A DNA stretch of 37,539 nucleotides from a virus, in IMG/VR virus record IMGVR_UViG_3300040806_000631, positions 1 to 37,539 of that record; one strand, written 5' to 3'. Below are positions 1 to 37,539 of the stretch, piece by piece (the stretch's first letter is position 1; each line of letters starts with the position of its first letter). Below the pieces are notes generated by a model. The model was not told the origin of the DNA, made no database searches, and saw only the letters and a program-made list of their open reading frames with translations. Both the position numbers and the translations under genes were made by a program.

Positions 1-170
1 AAGGATTATTTAGAGGTAGAATGACTATTGTAGATAATTCAAAAGGTTCTGATATTAATACAGCCACTATGGCCGCGTATAAAAAAATTAAGACCTGGTC
101 TGAAAAACCACCCGAAAATGCTATAGCAAAAAGTTGGATAAGAAGTCAGATACCAGGCCCGAGGAAATAA
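1..170 (+). CDS. 3' end of an unidentified phage protein (partial)
   Basis: The frame is open from the left edge to the TAA at 168-170, so this is the C-terminal part of a gene that begins outside the window. An internal ATG at 21 would give a 49-residue product, but the frame continues upstream of it without a stop, so a longer protein is more likely. The visible tail is basic and ends in Gly-Pro-Arg-Lys. It sits one base before the next gene, as in one operon. I do not recognise the family. Confidence 0.55.
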   Translation, partial: GLFRGRMTIVDNSKGSDINTATMAAYKKIKTWSEKPPENAIAKSWIRSQIPGPRK

Positions 171-171
171 A

Positions 172-606
172 ATGGATAAGAATAAAATAGTTAGTTCGTT
201 TAATGGTAAATGGAAGTATAGGAAAGATAAAGAGCAGTACGGTATGGCCGATGCTTGGAAAATTATCTATTCGCCAAATGCAGAAGGTAAGTATGTAGGG
301 GACTGTGAGGATTACGCCTTATCAATTCTTTACAGATTATGCGGAGAAAGTCACTTAAAGATGTGGTGGATGTTAATTACCCATCAGGCAGGAATCTGTT
401 GTGTAGGTCCAAGTAAGTGGAAAATGTCTCATGCAGTATTAAGATATAAGGGCGAATACGTAGATAACTGGACAAAGAAACTTGGTCCTAAATCTGCAAT
501 AGAAAAGAACCACACTTTCCATATTTTTTATGGACATGGATGGGCATACTTTACTGCATTAAAAATGATCATAAGTAAAGTAGTGAGAACTATTAAGGGT
601 ATATAA
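172..606 (+). CDS. Transglutaminase-like cysteine protease (BTLCP-type)
   Basis: A 144-residue protein with the core of the transglutaminase-like cysteine proteinase fold. The motif GDCEDYA holds the probable nucleophile Cys45, a Ser-His-Ala-Val segment holds His87, and Asp98 follows in YVDN, giving a plausible Cys-His-Asp triad. There is no signal peptide, so it should act in the cytoplasm or inside the virion. Known members cleave or crosslink peptides; the substrate here is unknown. It overlaps the next ATG (TAATG), which indicates translational coupling. Family assignment is fairly secure from the triad; a role in virion maturation or host takeover is only inference. Confidence 0.7.
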   Translation: MDKNKIVSSFNGKWKYRKDKEQYGMADAWKIIYSPNAEGKYVGDCEDYALSILYRLCGESHLKMWWMLITHQAGICCVGPSKWKMSHAVLRYKGEYVDNWTKKLGPKSAIEKNHTFHIFYGHGWAYFTALKMIISKVVRTIKGI

Positions 607-977
607 TGCATAGTTTTTTAGAACATATAGAAGAAAGATTTGGTATTTACGAGGGTAGACACGTACCTCTAGAGCAACCTATGATTGAATCCGAATATAA
701 GGGTAAAGACATAGAATTGAATCAACCAAAAAGAGGCGGTAAGGCTAAATACTATGTATATGTTAAGAATGATAAAGGTAACGTAATTAAAATCCAATTT
801 GGAGATACTACAGGCCTTAGTGCAAAAATTAATGATAAAGGAGCGGCAAAGAATTTTGCTGCAAGACATCAGTGTCATTTAAAAAATGATAAAACCAAGG
901 CAGGATATTGGGCATGTAGGTTACCAAAATATGCCAAACAATTAGGACTTAAAGGTGGTGGAAATTACTTTTGGTAA
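606..977 (+). CDS. Conserved marine-myovirus protein (DUF5872-like)
   Basis: A 123-residue protein. The central part, with YYVYVKN and FGDTTGL, and the C-terminal part, with FAARHQCH, KTKAGYWACR and GGGNYFW, match a small family I recall from many marine T4-like phages, probably DUF5872. Its function is not known. The N-terminus resembles short phage proteins that accompany capsid genes, but nothing visible proves virion location. It starts inside the stop of the protease gene and overlaps the next gene by 23 nt. Confidence 0.6.
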   Translation: MHSFLEHIEERFGIYEGRHVPLEQPMIESEYKGKDIELNQPKRGGKAKYYVYVKNDKGNVIKIQFGDTTGLSAKINDKGAAKNFAARHQCHLKNDKTKAGYWACRLPKYAKQLGLKGGGNYFW

Positions 978-1233
978 ACCGTACTGGGAAGACGGGGAAA
1001 TAAGAAAATTTGATCCGACTAAGGATGATTCGGAGTTTGTCTGGCACCGAGACAATGAGGATAGAGAAATAGAAATTTTAGAGGGTGAAGGTTGGCAATT
1101 TCAAGTAGATAAATGTTTGCCTTGGCTACTAAAAGAGGGCATGGTATTTAATATTAAGAAAGAAGAATACCATAGATTAATAAAGGGGGTAACTCCCCTA
1201 AAGTGTAGGGTTTATAAATATGCCAACAGCTAA
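955..1233 (+). CDS. Small cupin-like protein
   Basis: A 92-residue protein starting at GTG (955; another GTG lies at 958). The layout suggests a single cupin barrel: WHRDNEDRE near residue 30, then EGEGWQFQ, a Pro-Trp turn, a Lys-Glu-Gly turn, and a late His in EEYHRLIKG. Similar small cupin-like proteins occur in marine T4-like phages as I recall, without assigned substrate. A complete metal-binding HxH...E...H set is not obvious, so enzymatic activity is doubtful. It overlaps both neighbours. Confidence 0.5.
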   Translation: MVEITFGKPYWEDGEIRKFDPTKDDSEFVWHRDNEDREIEILEGEGWQFQVDKCLPWLLKEGMVFNIKKEEYHRLIKGVTPLKCRVYKYANS

Positions 1234-1519
1234 TGAGCAACGTGCCGAACAGTCGGCAAGATTAGATAGAATCGAACAGAAAATAGACCAAATGTCAGAG
1301 GCTATTATTGCTTTAGCACGTGCTGAAGAAAAAATTATAACTCTTACAGAATTTGGTAAACAACAAGGTGAGCAGATTCTAACCCTTATAAATAGAGTAG
1401 ACAGATTGGAAGATTTAGTAAGACAAAATGCTTCTACTGTTAACATTATTAATAAAATATTCTGGATAGTCATTGCGGCAGCTGCCACAGCTATTACAGG
1501 AATGCTTTTCATACAATAG
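1220..1519 (+). CDS. Coiled-coil protein with C-terminal membrane anchor
   Basis: A 99-residue protein. Residues ~5-75 form a charged heptad-like helix (repeated I/L with Arg, Glu, Gln), and residues ~78-98 form one hydrophobic segment rich in Ile and Ala. This layout resembles XhlA-type accessory lysis proteins, but no sequence motif proves it. The ATG overlaps a TATAAATA-like string (1213-1220) and the end of the cupin-like gene by 14 nt. Most likely a small inner-membrane protein of the lysis or assembly group; function unknown. Confidence 0.55.
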   Translation: MPTANEQRAEQSARLDRIEQKIDQMSEAIIALARAEEKIITLTEFGKQQGEQILTLINRVDRLEDLVRQNASTVNIINKIFWIVIAAAATAITGMLFIQ

Positions 1520-1528
1520 GAGAAAAAT

Positions 1529-2428
1529 ATGAAACTCAATGATGAAAAAACTAGAAGCGTTGCTGCAGCAGTCAGTGATGTCCTAGAAGGAAAAAATAAA
1601 ATGAAAAAAGAGGAAGTAAAATATCCTCATAAGATGTATTCTAAAGATGGTAAGGATGAAGTAGAAGTCAAAGATAAGGCTGAACACGACAAGTATGCTG
1701 CTAAAGGATATGTCCACGAAAAACCAGAGGTTAATGAAGTCGAAGAGCCAAGAGCAAAAGGCGAGAAAGACTTTAAGGCCAAACATGTGATTAAAAAGTC
1801 TGGCGAAAATAATGACGGTACTGTCACTAAAGAAGGTAAGAAAGTTGACGAGGTACTAGGGTTCGATAAGGACAATCCTCATAAAGACGAAGACGAAGAC
1901 GAGAAAGAAAAAGAGAAGAAGGAAGGTAATGCCTTTACTAAAGCTCTTAATGCTGCTCGTAAAAACGGCGATGACGATTTTGTTGTTTCAGGAAAAAAAT
2001 ATAAAGTCGAAGATTATGATGAGGAAGAGGACGAAGATGAAGTCGAAGAAAGGTCAATGACTCCGATGAAAGATAAGTTCGGCCCCGATAAAAACCTTGT
2101 TAAGAAAGCCGTTGCTCTTGCTACTAAAATGGGTGGTAATATGACAGGTGCTGTTAAAAAAATCGAAAAGATGCAGAAAGGGTTGTCTAAAGATAAAGAC
2201 GTGGCCGCTGCTCTACGACTTGCTAATGAAGAAGTAAGTGAATCAGTATTGGATGAAGCCAAACGAATGAATGAAGCTGAAGATAAGAAAACTAAGTATA
2301 GAAAATTCTTTGACAAAGCTTTGAAAAAGTTTGGTGTAAAATCACCTGCTGAATTGAAAGGCGACAAGAAGAAGGAATTCTTTGATTACGTTGATGCAAA
2401 TTATGAAGCGGAGAACGAGTCAGACTAA
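1529..2428 (+). CDS. Highly charged low-complexity protein, possible head scaffold/internal protein
   Basis: A 299-residue protein dominated by Lys, Glu and Asp. It has acidic runs near residues 122-135 and 165-173 and a more ordered C-terminal part (residues ~250-299) ending in a FFDYVDANYEAE-like helix. No signal peptide or membrane segment is seen. Charged proteins of this kind in T4-like phages are often prohead core or internal head proteins, but I see no diagnostic motif. A good ribosome site (AGGAGAAAAAT) precedes the ATG. It overlaps the next ATG (TAATG). Confidence 0.5.
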   Translation: MKLNDEKTRSVAAAVSDVLEGKNKMKKEEVKYPHKMYSKDGKDEVEVKDKAEHDKYAAKGYVHEKPEVNEVEEPRAKGEKDFKAKHVIKKSGENNDGTVTKEGKKVDEVLGFDKDNPHKDEDEDEKEKEKKEGNAFTKALNAARKNGDDDFVVSGKKYKVEDYDEEEDEDEVEERSMTPMKDKFGPDKNLVKKAVALATKMGGNMTGAVKKIEKMQKGLSKDKDVAAALRLANEEVSESVLDEAKRMNEAEDKKTKYRKFFDKALKKFGVKSPAELKGDKKKEFFDYVDANYEAENESD

Positions 2429-2778
2429 TGAAATCTTTTAAGCAAATCAGAGAAGACATTTTCAAATTAAAGAACTTTAAGGATCGTGATCGTAAAGGTC
2501 ATGAGGCTTATATGAATATCGAAATTGTTAAGGGTAATACCAGTAATAAGTATGATGATGATTTCGGTTTCAATAAGCAAGAACTAGGTGTTATGGATAA
2601 GGTTATTAGTAAAATTAAGAATATGCATATTTCTAGTTTTGATGGTGGTAACACTGCTCCTGCATCTTTAGAGTTTTATGGGGATGAGGCTTCTTTAAAG
2701 AAATTTGCATCAGATAAAAATGTACAAAAGATTGTTAAAAAATACAAAGGTAAAGTATCTGGACCATATAAAGCTTAA
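2428..2778 (+). CDS. Hypothetical protein with capsid-targeting-like N-terminus
   Basis: A 116-residue basic protein. Its N-terminus MKSFKQIRED has the pattern (Met-Lys-x-aromatic ... acidic) of the T4 capsid-targeting sequence, MKTYQEFIAE in T4 internal proteins. The rest holds two mixed alpha/beta segments with no motif I recognise. It is coupled to the upstream gene by TAATG. Packaging into the head is a hypothesis based only on the N-terminus and on the charged neighbour upstream. Confidence 0.45.
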   Translation: MKSFKQIREDIFKLKNFKDRDRKGHEAYMNIEIVKGNTSNKYDDDFGFNKQELGVMDKVISKIKNMHISSFDGGNTAPASLEFYGDEASLKKFASDKNVQKIVKKYKGKVSGPYKA

Positions 2779-2799
2779 TTGACTTATATATAATATATA

Positions 2800-3168
2800 A
2801 TGAAAGTATTTGACGAATTAAATAGACGTAATTTTGAATTATATGCTTCTCAGAATTATAATAACCCTGAGTGCATTGACATAGAAGAATTCAAAGAGGA
2901 CTTGGCAAGATTTAAATATCTAAAAAGACTTCTGAGAAGGTATGAGGTAACCGAAGACTTGCAAGAAAGATTGATTTTAAATCATCTGATTGTGTTATAT
3001 AACGTCTTCGGTATAACTGCTGCCAATAAAATGATATGGTATAAAATAGAAAGGGAACACTGGACTTATATTAAACCATTTCTAGTCTTCCTTAATTACT
3101 TACCAGTGGATGAAAAGGTTGATATACCTTTAGATCCATATATTGTAGACGTACTTAGGAAAATTTAA
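2800..3168 (+). CDS. Conserved T4-like phage hypothetical protein
   Basis: A 122-residue, mostly helical protein. The segment with RFKYLKRLLRRYE, then LILNHLIVLYNVFG, then FLVFLNYLP is a pattern I recall from many marine myoviruses, usually with no assigned function. No membrane segment or catalytic motif is visible. An AT-rich stretch just upstream (TATAAT at 2789-2794, five bases before the ATG) may be a promoter, but it lacks a -35 box at the right distance. The stop overlaps the next start (TAATG). Confidence 0.55.
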   Translation: MKVFDELNRRNFELYASQNYNNPECIDIEEFKEDLARFKYLKRLLRRYEVTEDLQERLILNHLIVLYNVFGITAANKMIWYKIEREHWTYIKPFLVFLNYLPVDEKVDIPLDPYIVDVLRKI

Positions 3169-3752
3169 TGAGTGTAGTATCAAGAACAGCTGATTTATTT
3201 TACGCCTTTAGGTTTCTAAAGTTGTTGGTTACTCCATGGGATAAAATGGGTGCATACGAATATGGTATTGTTGACGAGAATGGAAAAGTTTTAATTAAGG
3301 GTAAAGATATAACAGACCCTAAGGCAAAGGCAGAGTACACGGTTTTTCATAGGTTGGTATTTAACCTAAAAAGGATTTTAAATAAACTGCCTTTCGGTAA
3401 AACAAAACTGGCATCTTATGCTGCCGCTTTGTTTTTAATAAAGGAAAATACTGGACTAACAGAAGAACAAATTAGAAAGGTATTGGAAGAAATTTTAGAG
3501 GATATGGATGAATCACTAAATGAGGAAGTATTCTTCGTTAAAGATGATGTCATTAATCCTGGTAAATATAAATTAGTTTCTGAAATGGCTAGTATGGATA
3601 CGGGAGAAATTATTGCTTTTCCTGGCCAAGAAGTGGTAATATCACTTCACAGTAAACCAGTAGACTATATGTTTAATACTGGAATTTACGAGGTAACACA
3701 TACTTTAACACAACAGAAATTATATATAACTAGTGGAGATATACAAAAATGA
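3168..3752 (+). CDS. Conserved T4-like phage hypothetical protein
   Basis: A 194-residue protein. The first ~95 residues, with FYAFRFLKLLVTPWDKMGAYE, FHRLVFNLKRILNKLPFGK and SYAAALFLIKE, are typical of a family I remember from marine T4-like phages without function. An acidic helix follows at ~105-120, then a beta-rich C-terminal domain of ~75 residues (VKDDVINPGKY...). No signal peptide. It overlaps the preceding gene by 1 nt and the next by 4 nt (ATGA), so it is translated as part of the same operon. Confidence 0.55.
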   Translation: MSVVSRTADLFYAFRFLKLLVTPWDKMGAYEYGIVDENGKVLIKGKDITDPKAKAEYTVFHRLVFNLKRILNKLPFGKTKLASYAAALFLIKENTGLTEEQIRKVLEEILEDMDESLNEEVFFVKDDVINPGKYKLVSEMASMDTGEIIAFPGQEVVISLHSKPVDYMFNTGIYEVTHTLTQQKLYITSGDIQK

Positions 3753-4192
3753 AAAAATTTAAAGACGTATGGGAAGATGCAGCGGCCAATTCCGTGGCAA
3801 AAGGCGGTGTCTCCCTGCCTGCAGATGCAGTTCATGATAAGAAAAAGAGGAAAAAAGCAGTGTACGATGGAAGAACAAAGGAAGGCCGTAAATTCGTAGA
3901 ACGAATGTTGGCAAGAAGAAAGTCCAAAAATGAAAAGGCTCAAAAGAGTTTACAGGCGCAAAATTTAAAATCCGTTGAAGTAAAAGAAGACAGCGTAGAA
4001 GAAGCTAGAAAAGCCCCACAGATTAAACATTTAAATATTTACGGTTCAGAGATTAGTGGTTTAAGATCCGGAGGCAAATATTATATGGCAATGGCAATTG
4101 ATATGAGAGGCAAACTTATGTATAAAGTAATCGATGAGTTTGGTTCTATTGAAACCATTGACCTTAAAACATTCGCAAAAAGATTCGGTTAA
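3749..4192 (+). CDS. Hypothetical basic protein with capsid-targeting-like N-terminus
   Basis: A 147-residue protein in two parts. Residues 1-80 are Lys/Arg-rich and begin MKKFKDVWED, again like the T4 capsid-targeting motif. Residues ~90-147 look like a small folded beta domain (LNIYGSEISGL, KYYMAMAIDMRGKLMYKVI). The first part contains KDKKK/RRK clusters that could bind nucleic acid. No function is known to me. A ribosome site is weak; translation is probably coupled to the gene it overlaps by 4 nt. Confidence 0.45.
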   Translation: MKKFKDVWEDAAANSVAKGGVSLPADAVHDKKKRKKAVYDGRTKEGRKFVERMLARRKSKNEKAQKSLQAQNLKSVEVKEDSVEEARKAPQIKHLNIYGSEISGLRSGGKYYMAMAIDMRGKLMYKVIDEFGSIETIDLKTFAKRFG

Positions 4193-4208
4193 TTATATAG
4201 GTTAGATT

Positions 4209-4601
4209 ATGTCAAAAATATTGATGGGTATTATAGGAGCAATGGGGCTGGCAGGTTTCATGTATTATAATTTTTCTGTAGTACCAATGAAGAATAAGTT
4301 GGAAGAACAAGCAAAGGTTATTATTGCTCAAGACCTACGTGATCAAGAACAAAGAGCTACTATAGAGTCAATTCAAAGTAATCTGACTAGAACCACACAA
4401 GCCCTTTCTGGGTTACAAATTCAAAATCAACAATACGAAGTAGAGATGGCTGAATACTTGGATATATTCAGACGTCATAACTTATCTAAATTGGCTAGTG
4501 CAAAACCTGGGATGGTAGAATTAAGAGCTAATAATGCAACTAAGGAGGTATTCGATGCGATTGAAGCAGATAGCGCTCGTATTTCTAGCCTTAACGATTA
4601 G
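4209..4601 (+). CDS. Probable i-spanin (Rz-like, inner membrane)
   Basis: A 130-residue protein with one N-terminal transmembrane helix (residues ~4-22, Gly/Ala/Met-rich, short basic start) and then a long Gln/Glu-rich coiled coil in the periplasm. This is the layout of Rz-type inner-membrane spanins. The next gene starts out of frame inside its 3' end and encodes a lipoprotein, the classic overlapping i-spanin/o-spanin arrangement. In the spanin model the pair spans the periplasm and fuses inner and outer membranes at lysis. The call rests on architecture and context, not on sequence identity. Confidence 0.65.
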   Translation: MSKILMGIIGAMGLAGFMYYNFSVVPMKNKLEEQAKVIIAQDLRDQEQRATIESIQSNLTRTTQALSGLQIQNQQYEVEMAEYLDIFRRHNLSKLASAKPGMVELRANNATKEVFDAIEADSARISSLND

Positions 4602-5055
4602 TGGTTGTAGTTTACTTCAACAGTCTCCAAGAGAAGTTGAGATAATTACCAAACCAGTTAAAGTTGATATTGTTCAACCAGTACTACCTAGACCTATTGA
4701 CTTAAAAGAACCTAAATGGTATGTGGTATCAGATACCAAAATTATAGAGGCATGTCTAAAGAGTCCAGAAACTAATAAACCTGACTGTAAGTTAGGTAGA
4801 GAAGATAAGTATCCAGAAGGATACACATATTTGGATAGATTTATAGATGACATCAAAAAGAAACATGGCGGAGATATAGTATTTTATGCCATGACTGTGG
4901 ACGATTATGAGTTAATGGCTTATAACACACAGGAAATTAAACGTTATATTAATCAACTCGGAGAAGTGATTATTTATTATAGGAATGTAACTATCGATGA
5001 TGAGAAAGGCGCAGCAGTTGGTATCAAAGTGGAGGAAGAAAATGGCAACGACTAG
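4555..5055 (+). CDS. Probable o-spanin (Rz1-like outer-membrane lipoprotein)
   Basis: A 166-residue lipoprotein. The ATG at 4555 is chosen over 4534 because an ideal AAGGAGG (4542-4548) lies 6 nt upstream and the product then begins with a clean lipoprotein signal ending in the lipobox ISGC (Cys18). A Pro-rich stretch follows (PVLPRPIDLKEP), then a C-terminal domain containing VFYAMTVDDYE and EIKRYINQL, which I recall from marine myovirus spanin-like proteins. It is longer than lambda Rz1. It overlaps the i-spanin gene by 47 nt in another frame and the lipase gene by 14 nt. Confidence 0.7.
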   Translation: MRLKQIALVFLALTISGCSLLQQSPREVEIITKPVKVDIVQPVLPRPIDLKEPKWYVVSDTKIIEACLKSPETNKPDCKLGREDKYPEGYTYLDRFIDDIKKKHGGDIVFYAMTVDDYELMAYNTQEIKRYINQLGEVIIYYRNVTIDDEKGAAVGIKVEEENGND

Positions 5056-5803
5056 AATGAAAGAAGAAATGGGCAAATGGGATAGAGCAGAAATAGCTGC
5101 ACGTCTATCTGCAATTGCATATATGAATGAGAAACCAGCACAGACTGCTGCTAAGAAATTAGGTTTTGCATGGGTAAAATTAATCAGTAAAGATGGGGCA
5201 GAAGTATTAGTGGCTAAAGATAGAAATGATTTATGGTTTGCATTTAGAGGTACTGAACCTTCTAAAATGAATGATGTTATGGCTGACCTTAAAATTATTA
5301 AGAATACTGCCAAGGCTGGTGGTAAAGTACACGGTGGATTCCAACAAGAAGTAAATGATTTATGGATGGACATTGTAAAAGAACTAGAACACAACGACCA
5401 ATTAAAAGTAAGAAAAGATGTGTATATGACTGGACATAGTCTAGGCGCCGCCATGGCAACTATTGCATCTACTAGATATCAACCAGAAGAATTATTCACT
5501 TTCGGATCTCCAAGAGTTGGTGGGCCAAGATTCATTAAAAATATTAAGTGCCCACATTATAGATTTATGAATAATAACGATATAGTATGTAGAATACCAC
5601 CTGCATGGTTAGGGTTTAGACACCATGGAACTATGATTTATTTCGATAGAAATGGTAATAAGGCTCCTAAACCAACATGGGGAGATTTGTTTTATGGTAT
5701 TCTAAACTCGTGGAAACGATTTAAATTCTTCGATGGTGTTGTAGACCACGGAATGCCACACTACGTTAAGGCATTGCGCAAACTGGCTAAGGTAGAAAAA
5801 TAA
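5042..5803 (+). CDS. Class 3 lipase-like alpha/beta hydrolase
   Basis: A 253-residue protein. The start at 5042 is favoured over 4997 by GGAGG at 5031-5035. Class 3 lipase signatures are clear: FAFRGTE (oxyanion region, residue ~67), HGGF, the nucleophile elbow GHSLGAA with Ser133, FGSPRVG, Asp180 in NNNDIV, and a late His in VDHGMPHY (His236 or His240). So a complete Ser-Asp-His triad is present. No signal peptide is seen, so it would stay in the cytoplasm unless released at lysis or packaged. Its place right after the spanin pair suggests a role in membrane breakdown; the substrate is unknown. Confidence 0.85.
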   Translation: MATTRMKEEMGKWDRAEIAARLSAIAYMNEKPAQTAAKKLGFAWVKLISKDGAEVLVAKDRNDLWFAFRGTEPSKMNDVMADLKIIKNTAKAGGKVHGGFQQEVNDLWMDIVKELEHNDQLKVRKDVYMTGHSLGAAMATIASTRYQPEELFTFGSPRVGGPRFIKNIKCPHYRFMNNNDIVCRIPPAWLGFRHHGTMIYFDRNGNKAPKPTWGDLFYGILNSWKRFKFFDGVVDHGMPHYVKALRKLAKVEK

Positions 5804-6120
5804 TGTATTGGCTTCTTATTCTTACTGTTAAATCAATATTGAGTTCTGTTATAGGATCATCTTTCTATAACTGGTTTCAAGGTACTACATTAGGTATATG
5901 GTTTCAAAAACAAGTAGACAGATTTATGCAACACTTTGCAGAAAAATATAACTTAGAGGTTATAAAGAAAGATGCCAAGTTTAGGAAGCAATTTCCTCTG
6001 GCAGCAGAGAAGTTGGATAGGGTTGTAAAAAATTCTCATCCATGTAAAGAACTGCATGAATTTGACGCTTATCCCAAATTGATAGCTAGAATAGAAGAGC
6101 TAGAAAAAAAAGTAAAATAG
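5803..6120 (+). CDS. Small membrane-associated protein downstream of lipase
   Basis: A 105-residue protein. Residues 1-25 are hydrophobic (LLILTVKSILSSVIG) and could insert into the membrane. The rest is basic and helical and ends in a coiled coil rich in Glu and Lys. It overlaps the lipase stop by 1 nt and is the last gene before the nrd promoter. A holin or antiholin role is possible given the spanins and lipase upstream, but only one weak membrane segment is visible, so I leave the function open. Confidence 0.45.
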   Translation: MYWLLILTVKSILSSVIGSSFYNWFQGTTLGIWFQKQVDRFMQHFAEKYNLEVIKKDAKFRKQFPLAAEKLDRVVKNSHPCKELHEFDAYPKLIARIEELEKKVK

Positions 6121-6123
6121 TTG

Positions 6124-6152
6124 TTTACATTTCATGTGAAATGTGATATAAT
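6124..6152 (+). promoter_or_regulatory. Sigma70-type promoter of the nrd operon
   Basis: TTTACA at 6124-6129, a 17-nt spacer and TATAAT at 6147-6152. The start of transcription would be near 6159, giving a leader of about 20 nt to the first nrdA ATG. It starts immediately after the previous gene's stop, so it separates the lysis-type operon from nucleotide metabolism. Confidence 0.85.
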
Positions 6153-6178
6153 ATATACTATTAAAACATGGAATAATA

Positions 6179-8494
6179 ATGAATGGGATAAATGCAATGA
6201 AAATCAATGTCACTAAACGTGACGGTTCACAACAAGAATTTGACTTAGAAAAAGTACACAAGGTACTAGAATGGGCAGTTGACGGTATTACGGGCGTTAG
6301 TATTTCCGAAATAGAGCTCAAGGCTAATATACAGTTATATAATAATATACCTGCATACGATATACATGAACTATTAATTAAGTCAGCAGCAGAATTAATT
6401 TCTGAACAAACTCCTAACTACCAATTCGTGGCAGCTAGGTTAATCAATTACAAACTGCGTAAAGAAGTTTATGGTGAATATGAACCCTGGCCTCTTGCTC
6501 AGTTAATTATAGAAAATATTTATCGTAATGTATATGACGGCGAGATTATGACAAATTATACTAGGGATGAAATTGATGAGCTAGACAAATACATTAAACA
6601 CGAACGTGATGATACCTTTACCTATACTGGTATGGAACAGTTTAGAGGTAAGTACTTAGTCCAAGACCGTAAGAACAAACTCCATTATGAAACACCCCAG
6701 ATGTTGTATATGTTAGTATCAGCTACGTTGTTTATGAACTACCCTAAAGAAACCCGATTAAAATATGTCAAGGATTATTATGATGCTATATCTCAGTTCT
6801 ATATCTCGCTCCCTACGCCGATTATGGCTGGTGTACGGACGCCGACCCGTCAGTTTTCAAGTTGGGTGCTTATCGAATCTGGTGATAGTCTTGATTCTAT
6901 TAACGCTACTGCCACTTCAATAGTAAAGTATATCAGTAAGAAGGCCGGTATCGGTATTGGTGCAGGTGCAATCAGGGCAGAGGGTGCAAAAGTAGGAGAC
7001 GGTTCCGTAGTGCACACTGGACTTATCCCATTCTTAAAATACTTTCAAGCGGCAGTTAAATCATGTTCACAAGGTGGTGTTCGTGGTGGTGCAGCGACAG
7101 TATATATTCCAGTGTGGCACTACGAATTCGAGGATCTGGTTGTTCTAAAGAATAATAAGGGAACAGAAGAGAACAGAGTCCGACACATGGACTATGCATT
7201 CCAATTTAATAAACTAATGTATGAAAGGTTACTTACAGGTGGCAATATTACATTCTTTGATCCTAATGACGTCCCTGGTTTATATGATGCATTCTTTGCA
7301 GACCAAGATAAATTCAAAGAGCTATATGAGAAGTATGAAAGAAAAACATCTATTAGGAAAAAGTCATTACCAGCAATTCAGGTATTCTCACAATTCTTAA
7401 CAGAGAGAAAGGATACGGGTAGAATATATCTAATGAATGTTGACCATGCAAATGAACATGGTGCTTTCTTGCCGGATCGAGCCCCTATTAGAATGAGTAA
7501 TCTATGTTGTGAAATTGATTTACCTACTTCTCCGTTGGATGCATCTGATGAAAATGTAGGGGAAATATCACTGTGTACTTTATCAGCAATCAACTGGGGA
7601 CTCATAAATGATCCAAAAGACTTTGAGAAATATTGTAATCTTTCTGTTAGGGCTCTTGATGAGCTTCTTGATTATCAAGGGTATCCAGTACCTGCCGCTA
7701 AGAGAGGTACTCTCAGCCGAAGACCTCTTGGAGTTGGTATTATTAACCTCGCATACTTCCTTGCCAAACGTGGCCTAAAATATGATAAGTCTGCATTCGA
7801 GGTTGTGGATGAATATGCAGAGGCGTGGAGTTACTACCTTATTAAGGCATCTGCTGACTTGGCAGAAGAAAAAGGTAAAATTCCTTTAAATAATGAGACA
7901 AAATACGGCCATGGAGTTCTTCCAATTAATACATATAAGAGTGCAATAGATAATTTAATAGGGCACAAAGAACGTATGAATTGGGACGAATTGAGAACTC
8001 AACTCAAGGCCACAGGAATTCGTAATAGTACCCTCATGGCATTAATGCCGTCAGAAACATCTGCACAGATTAGTAATAGTACAAATGGTATCGAGCCACC
8101 TAGAGCATTGGTATCATATAAACAAAGTAAGGATGGTGTTATGGCCCAAGTAGTGCCAGGGTATCATCACTTAAAGAATAAGTATGATTTACTGTGGGAT
8201 CAAAAATCTCCTGAAGGATACTTGCATATCTGTGCCATCTTACAGAAGTATATTGACCAAGGTATCTCGGTTAATACTTCATACAATCCGGAACACTTCG
8301 AGGACAATAAAATCCCTATGTCAGAAATGATAAAGGATACAGTTACTGCCTATAAGTATGGATTAAAACAACTGTATTACTTTAACACCTTTGATGGTGC
8401 TGGAGAAATGACAGACGAGACCACACATCACACATATTATGAAGGTGAGTCCGAAACATACGAAGATGATGATTGCGAGAGTTGCAAGATTTGA
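6179..8494 (+). CDS. nrdA: Class Ia ribonucleoside-diphosphate reductase, alpha subunit
   Basis: A 771-residue NrdA (start 6179; 6197 is an alternative that gives the more usual MKINVTKRDG beginning). It reduces ribonucleotides to deoxyribonucleotides with NrdB. The N-terminal ~95 residues form an ATP cone. The radical-site residues are present: Asn441, Cys443 and Glu445 in SNLCCEI, plus Cys466 in LCTLSA (E. coli Cys462). The C-terminal redox pair is a CxxC (Cys766, Cys769) rather than the CxxxxC of E. coli. The position equal to E. coli Cys225 is Trp229 (TGG at 6863-6865) in an otherwise well-matched QFSSxVLIExGDSLDSINAT block. That Cys normally pairs with Cys462, so turnover must differ or the base is an error. 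Confidence 0.95.
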   Translation: MNGINAMKINVTKRDGSQQEFDLEKVHKVLEWAVDGITGVSISEIELKANIQLYNNIPAYDIHELLIKSAAELISEQTPNYQFVAARLINYKLRKEVYGEYEPWPLAQLIIENIYRNVYDGEIMTNYTRDEIDELDKYIKHERDDTFTYTGMEQFRGKYLVQDRKNKLHYETPQMLYMLVSATLFMNYPKETRLKYVKDYYDAISQFYISLPTPIMAGVRTPTRQFSSWVLIESGDSLDSINATATSIVKYISKKAGIGIGAGAIRAEGAKVGDGSVVHTGLIPFLKYFQAAVKSCSQGGVRGGAATVYIPVWHYEFEDLVVLKNNKGTEENRVRHMDYAFQFNKLMYERLLTGGNITFFDPNDVPGLYDAFFADQDKFKELYEKYERKTSIRKKSLPAIQVFSQFLTERKDTGRIYLMNVDHANEHGAFLPDRAPIRMSNLCCEIDLPTSPLDASDENVGEISLCTLSAINWGLINDPKDFEKYCNLSVRALDELLDYQGYPVPAAKRGTLSRRPLGVGIINLAYFLAKRGLKYDKSAFEVVDEYAEAWSYYLIKASADLAEEKGKIPLNNETKYGHGVLPINTYKSAIDNLIGHKERMNWDELRTQLKATGIRNSTLMALMPSETSAQISNSTNGIEPPRALVSYKQSKDGVMAQVVPGYHHLKNKYDLLWDQKSPEGYLHICAILQKYIDQGISVNTSYNPEHFEDNKIPMSEMIKDTVTAYKYGLKQLYYFNTFDGAGEMTDETTHHTYYEGESETYEDDDCESCKI

Positions 8495-8667
8495 AAAAGA
8501 AAGAACGAATTCCACTAAAAGGTGGAGAAGAGTTTGACGCACTTACACCAGCACGTAAACGGTATAAGTATTTAACTAGCCCTGGTGTTACCAAAAACAT
8601 TAAAAAGGGTTATAATAAACGATTTAGAAAAAAAGGAAAAATTAATGTCAGTATTGAAGAAGAATAA
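8491..8667 (+). CDS. Small basic protein between nrdA and nrdB
   Basis: A 58-residue Lys/Arg-rich protein that begins with a TTG at 8491, overlapping the nrdA stop TGA (8492-8494). A TTG at 8473 is another possible start. The product contains LKGGEEFDALTPARKRYKYL followed by a very basic tail. I recall short basic proteins with a GGEEFD segment in this position in marine T4-like phages. It overlaps nrdB by 23 nt. The function is unknown; nucleic-acid binding is possible from its charge. Confidence 0.5.
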   Translation: MKKKERIPLKGGEEFDALTPARKRYKYLTSPGVTKNIKKGYNKRFRKKGKINVSIEEE

Positions 8668-9718
8668 AAAGTCCCATCTGGAGAAAAATATGTTCTTAGA
8701 TGAAGGCGTAGATATTCAAAGATATGATGAACTAAAATACCCACAATTAGATAAGATTACCGAAAAACAATTAGGATTCTTTTGGAGACCCGAAGAGGTA
8801 GATATTTCAAAAGATAAAAAAGATTTCGATTCTCTTACCGAACATGAGAAGCATATTTTTACATCAAATTTAAAGAGACAGATTGTATTGGATTCGGTAC
8901 AGGGCCGTGCACCTAATCTTGCATTCTTACCTATTGCATCTCTACCAGAAGTAGAGAACTGGATTGAAACTTGGTCATTCTTTGAAACAATTCACAGCAA
9001 GAGTTATACACATATCATTCGTAATATATATCCAGACCCTTCGAAGGTATTTGATGGCATTTTGGATACTAAAGAAATTGGCAATTGTGCAGATTCTATT
9101 AGTACCTACTATGATGATTTGGTTACATCAAATAATGGGCCGACTAATAAAATGCAACATAAGAGAGCTATTTGGATGGCGATGATGTCTGCAAATGCAT
9201 TAGAAGGAGTAAGGTTCTATGTATCATTTGCATGTTCGTGGGCCTTTGCAGAGTTAAAGAAAATGGAAGGTAATGCAAAGATTATCAAGTTTATTGCTCG
9301 TGATGAAAATGTGCACCTTGCATCAACTACTACAATGTTAAAACTCTTACAGAAAGAAGATAAAGACTTTGCAAAGATTGCAAAACAAACTGAAAAAGAA
9401 TCCATTCAGTTATATGTAGATGTAATTGAACAAGAAAAGGCATGGGCCGAATACCTGTTCCGTGACGGTTCTATGATTGGTCTAAATTCAAAACTCTTAT
9501 GTGACTATATAGAATGGATTGGTTGTAAAAGAATGAGGGCAATTGGATTACCTTGTCCGTATACAGTTACTCAAATGAATCCATTACCATGGACAGAAAA
9601 ATGGATTTCTGGAGGTAATGTTCAAGTAGCACCACAAGAGACCGAAATAAGTTCCTATGTGGTTGGGGGTGTAAAACAAGACGTAGATGACAACACACTA
9701 AAAGGACTCAGTCTATAA
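8645..9718 (+). CDS. nrdB: Class Ia ribonucleoside-diphosphate reductase, beta subunit
   Basis: A 357-residue NrdB starting at ATG 8645, with AAGGA at 8633-8637. It carries the diiron-tyrosyl cofactor that starts radical chemistry in NrdA. All ligands align with E. coli: Asp83 (VLDSVQGR), Glu114 and His117 (FFETIHS), Glu187 (ALEGVRF), Glu221 and His224 (RDENVHL), plus the radical Tyr121 (KSYTHI). So the beta subunit looks fully functional, in contrast to the odd Cys-to-Trp change in NrdA. The C-terminal tail is acidic and ends Leu-Ser-Leu, consistent with docking to NrdA. Confidence 0.95.
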   Translation: MSVLKKNKKSHLEKNMFLDEGVDIQRYDELKYPQLDKITEKQLGFFWRPEEVDISKDKKDFDSLTEHEKHIFTSNLKRQIVLDSVQGRAPNLAFLPIASLPEVENWIETWSFFETIHSKSYTHIIRNIYPDPSKVFDGILDTKEIGNCADSISTYYDDLVTSNNGPTNKMQHKRAIWMAMMSANALEGVRFYVSFACSWAFAELKKMEGNAKIIKFIARDENVHLASTTTMLKLLQKEDKDFAKIAKQTEKESIQLYVDVIEQEKAWAEYLFRDGSMIGLNSKLLCDYIEWIGCKRMRAIGLPCPYTVTQMNPLPWTEKWISGGNVQVAPQETEISSYVVGGVKQDVDDNTLKGLSL

Positions 9719-9915
9719 TGCCAACACAACTTAAATTTAATTTTGACAAACCTCGAGATTGTACTCCTAAGGAACAAAAAGAGTGGATCGGCGGCGAACT
9801 TAAATATTGGGCTGATATTCAAGGCAATATTATTATAGGTTTATCAATTTTACAAGTAAGTCTTTTAGGATTCATGTTAGGTATGATGTGTGTCATAGAA
9901 AATACAATAGCTTAG
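9718..9915 (+). CDS. Small single-pass membrane protein
   Basis: A 65-residue protein that overlaps the nrdB stop by 1 nt (TAATG). Residues 1-35 are polar (PKEQKEWIGGELKYW). Residues ~38-60 form one transmembrane helix rich in Leu, Ile, Gly and Met. I do not recognise the family. Its position between nrdB and glutaredoxin is probably just operon packing. Confidence 0.5.
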   Translation: MPTQLKFNFDKPRDCTPKEQKEWIGGELKYWADIQGNIIIGLSILQVSLLGFMLGMMCVIENTIA

Positions 9916-9924
9916 GAGAATATA

Positions 9925-10155
9925 ATGAAAATAGAAATTTTTAGTAAGGATAATTGCCCTTACTGTGATATGGCAGTGCACAAGGCACAGTCAATGATAC
10001 AAGAAAGAAACGATATAGAATATTCAGTCTTTAAATTGGGAATTGATTTTGGTAGAGAAGAAATGCTAGAGAATTTCCCAGGAGCAAGAACCTTTCCCCA
10101 AATAAGAGTTGATGGGGAGAATATTGGCGGGTGGTTAGAATTTCAAAAGATTTAA
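9925..10155 (+). CDS. Glutaredoxin
   Basis: A 76-residue glutaredoxin, near the usual phage length. The dithiol active site CPYC is at residues 11-14, the cis-proline is Pro58 in TFPQI, and GG follows at ~68-69 in the glutathione-binding region. It can pass electrons to the C-terminal Cys pair of NrdA, as T4 NrdC does. A ribosome site (AGGAGAAT) lies just upstream of the ATG. Its place in the nrd operon supports the electron-donor role. Confidence 0.9.
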   Translation: MKIEIFSKDNCPYCDMAVHKAQSMIQERNDIEYSVFKLGIDFGREEMLENFPGARTFPQIRVDGENIGGWLEFQKI

Positions 10156-10172
10156 CAAATAAGGAGTTACTT

Positions 10173-10379
10173 ATGGCATACGGAACTGCACCGACACATT
10201 GGTACGTGCATGATTGTCAATTTTGTTATAAACGATCATTTATTTCAATAGAGGATGAATGGGATACGGACGATAGATTCTGCCCTAATTGTGGTATATC
10301 ATCAGAAGTGGATGCAACTTCAGACTATGGTGATACTACCGTAGAAACTTTGGATTATGACGAAGATTACGAGGAATAA
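10173..10379 (+). CDS. Small zinc-ribbon protein with acidic tail
   Basis: A 68-residue protein. The start at 10173 is set by AAGGAG at 10161-10166. Two Cys pairs, Cys15-x2-Cys18 and Cys37-x2-Cys40 (FCPNC), predict one zinc ribbon. The C-terminal 20 residues are strongly acidic and Tyr-rich (ETLDYDEDYEE). It may bind a protein or nucleic acid; no specific function can be assigned. Confidence 0.6.
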   Translation: MAYGTAPTHWYVHDCQFCYKRSFISIEDEWDTDDRFCPNCGISSEVDATSDYGDTTVETLDYDEDYEE

Positions 10380-10806
10380 TCCCCCATGGGTATATCAAGG
10401 CATCGAGTGGCAACCACCCGAAGACTTCGATCCGAGCGACGTATATGGTTTTGTCTACATAATAACCAATCTGAAAAATCAGAGGAAATACGTAGGGAAG
10501 AAGTTCTTTTGGAGTCAGAAAACTTTACCTATAACCAAGACAAGAAAACGCAGGAAGAAGCTTAAGGTTGAATCTGATTGGAGAACCTATTGGGGCTCTA
10601 ATAAACATTTAGTTGCAGAGATAGAAGAATTCGGTACAGATAATTATACCAGAGAGATTCTTCACTTATGTAAGACTAAAGGTGACTGTGCATATATGGA
10701 AGCTAAGGAACAATTCGATAGAGACGTATTACTTACCGAAGAGTATTATAACGGAATCATATCTTGTAAAATCGGTGGACAAACCGTTAAAAATTTAATT
10801 AAATAG
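10357..10806 (+). CDS. GIY-YIG family nuclease-like protein
   Basis: A 149-residue protein. It contains a variant GIY-YIG core: GFVY (residues 31-34) and YVG (45-47), an Arg-rich helix (KTRKRRKK, ~61-68), then YMEAKEQF (Glu115 or Glu118 as metal ligand) and YYNGII (Asn132). Such stand-alone proteins in T4-like phages are usually called Seg-like or Hef-like homing endonucleases or DNA-repair nucleases. It starts 23 nt inside the zinc-ribbon gene. There is no sign of an intron or interrupted gene nearby, so homing is unproven. Confidence 0.7.
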   Translation: MTKITRNNPPWVYQGIEWQPPEDFDPSDVYGFVYIITNLKNQRKYVGKKFFWSQKTLPITKTRKRRKKLKVESDWRTYWGSNKHLVAEIEEFGTDNYTREILHLCKTKGDCAYMEAKEQFDRDVLLTEEYYNGIISCKIGGQTVKNLIK

Positions 10807-10809
10807 GGG

Positions 10810-10838
10810 TTTACATTTATGGAAAAGTGTAGTATAAT
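10810..10838 (+). promoter_or_regulatory. Sigma70-type promoter, near-leaderless
   Basis: TTTACA at 10810-10815, 17-nt spacer, TATAAT at 10833-10838. The predicted transcription start (~10845) is only about three bases before the ATG at 10848, leaving no room for a ribosome-binding site. Confidence 0.85.
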
Positions 10839-10847
10839 ATACCTATT

Positions 10848-11189
10848 ATGAAGAACAATATCATACAATTTCCGACTGGGCGAAGACAAGCACAGATTGA
10901 GGAAGAAAGGGACTGGGAGTATGAGAACTTCACAGACGAATGTGTAGATACTGCTCAGTTTGCTCTACTGCTATTGGAAGATTATATTGATTCAGATGAA
11001 GGTAGTAATCTTAAAGAACTTGATTTTAGAAATCCAGAGTACGCAGAGTCCCGTGATATGTTTGTAGTAGTAAATTTATTGTCTTCTATGTTTATGCGTT
11101 ATGGTGGTATAAAACACTTCTTGCAAAAAGACCTAGAAACTCTATTCACTAAAATACAAGAAACCCGAGAACCTAATGATATTACTTGA
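10848..11189 (+). CDS. Conserved phage hypothetical protein
   Basis: A 113-residue acidic helical protein beginning MKNNIIQFPTGRR, an opening I recall in small marine-phage proteins. It has no membrane segment or catalytic motif. Its mRNA should be almost leaderless because the promoter -10 box ends nine bases before the ATG. It overlaps the RNase H gene by 14 nt. Function unknown. Confidence 0.55.
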   Translation: MKNNIIQFPTGRRQAQIEEERDWEYENFTDECVDTAQFALLLLEDYIDSDEGSNLKELDFRNPEYAESRDMFVVVNLLSSMFMRYGGIKHFLQKDLETLFTKIQETREPNDIT

Positions 11190-12030
11190 CTATAGTCAGA
11201 TCGCACTATCCAACATCATAGTGCAAAAACTTAATGATGAAAATATGATACGCCATATGATTCTTAATAGTATCCGTATGTATAACAAGAGATACCGACA
11301 AGAGTATGGCCAAATGGTTATATGCGCTGATGGCATGAATACATGGCGAAGAGAATACTTCCCAGAATACAAGGCAATGCGCAGGAAAGGTAAAGAAGAA
11401 TCTGATACCGATTGGTCTGAAATTTTTAGAATACTTAATCTAGTACGAGAAGAAATCCAAGAAAATTTACCATATAAAGTACTGCATATGGAAGGGTGTG
11501 AGGCCGATGATATTATAGGCGCACTTACTATCCGTACCCAAGAATTTGGTCATGGAGAACCTGTAATGATTGTTTCATCCGATAAGGACTTTATTCAATT
11601 ACAAAAATTCAATAATGTAAAACAATGGTCTCCTATTCAAAAGAAAGTAGTAACTGATAAGAACCCTAGAATGTATTTATTTAATCACGTCATGCGAGGT
11701 GATTCCGGTGATGGAGTTCCTAATGTATTATCAAAAGATGATACGTTTATTACAGAGGCAAAACAAACTCCATTAAGACAGACACGTATTGACGATTGGT
11801 TAGAAAGAAGTGATAATTTAAAAGACGCGATGCCAGAAGAAGTATATCGCAACTATCAGAGAAATAAAAAATTAATTGACTTGACAGAAATCCCAGAGGA
11901 CATACAAGAATCAATTATAAATAATTATGATAATCAAAAACTACCTATGAAAATGAAAGTTTTGAATTACTTAATTAAGAAAAGATGTAACAACCTGATT
12001 GAATGCGTGGAGGAGTTTTATAATGCGTAG
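11176..12030 (+). CDS. rnh: T4-type RNase H (5'-3' exonuclease, FEN family)
   Basis: A 284-residue homologue of T4 RNase H, which removes RNA primers and adjacent DNA from lagging-strand fragments. FEN-family acidic residues are visible: Asp5 (LLDYSQIA), Asp52, Glu109-Ala-Asp111-Asp112 (CEADDIIG), Asp136 and Asp138 (SSDKDF), and Asp176/Asp179 (GDSGDGVPN). The VKQWSPIQKK segment closely matches T4. Length is close to T4 RNase H, about 305. It should work with gp32 and the DNA ligase encoded downstream. Confidence 0.9.
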   Translation: MILLDYSQIALSNIIVQKLNDENMIRHMILNSIRMYNKRYRQEYGQMVICADGMNTWRREYFPEYKAMRRKGKEESDTDWSEIFRILNLVREEIQENLPYKVLHMEGCEADDIIGALTIRTQEFGHGEPVMIVSSDKDFIQLQKFNNVKQWSPIQKKVVTDKNPRMYLFNHVMRGDSGDGVPNVLSKDDTFITEAKQTPLRQTRIDDWLERSDNLKDAMPEEVYRNYQRNKKLIDLTEIPEDIQESIINNYDNQKLPMKMKVLNYLIKKRCNNLIECVEEFYNA

Positions 12031-12448
12031 AAAATTAATATCCGAGGTCTTTGAAGAGGCCGCAAAACTAAATACTAAGAGTGCGAAGATTGCTTATTTG
12101 CAAAAGAATAATTCAGCGCCACTTAGAGATATTATCAGAATTAACTTTGATGATGATATCGTTTCACTATTACCGAAAGGTGCACCACCCTATAAGAAAG
12201 ATGATATGGTCGATGGCCATAATTATTCTACGCTGTATCATAAATTTAGACAGTTTAAATATTTCTTTAAGGGCCCAAAGACCAATATGAGCCAAGTAAA
12301 AAGAGAATCGGTATTTATTTCTTTACTTGAATCAATTCATCCAAATGATGCAGAATTGTTCATTCAGGCAAAAGATAAAAATTTGAAGTATAAGGGAATT
12401 ACAAAGAAGCTTTGTCAAGATGCATTCCCTAATTTAATTAGTAAGTAA
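12023..12448 (+). CDS. Conserved T4-like phage protein (DUF6433-like)
   Basis: A 141-residue protein. The start at 12023 is supported by GGAGGAG at 12009-12015. The pattern LQKNNSAPLRDIIRINFD, APPYKKDD, FRQFKYFFKG and RESVFISLLESIHPNDAEL fits a family I recall as DUF6433, common beside replication genes in marine T4-like phages. The function is not known. It overlaps the RNase H gene by 8 nt. Confidence 0.65.
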   Translation: MRRKLISEVFEEAAKLNTKSAKIAYLQKNNSAPLRDIIRINFDDDIVSLLPKGAPPYKKDDMVDGHNYSTLYHKFRQFKYFFKGPKTNMSQVKRESVFISLLESIHPNDAELFIQAKDKNLKYKGITKKLCQDAFPNLISK

Positions 12449-12529
12449 TAATAACATGATAATAAGGAGGGCAGTCTATATAAAACCTTTATAATGATAG
12501 AATTCAATTAATCAACATGGAGAAACATT

Positions 12530-12694
12530 ATGCATGTACAAATTGAACGCCTTAAAAAAGACCAAAAAGAGGCAATATACTATCAAAAGAAACTGAAGCG
12601 TAAGGGGAAAGATGTTCTAGCATATAAGATGCAGAAAAAAATCGAATACCTAAATAAATTTATTGAAGATATGGCGGCAGTTCAAGGAGGTTAA
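12530..12694 (+). CDS. Small basic helical protein
   Basis: A 54-residue protein read directly from the sequence: ATG at 12530, TAA at 12692-12694. It is a single Lys/Gln-rich helix (HVQIERLKK ... YKMQKKIEYLNKFIEDMAA) ending Gly-Gly. ATGGAGAAACATT upstream supplies GGAG at 12519-12522. The 12449-12529 region upstream has no convincing promoter; a TATAAT at 12490-12495 lacks a -35 box. Function unknown. Confidence 0.55.
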   Translation: MHVQIERLKKDQKEAIYYQKKLKRKGKDVLAYKMQKKIEYLNKFIEDMAAVQGG

Positions 12695-12708
12695 ATAACC
12701 GGGGTTAA

Positions 12709-12728
12709 GGCCCTGGTAAAACAGGGCC
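12709..12728 (+). promoter_or_regulatory. Perfect 7-bp hairpin just before a start codon
   Basis: GGCCCTG (12709-12715) and CAGGGCC (12722-12728) form a perfect GC-rich stem with a six-base loop, ending eight bases before the ATG at 12737. No U-run follows, so it is not a typical terminator. The only purine-rich ribosome-site candidate (AGGG) is inside the stem, so it may control translation of the next gene or stabilise a processed mRNA. Confidence 0.55.
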
Positions 12729-12736
12729 AATTACCT

Positions 12737-13048
12737 ATGACAGAAGAAATTAAATTTACTAAAGAAGAACTTGCAAATTCTAAAAGAATTTATAAGTCGG
12801 CAACACCAAAGTATACCTACGACTGGTATCTAAAATGGGTATCAAGTGTTATCATTCTATGTGCAATAACAATCAGAGCGGCTGGAGTCCCAGAATTAAT
12901 GTGGATGGATATGCTGTTATCTTGGATTGGAGCAATGGGCTGGTTTGTTGTAGGATTTATATGGCAAGATAGAGCACTTATCTTATTAAATGGAGTTATA
13001 GGCATTATATTATTTTCGGGGCTAATTAGATATTACTTTGGAATGTAA
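12737..13048 (+). CDS. Small multi-pass membrane protein (DUF6552-like)
   Basis: A 103-residue protein. After a polar N-terminus (residues 1-32) there are three hydrophobic segments at ~35-50, ~57-75 and ~80-98. The phrases YDWYLKWVSS, IRAAGVPEL and GWFVVGFIWQDRALILLNG match a family I recall from marine phages and bacteria, probably DUF6552. Function unknown. No free Shine-Dalgarno is seen because a hairpin occupies 12709-12728. Confidence 0.6.
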   Translation: MTEEIKFTKEELANSKRIYKSATPKYTYDWYLKWVSSVIILCAITIRAAGVPELMWMDMLLSWIGAMGWFVVGFIWQDRALILLNGVIGIILFSGLIRYYFGM

Positions 13049-13064
13049 TGAATTTAAATAATGG

Positions 13065-13093
13065 TTGACAAATACCAATTGATGTGATATAAT
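13065..13093 (+). promoter_or_regulatory. Consensus sigma70 promoter, leaderless
   Basis: TTGACA at 13065-13070, 17-nt spacer, TATAAT at 13088-13093. The expected start point (~13100) is one base before the ATG at 13101, so the mRNA should lack a 5' leader. Confidence 0.9.
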
Positions 13094-13100
13094 ATACATT

Positions 13101-13676
13101 ATGAATATTTTTATACTTAACGAAGACCCAGTAATTGCAGCACAAGAACAGTGTGACAAACATGTGGTAAAAATGATTGTAGAGTCGGCACAAATGCTAT
13201 CTACTGTACACAGAATGTTAGACGGCTCGATCGAGCAACGTCCATCCAAATCAGGAAAAAGAATCTTAAAATATTACAAATTACCAGACGAAAGAGAGGA
13301 CTTGTATTACAAGGCTGTACATCACAATCATCCATGTACTGTATGGACACGCGAGTCTTGTTGTAATTATTCTTGGCACTATGAACATTTTTGTGCACTT
13401 ATGGATGAATATACATATAGGTATGGTAAGATACATTCAACGGATACTAAATTAAGAAAGGCCCTAAAACAGTTGCCAGATAATATCAATAGAACAGGTG
13501 GCAGAACTCACTTTAAATTGGCTATGGGTTCTAATCCAGAGTGTGTAGTATATGGGTTGGGTGGTACTGATCCTGTACAGTCTTACAGAAATTTCTATCA
13601 AACAAAGCAATCGAGGTTTAAAATGGATTGGACAAAACGTAAAGTGCCGGAGTGGTTTAACTATGCCGCTGTATGA
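13101..13676 (+). CDS. Conserved phage protein of unknown function
   Basis: A 191-residue protein. The opening NIFILNEDPVIAAQEQCDKH, then VVKMIVESAQMLSTVHR, is highly characteristic of a family widespread in T4-like phages, sometimes labelled pyrimidine-dimer glycosylase. I see no convincing match to T4 DenV, so I leave the function open. His and Cys residues are frequent (CDKH, HHNHPC, CCNYSWHYEHFC) and could form a metal or active site. First gene of an operon with PhoH, a nuclease and peroxiredoxin. The stop overlaps the next gene by 14 nt. Confidence 0.6.
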   Translation: MNIFILNEDPVIAAQEQCDKHVVKMIVESAQMLSTVHRMLDGSIEQRPSKSGKRILKYYKLPDEREDLYYKAVHHNHPCTVWTRESCCNYSWHYEHFCALMDEYTYRYGKIHSTDTKLRKALKQLPDNINRTGGRTHFKLAMGSNPECVVYGLGGTDPVQSYRNFYQTKQSRFKMDWTKRKVPEWFNYAAV

Positions 13677-13908
13677 TTTTGAAGATAAAGTAACGGGCGA
13701 AATCGTTACAAAAATGATTAAGATATCCGATAAGGATCAATTCTTAAAGGATAATCCTAATCTAAAACAAGTAATTTTATCTACACCATCAATTGTTGGT
13801 AGTGTAGGTGGAACACTGTCTCGTGCAGGAGACGGATGGAAAGAAGTGCAAGATAAAATTAAATCGGGTTTACCCCCACGGTTAAAGGATAATATTAGAA
13901 CAAAATGA
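13663..13908 (+). CDS. Small FmdB-like-start protein without zinc cysteines
   Basis: An 81-residue protein from ATG 13663; the frame is open further upstream but that would overlap the previous gene by more than 100 nt. It begins MPLYDFEDKVTGE, like FmdB-type zinc ribbons, but has no Cys. The C-terminal half is Gly/Lys-rich and ends in a basic segment. Similar small proteins precede phoH in marine T4-like phages as I recall. Function unknown. It overlaps the next gene by 4 nt. Confidence 0.55.
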   Translation: MPLYDFEDKVTGEIVTKMIKISDKDQFLKDNPNLKQVILSTPSIVGSVGGTLSRAGDGWKEVQDKIKSGLPPRLKDNIRTK

Positions 13909-14597
13909 GTCAAAGACCTTCACGTTTAAGAACAGAACATTTGGTTACATTAGAACCTCTCACAGAAGCACAAAGCTTTGTGTTTGAATCATGGAAAGAT
14001 GGATTTAATCTAGTCTTATCTGGTTCTGCTGGTACAGGTAAAACCTTTATTTCAATTTACTTGGCATTATTGGATGTTCTAAATAAAGAACTTCCGCAAG
14101 ATAAATTAGTCATAGTGAGATCGGCAGTACCTACACGAGATATGGGATTCTTGCCTGGAACATTAGAAGAAAAAGAAGATGCATATAAAATTCCATATAA
14201 TGCAATTCTATCCGACCTCTTTGAAGACAAAGATGCATGGAAAAAACTAGAAACTGTAAAGAACATTGAATTTTTAACTACCTCGTTTATAAGAGGAGTC
14301 ACACTTAATAATTGTATTGTTTTAATTGATGAATCACAGAATCTTAATTATCACGAATTGTGTTCGGTCATTACTCGATTGGGTAATAATACCAGAATTA
14401 TTTTATGTGGTGATTATTATCAAACAGACTTTACAAAAAATGTTGACATGTTAGGTTTGGCCAAGTTTACTGCAATTTTAGAAAATATGAAACACTTTGA
14501 ACATATTACGTTTAAATGGAAAGACATTGTCAGATCGAGCCTTGTAAGGGACTTTATAATGACAAAGGAAATGATGGAAAATGATGACTTTAAATAA
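13905..14597 (+). CDS. phoH: PhoH-like P-loop ATPase
   Basis: A 230-residue PhoH-family protein. Walker A is GSAGTGKT (residues 40-47), Walker B is VLIDESQN with Asp142-Glu143, and VRSAVPTRDMGFLPG is the typical PhoH segment after the P-loop. A C-terminal Arg-Ser-Ser-Leu-Val-Arg-Asp motif is also typical. PhoH proteins resemble SF1 helicase cores and have been linked to RNA metabolism and phosphate stress; their phage role is not settled. It overlaps the downstream nuclease gene by 17 nt. Confidence 0.9.
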   Translation: MSQRPSRLRTEHLVTLEPLTEAQSFVFESWKDGFNLVLSGSAGTGKTFISIYLALLDVLNKELPQDKLVIVRSAVPTRDMGFLPGTLEEKEDAYKIPYNAILSDLFEDKDAWKKLETVKNIEFLTTSFIRGVTLNNCIVLIDESQNLNYHELCSVITRLGNNTRIILCGDYYQTDFTKNVDMLGLAKFTAILENMKHFEHITFKWKDIVRSSLVRDFIMTKEMMENDDFK

Positions 14598-15294
14598 AGG
14601 GAATTTTATACATGAAAAAGTGGATTTGGGATATAACGACCTTTCTGCAAAGACAGGCTCTGGTGGTAGAACATACACCGCTCCTGATGGTAGTACTTAT
14701 CCTTCTATTACAACAGTTCTGTCCATATTAGGCAGAGAGGCAATCCAGGCATGGAGAGCAAGAGTAGGGGAAGAAGAGGCAAATAAAATATCAAGAATTG
14801 CCTCAACAAGGGGTACAGCAGTACACGATATGTTAGAAAAGTATGTGGATAATGATCCGAACTTTTCTGAAGGTGTACTGCCACATATTCTACAATCATT
14901 TTATGATGTAAAAAATGTACTCGATACTAATTTACAAAAAGTTTATGCACAAGAGGCTCCTCTGTATTCGGAACATTTAGGTCTGGCAGGTAGAGTGGAT
15001 TGTGTTGGGGTATGGAATGGTAAAAATTCAATTATTGATTATAAAACATCCCGTAAACCCAAAAAGAAAGAATGGATTGATGGTTACTTCATGCAGTGTG
15101 CAGCATATGCAATAATGTGGGAAGAAAGAACCGGAATGCCCATTACACAATTGGTTGTTATGATTGCTGTAGATAACGAAGACACTCAAGTCTTTATAGA
15201 ACATAGAGATAATTGGGTTGATAAATTATTTGAAGTAATTGAACAGTATAAACTCGAAAAGAAACGAGAACATATATTTGGAGAAAGGAGGTAA
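14581..15294 (+). CDS. PD-(D/E)XK exonuclease, MGME1-like
   Basis: A 237-residue nuclease. The motif series fits the RecB/MGME1 class: PSITTVLSIL with RGTAVHDMLE (His82), Glu125, GLAGRVDCVG (Asp140), and IIDYKTSRKP (Asp153, Lys155). MGME1 is a single-strand DNA exonuclease of mitochondria, and the phage protein probably trims DNA ends in replication, recombination or packaging. No helicase domain is attached. Alternative start at 14584. It follows phoH with a 17-nt overlap. Confidence 0.8.
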   Translation: MMTLNKGNFIHEKVDLGYNDLSAKTGSGGRTYTAPDGSTYPSITTVLSILGREAIQAWRARVGEEEANKISRIASTRGTAVHDMLEKYVDNDPNFSEGVLPHILQSFYDVKNVLDTNLQKVYAQEAPLYSEHLGLAGRVDCVGVWNGKNSIIDYKTSRKPKKKEWIDGYFMQCAAYAIMWEERTGMPITQLVVMIAVDNEDTQVFIEHRDNWVDKLFEVIEQYKLEKKREHIFGERR

Positions 15295-15295
15295 T

Positions 15296-15817
15296 ATGTT
15301 AAGTGTCGGAGATAAATTTCCTGCCTGTACTTTGCAGGGAGTAGATGAAAATAATGCTTTTGTCGAAGTAAAAATTGAGAATGGTTATACACCACATAAA
15401 AAAGATTGGAGTGTGGTTTATTTCTATCCAAAAGATTTTACCTTTATCTGTCCTACGGAAATTGCAGGAATGGATATGTTGGTAGAAGAAGCAAATGTTG
15501 TCGGTATTAGTGGTGATAATGAATTTTGCAAACTTGCATGGAAACAGAACAACGAATTAATCGGAAGTATTAATCACGTTCTTGCTGCAGATTGTGGATT
15601 AGGATTATCACATAAGCTAGGTATTGTCAACGAAGAAGAAGGTGTGTGCTATAGAGCAACATTTATCTATGATAGAGATATGGTGATTCAACACGTATCT
15701 GTCAATGCATTAGATACAGGTAGAAATGCACATGAAGTATTAAGAACTTTACAAGCACTTAAGGCTGGTGGTTTAACTGGCTGTGAGTGGAATCCAGGAG
15801 AGGAGTTTGTAGCATGA
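15296..15817 (+). CDS. Typical 2-Cys peroxiredoxin (AhpC/TSA family)
   Basis: A 173-residue peroxiredoxin. The start at 15296 has an excellent GGAGG at 15287-15291; the frame is open upstream but without such a site. The peroxidatic Cys52 lies in FYPKDFTFICPTEI, the conserved Arg120 in YRATFIYD, and a resolving Cys163 near the C-terminus in LTGCEWNPG. So it should detoxify peroxides with a thiol donor; the glutaredoxin encoded upstream or host thioredoxin could supply electrons. It is slightly short for AhpC (about 187) but complete. An antioxidant gene is uncommon in a T4-type phage and may protect infected cells. Confidence 0.9.
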   Translation: MLSVGDKFPACTLQGVDENNAFVEVKIENGYTPHKKDWSVVYFYPKDFTFICPTEIAGMDMLVEEANVVGISGDNEFCKLAWKQNNELIGSINHVLAADCGLGLSHKLGIVNEEEGVCYRATFIYDRDMVIQHVSVNALDTGRNAHEVLRTLQALKAGGLTGCEWNPGEEFVA

Positions 15818-16038
15818 GAGAAAGAATGATAATTGCATTAAAGAATCATTATCACGGTGAGATTGGTAAACATAAAATGAATGTTGAGACGTTTCTAGCC
15901 AACCCAGTAGGCGTTGGAGAACATATCGACATTATGGAAACCATATCTGGCGAGATTGGTAAGATTGCCGAATATGAAGATAAATTAATGACTTTGGAAA
16001 CACATTTTATTCTTCCAGAAAAAGAAATAAAAATTTAA
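15814..16038 (+). CDS. Conserved small phage protein
   Basis: A 74-residue helical protein (MRERMIIALKNHYHGEIGKH, then NPVGVGEH, then KIAEYEDKLMTLE). I recall the NPVGxGEH segment in a small family found across marine T4-like phages, with no known function. The ATG at 15814 overlaps the peroxiredoxin stop (ATGA). It is the last gene of its operon. Confidence 0.6.
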   Translation: MRERMIIALKNHYHGEIGKHKMNVETFLANPVGVGEHIDIMETISGEIGKIAEYEDKLMTLETHFILPEKEIKI

Positions 16039-16045
16039 AAAAGTG

Positions 16046-16074
16046 TTGACAAAGTGTGGTATATTTGATATAAT
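16046..16074 (+). promoter_or_regulatory. Consensus sigma70 promoter, leaderless
   Basis: TTGACA at 16046-16051, 17-nt spacer, TATAAT at 16069-16074. Counting seven bases from the end of the -10 box puts +1 at 16081, exactly the A of the start codon. An A-rich AAAAAAGTG block precedes the -35, as in the other promoters of this set. Confidence 0.9.
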
Positions 16075-16080
16075 ATACCC

Positions 16081-16545
16081 ATGAAAACAATTAAACATAT
16101 TATCTTTGATATTGATGGAACCATTGCAAATGTACAGCATAGGCGTAAGTTTGTTGATGGTTCCCAACCCAAAGATTGGCCCGCCTTTAAAGCTGCTACA
16201 GTAAATGATACCCCTATTCAGTGGGTATGCGATGCGGCTAAACAACACGTACAGAATCAAGACGTTGTAATATTCGTATCTGCAAGAAATACCACAGAAA
16301 GAGATATTACAGTAAAACAAATACAAGACTGGATTGGTATACAAGATCCTATCTTATTCTTAAGGCCTGAAGGTGATTACAGACCAGACCACGAATTTAA
16401 AAGTGATGTATTGGCTGAAATTAAGAATGCAATAGGTGGTAATCCAGACTTGGTTTATGATGACAGAAATATGGTTGTTGATATGTGGAGATCACACGGA
16501 ATAACCGTAAATCAAGTTGTTGATAGAGTTGCAGGTAATTTTTAG
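16081..16545 (+). CDS. Stand-alone HAD 3'-phosphatase, PseT C-domain-like
   Basis: A 154-residue HAD-family protein. The nucleophile motif is FDIDGTIA (Asp10, Asp12), motif II is VSARN, and the acidic motif is VYDDRNMVVDMWR. The overall pattern matches the phosphatase half of T4 polynucleotide kinase (PseT), including the final Ile-Thr-Val-Asn-Gln-Val segment, but the N-terminal kinase is missing. It probably removes 3'-phosphates from nucleic-acid ends before ligation, which fits the DNA ligase in the next operon. Its mRNA is predicted to be leaderless. Confidence 0.8.
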   Translation: MKTIKHIIFDIDGTIANVQHRRKFVDGSQPKDWPAFKAATVNDTPIQWVCDAAKQHVQNQDVVIFVSARNTTERDITVKQIQDWIGIQDPILFLRPEGDYRPDHEFKSDVLAEIKNAIGGNPDLVYDDRNMVVDMWRSHGITVNQVVDRVAGNF

Positions 16546-16627
16546 TGAGGATACTAGGTTCGGGACATCATACAGAGATTATAAACTACCCGGTAATCAT
16601 CACCCTAGTATCCTCTCTAAAAATTAC
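16535..16627. repeat. Imperfect 24-bp inverted repeat (large hairpin) between two HAD genes
   Basis: The left arm 16535-16558 pairs with the right arm 16604-16627 over 24 positions with one mismatch (T46 against T16 of the next hundred). The core is GAGGATACTAGG/CCTAGTATCCTC. The loop of 45 nt holds a second small stem, CGGG (16561-16564) with CCCG (16589-16592). The left arm covers the last codons and stop of the upstream gene. No U-run follows the right arm, so it is not a canonical terminator on either strand; it may be an RNA-processing site, a bidirectional terminator or a structured RNA. Confidence 0.8.
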
Positions 16628-16650
16628 TTGAAAAAAGTTTTAAAAAAGTG

Positions 16651-16679
16651 TTGACAAGATGTGTAAAATGTGTTATAAT
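16651..16679 (+). promoter_or_regulatory. Consensus sigma70 promoter
   Basis: TTGACA at 16651-16656, 17-nt spacer, TATAAT at 16674-16679. An AAAAAAGTG block precedes the -35. Predicted +1 is ~16686, giving a 17-nt leader with AAGGA before the ATG at 16703. Confidence 0.9.
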
Positions 16680-16702
16680 ATACACATATGATAAGGAAAA
16701 AT

Positions 16703-17281
16703 ATGAAAGATAATATAATTTTAGTTGACTGTGATGGAGTGTTATGTGATTGGGAATATGCATTCACACAGTTTATGCACCACAAAGGGTTCCCAACCCT
16801 TGATACTACGGAATATAACGTAGGTAAAAGATTCGGATTTACCAGAGAACAAGGTCACACATTTGTTGAAGAATTTAATGATTCTGCGGCCATTGCGTTC
16901 TTACCCCCTCTAAGAGATTCTGTGTATTACATGAAAAGGCTCAATATGTTACATGGGTTTAAATTTCATTGTATTACATCACTCAGTACAAACAAGTATG
17001 CTCAGAAACTAAGAATTCAAAACCTAGAACTTTTATTTGGTAAAGAATTATGGGACGATTTTATTTTCCTACCATGCGGCGCGGATAAAGACGAGGCACT
17101 TGAAAACTACGAAGATACTGGTTGTTTCTGGATTGAAGATAAACCAGCAAATGCTCAAGTAGGGCTTGATATAGGTCTTAATTCTATCCTAGTTGCCCAT
17201 GAACATAACAGTTCCGAGACAAACATTCCTAGGTATTGGAAGTGGAAACATATTTACAAGCACATTGTGGGAGAACTATAA
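16703..17281 (+). CDS. HAD-family nucleotidase-like phosphatase
   Basis: A 192-residue protein. The start at 16703 is preferred to 16688 because AAGGA lies seven bases upstream and the +1 at ~16686 leaves a normal leader. HAD motif I is VDCDGVLCDW (Asp9, Asp11); CITSLS supplies motif II; FWIEDKPAN supplies the acidic motif. The cap layout resembles 5'(3')-deoxyribonucleotidases. It may dephosphorylate nucleotides or DNA ends; substrate unknown. It overlaps the ligase start by 1 nt. Confidence 0.7.
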   Translation: MKDNIILVDCDGVLCDWEYAFTQFMHHKGFPTLDTTEYNVGKRFGFTREQGHTFVEEFNDSAAIAFLPPLRDSVYYMKRLNMLHGFKFHCITSLSTNKYAQKLRIQNLELLFGKELWDDFIFLPCGADKDEALENYEDTGCFWIEDKPANAQVGLDIGLNSILVAHEHNSSETNIPRYWKWKHIYKHIVGEL

Positions 17282-18549
17282 TGCAACCATGGGAAATAAT
17301 TAAACACATCGAATCGGATAACAGTAGGTTATTTAAAGAGGATGTCCTTAAACAACACATGGATAATCAAGAATTCGTCAAGGGCCTACAGAAGTGTTTC
17401 GACCCTTTGATTACCTTTGGGACGAGGGAAGTACCTGTAAAGAAAGAACCCAACGGATTAATCGAGCCATGGTTTACATGGGATCAGTTTGAACAACTCT
17501 GTTATAATTTAGAGACCAGAACTCTTAGTGGTCATGCTGCAAGAGATGCCATACTTAATGCTATGGCAATTTGTGATCAAAATGCATGGAATTTCTGGTA
17601 TCGTAGAATTCTATTAAAGTCAATCGATGCAGGATTTGGAGAAAGAACTATCAATAAAATTGCTAAGGGTACAATCCCAAGATTTGGTTGTATGTTGGCA
17701 AAAGATGGTAAAGATGGTAAAGGTCTTGTAGGTAAGTGTCTTATTGAATACAAGTATGATGGTGTAAGGTGTATTGCAATTGTAAAGAATAATATTGCTA
17801 CTCTTTATAGTAGAAACGGTAAAGTATTTCCCAATTTTCCTCACATAGAGGCCGCTTTAAGTAAACCTGAATTTAATGATTGTGTCTTCGATGGCGAGAT
17901 TATGAGTGAGAATTTTCAGGCATTAATGAAACAAGTTTATAGAAAGTCTGATGTCCAAACAGAAGATGCATTTATGGCTCTATTTGATATAGTGGATTTA
18001 CAAGAGTGGGAGAAAGGTAAAGGACATTTAAATACAATCGAAAGAAAAGAAATCATAGATAATATGAGCTTTGAAGATTGTATTAGACCAGTTGATTACA
18101 CATTGGTAGACTTTGATGCCGAAAATGGTAACAAGACTTTCAAAGATATGAATAAAGAGGCATTAGAAAAAGGCTACGAAGGATTAATGGTTAAACCTAT
18201 AGAGGCCTTATATGAATGTAAAAGATCTGCCTCTTGGTTAAAAATCAAACCTATTATTGAAGTCACTCTTATGGTAGAATACATAGAAGAAGGACAAGGT
18301 AAATTTATAGGTACAACTGGTGCCTTGGTTTGTGAAGGTGTTGATGATGGAGTACCTATTAAGGTTAATGTCGGATCTGGACTTACAGACGAATTACGAG
18401 ATGCGATTTGGAATAATCAAGAAGATGTATTACATCAATTGGTTGAAATTAGAGCAGATGCCATTACTCAAAATGAGGATGGTAATTACAGTTTAAGGTT
18501 CCCTAGATTTAAAACGTTTAGGGGTTTTGAAATAGGCGAAAAAATATAA
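17281..18549 (+). CDS. ATP-dependent DNA ligase (T4 gp30-like)
   Basis: A 422-residue ligase. The adenylation motif I is EYKYDGVRC with Lys158 as the AMP-accepting residue. Other nucleotidyltransferase motifs follow: LYSRNGK (III), VFDGEI (IIIa), EGLMVK (IV) and WLKIKP (V), then a C-terminal OB-fold region. An N-terminal ~130-residue helical domain precedes the core, as in T4 ligase. It seals nicks left after RNase H action. It is coupled to the HAD gene by TAATG. Confidence 0.9.
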   Translation: MQPWEIIKHIESDNSRLFKEDVLKQHMDNQEFVKGLQKCFDPLITFGTREVPVKKEPNGLIEPWFTWDQFEQLCYNLETRTLSGHAARDAILNAMAICDQNAWNFWYRRILLKSIDAGFGERTINKIAKGTIPRFGCMLAKDGKDGKGLVGKCLIEYKYDGVRCIAIVKNNIATLYSRNGKVFPNFPHIEAALSKPEFNDCVFDGEIMSENFQALMKQVYRKSDVQTEDAFMALFDIVDLQEWEKGKGHLNTIERKEIIDNMSFEDCIRPVDYTLVDFDAENGNKTFKDMNKEALEKGYEGLMVKPIEALYECKRSASWLKIKPIIEVTLMVEYIEEGQGKFIGTTGALVCEGVDDGVPIKVNVGSGLTDELRDAIWNNQEDVLHQLVEIRADAITQNEDGNYSLRFPRFKTFRGFEIGEKI

Positions 18550-18558
18550 GGAGTTAAT

Positions 18559-18795
18559 ATGAGCTTTTCAGGAACTAGCATAAAATATAGAGGCATTGCA
18601 AAGGATTCAACCATTGTGTGGAAACCTAAGACATATGCAATCGATGCATTTGATTACGATAAGGTTAAGGCCAGAGTAGAAAAATGTAAAGAAGAGGGTG
18701 ATAAAAAGGCCCTAGAGGTAATCACAAAAAATATCAAAAGGGTATGTAAAGATAACCCAGAGATATTTGATGATTTTTTAAAACTTGTAACATAA
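18559..18795 (+). CDS. Hypothetical small protein
   Basis: A 78-residue basic protein following the ligase, with a ribosome site AAGGAG nine bases after the ligase stop region. Residues ~35-75 form two charged helices ending FDDFLKL. No recognised motif. Likely co-transcribed with ligase. Confidence 0.5.
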   Translation: MSFSGTSIKYRGIAKDSTIVWKPKTYAIDAFDYDKVKARVEKCKEEGDKKALEVITKNIKRVCKDNPEIFDDFLKLVT

Positions 18796-18803
18796 GGAGA
18801 ATA

Positions 18804-18998
18804 ATGCCAGTAAAATTAGGAAAGTCTTACAAGACTGTTGACAGAGCCACTAAAAAGGCGACTGTAGTAAATCCATACATAAAGGGTATGGCAAAAAAGG
18901 ATCTCATAGAAAAGTATAACGATAAAAATACTAGACCGAGAGATAAAAGGAAGATTAAAAATGAGTTGGTTAGGAGAGGCGGCGTCGTCTTTAATTAA
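18804..18998 (+). CDS. Small basic protein
   Basis: A 64-residue, very Lys/Arg-rich protein. It contains VNPYIKGMAKKDLIEKYND and RDKRKIKNELVRRG, and short basic proteins with a DLIEKYN-type helix occur in many T4-like phages as I recall. AAGGAG precedes the start. Nucleic-acid binding is possible. It overlaps the next small gene by 38 nt. Confidence 0.55.
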   Translation: MPVKLGKSYKTVDRATKKATVVNPYIKGMAKKDLIEKYNDKNTRPRDKRKIKNELVRRGGVVFN

Positions 18999-19080
18999 AG
19001 GTATATTCAATACCATCAAATGGGTAATCATATTCTGCACAGTCGTTGCAGTTTGTATGACTACTATCGAAGTATTCTAA
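18961..19080 (+). CDS. Tiny membrane protein (39 aa)
   Basis: Read directly: ATG at 18961, TAA at 19078-19080. The product starts MSWLGEAASSLIKG and has one transmembrane helix at ~20-35 (WVIIFCTVVAVCM). AAGGA at ~18949-18953 is eight bases or so from the ATG. It starts within the upstream gene in another frame. Small phage membrane peptides of this size can be holin-like or toxin-like, but nothing specific is visible. Confidence 0.5.
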   Translation: MSWLGEAASSLIKGIFNTIKWVIIFCTVVAVCMTTIEVF

Positions 19081-19091
19081 TTATCTGGCTG

Positions 19092-19099
19092 TATAAATA
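19092..19099 (+). promoter_or_regulatory. T4-type late promoter, leaderless
   Basis: TATAAATA at 19092-19099 is the exact T4 late -10 consensus recognised by gp55-RNA polymerase with gp33 and the clamp. Five bases separate it from the ATG at 19105, so +1 should coincide with the start codon. The next genes are virion-type genes. Confidence 0.75.
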
Positions 19100-19104
19100 G
19101 ATAT

Positions 19105-19263
19105 ATGGCCAGATCTGCAAAAATTATAAAGACAATTGTTTCTAAACCCAAGTGTACTTCACAGGGTATAGGTGGACGTGGTCGTTCAACCAAAATAGGG
19201 TTGAGTACTATGAATAAAGACAAAAAGAGGAGTCATAAGGCATATCGTGGGCAAGGTAAGTAA
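19105..19263 (+). CDS. Small basic conserved phage protein
   Basis: A 52-residue protein, ATG 19105 to TAA 19261-19263. It is rich in Lys, Arg, Ser and Gly (MARSAKIIKT ... STMNKDKKRSHKAYRGQGK). I recall very similar small basic proteins in most marine T4-like phages, located near virion genes, with no known function. It lies directly behind a late promoter with no room for a ribosome site. It overlaps the next gene by 17 nt. Confidence 0.65.
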   Translation: MARSAKIIKTIVSKPKCTSQGIGGRGRSTKIGLSTMNKDKKRSHKAYRGQGK

Positions 19264-19462
19264 AAACGATATTACTGGAGACAGTATTCAAACAAAAGTA
19301 GCAAGTAATGCATATTGGGATAACTATGATGCAATATTTGGGAAAAAACAAAAACTAAAGCAACAGTCAATGACTGAACTTAATTGGGATGGAAATGAAG
19401 ACCGAGGCAGATATGGAGAAGACGAGTCGGCACAAAACAAGGTATCATCGGGTTCTGTTTGA
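19247..19462 (+). CDS. Small hypothetical protein, late
   Basis: A 71-residue protein starting at GTG 19247. It contains NAYWDNYDAIFGKK and an acidic polar C-terminus (DGNEDRGRYGEDES). Short proteins of this kind sit beside the basic protein above in related phages as I recall. No function known. A second small gene begins within its 3' half in another frame. Confidence 0.5.
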   Translation: MGKVSKNDITGDSIQTKVASNAYWDNYDAIFGKKQKLKQQSMTELNWDGNEDRGRYGEDESAQNKVSSGSV

Positions 19463-19562
19463 TCAGGACAGTCCATTCAAGCGTCATCGAGTTGTTCCCA
19501 ATAAAAAGAAAAATATACCCAGAAAGAATAAGAATGGGAATATAAATATAAGAGAGGATTAA
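19389..19562 (+). CDS. Small basic conserved protein overlapping its neighbour
   Basis: A 57-residue protein, ATG 19389 (another at 19395) to TAA 19560-19562. It holds the segment RYHRVLFDQDSPFK followed by Lys-rich VVPNKKKN; I recall such a YHRVLFD...PFK peptide in other marine T4-like phages. It overlaps the 3' half of the upstream gene by 74 nt in another frame, and a late promoter lies in its last codons. Confidence 0.55.
   Translation: MEMKTEADMEKTSRHKTRYHRVLFDQDSPFKRHRVVPNKKKNIPRKNKNGNINIRED
19541..19548 (+). promoter_or_regulatory. T4-type late promoter
   Basis: TATAAATA at 19541-19548, 16 bases before the ATG at 19565, with AGAGAGGA between them as a ribosome site. It can drive the structural genes that follow. 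Confidence 0.75.
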
Positions 19563-19564
19563 AT

Positions 19565-19828
19565 ATGGCAGATTTATTAGATTTTGATTTCGGGTTTACC
19601 GCAGTTGATGAAAATGAACTAGAAGCAGTCCAAAAGGTTACTACCGAGGCTTCTAGCACGTCCGCTTCTCTACAAGAAACAGAAGAGAAACTTAATAAAT
19701 TGTATAATTCGATCTTGCCACTTCTTACCAATTTAAAGAAGAATCCCGAAAAGGAATATATTCTCTGGCCAAATAGAGTAGAAAAGATAGAGCAATTTGA
19801 AGATTTAATTTCGGGGATAATTAAATGA
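19565..19828 (+). CDS. Conserved T4-like phage protein before fibre gene
   Basis: An 87-residue protein. Its start MADLLDFDFGFTAVDE and its end NPEKEYILWPNRVEKIEQF are very characteristic of a family present in cyanophages and other marine T4-like phages; I know no proven function. The middle is a coiled coil. It has both a late promoter and a good ribosome site. It overlaps the fibre-like gene by 4 nt. Confidence 0.65.
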   Translation: MADLLDFDFGFTAVDENELEAVQKVTTEASSTSASLQETEEKLNKLYNSILPLLTNLKKNPEKEYILWPNRVEKIEQFEDLISGIIK

Positions 19829-21159
19829 CATTAATTTCAAGTGGGGCATTGGCATTAAAAGATAATGGCACAAACCCGTCAAGTAGCACGATACATGATA
19901 CTGGATATAATGCATTTTCTCTTGCATCTGATACGTCGTTTTCTTTACACCAAGCTTATCGGTTATTTTTTGATGGCGAATTCAATCAGTGGGAATATGA
20001 TGTCGATGTACTCGTTGATGGGACTGCATATGTATATAAAAGGTCATCAACTTCTGCATATCATGATTCAGGCCACCAAAACAATATATTTTCAACAAGC
20101 GGATTCAATGCCGATATAGGTACTGCATTACAATTATCCGGAACAGCAACTGGAAATGCATCACAAACTTATATTTCTGGAATAGGTTTAAATGCTAGTT
20201 CAAGTTCTACACTAGGAAGTTTATCCGCATCTGCTCAAACATTTACATCACCTGATGGTAGTGGACGTACTATTAGTGATTTCGGAATGTGCCAAAATAC
20301 AAATTCAAATACGGGTTATAACACATCCCAAGATAAGGGTAATATAATTTGGTTCGGCCTAGTTGGTCAAGTAAGTAATAGTGATACTGCAGCATTTTAT
20401 AATCTGACTTTGTATGATAATAATGGTAATGGAATAACCAGTCTTTTAAGATCAAATGCAACTTATAGATATGATGGTAATGTTACAATTTGGACTTGGC
20501 ATAATGTTGTCGATTCTAATATGAATTCTATAAACCAAAGTAATGTCACTAGAGTAATATTGACTAGTGCCTCTGCAGTAACATATAATAATGGTATTTC
20601 CGAAGAGATGTCAGGCGGTACCGATTCTAATCCAATTGAAATAAGTGATTATTATAAAGATGGTATATACCACAATACAACTGGAATACCTACTTCCGGC
20701 CAAATAGAATTTTCAGACTTTTATGGAAAGGCAAGAGTTGGAGCAGGCGGCACTAGTATACATGCATCTGCCTGGGTTGGTGAATTTAATTGGAACTATG
20801 TGTCGTTTTCTGGATATAATAGCTCAACAAGTCTAGGATCTATAAGCAGTTCTTCTTTTACTTATCCAAGTAGCACTACTGCAACAATCATTACTCTTTA
20901 CAATATTAATAACGGAACTACTTATTTGACTTTAAGTGGAGCTTCGTTTCCAAATAGTGGTTGGTCGAATTTAAAAATATGGACAAATAATTCCACCGGA
21001 TCGGGTAGTCCGACTTATACTCTTACCCGAAGTAGTGCCACAGCGTCTTATAATACAGGTACTTCTCCGCATCAAGTCACTTGGTATTGGAGTGTTGCTC
21101 ATGCATATGCACCGGCAAGTATTGGATCAACATATAATAACTATTTGGTAATCGACTAA
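19825..21159 (+). CDS. Putative tail-fibre or virion surface protein
   Basis: A 444-residue protein rich in Ser, Thr, Asn, Gly and aromatic residues, with long predicted beta structure and almost no Lys/Glu helices. The start TLISSGALAL and the segment IPTSGQIEFSDFYGKA resemble repeated motifs of marine phage virion proteins, where SGxISFSDFYG is frequent. The last ~130 residues (from about residue 310) look like a separate beta domain that could be a receptor-binding tip. No chaperone gene is recognisable next to it. Confidence 0.6.
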   Translation: MTLISSGALALKDNGTNPSSSTIHDTGYNAFSLASDTSFSLHQAYRLFFDGEFNQWEYDVDVLVDGTAYVYKRSSTSAYHDSGHQNNIFSTSGFNADIGTALQLSGTATGNASQTYISGIGLNASSSSTLGSLSASAQTFTSPDGSGRTISDFGMCQNTNSNTGYNTSQDKGNIIWFGLVGQVSNSDTAAFYNLTLYDNNGNGITSLLRSNATYRYDGNVTIWTWHNVVDSNMNSINQSNVTRVILTSASAVTYNNGISEEMSGGTDSNPIEISDYYKDGIYHNTTGIPTSGQIEFSDFYGKARVGAGGTSIHASAWVGEFNWNYVSFSGYNSSTSLGSISSSSFTYPSSTTATIITLYNINNGTTYLTLSGASFPNSGWSNLKIWTNNSTGSGSPTYTLTRSSATASYNTGTSPHQVTWYWSVAHAYAPASIGSTYNNYLVID

Positions 21160-22043
21160 TGGAATATACATATAAAAATTTGGGTGGTGAATCTATACTT
21201 GCGGATGAAAACTTACCGAGTCCTAAACATCCAATTATTAGAGTTACTGATAATAATGGTAATTTTTCTGAAAAACAAATGGTCTATACCGACAATGCAT
21301 TAGACTTTGATAAAAGTGAAAGATCTGTTTTGGCAGGTTACGAAATGGCTATAGGTCAAGGTAAGACCCACATGGACTATACTTTTGCAAATTTAGGAAA
21401 GGTATGGAGAGATGATGTATATATGGCTGGGGAATTAGCCAGACAAGATATTTCTATCTCAACAGATGAAGGTTCTTCTATAGTAGATAAATTAGAAGCA
21501 GGATGGGACGGATTTATTCCTGATTACAGGACACGGAATATTAATTTAGTATCAGAGTTTACTCCTTTGAGAGCGCCGTATGTCAATGATAGCATTTCTT
21601 TCTATGAACAGAATCCACCAAGCGAAGAATTAATTACTCAGTATGGTCTACCCTATGAAACATATTTGCCATGGTATGGTTTAAAATTCGACAAAGTTAC
21701 TGATTCTGTTGCAATGAAGGCTGTATTACCATTATTTGAAATGCACAGAGTACACTCAGACATTGCTACGAAAATAGAAAAGTTAATACCAGTTTGCGGT
21801 AATCATTTCTTTGCAGTTATATATAATACCGAGAAAGAAATAAATAGTAATATTGATGTTTATTTTTATGCAAGTCACGATACTGTTTCAAACTGGATTA
21901 ATATTAAAAATCCGGACATGGTAATACCATATACAGATACTTCATTAAATGATAAACTATGGATTTGGGGCGCTGTATATAATACAGAATTAAATAGACT
22001 TACGCATCTTAAGGCGTATATAAGATATTATTTAGAGGATTAA
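21159..22043 (+). CDS. Hypothetical late virion-associated protein
   Basis: A 294-residue soluble protein of mixed alpha/beta composition, rich in Tyr, Asp and Asn. No signal peptide or repeated motif is seen. It is coupled to the fibre-like gene by TAATG and followed by the endolysin, so it belongs to the late block. It may be a fibre accessory or structural component; there is no recognisable family. Confidence 0.5.
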   Translation: MEYTYKNLGGESILADENLPSPKHPIIRVTDNNGNFSEKQMVYTDNALDFDKSERSVLAGYEMAIGQGKTHMDYTFANLGKVWRDDVYMAGELARQDISISTDEGSSIVDKLEAGWDGFIPDYRTRNINLVSEFTPLRAPYVNDSISFYEQNPPSEELITQYGLPYETYLPWYGLKFDKVTDSVAMKAVLPLFEMHRVHSDIATKIEKLIPVCGNHFFAVIYNTEKEINSNIDVYFYASHDTVSNWINIKNPDMVIPYTDTSLNDKLWIWGAVYNTELNRLTHLKAYIRYYLED

Positions 22044-22044
22044 T

Positions 22045-22509
22045 ATGTTTTTTAATAGAGACAAAGAAATTGACGTTGATCAATTAAGAGAACAACTAAT
22101 TATTGACGAGGGACAGGTAAATGAAATTTATCATGACCATTTGGGTTATCCTACATTTGGGATTGGACATTTGGTTATCGAAGGAGACCCAGAACATGGG
22201 CTGGAGGTCGGTACTCCAGTGGCAGAGGATAGAGTTATTGAAGTCTTTGCCAAAGATGTAGAAACAGTTATAAAGGATTGTAAAAAATTACATGATGGTT
22301 GGGACGGTTACCCCCAAGAGGTAAAACAGATCGTTGCAAATATGATGTTTAATATGGGACTCACGCGCTTGAGCAAATTTAAGAACCACAACGCAGCGCT
22401 GCAATGTGGTGATTGGAAGGAGGCGGCCAAAGAAGGTCGTGATTCAAGATGGCACAAACAAGTGACAAATCGAGCAGAAAGACTTATGTCGAGACTAGAG
22501 GCGGTATAA
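22045..22509 (+). CDS. Endolysin, T4-lysozyme type (GH24)
   Basis: A 154-residue lysozyme, close to T4 gpE (164). The catalytic triad of the family is visible as Glu22 (IIDEGQ), Asp31 (YHDHLG) and Thr37 (PTFGIGH). The C-terminal lobe has MMFNMGLTRLSKF and the GDWKEAAKEG...W segment seen in T4 lysozyme. There is no signal peptide, so release through a holin is expected. It cleaves the N-acetylmuramic/N-acetylglucosamine bond in peptidoglycan. The spanins and lipase lie 16 kb upstream, so lysis genes are split. Confidence 0.9.
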   Translation: MFFNRDKEIDVDQLREQLIIDEGQVNEIYHDHLGYPTFGIGHLVIEGDPEHGLEVGTPVAEDRVIEVFAKDVETVIKDCKKLHDGWDGYPQEVKQIVANMMFNMGLTRLSKFKNHNAALQCGDWKEAAKEGRDSRWHKQVTNRAERLMSRLEAV

Positions 22510-22634
22510 AATACTATCAGACCGACGAACCTCAAACGGAAAGGGGATGGTATTGGTGTTACGAAAAGAAAGGTCTTTTCAGATACACTGATTGGAATTT
22601 AACAATAGAAGAAATGGAGAAAAAATATGGCTGA
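22449..22634 (+). CDS. Small hypothetical protein overlapping endolysin
   Basis: A 61-residue protein with Trp/Tyr-rich middle (ERGWYWCYEKKGLFRYTDW) and a charged helical end. The only ATG is at 22449, inside the endolysin gene in another frame (61-nt overlap), without a clear ribosome site. It overlaps the next gene by 8 nt. The non-overlapping part has normal composition, so it is probably real. Confidence 0.5.
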   Translation: MAQTSDKSSRKTYVETRGGIKYYQTDEPQTERGWYWCYEKKGLFRYTDWNLTIEEMEKKYG

Positions 22635-22875
22635 ATCAGTCAAAATTTTAGGGACGGAAACAGATTTAACAGCTGCAACTGCTGTTGGTAATGCTACTTT
22701 GGTTAGAGTATATAATTCAGGCGCTGCTGCACAGGTTACACTAAAAACTGGAGCAACTATTGCAGGCACAGTTACCTTAAAGCAATACGAATGTATAAAT
22801 CTTCAAAAAGCCCCTACGCAAACATTAGAGGGTGGAGCAGCGTTTAAAGTAGTAAAAATAGCATTTACTAACTAA
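22627..22875 (+). CDS. Small beta-rich protein, possible virion decoration protein
   Basis: An 82-residue protein with alternating hydrophobic and Thr residues, suggesting a small beta barrel. The layout (MAESVKILGTETDL, TLVRVYNSG, then a C-terminal FKVVKIAFTN) resembles small structural proteins I recall from marine T4-like phages. Direct proof of virion location is lacking. A late promoter follows its stop. Confidence 0.5.
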   Translation: MAESVKILGTETDLTAATAVGNATLVRVYNSGAAAQVTLKTGATIAGTVTLKQYECINLQKAPTQTLEGGAAFKVVKIAFTN

Positions 22876-22902
22876 TAACCATCTAACTTAAGGCCTCTTA
22901 CT

Positions 22903-22910
22903 TATAAATA
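22903..22910 (+). promoter_or_regulatory. T4-type late promoter at the head of the curli-like cassette, leaderless
   Basis: TATAAATA at 22903-22910, then exactly five bases and the ATG at 22916, the same spacing as at 19092. It can transcribe the three small membrane proteins and the curli-type genes that follow without a break. Confidence 0.75.
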
Positions 22911-22915
22911 GAAGT

Positions 22916-23212
22916 ATGGCCGAAATCTTTGAACTTATTGCTCAAGTTGGTGCTCCTATTGCTGGAGCACTTGCAATGGGCGTCTTTATTTTTCTAATTA
23001 TAAAACAAATATTAGAAGGGCTAGTCGGTCAGATTAGAACCCTTACAATATTCTGCGAGTCCTTAGAAAATAGAGCTAGAACTATGGCGAATGAAATGAT
23101 TAAAATTGATATGTTAGTCAGTAGTGCGCTAAAACTTAGGCCAGATATAGAAAGGGTTGCGCGCGCAGAAAACTTTGTCGAAGACGGCAAGGTTGATGTG
23201 AGGCGCGATTAA
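22916..23212 (+). CDS. Small membrane protein, holin-like layout
   Basis: A 98-residue protein. One hydrophobic segment at ~11-29 (GAPIAGALAMGVFIFLIIK), then an amphipathic helical cytoplasmic or periplasmic domain and an acidic/basic tail. The layout resembles small BhlA/UviB-like holin-type proteins, but the similarity is structural only. Its mRNA should be leaderless from the late promoter. It overlaps the next tiny gene by 1 nt. Confidence 0.5.
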   Translation: MAEIFELIAQVGAPIAGALAMGVFIFLIIKQILEGLVGQIRTLTIFCESLENRARTMANEMIKIDMLVSSALKLRPDIERVARAENFVEDGKVDVRRD

Positions 23213-23319
23213 TGGTAGATGAAATTGAAATGGTTCAATATTCATTTTCTAAAGACTTCATATTGGTATGCTCAATAGGGCTTAATATAGGGTTTTTAAT
23301 TGGGTTATTATTCATATAG
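23212..23319 (+). CDS. Tiny membrane protein (35 aa)
   Basis: Read directly: ATG 23212 (TAATG with the previous stop), TAG 23317-23319. The peptide has a short acidic start and one hydrophobic helix at ~17-35 (ILVCSIGLNIGFLIGLLFI). Its TAG overlaps the AGGAG ribosome site of the next gene. It may be a holin partner or a regulator of its neighbours; unproven. Confidence 0.45.
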   Translation: MVDEIEMVQYSFSKDFILVCSIGLNIGFLIGLLFI

Positions 23320-23328
23320 GAGTAAACA

Positions 23329-23586
23329 ATGGATCAATTGGTAAACGGTATATCTGATTATGGTTTTCCTATTGTTGCATGTGTTGGATTTGGATACTTT
23401 TTATATTATATTTGGTGTTTTATTTCGGATGTGATAGAACCTGAAATTGAAAAAATGCATATGGCATTAATTAGAGTTATTGATCAAACAAGAATGCTGG
23501 ATCAAGATTTAATAAGGTTACAGCAAAAGGTCAATGTGGTATTGGAATATAAGGAAAATGAAAAGAAAAGACAAACTGAAGAGTAA
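23329..23586 (+). CDS. Small membrane protein with coiled coil, holin-like
   Basis: An 85-residue protein. Residues ~10-33 form a transmembrane segment (YGFPIVACVGFGYFLYYIWCF) followed by a coiled coil of ~45 residues and a Lys/Glu-rich end. The YGFPI opening recalls BhlA/UviB-type holins. It is built like the protein at 22916, so the two may be related. AGGAG at 23318-23322 is a good ribosome site. It overlaps csgF by 29 nt. Confidence 0.5.
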   Translation: MDQLVNGISDYGFPIVACVGFGYFLYYIWCFISDVIEPEIEKMHMALIRVIDQTRMLDQDLIRLQQKVNVVLEYKENEKKRQTEE

Positions 23587-24076
23587 ACTAGAACTGGGTA
23601 CATTAATAGGTATATTCTTACTATCAGTAATATCTATTGTCCCAGTCAATGCTGATGAAATAAAATTTGGGTTTAAAAATCCATCTTTTTCTGGCGTAGG
23701 AACAGGAGCACATTATTTAACAATTGAGAACCAAGAGCACTCTCGTAAAAAGGCAATAGAAGATGCTTTAGAGGCAGCAAGAAAGGCCGCTGAAAGAGAG
23801 GAAAATAATTCAACACTAGCTAAATTTATTAGAAACTTAGAAAGTAGAATATATGCTCAAATGGCAAAACAAATGGTTGAATCTATGTTCAGTAATGACG
23901 GTTCAGTAAGATATGGTTCATTTACATTAGAAGGTAACGTAGTAACATACGAAGTTATAACCAATGAAGATGGATCGGAAGTTATTAGAATGACGATTGT
24001 GGATACTGATGGAACAGAAACTGTTATTGAAATTCCTGTCGGGACTGGTAATTTTGGGCAGGATCCAGATGGTTAA
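23558..24076 (+). CDS. csgF: CsgF-like curli assembly protein
   Basis: A 172-residue secreted protein; start 23558 (AAGGA just upstream; 23534 is an alternative). A signal peptide covers residues ~1-32 with cleavage after Val-Asn-Ala. The mature N-terminus has FGFKNPSFSGVGTGAHYL, matching the FxFxNPxFGG...N/G pattern that lets CsgF plug into the CsgG pore. A helical stretch with many Ala, Arg and Glu follows, then a Thr/Val-rich C-terminal segment. CsgF positions the nucleator at the cell surface in E. coli. It overlaps csgG by 8 nt, supporting joint function. Confidence 0.75.
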   Translation: MKRKDKLKSKLELGTLIGIFLLSVISIVPVNADEIKFGFKNPSFSGVGTGAHYLTIENQEHSRKKAIEDALEAARKAAEREENNSTLAKFIRNLESRIYAQMAKQMVESMFSNDGSVRYGSFTLEGNVVTYEVITNEDGSEVIRMTIVDTDGTETVIEIPVGTGNFGQDPDG

Positions 24077-25040
24077 GTACATACTCGTATTATCACTATT
24101 ATTATCTGGGTGTGCATCATTTCCAGTATGGAGTCCTAATCCACAAGATTGTAATGATTTAGATGGTAAATATGATGAGGGATTTAATAGGCATCTTCAA
24201 ATGGGTATACAAAAGGCAATGGCCAGAAAGTATATCTGTGTTGATGAACCAACTGCAGTAAGGTTACCTGCATATGTAGACTTACTAATGTTACCACCTG
24301 CAAAGGAAAGACCCGTAGTTGCAGTATATGGTTTTGCAGATAAGACAGGTCAAAGAAAATCAGTAGATAATATTGCGTCATTTTCTACTGCAGTTACCCA
24401 AGGTGGGACTGAATTGTTAATAGACGCTCTAAAAACAGCCGGAGGCGGCACATGGTTTAGAGTGGTCGAAAGGCAAGGAATTGATAATCTTGTAAGGGAA
24501 AGACAAATTGTGAGGTCTACCCGACAAGATGTAGCTAAACTCGAAGGGACTGATCCGAAAGGAGTAGGTCCATTATTATTCGCAGGAATGATAATCGAGG
24601 GTGGTATTATAGGGTATGACTCTAACATGGAAACAGGTGGTCGAGGCGCACGAACACTTGGTGTTGGGTTTACTAAAATGTATCGTAAAGATGTCGTGAC
24701 TGTATCTGTGAGAGCAGTATCAGTTTTGACAGGTGAAGTATTATTAAACGTCCAGGCTAAGAAATCGGTACTTTCTTACGGCGGTGGGGGTGACCTATTC
24801 AGGTTTATTGAACAGGGAACTCAACTTGTTGAATATGAGGACGGAGTGGGAAATAATGAATCAGTGACGTATGCAGTACGTGCAGCTATTGAGGCCGCCG
24901 TGTTGGAATTAATTTACCAGGGCCATGACCGTAAATTCTGGGATATAAACGAGGGTCATAGACATCCGCATCAAATCAATGGCGCGAATGCTAGACACTC
25001 ATTAAAAGAGGATAATAACGAAAATGAAGAAACTAATTAG
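24069..25040 (+). CDS. csgG: CsgG-like curli secretion pore lipoprotein
   Basis: A 323-residue lipoprotein. The start at 24069 gives a signal with lipobox LLSGC (Cys15). Strong CsgG matches: VAVYGFADKTGQ, ASFSTAVTQG, LIDALKT, WFRVVERQGIDNLVRERQI, IIEGGIIGYDSN with GGRGAR, VRAVSVLTGEVL, and a C-terminal WDIN. CsgG forms a nonameric outer-membrane pore for curlin export (type VIII secretion). Compared with E. coli, the eyelet Tyr51 aligns to Asp and Asn55 to Ser, while Phe56 is kept. It has an extra C-terminal His/Asn-rich tail. It is overlapped by the next gene by 17 nt. Confidence 0.85.
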   Translation: MVKYILVLSLLLSGCASFPVWSPNPQDCNDLDGKYDEGFNRHLQMGIQKAMARKYICVDEPTAVRLPAYVDLLMLPPAKERPVVAVYGFADKTGQRKSVDNIASFSTAVTQGGTELLIDALKTAGGGTWFRVVERQGIDNLVRERQIVRSTRQDVAKLEGTDPKGVGPLLFAGMIIEGGIIGYDSNMETGGRGARTLGVGFTKMYRKDVVTVSVRAVSVLTGEVLLNVQAKKSVLSYGGGGDLFRFIEQGTQLVEYEDGVGNNESVTYAVRAAIEAAVLELIYQGHDRKFWDINEGHRHPHQINGANARHSLKEDNNENEETN

Positions 25041-25761
25041 TTTAAGTTTATTATTAATGACGACATCATTCGTTTTCGCACAGGCCACTGATGATAATGA
25101 AATCATGATAGAGCAAAGTGGTGACACTTTAACCCTATATATTGATCAAGTTGGATACGGTAACAAGATCGGTTTGGATGATTTTACATCTTCTGGTTCT
25201 GATATGACTATTACAGGTTCAAGTTTAACATTTGACCTGGATATGATTGGTAATGAAAATTTAATTTTTGGACCAATTGAAATGGACTCATCAAGTTTAA
25301 CATTTACTTTAACTGGTGATTCTAATGAAGTGGATTGGAATATTGGATATGTAGGAAGTGCAGATAGTTCTAACTATAACTTTGCTATAACTGGTGATTC
25401 AAATACTTTTGATATTGATCAAGGTTATACAGTGAGTGCAGAAAGATTAGATGCAGATCTAGTATTACTTGGTACTTCTAACGTATTTGATTTGGATTTT
25501 GAGTCTGATGACGCGACATGGAATTTTGATATTACTGGAGATAGTAATAACGTTAATACATTACAAAAAGATGGAGAACATCAACTAACAGTAGAATTAA
25601 CGGGCGACAGTGCTGATATTGATATTAATCAATTATCTGGTACTTGTGCAACCGGTGCTGGAGTTGGATGTGCTACACCAAATGCAATTATTAATTTAGA
25701 TATTACTTCCGATAATGCTACAATTCAAATTAATCAGAAAGACGTTTCTAACGACAGCTAG
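25024..25761 (+). CDS. CsgA-like secreted repeat protein 1
   Basis: A 245-residue protein. A signal peptide ends around Phe-Ala at residue 19. The mature protein is Asp/Asn/Ser/Thr-rich with degenerate ~20-25-residue repeats such as IEQSGDTLTLYIDQVG, TGDSNEVDWNIG, TGDSNTFDIDQG, TGDSNNVNTLQ and TGDSADIDINQ. These recall curlin repeats (Gln-x-Gly-x-Asn-x...Gln) but are more acidic and Asp-rich than E. coli CsgA. One Cys pair lies near the end. It is the likely substrate of the CsgG pore. It shares its first ~25 mature residues with the second CsgA-like protein at 26846. Confidence 0.7.
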   Translation: MKKLISLSLLLMTTSFVFAQATDDNEIMIEQSGDTLTLYIDQVGYGNKIGLDDFTSSGSDMTITGSSLTFDLDMIGNENLIFGPIEMDSSSLTFTLTGDSNEVDWNIGYVGSADSSNYNFAITGDSNTFDIDQGYTVSAERLDADLVLLGTSNVFDLDFESDDATWNFDITGDSNNVNTLQKDGEHQLTVELTGDSADIDINQLSGTCATGAGVGCATPNAIINLDITSDNATIQINQKDVSNDS

Positions 25762-26830
25762 TCTTTTATTCATTAGTGGGGTTACTCAAGCAAGTGACCC
25801 CATAGGTGATATAGTAGAATCAACTGGAATTGGATCTATTCTGAGAAACAATGTTGAGCTACCTCATCAGACCAATACTGAAATAGTTTTAAACGACGAA
25901 GCCCGTACGGGTAATGGTCGTATGAAAATTGAGTTTTTAGATAAGGCAGAACTCTCCTTAAAAGAACACTCGGAAGTATTAATTGATGAAATATATTATG
26001 ACCCTGATCCATCATTATCAAAAATGAGCATGAAATTTACCATGGGAACTGCAAGGTTCGCATCAGGTAGATTAGGTCTTGTAAATAAAGCAAACATAGA
26101 TATTCAAACTCCAACTGCATCTATTGCGGTAAGAGGGACTGACTTTACTACAACCGTAGATGAGTTAGGTAGGTCTTTGGTTATTTTATTACCTGATGCA
26201 AATGGAGACCCTTCCGGCGAGATAGAGGTATTTAATGAAGGAGGATCTGTTACACTAAAAGAAGCATATGCAGCGACAATGGTTTCATCATTAGACCAAT
26301 CTCCAACACAGACTGTTAAGATTAATGGAATTACTCCAGCACTAATTGATAATATGTTTATTGTGTCACCCCCACCAGAAGTCGAAGATAGAATAAAAGA
26401 AGAAATGGCTGACGAGGCCGATGATGACCAAGGCCTATTGGATATTGATTTTTTAGAATTTGATGAATTAGAAAAAGACGAACTTGCAGAATCCGAAGAG
26501 AATTTAGAATTTAACGAACTTGATATTAATGAATTGGATGTTGAGTATCTAGTGGATGTTTTAGATATAGTTGATTCATCCGATCTATTTGATTCTATAG
26601 GAGAATTTGATATTAAAGGTGCAACGAGAGGCCTTAATGAAGAATCTCAGTTTAATGTATTCTTACAAGATGGCTCATTGGTTTTATATAGAAAAGTAAA
26701 CGGCACGATAAGAATAAAAATTGCTGCAGGTGGTAATTTTACACTTGATACTATTACTCCAACATGGGAAGGTGTTATAACTGGTAATGAATCCGAGGAT
26801 ATTTTAATTTACATTAATCAGCAAAATTAG
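25715..26830 (+). CDS. FecR-domain periplasmic protein
   Basis: A 371-residue protein. A signal peptide ends near Thr-Gln-Ala (residue 26). A FecR domain follows (residues ~30-175): GNGRMKIEFLDKAELSLKEHSEV, then MGTARFASGRLG, and IDIQTPTASIAVRGTDFTTTV. The middle (~225-305) is a very acidic repeat rich in Leu-Asp-Glu-Leu (DELEKDELAE), then a small C-terminal beta domain. FecR proteins transmit periplasmic signals. The start at 25715 is inside the upstream gene (47-nt overlap). In bacteria FecR genes often sit next to CHASE2-cyclase genes, as here. Confidence 0.8.
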   Translation: MLQFKLIRKTFLTTASLLFISGVTQASDPIGDIVESTGIGSILRNNVELPHQTNTEIVLNDEARTGNGRMKIEFLDKAELSLKEHSEVLIDEIYYDPDPSLSKMSMKFTMGTARFASGRLGLVNKANIDIQTPTASIAVRGTDFTTTVDELGRSLVILLPDANGDPSGEIEVFNEGGSVTLKEAYAATMVSSLDQSPTQTVKINGITPALIDNMFIVSPPPEVEDRIKEEMADEADDDQGLLDIDFLEFDELEKDELAESEENLEFNELDINELDVEYLVDVLDIVDSSDLFDSIGEFDIKGATRGLNEESQFNVFLQDGSLVLYRKVNGTIRIKIAAGGNFTLDTITPTWEGVITGNESEDILIYINQQN

Positions 26831-26832
26831 GA

Positions 26833-26840
26833 TATAAATA
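26833..26840 (+). promoter_or_regulatory. T4-type late promoter inside the curli-like cassette, leaderless
   Basis: TATAAATA at 26833-26840, five bases, then ATG at 26846. The spacing is the same as at 19092 and 22903. The ATG at 26840 overlaps the box itself and would be lost from a transcript starting at ~26846. It would give extra late expression of the second CsgA-like gene and the cyclase. Confidence 0.65.
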
Positions 26841-26845
26841 TGAAT

Positions 26846-27676
26846 ATGAAAGAGAAATTTTTTAAATATTGGATCCAGCCCTGGCATCCTAATCATATAC
26901 AATCAAATGAGGAGAGGGCATGGGAAATGTTAAAACAGGCACAAGGCCCAGGTATATGGACAGGTAAAGATTTGTTTAAGGCATTTCTTTTTGGTTTATT
27001 CTTAGGTTTATTAATGTTAAGTCCTGTTCTACTTGCAGATGATAATCAAATATCATTAGAGCAATCTGGTAATAATTTATTACTAGAAATCGAACAAGTA
27101 GGATATAATAATCAGATCGGCATGCTAGATTCTGCATCGTATATTAATAATGCACCTAACCTAGATATTCACATAGTTCAATATAATTTTACAGATAATA
27201 CTAACAAAATATTATTTGATGAGGTATCGGGTTCAAACAATACATTCAAACTAGCACAAGGTGTTGCTTGGACTGATTCAGAAGATTCATATACTTATGA
27301 TGGCGCAGAGGGCGGTGGCCACTATATGGAAATAGATTTATATGGTAGTAATAATTCTGTTAAATGGCATCAGAGTGGCGCAACAGATGGTCACAATTTT
27401 AATTTTCATCTAGCTGGTGATTGGAATGAGGTTAATGGAAGACAACAATCAAGTGGCTCAAAAGAAATGGAACTTACGATTTATAATGATGATAATTTAG
27501 TTAATATGAGACAGAAAGGTGCAAATGCAACCCATAGTGCAACAGTAACACTTGATGGAATATATGGAACGGATTTAACACTTATACAATTAGGAACAAC
27601 TACACAATCTTATTCACTATCACAGACTTGTAATACAGTAGGTGGTTGCACAGTATCAGTAACACAAGGGCAGTAA
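26846..27676 (+). CDS. CsgA-like secreted repeat protein 2 with long N-terminal extension
   Basis: A 276-residue protein. The start at 26846 is chosen because the late promoter lies five bases upstream (26840 is the next ATG). About 42 polar, Trp/Lys-rich residues (FFKYWIQPWHPNHIQ) precede the hydrophobic signal region (~44-64), which ends Val-Leu-Leu-Ala. The mature part begins ISLEQSGNNLLLEIEQVGYNNQIG, matching the first CsgA-like protein, and continues with Asn/Gln/Gly-rich repeats (GSNNSVKWHQSG, DWNEVNGRQQSS, DDNLVNMRQKG). Two Cys lie near the end. It is a probable second curlin-like substrate or nucleator. It overlaps the cyclase ATG by 1 nt. Confidence 0.7.
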   Translation: MKEKFFKYWIQPWHPNHIQSNEERAWEMLKQAQGPGIWTGKDLFKAFLFGLFLGLLMLSPVLLADDNQISLEQSGNNLLLEIEQVGYNNQIGMLDSASYINNAPNLDIHIVQYNFTDNTNKILFDEVSGSNNTFKLAQGVAWTDSEDSYTYDGAEGGGHYMEIDLYGSNNSVKWHQSGATDGHNFNFHLAGDWNEVNGRQQSSGSKEMELTIYNDDNLVNMRQKGANATHSATVTLDGIYGTDLTLIQLGTTTQSYSLSQTCNTVGGCTVSVTQGQ

Positions 27677-29514
27677 TGAAATACGTTACTTCGATATGGA
27701 CTACATTTGTAATTATTGCATTAGGTCTCTTAATAAGAATACAAGACCCAGATTTCTTACAGCAGATACGTCTCACAGTATTTGATCAATATATAAATTC
27801 TCTGCCTGTAAAACATTCCGACCAGATTGTCCTAGTAAATATCGGAGAAGAATCACTAGGAGAGTTTGGTCAATATCCATTTCCAAGACAATTATATGCT
27901 CAATTAATTTCAGATTTAAGAAGTGCCAATGCTGGTATTATAGGATTCACTATAATGTTTCCAGAGGCAGATAGATTTGGAGGTGATGAAGTATTTGCAT
28001 CTTGGGTAAAAGACAATGGAATTATACTATCACAAGATGCTGACAATAGTGGTAGAAGTACAAAGGCGCCTTATGTGGGTACTGCAACTTTTGGATCAGG
28101 AGATCCGTTGGATCATGTAATACGTTATAAAGGTCTTGTGACTAATATTTCGGAAATAGAAGAAGGTGCATGGGGCCATGGTTTAATAAACGCTATGCCA
28201 GAAGTTGATGGTGTTGTTAGAAGAATACCACTCATATCTCAAATTAATCAAGAATTATATCCATCCTTTGCATTAGAAACAATAAGAATTCTTAACGAAA
28301 AGCCTTCTTATACTGTAAAGGTTAACGATGTAGGAATTGAAGAAATTATTTTAAGGCCTTATCGACTCCAAACCGACGGGATTGGCTCGATCTGGATTAA
28401 TCCTAGATACCATTTTCAGGATATAGAATATACTTCTGATCCATTTCCTGATCTGCAAGGGAAGACCGTTTTGATCGGTCTAACGGCAAAAGGCTTGTCT
28501 TCTCAGATACCAACTTCTCAAGGATTAAAATCGGCACATCAGATTCAAGCATCTGCAATTCAGACGATAATAAATGGGGATCAGATAACCCGTCCACTGT
28601 GGGCTGATATTCTGGAGATTGGGGTTTCTCTTGTTGGGGCTCTATTGATTGTACTGGCAGTTTATTATCTACCAATTTGGAGTAGTGGTTTAACCTTCTT
28701 TGCCGTTGTTGGTTTATCATCCTACGGCGCATGGACTTCCTGGAACGAATGGGGTATACTCCTTGACCTTAGTTATTCACTAATATTATATATACTTTCC
28801 TTTACCTCATCAGCATTCAACAACTTCTATAAACAGTTTGCTCTCAGACAACAAATTAAGAAACAGTTTGAAACTTATTTGGATCCAAGACAGGTTATGT
28901 TATTACAGAAAGACCCATCTCTGTTAAAATTAGGTGGAGAAAGAAAAGACATGACCTTTCTGTTTATGGATATAGTAGGGTTTACTCCTATATCAGAGCA
29001 TTATAAAAACAATAATGACCCAGAAGGCCTAGTAAAGATTATAAATAGTTATTTGGACAGTATGACTAAGGTGATACTAAAACATGGTGGCACAATTGAT
29101 AAATACATGGGCGACTGTATTATGGCATTTTGGAATGCCCCTTTACCCTGTAAGAATCATGCTGAATGTGCAGTAGAAGCCGCAAAGGAAATATTAGAAA
29201 CTGCTGATGAACTCATTAAACAACTTGAAGAACAAGGCCTTCCTCGTATTGATGTTGGCATTGGTGTCAACACCGGCACATGCATTGTTGGAAACATGGG
29301 ATCAGACTCTCGATTTGACTATTCCGTCATTGGAGATGCCGTCAACCTCGGTGCTCGACTCGAAGGACAAACTCGTAATTATGATGGGGTACGACTGTTG
29401 TTGGGACCCGAAACTTATAGAGGCTGTCCGAATGGAGCATTCTCTGAAGTCGATAGAATACTCGTTAAGGGTAAAACAGAGAAGGTACGAATATACACCC
29501 CAATCGTGGATTAA
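27676..29514 (+). CDS. Membrane adenylate cyclase with CHASE2 sensor
   Basis: A 612-residue class III cyclase. An N-terminal transmembrane helix (~7-21), a periplasmic CHASE2 domain (~25-300), three closely spaced transmembrane helices (~315-385), a linker and a catalytic domain (~420-610). Metal-binding Asp residues are in FMDIVGFT and MGDCIMAFWN. The adenine-selecting Lys is in DKYMGD, and the conserved Asp, Asn and Arg are in FDYSVIGDAVNL and ARLE. All point to active cAMP synthesis. The last 308 nt overlap another ORF, and codon use in that part changes from AGA/TTA to CGN/CTC. CHASE2 plus FecR in one operon suggests periplasmic signal sensing. Confidence 0.9.
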   Translation: MKYVTSIWTTFVIIALGLLIRIQDPDFLQQIRLTVFDQYINSLPVKHSDQIVLVNIGEESLGEFGQYPFPRQLYAQLISDLRSANAGIIGFTIMFPEADRFGGDEVFASWVKDNGIILSQDADNSGRSTKAPYVGTATFGSGDPLDHVIRYKGLVTNISEIEEGAWGHGLINAMPEVDGVVRRIPLISQINQELYPSFALETIRILNEKPSYTVKVNDVGIEEIILRPYRLQTDGIGSIWINPRYHFQDIEYTSDPFPDLQGKTVLIGLTAKGLSSQIPTSQGLKSAHQIQASAIQTIINGDQITRPLWADILEIGVSLVGALLIVLAVYYLPIWSSGLTFFAVVGLSSYGAWTSWNEWGILLDLSYSLILYILSFTSSAFNNFYKQFALRQQIKKQFETYLDPRQVMLLQKDPSLLKLGGERKDMTFLFMDIVGFTPISEHYKNNNDPEGLVKIINSYLDSMTKVILKHGGTIDKYMGDCIMAFWNAPLPCKNHAECAVEAAKEILETADELIKQLEEQGLPRIDVGIGVNTGTCIVGNMGSDSRFDYSVIGDAVNLGARLEGQTRNYDGVRLLLGPETYRGCPNGAFSEVDRILVKGKTEKVRIYTPIVD

Positions 29515-29818
29515 CGAACCAGTAAATCCATACGTATACTATGGATTTTGGGTTCTACATATAGCAGATGTTTGGACAACAAATAGAGGAATGGATTATG
29601 ATTGTGTCTTTGAAGCAAATCCTCTCTTACCTAAAGTCCCTCACATAAACAGATTACTATTACATAAGGCAGTCTTTTTATCACCTTTCAGTACTTTGTA
29701 TTCAGAAAAAGTTATAACCAATGGTGAGATGATTTTTCCTATATTAATGACAGGATATGTTATCGATAATAATTTGAGAGTAATAGACCGCGCGTCAACC
29801 AAATGTAATAAAAGGTAA
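29207..29818 (+). CDS. Secreted or membrane protein overlapping the cyclase gene
   Basis: A 203-residue product from ATG 29207; a shorter form from 29432 (128 residues) is possible. The N-terminus looks like a signal peptide with a basic start (KNK), a Leu/Val/Ala core and Thr-Pro-Ala-His-Ala at residue 26. The part beyond 29514 contains NPYVYYGFWVLHIADVWTTNRG, CVFEANPLLPK and LLLHKAVF, a layout I recall from membrane proteins of marine phages and bacteria. The first 308 nt lie in the cyclase gene in another frame. A change in cyclase codon use exactly there supports dual coding. Function unknown. Confidence 0.6.
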   Translation: MNSLNNLKNKAFLVLMLALVSTPAHALLETWDQTLDLTIPSLEMPSTSVLDSKDKLVIMMGYDCCWDPKLIEAVRMEHSLKSIEYSLRVKQRRYEYTPQSWINEPVNPYVYYGFWVLHIADVWTTNRGMDYDCVFEANPLLPKVPHINRLLLHKAVFLSPFSTLYSEKVITNGEMIFPILMTGYVIDNNLRVIDRASTKCNKR

Positions 29819-29850
29819 TAACATTATAACAAAATATTCTTAAAAAAGTG

Positions 29851-29878
29851 TTGACAAATTGGATTGGCGTGGTATAAT
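29851..29878 (+). promoter_or_regulatory. Sigma70-type promoter
   Basis: TTGACA at 29851-29856, 16-nt spacer (the only one not 17), TATAAT at 29873-29878. It has the TTAAAAAAGTG block upstream shared by several of these promoters. It starts a set of small genes after the late curli block. Confidence 0.85.
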
Positions 29879-29910
29879 AATACCATAATTAAGTGATCAG
29901 AGAGAAGACC

Positions 29911-30159
29911 ATGCCATACTATACTCACACAGAGAACCCCATCGGAAACTTCATCGAGAAAGACTTCGGAAACAACTTTGAATATAGCGTTAACGAGACT
30001 GGTATGTTCCCAGAGTATCCCCATATTGTATGGGTTGGAAGTATAGGAGACCAAGGATTTAGATTTGCCAAAGTCAAGAAGACCGTGGCATATATTCTTA
30101 CTGGAGACGACACTTTGGAAAGATGGTTCTTAAAATCAAATCAGGAGTATGTAGTATAA
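29911..30159 (+). CDS. Hypothetical small protein
   Basis: An 82-residue protein starting at ATG 29911; the upstream in-frame ATG at 29893 is too close to the promoter but not impossible. It has mixed composition with Tyr, Phe and Trp residues and a Gly-Asp-Asp turn near residue 67 (ILTGDDTLERWF). No recognised motif. Its stop overlaps the next ATG (TAATG). Confidence 0.5.
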   Translation: MPYYTHTENPIGNFIEKDFGNNFEYSVNETGMFPEYPHIVWVGSIGDQGFRFAKVKKTVAYILTGDDTLERWFLKSNQEYVV

Positions 30160-30587
30160 TGCCAATGATACTATTAAACGGGCAGGTTAAGGGAAAGGCA
30201 TCAGGCCTCATAGACCTATATGTGTTTAACCTATGTAAAGAACTCGGCATAGGCCGTATGCATAGAAAACTCATTGAAATAGATTTTGTTACGGACCAAG
30301 AAGGCCAGTTAGGTAATGCTTGGGGTGATGAAAAAGAAGGGTATGCTCACATTAACATTGCCCGTAAATGTGAAGGTGCCAAAGTAGAGTATGCTGAAAT
30401 GATGCAGACCCTAGCACACGAAATGGTTCATGTGAAACAGTACTTCCGAAAAGAGCTTGACGGATCCAATTGTAGATTCAAGTGGAAGGGCCGCAATGCC
30501 GACGGATACAAGTACGAAAACCAACCATGGGAACGCGAAGCCTTCCGTAGAGAGGCTGACTTATACCAAAAGTGTTGGCCCTTATAA
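30159..30587 (+). CDS. SprT-like zinc metallopeptidase
   Basis: A 142-residue protein. The zinc-peptidase motif HEMVH (residues 87-91) is within ETLAHEMVHVKQY-type context, with a C-terminal PWEREAFRREAD helix that probably supplies further contacts. The start at 30159 is set by TAATG with the previous gene and an AGGAG upstream. Similar short HExxH proteins are common in T4-like phages; the substrate is not known, although SprT-like proteins act on DNA-bound proteins. It is followed by a 160-nt regulatory gap. Confidence 0.75.
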   Translation: MPMILLNGQVKGKASGLIDLYVFNLCKELGIGRMHRKLIEIDFVTDQEGQLGNAWGDEKEGYAHINIARKCEGAKVEYAEMMQTLAHEMVHVKQYFRKELDGSNCRFKWKGRNADGYKYENQPWEREAFRREADLYQKCWPL

Positions 30588-30593
30588 CAAAAT

Positions 30594-30621
30594 GTTCCAA
30601 AAACATTGGAAATATTGGAAC
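30594..30621 (+). repeat. Inverted and direct repeat GTTCCAA/TTGGAAC
   Basis: GTTCCAA (30594-30600) can pair with TTGGAAC (30615-30621), or with the closer TTGGAA (30606-30611), so two alternative hairpins exist. It lies seven bases after the metallopeptidase stop. No U-run follows, so a simple terminator is unlikely; an operator or processing site is possible. Confidence 0.5.
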
Positions 30622-30631
30622 GAAAATTAAG

Positions 30632-30660
30632 TGTTACATTTGTGTTACAACTATGTTACA
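30632..30660 (+). promoter_or_regulatory. Three TGTTACA repeats with 11-nt period upstream of a promoter
   Basis: TGTTACA occurs at 30632-30638, 30643-30649 and 30654-30660, i.e. every 11 bases, about one helical turn, so all copies face the same side of the DNA. The last copy ends 25 bases before the -35 box. This is the layout of a multi-site operator or activator array. Confidence 0.65.
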
Positions 30661-30685
30661 TTTATGAAACTTTTTAAAAAAAGTG

Positions 30686-30714
30686 TTGACAAGTGGTGCT
30701 AGATAGGTTATAAT
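30686..30714 (+). promoter_or_regulatory. Consensus sigma70 promoter with SD leader module
   Basis: TTGACA at 30686-30691, 17-nt spacer, TATAAT at 30709-30714. The leader carries GATAAGGAGTTA (30731-30742) with a strong ribosome site. The module is nearly the same as that at 33022-33085. Confidence 0.9.
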
Positions 30715-30746
30715 AGTACCATAATTAATTGATAAGGAGTTAAATT

Positions 30747-31253
30747 ATGAAAAATATTGTTATTAATACCCAGTATATGGAAAACTATGGGGATTCTTTA
30801 AACCCATATATGAAATTTAAAGGTGGTTCTACCTATGTCGTTAAGACCCTTAACGATTCCATTAATGAGAACGAAGTAGCTACAATCGTGGCTCAAGTAA
30901 GACCTCTTATCCAAATGACTATGGCCGATACTAATGGCGGCTGTGAGGAATACATTATTGACTTCCAACTTTACGATACTCTTGCAGATGCACAGATTCC
31001 TGAGTGGGAAGCAATTACAGAGCTTTGGTTTGATGATAAGCCTGGTGGTGGCTCATGGAAGGCCATTAAGGTCACAGATAACCGTGACAACGGTTGGATG
31101 AAGAAAGAAATCCTTGAAAAAACAGAGGCATGGACTTGCGGTCTAGCCCAGGAAAGAAACGATTATTCTGTTTCCTTCCTCTTGGAAGATGGCGATATTG
31201 TCGACAGTAATGATGAACTCAAAGAGTGGTTGGATGCCAAGGAGGCAGCATAA
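30747..31253 (+). CDS. Conserved T4-like phage hypothetical protein
   Basis: A 168-residue acidic protein. The beginning MKNIVINTQYMENYGDS and the later KFKGGSTYVVK are patterns I recall from small proteins of marine T4-like phages that are expressed early. It has no membrane segment or catalytic motif. It has a strong promoter and ribosome site, so it may be abundant. It overlaps the next gene by 1 nt (TAATG). Confidence 0.55.
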   Translation: MKNIVINTQYMENYGDSLNPYMKFKGGSTYVVKTLNDSINENEVATIVAQVRPLIQMTMADTNGGCEEYIIDFQLYDTLADAQIPEWEAITELWFDDKPGGGSWKAIKVTDNRDNGWMKKEILEKTEAWTCGLAQERNDYSVSFLLEDGDIVDSNDELKEWLDAKEAA

Positions 31254-31456
31254 TGAAGAATAAATTAAAAGGAATTTTATACGGCACTATTTTAGGAGTG
31301 CTATTTGGATATGGTTTACATCTTGGGTTTTCAATACCCGAAGTACAGATGAGCCATTCAACTGGAGAGTGTGTTAAGGTTATTAACTATGACAAAGATG
31401 ATCACTTCACTTGTGAAAACCTCCCATCTCGTTATAACCACGTGTGGGTTAAATGA
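31253..31456 (+). CDS. Small membrane-anchored protein
   Basis: A 67-residue protein with one N-terminal hydrophobic segment (residues ~7-26, GILYGTILGVLFGYGLHLGF) and a polar domain holding two Cys (TGECV and FTCEN) that could form a periplasmic disulfide. The start at 31253 has AAGGAGG at 31239-31245. Function unknown. It overlaps the next gene by 4 nt. Confidence 0.55.
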   Translation: MKNKLKGILYGTILGVLFGYGLHLGFSIPEVQMSHSTGECVKVINYDKDDHFTCENLPSRYNHVWVK

Positions 31457-31752
31457 TTAGGGTTCTCCAAGAAATTACAGATTGGGGGGATTTAAAAATT
31501 GCCAATGGTATATACTATGTCAATGAACACGGACATCTTGTCCAGCACAATGACAAGGTATTCAAAACACCTATGAAACAATTTTCTACAGCGCGTAGGA
31601 AGTTTAAGGAACTTCGTGTTATTGATAATGGCAATTCAGGCACTCCAGTAAAAGGATCAAAGGGTAATACATATTATATTAAAAATGGTAAATGTACTTG
31701 CCCAGGATTTAAATTTAGAGGTAATTGCAAACATATATTGGAGGTAGCATAA
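31453..31752 (+). CDS. SWIM zinc-finger protein
   Basis: A 99-residue protein. The C-terminus has the SWIM pattern CxC-x8-CxH: Cys81, Cys83, Cys92 and His94 within KCTCPGFKFRGNCKH. SWIM domains bind DNA or proteins. The N-terminal ~75 residues (Gly/His/Lys-containing) are not recognised. It may be a regulator or recombination-linked factor. It overlaps both neighbours by a few bases. Confidence 0.75.
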   Translation: MIRVLQEITDWGDLKIANGIYYVNEHGHLVQHNDKVFKTPMKQFSTARRKFKELRVIDNGNSGTPVKGSKGNTYYIKNGKCTCPGFKFRGNCKHILEVA

Positions 31753-31967
31753 TGGCAGAATTTTCACGAGCACCTTATATTTCTTGGTCAATTATTCTTC
31801 CAGCATTAAAAACAGATGCAGAATCAAACCAAGGAATTATGGAAGGAGTAAGTAATCCTATTGAAGTTGCACCACCCCGTGGGTATATCACTAATCACAA
31901 GCATGAAATTATTTGCAGTGATATGACTGGCAACAAGTATAAAATCACGGTACAAGATATTACATGA
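31752..31967 (+). CDS. Hypothetical small protein
   Basis: A 71-residue protein from ATG 31752 (TAATG; GGAGG at 31740-31744). Predicted small beta-type domain (RGYITNHKHEIICSDMTGNKYKITV). No recognised family. It overlaps the glycosyltransferase gene by 4 nt. Confidence 0.5.
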   Translation: MAEFSRAPYISWSIILPALKTDAESNQGIMEGVSNPIEVAPPRGYITNHKHEIICSDMTGNKYKITVQDIT

Positions 31968-33013
31968 AGATACTAATGCCATATAAAGCCGATCGAGGAT
32001 TTGATATCGGAAGTGATATGGTTACCGGTGGTATCGAGAAATTCATATCGGATGTGAACACCAACTTTGATGTAATACCCGTACGTTTACCTTTAGGTCA
32101 TTCTAAATTTAATGGAAAGAACCGTAAACAAATTATGGCAGAAGCAGTTGCCCAATATAATCCAGACATCATATTTTTAAACAGCATTGAATTAACTGGT
32201 GGTATGGTCAGACATGGTATTCCAATTGTTGCAATATTTCACATAGGTATAGAGAAGGGCATTACACTTCTTAGCAGTTTACCAGCACTTCAAAAGTTAA
32301 CCAATGAAGGACACCACATATATTTTGTAAGTGAACATCAGCATGATTTCTGGAAATCTAACTCGGAAAGATTAAAGACACCCTTTGAAATTAAAGGATA
32401 TATTAACCCATCTTACGTTTCTGTAACAGACAATATATCAAATATTGAGTATGATGTAGGTACGATTGGACGATGTTCAACGTGGAAAAGGCCGTTTTTA
32501 TTACATACCAAGAGTATGGATAACCTTTCTAGTTTAGTGATATCTACTGCCCCTAACGAATCTAGCATGCAAAAGGAACTAGATTATTATCAGAATAACC
32601 TTAATTGGTCACCACCCCAAACAACAATGTGGGACTTACCCCACACCCAAGTAATAAAAGAAATAAGTAAGGCATCTGTTTATTGCTCTACCTGCCCCGA
32701 TGAATCGTACGGTATCACGTCGCTAGAGGCGTTATCTCAAGGATTACCTATTATACTATTATGTGATAAAAGCATGAATCATGCGAGCGAATGCATTCCA
32801 GCTAGTACTACGCATTATGTGAAGTTATCAAATAAGTGTAGTCCAGAAGAATTTAAGAGTGCCGTAGAATCATTACAAGTGCTGGATCGAGCAGAGATTG
32901 CACAAATGACTAGGGAAAAACATTCATTGGAGAATTGGAAAAAGTCAATTCAAACCATATTTGAGAATAGGTTATCAGATAAAAATATGCATAATTTAAT
33001 GAACTTTTTTTAA
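31964..33013 (+). CDS. GT-B glycosyltransferase (GT4-like)
   Basis: A 349-residue glycosyltransferase. The start MKILMPYKADRGFDIGSDMVTGG and a Gly-rich turn fit the N-terminal Rossmann half. The C-terminal half has the GT4 signature E-x7-E (Glu247 and Glu255, in PDESYGITSLEALSQGLP) that binds the sugar nucleotide. It resembles T4 alpha-glucosyltransferase in general type. Whether it modifies phage DNA or a host surface sugar cannot be told: no hydroxymethylcytosine gene is in the window. No signal peptide, so it acts in the cytoplasm. Confidence 0.8.
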   Translation: MKILMPYKADRGFDIGSDMVTGGIEKFISDVNTNFDVIPVRLPLGHSKFNGKNRKQIMAEAVAQYNPDIIFLNSIELTGGMVRHGIPIVAIFHIGIEKGITLLSSLPALQKLTNEGHHIYFVSEHQHDFWKSNSERLKTPFEIKGYINPSYVSVTDNISNIEYDVGTIGRCSTWKRPFLLHTKSMDNLSSLVISTAPNESSMQKELDYYQNNLNWSPPQTTMWDLPHTQVIKEISKASVYCSTCPDESYGITSLEALSQGLPIILLCDKSMNHASECIPASTTHYVKLSNKCSPEEFKSAVESLQVLDRAEIAQMTREKHSLENWKKSIQTIFENRLSDKNMHNLMNFF

Positions 33014-33021
33014 AAAAAGTG

Positions 33022-33050
33022 TTGACAAGTATGTTTTTATGTGATATAAT
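33022..33050 (+). promoter_or_regulatory. Consensus sigma70 promoter with SD leader module
   Basis: TTGACA at 33022-33027, 17-nt spacer, TATAAT at 33045-33050, then a leader with GATAAGGAGTTA (33069-33080). TTTTAAAAAAAGTG precedes the -35. It is nearly a copy of the 30686 module. Confidence 0.9.
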
Positions 33051-33084
33051 AGTACCTATAATTTAATGGATAAGGAGTTATTTT

Positions 33085-33363
33085 ATGAATAGATTAGAAC
33101 TAATCAAAGCGGCCGCAGAAAAGGCCCAGATTAAAAAGGCAATAAACAATGTTGCTGCTCGTAAAGCCGCACTTAAGGCTGAAATGAAACTTCATAAGAA
33201 GTTAACCAAGTCAGTTAAGAAGGCTGAACATCAGGCCCCTAAAAGTTTAGAGGCATTTTCAGAAGAGAATTTATATTACACGGATAAGGAAACCAAAGAC
33301 TATTTGGCAGGAACCTCTTATATGGAAACCTATGAATCAATGAGGAGTCAAGATGAATACTAA
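33085..33363 (+). CDS. Small Lys/Ala-rich protein
   Basis: A 92-residue protein. Residues 1-55 are a Lys/Ala-rich helix (LIKAAAEKAQIKKAINNV...), and the end is acidic and Tyr-rich. It could bind nucleic acid. It has a strong promoter and AAGGAG ribosome site, so it is likely highly expressed. Function unknown. It overlaps the next gene by 11 nt. Confidence 0.55.
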   Translation: MNRLELIKAAAEKAQIKKAINNVAARKAALKAEMKLHKKLTKSVKKAEHQAPKSLEAFSEENLYYTDKETKDYLAGTSYMETYESMRSQDEY

Positions 33364-33526
33364 AATTCACAGTGTCAGTTTAGAAGTAATTGAAAGGTTG
33401 GTAAAAGAAAACACCAATGATTATGATTTAGGCGAAGCGGTACGCGAGTTATATAATAAAATTGTCGACGGGCCAATTGTCGATGATGCCGGATGTGATA
33501 TCAAGACAGGGAAGTTCCTAGGATGA
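33353..33526 (+). CDS. Small hypothetical protein (57 aa)
   Basis: Read directly: ATG 33353 (ATGAGGAGTCAAG upstream provides GAGG), TGA 33524-33526. The product has a helical first half (LEVIERLVKENTNDYDLGEAVREL) and a Gly/Asp-rich end with one Cys. It overlaps its neighbours by 11 and 4 nt, typical of this operon. Confidence 0.5.
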   Translation: MNTKIHSVSLEVIERLVKENTNDYDLGEAVRELYNKIVDGPIVDDAGCDIKTGKFLG

Positions 33527-33687
33527 TGTCAATGGAATTAGCAGTAACTCGCCTTAATGCTTTAAAACGAGCAGAGCAAAAGGCAACGAATCCGGAGTTT
33601 AAAGAACTGTGGAAAAATAAACGAAAAGAACTTGTTGAATTATTACAATCCGGCAACTCTTATGACGAACATGGAGAACTATTATAA
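33523..33687 (+). CDS. Small basic helical protein (54 aa)
   Basis: Read directly: ATG 33523 (ATGATG overlap with previous TGA), TAA 33685-33687. Lys/Glu/Leu-rich helices (RLNALKRAEQK, ELWKNKRKELVELLQ). No family recognised. It overlaps the next gene by 1 nt. Confidence 0.5.
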   Translation: MMSMELAVTRLNALKRAEQKATNPEFKELWKNKRKELVELLQSGNSYDEHGELL

Positions 33688-33881
33688 TGGACTATATAGG
33701 TATGTTTTTTGTATTATTTTTTATGTTCCTTTTTAGTTATGTGGGATTTCACATAGCGATTGAAAAGGATATGAAAAAGCATATACCTTTGCCTTGGGAA
33801 CCAGGTGGGTTTCTTAATAGGCAAGATGTAAAACCTTTTAACAAGAGCGATATTAAATATCGAGATGGAGATAACACATGA
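33687..33881 (+). CDS. Small membrane protein
   Basis: A 64-residue protein with one strongly hydrophobic segment at ~3-25 (Phe/Leu/Met-rich) and a polar, basic tail. A single-pass membrane peptide of unknown role. TAATG with the previous gene, 4-nt overlap with the next. Confidence 0.5.
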   Translation: MDYIGMFFVLFFMFLFSYVGFHIAIEKDMKKHIPLPWEPGGFLNRQDVKPFNKSDIKYRDGDNT

Positions 33882-34120
33882 GTGACGGAAAAATGTCATA
33901 TATGGAAATCAGTTCTTATTTTGAAAAGAACCGACAGGCTGATGTGATACGAACAGTAGGCCTTAACGAAGACAATTATTTTGGAGTACGATATAGTATT
34001 GATAACCAGGTGCTAGGCATTGAATGGTATCCTACTAAATCTGAATCCTACTCCGAGAGTGCGGCAGAAAATTATGTAATGGGAATAAAGGAATACCCTT
34101 CAAATCCTGCACTTGATTAG
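33878..34120 (+). CDS. Hypothetical small protein
   Basis: An 80-residue protein (ATG overlaps the previous stop). It has a compact mixed alpha/beta pattern (DNYFGVRYSIDNQVLGIEWYP then SESAAENYVMGI). No family recognised. It is the last gene before a hairpin that ends the operon. Confidence 0.5.
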   Translation: MSDGKMSYMEISSYFEKNRQADVIRTVGLNEDNYFGVRYSIDNQVLGIEWYPTKSESYSESAAENYVMGIKEYPSNPALD

Positions 34121-34129
34121 TTTTGTGAA

Positions 34130-34178
34130 CCCTCTGATGGCCCCTTCAACTCCTTATCACACGAATGCCATCAGGGGG
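34130..34178 (+). terminator. 3'-UTR hairpin with complementary-SD loop
   Basis: CCCTCTGATGG (34130-34140) pairs with CCATCAGGGGG (34168-34178) over 11 positions with one G-U pair, then TTTACTTTT follows, so it can end transcription. The 27-nt loop contains AACTCCTTATC (34148-34158), the exact complement of GATAAGGAGTT in the leaders at 30731 and 33069. The U-rich tract doubles as the next promoter's -35 region. Confidence 0.6.
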
Positions 34179-34207
34179 TTTACTTTTATTGAAAAGCGTG
34201 GTATAAT
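34179..34207 (+). promoter_or_regulatory. Sigma70-type promoter
   Basis: TTTACT at 34179-34184, 17-nt spacer, TATAAT at 34202-34207, then AAGGAG (34222-34227) before the ATG at 34233. The -35 box overlaps the U-tract of the preceding terminator. Confidence 0.8.
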
Positions 34208-34232
34208 ATACATATCACATTAAGGAGTAATT

Positions 34233-35408
34233 ATGGTTAGTAAAACATTAGAAAAGAAAAGAGTTCAAGGCAGGAAAAATCGTGTCACCATTGAAGATAA
34301 GTATTTAGGCCCAGAGCCATGGTGGGATGAAGATAATCCACCACCTACCGATAAAAGCGGCCGAAGTATTGCTTGGTCAAAGGCCGCCCATTGGTACGGG
34401 TACTTTTTAAAGACTAAGGATTATGTACCCTTTATTATCCGTTATGCAGAAGAAGTCCACGGGTTCAATAACACCCAAATTGAAGCTATCAAGGCACTAA
34501 AAGATTACGAAATCATGCATCATTGTGGTGCAGTTGCACGTTTACATTTCCGTGGTTGGAATCATGAAGAGGAATTGCACCAACGATTACTTGAAGAATT
34601 AAATAAAAAGGTAGAGAAAGGTAAAGAGCTCTTAAAAGAAAAGAAAGAAATTAAAAAGACTGCTCCGCCTGTTATCAGTCCTGCTCAAAGGGCATATATG
34701 AATATGATGGAAACCATTCATGCCGATTGGGATGAAATGGTAATTGATAGTTGGATGGATGGAAACTTTAATCCAGTCTTTAATGTATACGAATTGTGGA
34801 AGAAACACGGCCTGAAAGGTAATGTAATTAATGCCTTTAAGGAAAAAGTTCAAATGGAATATGATATAGTATCTGATGCTTATAACAATAATTGTGACCA
34901 GGCTGTAGAGGCATATTCTCATATCACAAGGCGTAGACAAAAGAAGATGTTGAATCTCATGGATAATATCTTTGCAGATCTTGATAAATTAAAAGACAGT
35001 TTCAAGGCTGTAAGAATGCCTAGAGCTAAGAAACCAAAGTCAACAGATGCCCAAGTTGCAAATCTAAAATACTTGCAAGAGGACATCGATTCAAAAGTAA
35101 CCTCTATTAACCCTGTACTAATACCAGGCAAAGAACACTTACTTGTATATAATGTAAAATACAAGTCACTTGCTCATTATGTCAGTACTGCTACTAAAGG
35201 GTTTGAGGTAAGAGGTACTACTCTTTATAACTTTGATGAAAAATTATCGAAGGGAGCAAAATTAAGAAAGCCAGAAGATGTATTACCTGAAGTGTTGAAA
35301 CTCACGCCTAAACAAATTGATAAAAGAGTTTGGGATAAATTAACAACGAAGATAGGTAGTCCAAACGGTCGAATAAACAAAGACTGTATACTACTTAGAG
35401 TAATATAA
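34233..35408 (+). CDS. Conserved phage hypothetical protein
   Basis: A 391-residue soluble protein. Residues 1-110 contain PWWDEDNPPP, IAWSKAAHWYGYFLK and YAEEVHGF; residues ~115-140 are Lys/Glu-rich; the middle is helical (PAQRAYMNMMETIHADWDEM ...); the C-terminal ~110 residues look like a separate beta domain. I recall proteins of this size near gp33/gp59 in marine T4-like phages, with no known function. It starts a transcription unit with replication and late-transcription genes, so a role in that stage is likely but unproven. Confidence 0.55.
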   Translation: MVSKTLEKKRVQGRKNRVTIEDKYLGPEPWWDEDNPPPTDKSGRSIAWSKAAHWYGYFLKTKDYVPFIIRYAEEVHGFNNTQIEAIKALKDYEIMHHCGAVARLHFRGWNHEEELHQRLLEELNKKVEKGKELLKEKKEIKKTAPPVISPAQRAYMNMMETIHADWDEMVIDSWMDGNFNPVFNVYELWKKHGLKGNVINAFKEKVQMEYDIVSDAYNNNCDQAVEAYSHITRRRQKKMLNLMDNIFADLDKLKDSFKAVRMPRAKKPKSTDAQVANLKYLQEDIDSKVTSINPVLIPGKEHLLVYNVKYKSLAHYVSTATKGFEVRGTTLYNFDEKLSKGAKLRKPEDVLPEVLKLTPKQIDKRVWDKLTTKIGSPNGRINKDCILLRVI

Positions 35409-35415
35409 GGAAGGC

Positions 35416-35652
35416 ATGATTGAGCAAAAAATTATGACACGTAAACGATTCTCTACTGCGGTAGAGAATCTTGTTTCAGAAGGTAAGGGGTTGTCCTACA
35501 TTGAGGCAGCTGCTTACTTAATAGAGCAAAGGGGAATGGACTTTAAAAGTCTTAACAGATTGTTGTCTGATTCCCTTAAACAAAAAATTGAGGCGGAAGC
35601 CAGTGATTTAAATTTACTAAGGACTAAACAGACAAATAAGTTACCACTATGA
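35416..35652 (+). CDS. 33: Probable late-transcription coactivator gp33
   Basis: A 78-residue protein. The pattern RKRFSTAVENLVSEGKGLSYIEAA, then LSDSLKQKIEAEASDLNLL and a hydrophobic Leu-Pro-Leu end, resembles gp33 of marine T4-like phages as I recall (T4 gp33 is 112 residues). gp33 links RNA polymerase to the sliding clamp for late promoters, and TATAAATA boxes are present in this window. Its position just before gp59 and gp32 is the T4 gene order, which supports the call more than the sequence itself. It overlaps gp59 by 4 nt. Confidence 0.65.
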   Translation: MIEQKIMTRKRFSTAVENLVSEGKGLSYIEAAAYLIEQRGMDFKSLNRLLSDSLKQKIEAEASDLNLLRTKQTNKLPL

Positions 35653-36236
35653 TGGATCCCTTTGAATCTTATAAACTATATAATGCATTAAAACTTCATT
35701 TTGAAACAGATGGTTACGATGCCGTAAAATACAATTATAAATCAAACGTGACACCCCAGTCATTCTTTAAAAGAAAGGATAAGTACTTCTTTGCAAAGTT
35801 GGCCAAGAAGTATAATGGGAATTTAAAGGACTTTTACATTTCACAATTCGTTAACACAGAATCATATGTTGGCGATATGATGGATGAAGAGGCAGAAAAG
35901 AACTATTTAAATTATAAAAGAATTCAAGAAAGCATACATCGTGTGTTTTCAATTGATATAAATATACTAGGTGAACAAGAAAGGAAGTTTGATGAGCTCT
36001 TTAAGAGTTATCACGGACAACTACCCTTGGTCGTCAAGTTATGGCTTCAAGAGGAAATCAGTTTAGAAACTGTAGTGATTCTTGATTCCATATTGGGGTT
36101 TGTAGAACGTGAATCCGATAATATAACAGATACCATTATATGGCCTGATTTAAAACGGAGAATCAATAAATATAAACCCTTCGTAAATTATACGGAAGAT
36201 AAATGCATGAAGTTGTTGACAAATGTGTTTGTTTGA
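35649..36236 (+). CDS. 59: gp59-like loader of replicative helicase
   Basis: A 195-residue protein. The segments YKLYNALKLHFE, DAVKYNYKSNV, FFKRKDKYFFAKLAKKY and YVGDMMDEEA match T4 gp59, as does the C-terminal part with VVILDSILGF and NITDTIIWPDL. It is a little shorter than T4 gp59 (217). In T4, gp59 loads helicase gp41 onto gp32-coated single-stranded DNA. Its location next to gp32 supports this. The ATG at 35649 overlaps the gp33 stop; 35652 is also possible. The gp32 promoter lies in its 3' end. Confidence 0.85.
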   Translation: MMDPFESYKLYNALKLHFETDGYDAVKYNYKSNVTPQSFFKRKDKYFFAKLAKKYNGNLKDFYISQFVNTESYVGDMMDEEAEKNYLNYKRIQESIHRVFSIDINILGEQERKFDELFKSYHGQLPLVVKLWLQEEISLETVVILDSILGFVERESDNITDTIIWPDLKRRINKYKPFVNYTEDKCMKLLTNVFV

Positions 36237-36244
36237 TGTATAAT
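36216..36244 (+). promoter_or_regulatory. Consensus sigma70 promoter of gp32
   Basis: TTGACA at 36216-36221, 17-nt spacer, TATAAT at 36239-36244. The -35 lies inside the 3' end of gp59. Predicted +1 is ~36251, giving a gp32 leader of ~76 nt, the longest leader in the window. Confidence 0.9.
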
Positions 36245-36256
36245 ATACATATAATT

Positions 36257-36325
36257 ATGAATAAAGTGAAATACAACAGAAACGACTACACTAGAGTCGT
36301 AATACAACGCAATACGGAGAAATAA
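36257..36325 (+). CDS. Possible leader mini-ORF before gp32
   Basis: A 22-residue ORF, ATG 36257 to TAA 36323-36325, ending one base before the gp32 ATG. It begins MNKVKYNRND and is basic. The ATG lies only about six bases from the predicted +1, so it would be translated leaderless. It may be a chance ORF or a leader peptide; the evidence is only its position. Confidence 0.3.
   Translation: MNKVKYNRNDYTRVVIQRNTEK
36282..36300 (+). promoter_or_regulatory. Hairpin in gp32 leader
   Basis: ACGACT (36282-36287) and AGTCGT (36295-36300) pair perfectly around a seven-base loop, 26 bases before the gp32 ATG. T4 gp32 represses its own translation by binding its mRNA leader from a folded 5' element. 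This hairpin could play the same role. Confidence 0.5.
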
Positions 36326-36326
36326 A

Positions 36327-37223
36327 ATGTCATTTGCAAATCTAAAGAGCACTCGAGGCTCGTCAATCGACAAACTCGTAAAGGCTGCGGAAGCAGTATC
36401 AACTAAAACAGAATCTAATTCCTATGGGGATGACAGATTTTGGAAACCTACCAGAGATAAAGCAGGAAACGGTTATGCCGTAGTCAGATTCTTACCTGCC
36501 AAAGAGGGTGAAGACCTTCCTTGGGTAAGATATTGGGACCATGGTTTTAAAGGCCCTACTGGTCTATGGTATATCGAAAACTCTTTAACTTCTATTGGAC
36601 AAGATGATCCAGTATCAGAGATGAACTCTGTTCTTTGGAACTCTGGTCGTGATGAAGATAAAGCTATTGCAAGGGAGAGAAAAAGACGTTTACACTATGT
36701 AAGTAATGTTCTCGTTGTTTCTGACCCTAGTAATCCAGAAAACGAAGGAAAGGTATTCTTATACAAGTTTGGTAAGAAAATCTTTGATAAGATTATGGAG
36801 TCAATGCAACCTGCATTCGAAGACGAAGATCCTATCAATCCTTATGACTTCTGGGAAGGAGCGGAATTTAAAATTAAAATCCGCAAAGTAGAAGGTTGGG
36901 TAAACTATGATAAGTCAGAGTTTGCTACACAGTCTGCATTATATGATGGTGATGAAGACAGATTAGAAGAAGTATACAATAAATTGTATTCACTTCAGGA
37001 TTTCCTGGATCCTTCTAATTATAAATCATATGATGAATTGAAATCCAAAATGAATAAAGTTTTGGGTATCGATGCAGGTGCTCCTTCTATGGAAATGCCA
37101 GAAATGAATGTGGTTGAAGAAACTCCAGTGGCAGCCGTGTCAACGCCTGTTATGGAAGAACCAACTAGTGACGATGAGGATGATACATTATCATACTTTG
37201 CTAAACTGGCTAAAGAATCATAA
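36327..37223 (+). CDS. 32: Single-stranded DNA-binding protein gp32
   Basis: A 298-residue gp32, close to T4 (301). It coats single-stranded DNA and coordinates replication, recombination and repair. N-terminal basic part, then a core with FWKPTRDKAGNGYAVVRFLP, WVRYWDHGFKG, HYVSNVLVVSDP and KVFLYKFGKKIFDKI, and an acidic tail (EEPTSDDEDDTLSYFAKLAKES-type) for protein contacts. The T4 zinc-binding Cys residues are absent: the CPVC region reads DPVSEMNS, as in cyanophage versions I recall. GGAG precedes the ATG (36316-36319), and a terminator follows. Confidence 0.95.
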   Translation: MSFANLKSTRGSSIDKLVKAAEAVSTKTESNSYGDDRFWKPTRDKAGNGYAVVRFLPAKEGEDLPWVRYWDHGFKGPTGLWYIENSLTSIGQDDPVSEMNSVLWNSGRDEDKAIARERKRRLHYVSNVLVVSDPSNPENEGKVFLYKFGKKIFDKIMESMQPAFEDEDPINPYDFWEGAEFKIKIRKVEGWVNYDKSEFATQSALYDGDEDRLEEVYNKLYSLQDFLDPSNYKSYDELKSKMNKVLGIDAGAPSMEMPEMNVVEETPVAAVSTPVMEEPTSDDEDDTLSYFAKLAKES

Positions 37224-37245
37224 TAATAATAATTAGTATTCTTTT

Positions 37246-37270
37246 GGGGGACTTCGGTCCCCCTTTTTTT
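37246..37270 (+). terminator. Strong intrinsic terminator after gp32
   Basis: GGGGGAC (37246-37252), a UUCG tetraloop, GTCCCCC (37257-37263) and seven T (37264-37270). It is a textbook stem closed by a C(UUCG)G loop. It insulates gp32 from the convergent gene, whose stop codon lies in the T-run. Confidence 0.95.
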
Positions 37271-37539
37271 ATCTAGTGGCGTTTGCCTCTCTAGTTTTAT
37301 TAGGTTTGGGTGGATTCATAATAACGGTATCTCCACCTCTAGTTTGTGAATTGTTTGTAGCAACTGATACGTTACTTGCAGCTTGTTGTCCACCGGCCAT
37401 TCTAAGGTCTACATTTTCTGCTGATACATTCATTAGCCCTACTCCAGTAGTATTTTGATTTGCATCTATTGATGTACCATCTGGGGTGTCCATATTTAAC
37501 ACACCCTTCAGCCTATTAATGTTCAATACCGCTTGTTCT
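37269..37539 (-). CDS. 3' end of a minus-strand gene (partial)
   Basis: The minus-strand frame is open from the right edge to a TAA at 37271-37269, so the gene enters from outside; the first Met-like codon at 37526 is a TTG inside the open frame, not a true start. The visible ~89 residues are Asn/Gln/Ser/Thr/Gly-rich with a Pro-Lys turn near the end (MNPPKPNKTREANATR). Such low-charge tails are typical of phage structural proteins, but the family is not recognisable. It is the only minus-strand gene seen and it converges on gp32. Confidence 0.55.
   Translation of the reverse strand, partial: EQAVLNINRLKGVLNMDTPDGTSIDANQNTTGVGLMNVSAENVDLRMAGGQQAASNVSVATNNSQTRGGDTVIMNPPKPNKTREANATR

Follow-up and report, generated by a model that had tools for sequence, protein, structure and literature searches.

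The 37.5-kb linear stretch of DNA analysed here (hereafter the window), which is the whole of an IMG/VR contig from a T4-like phage, carries a further member of the type VIII secretion system (T8SS) module published for pelagiphages, and profile and fold matches support reading it as a T8SS-like cassette of the curli type, combined with a sensor/cyclase. On balance we favour, by a modest degree of confidence, an explanation in which this pelagiphage-type module is a late operon read from a single promoter at 22903, placing fibres on the infected cell and including a FecR-CHASE2 sensor that would make cAMP. The cassette comprises eight same-strand genes (22916-29514), preceded by a predicted promoter:

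22903..22910, + strand: predicted T4-type late promoter box TATAAATA, 13 nt 5' of the TM1 ATG, at a conserved position
22916..23212, + strand: TM1, small single-pass membrane protein of 98 aa (phrog_18771)
23329..23586, + strand: TM2, TM1 paralogue of 85 aa (phrog_18771; its N-terminus weakly matches holin phrog_4898)
23558..24076, + strand: csgF (PF10614, E 4.5e-16)
24069..25040, + strand: csgG, lipoprotein subunit of the outer-membrane pore, lipobox LSGC (PF03783, 1.4e-50; solved E. coli CsgG, 2e-44)
25024..25761, + strand: csgA1, exported curlin-like subunit (PF07012, 8.3e-4; NCBIfam CsgA, 1.2e-4; paired-strand model)
25715..26830, + strand: FecR-domain protein with an apparent signal peptide and without an anti-sigma part (PF04773, 3e-9; PupR signalling-domain fold match, 4.2e-5)
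26840..27676, + strand: csgA2, second curlin-like subunit and the fastest evolving (PF07012, 0.09; family relatives)
27676..29514, + strand: CHASE2-domain class III nucleotide cyclase (PF05226, 9.7e-39; PF00211, 3.8e-18; catalytic residues)

Gene content and conservation

An earlier note on this DNA had proposed the set and order csgF-csgG-csgA-fecR-csgA-cyclase, which Pfam matches and open reading frame positions confirm, with the matches to CsgG, CsgF, FecR and the CHASE2 cyclase supporting a curli-type system that comes with a sensor/cyclase. It had overlooked the two paralogous one-TM genes, which always belong to the cassette. Wherever a locus covers the cassette, among 80 related IMG/VR loci and the phages HTVC008M and Melnitz, the gene order is invariant, and in a few of the related loci one gene is split between frames. 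The cassette genes have dN/dS values of 0.03-0.27, indicating purifying selection, with csgA2 changing fastest. Many marine phages retain the cassette as one block, and the purifying selection on it is strong.

The contig encodes a T4-like gene set (NrdA, NrdB, DNA ligase, PhoH, a gp59-type helicase loader and a gp32-type SSB). Its SSB matches those of HTVC008M, Melnitz and cyanophages at 56-58%, a near-equal closeness that does not point to any one host for the contig. Beyond the cassette, an open frame at 29207-29818 overlaps the 3' end of the cyclase gene and runs past it, with a weak DUF5658 match and relatives in 30 loci; further downstream, 31964-33013 holds a glycosyltransferase-like gene (PF00534, 6.7e-6, just below cut-off).

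The pore and its putative substrates

The earlier note had named profile searches as the check on the two pore proteins, and both CsgG and CsgF matched at values that place them in type VIII secretion. The lipobox of CsgG is kept in its relatives; this motif and the signal peptides were read by eye from the sequence. The same note's statement that no CsgE is seen also holds, as searches of 14 phage records, including two complete genomes, gave no match to this gate above the cut-off; its absence counts against an explanation in which fibres are exported. Separately, a CsgG-like protein is also encoded by OR851715.1, a record of 1.5 kb that bears the name of a Salmonella phage but may be host DNA.

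The description of two proteins as CsgA-like stands in part. The PF07012 match of csgA1 falls just below the curated cut-off, and its structural model consists of paired strands (pLDDT 76, pTM 0.72), with turn motifs recurring every 22-35 residues, most often at 22 or 26. A fold search with csgA1 returned weak beta-helix matches, none of them significant, which we count against the fibre explanation, and a PDB sequence-profile search with the csgA1 family gave nothing significant. The PF07012 match of csgA2 is weaker still, and its assignment comes via family relatives; curlin matches do exceed the cut-off in the relatives from HTVC008M (L002) and Melnitz (L003). The second curlin-like protein of HTVC008M (L002:10453-11778) has a PA14 domain (PF07691, 2.7e-6) followed by curlin repeats, a hint that it may form an adhesive fibre. 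Melnitz encodes two curlin-repeat proteins (L003:10716-13510 and 13526-15577); neither csgA nor csgB was reported for this phage (PMC9004378).

The FecR-domain protein and the membrane protein pair

The FecR-domain protein is laid out as an apparent signal peptide, a PupR-like periplasmic signalling domain, an acidic linker and a C-terminal strand region. Its alignment revealed no cytoplasmic anti-sigma part preceding a membrane helix, the apparent signal peptide being followed by the signalling domain. The protein thus resembles a signalling domain made for export and not an anti-sigma regulator, and the FecI/FecR route of iron regulation finds no support.

TM1 and TM2 are small paralogues, always found 5' of csgF, each with a single C-terminal membrane helix, and they look to be a phage-specific part of the cassette. 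Proteins at this position have been published as histidine kinases, a label we reject, since TM-pair proteins gave no match to a kinase domain, showed no kinase features and have no conserved phospho-acceptor histidine (43 of the 50 first-copy, TM1-type proteins contain no histidine at all). Neither 'histidine kinase' nor 'iron regulator' is kept as a reading, which disposes of two doubtful leads. A PDB sequence-profile search with the TM-pair family found nothing significant; weak local matches to the holin family phrog_4898 occur in 7 of 25 members (best E 2.6e-4), that of TM2 in the window being confined to residues 1-21.

The cyclase and the question of a cAMP receptor

All six residues of the class III catalytic set are present in the window cyclase, namely two metal-binding Asp, the Lys/Asp substrate pair and the transition-state Asn and Arg. 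They are retained together in 42 of 43 cyclase sequences (42 or 43 of 43 at each site), and the cyclase of Melnitz has lost two of the six. A receptor for the product is harder to find. The cNMP-binding domain PF00027 had no match in seven long phage records or the window, and is present in 11 of 197 genomes from one family, that of a MAG with the title Candidatus Pelagibacter; many of these genomes may be incomplete. Class III cyclases occur in 3 of these 197 genomes, one hit being a phage-like contig (L095) within that MAG. The lack of PF00027 matches in these phages and the scarcity of the domain in Pelagibacter-family genomes count against an explanation based on cAMP signalling. If the contig's host is of that kind, a cyclase that is complete by its residues in hosts mostly without cNMP-binding domains presents a testable puzzle. 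One bolder version of events, which we regard as a long shot, is that the cassette is a late, self-contained surface-fibre organ made from a leaderless mRNA and bringing along both an envelope sensor and a source of cAMP, while the cell itself has no cAMP receptor of the CRP type; cAMP might then act through an unrecognised target, for example in timing lysis or fibre export.

A conserved predicted late promoter

The earlier note had placed the cassette under late control on the strength of TATAAATA, which is present at both 22903 and 26833. All nine copies of this box in the window lie on the coding strand, and their number is not above chance (7.3 expected), so we used positional conservation instead. 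Of 51 distinct loci, 31 have the box no more than 60 nt from the TM1 ATG and 23 have it at -13/-14, against a background at that spacing of 4 in 778 distinct ORF starts from the same loci. Seven other AT-rich 8-mers used as controls gave 0-4 sites at -13/-14, compared with 29 for TATAAATA. The box at 22903 precedes TM1, and not csgF directly. In HTVC008M, whose record has an annotated late sigma factor, the box is found at equal spacing 5' of csgF, a baseplate wedge gene and a DNA end protector gene, and at greater distance upstream of the tail sheath and portal genes. These data support the box at 22903 as a predicted, conserved T4-type late promoter. Such a promoter would tie the cassette to virion assembly and lysis rather than to early host takeover, leaving fewer possible functions.

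In T4 the late box lies at about -13 to -6 relative to the transcription start. Applied to the 13-nt spacing seen here, this rule predicts a start at the A of the TM1 ATG, i.e. a leaderless mRNA. Seven related phage records (886 kb) contain 33 copies of TATAAATA-N5-ATG and none of its reversed-pattern control; elsewhere the pattern occurs once in T4, twice in P-SSM4 and not in Syn9. Sites include 22903 in the window, positions 6267, 7549, 18929, 31119 and 49747 of HTVC008M (KC465899.1) and others in five long IMG/VR contigs, suggesting that leaderless late mRNAs may be common in pelagimyophage-type genomes. In most loci without a TM1 box, TM1 directly adjoins p82, the gene before it, behind a lysozyme gene, and those cassettes may be transcribed from upstream.

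The second proposed promoter fared differently. Of 44 loci, one has the box at 26833. Its last letter is the A of the csgA2 ATG (26840), meaning that it would start transcription downstream of that ATG. The N-terminal extension of csgA2 is common to a related locus (L066), which backs the start at 26840 and speaks against a transcription start inside csgA2. We have rejected this box as a late promoter and consider it most likely to be a chance occurrence; late control of the cassette as first claimed is supported by the box at 22903 and not by that at 26833.

Related loci in bacterial genomes

The FecR and cyclase genes have been stated to lie outside bacterial T8SS operons (PMC9599517). They do, however, occur with csg genes at two loci in Caulobacteraceae MAGs (L090 and L091), ordered csgF-csgG-csgA-csgA-fecR-cyclase without the TM pair, and are thus not confined to phages. 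The neighbours in L090 are glycosyltransferase and S9-peptidase-like genes, and the operon there has a GC content of about 53%, compared with 36% in the window. Both loci fall inside the phage-like group of the CsgG tree with moderate support, a placement that does not distinguish donor from recipient between phages and Caulobacteraceae. Further csg loci from Caulobacteraceae (L198-L207) gave no match to fecR or to the cyclase. The phage form of the cassette, TM pair included, also lies on contigs placed in bacterial MAGs from several phyla (L084-L089, L092-L095 and L097); these contigs probably come from phages and were binned together with the MAGs.

Proposed function and alternatives

In the explanation we favour, a gp55-type late sigma system would start transcription on or next to the TM1 ATG, giving a putative leaderless message that runs from TM1 to the cyclase gene through TM2, csgF, csgG, csgA1, fecR and csgA2. 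CsgG and CsgF would form an outer-membrane export pore, and the two curlin-like subunits would pass through Sec and then this pore, presumably assembling as fibres at the surface of the infected cell ahead of lysis. A sensor pair for secretion or the state of the envelope may be formed by the FecR-domain protein, once exported, and the CHASE2 domain in the periplasm, with the cyclase making cAMP inside the cell. Late transcription is favoured by the box and spacing shared with HTVC008M csgF and its baseplate wedge and DNA end protector genes, and the FecR-CHASE2 pairing by the two Caulobacteraceae MAG loci and by gene clusters in Campylobacterota (PMC9239204). As to the roles put forward in the earlier note (cell aggregation, a changed surface of the infected cell, or release with virions), the single experimental hint published is a negative one: cultures infected with Melnitz showed no clumping (PMC9004378), which we count against fibres.

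The Melnitz authors instead proposed a pinholin-like pore, and the pore could be a device for lysis or permeability, pinholin-like or a gated channel, with the TM pair as holin-like partners and lysozyme encoded upstream. The lysozyme gene found upstream in many loci, the weak holin matches of the TM pair and the missing CsgE gate all fit with this, but an outer-membrane pore alone does not depolarise the inner membrane, the HTVC008M lysozyme gene is not adjacent, and no cassette, that of Melnitz included, is without the curlin-like subunits, which are also under selection; we consider such a device unlikely. Use of the curlin-like proteins on or with virions, as decoration or as shed adhesive fibres, would be in line with a promoter type common to virion genes and with the PA14 domain in HTVC008M. 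It appears improbable given that the subunits bear export signals and are accompanied by a dedicated outer-membrane pore, neither of which virion parts need. Least probable, by a little, is a channel for the uptake of nutrients or cofactors with the FecR-domain protein as part of its control, as put forward in PMC7029224 and PMC9599517: an ungated pore would suit uptake, but two conserved curlin subunits are left unexplained, and a FecR protein lacking the anti-sigma part does not support control of the FecI/FecR kind.

Comparison with known systems

Curli-type genes in SAR11 myophages, which the earlier note had mentioned, are documented more fully than it supposed. The csgF and csgG genes were described in pelagimyophages in 2020, with 'sibling capture' proposed (PMC7029224), and in 2022 came phage Melnitz (PMC9004378) and the whole module, FecR and adenylate cyclase included, in pelagiphages of two families (PMC9599517). 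E. coli curli (csgBAC, csgDEFG) have in common with the window the CsgG pore, CsgF and exported curlin-repeat subunits. They differ in having CsgE, for which no match was found here, as well as CsgD and CsgC, which were not seen, and in lacking the FecR-domain protein and cyclase; the gene order also differs, as the earlier note had said. In Campylobacterota, FecR-domain envelope proteins are encoded beside CHASE2 adenylate cyclases, as in the window, although those clusters are described with phosphodiesterase and TPR genes and not csg (PMC9239204).

The HTVC008M and Melnitz cassettes consist of the same eight genes, their CsgG proteins being 51% and 46% identical, respectively, to that of the window over the matched part. 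In HTVC008M the box precedes csgF and not TM1, and the second subunit has gained a PA14 domain relative to the window; Melnitz differs in its cyclase, which has lost two catalytic residues. The published module shares the order of the window, with one or two small genes followed by csgF-csgG-csgA/B-fecR-csgA/B-adenylate cyclase, and is likewise without CsgE. Its small genes were called histidine kinases, which they are not here, and no late promoter was described in those papers; to that module our analysis adds the conserved predicted late promoter at 22903 and corrected identities for several of the proteins.
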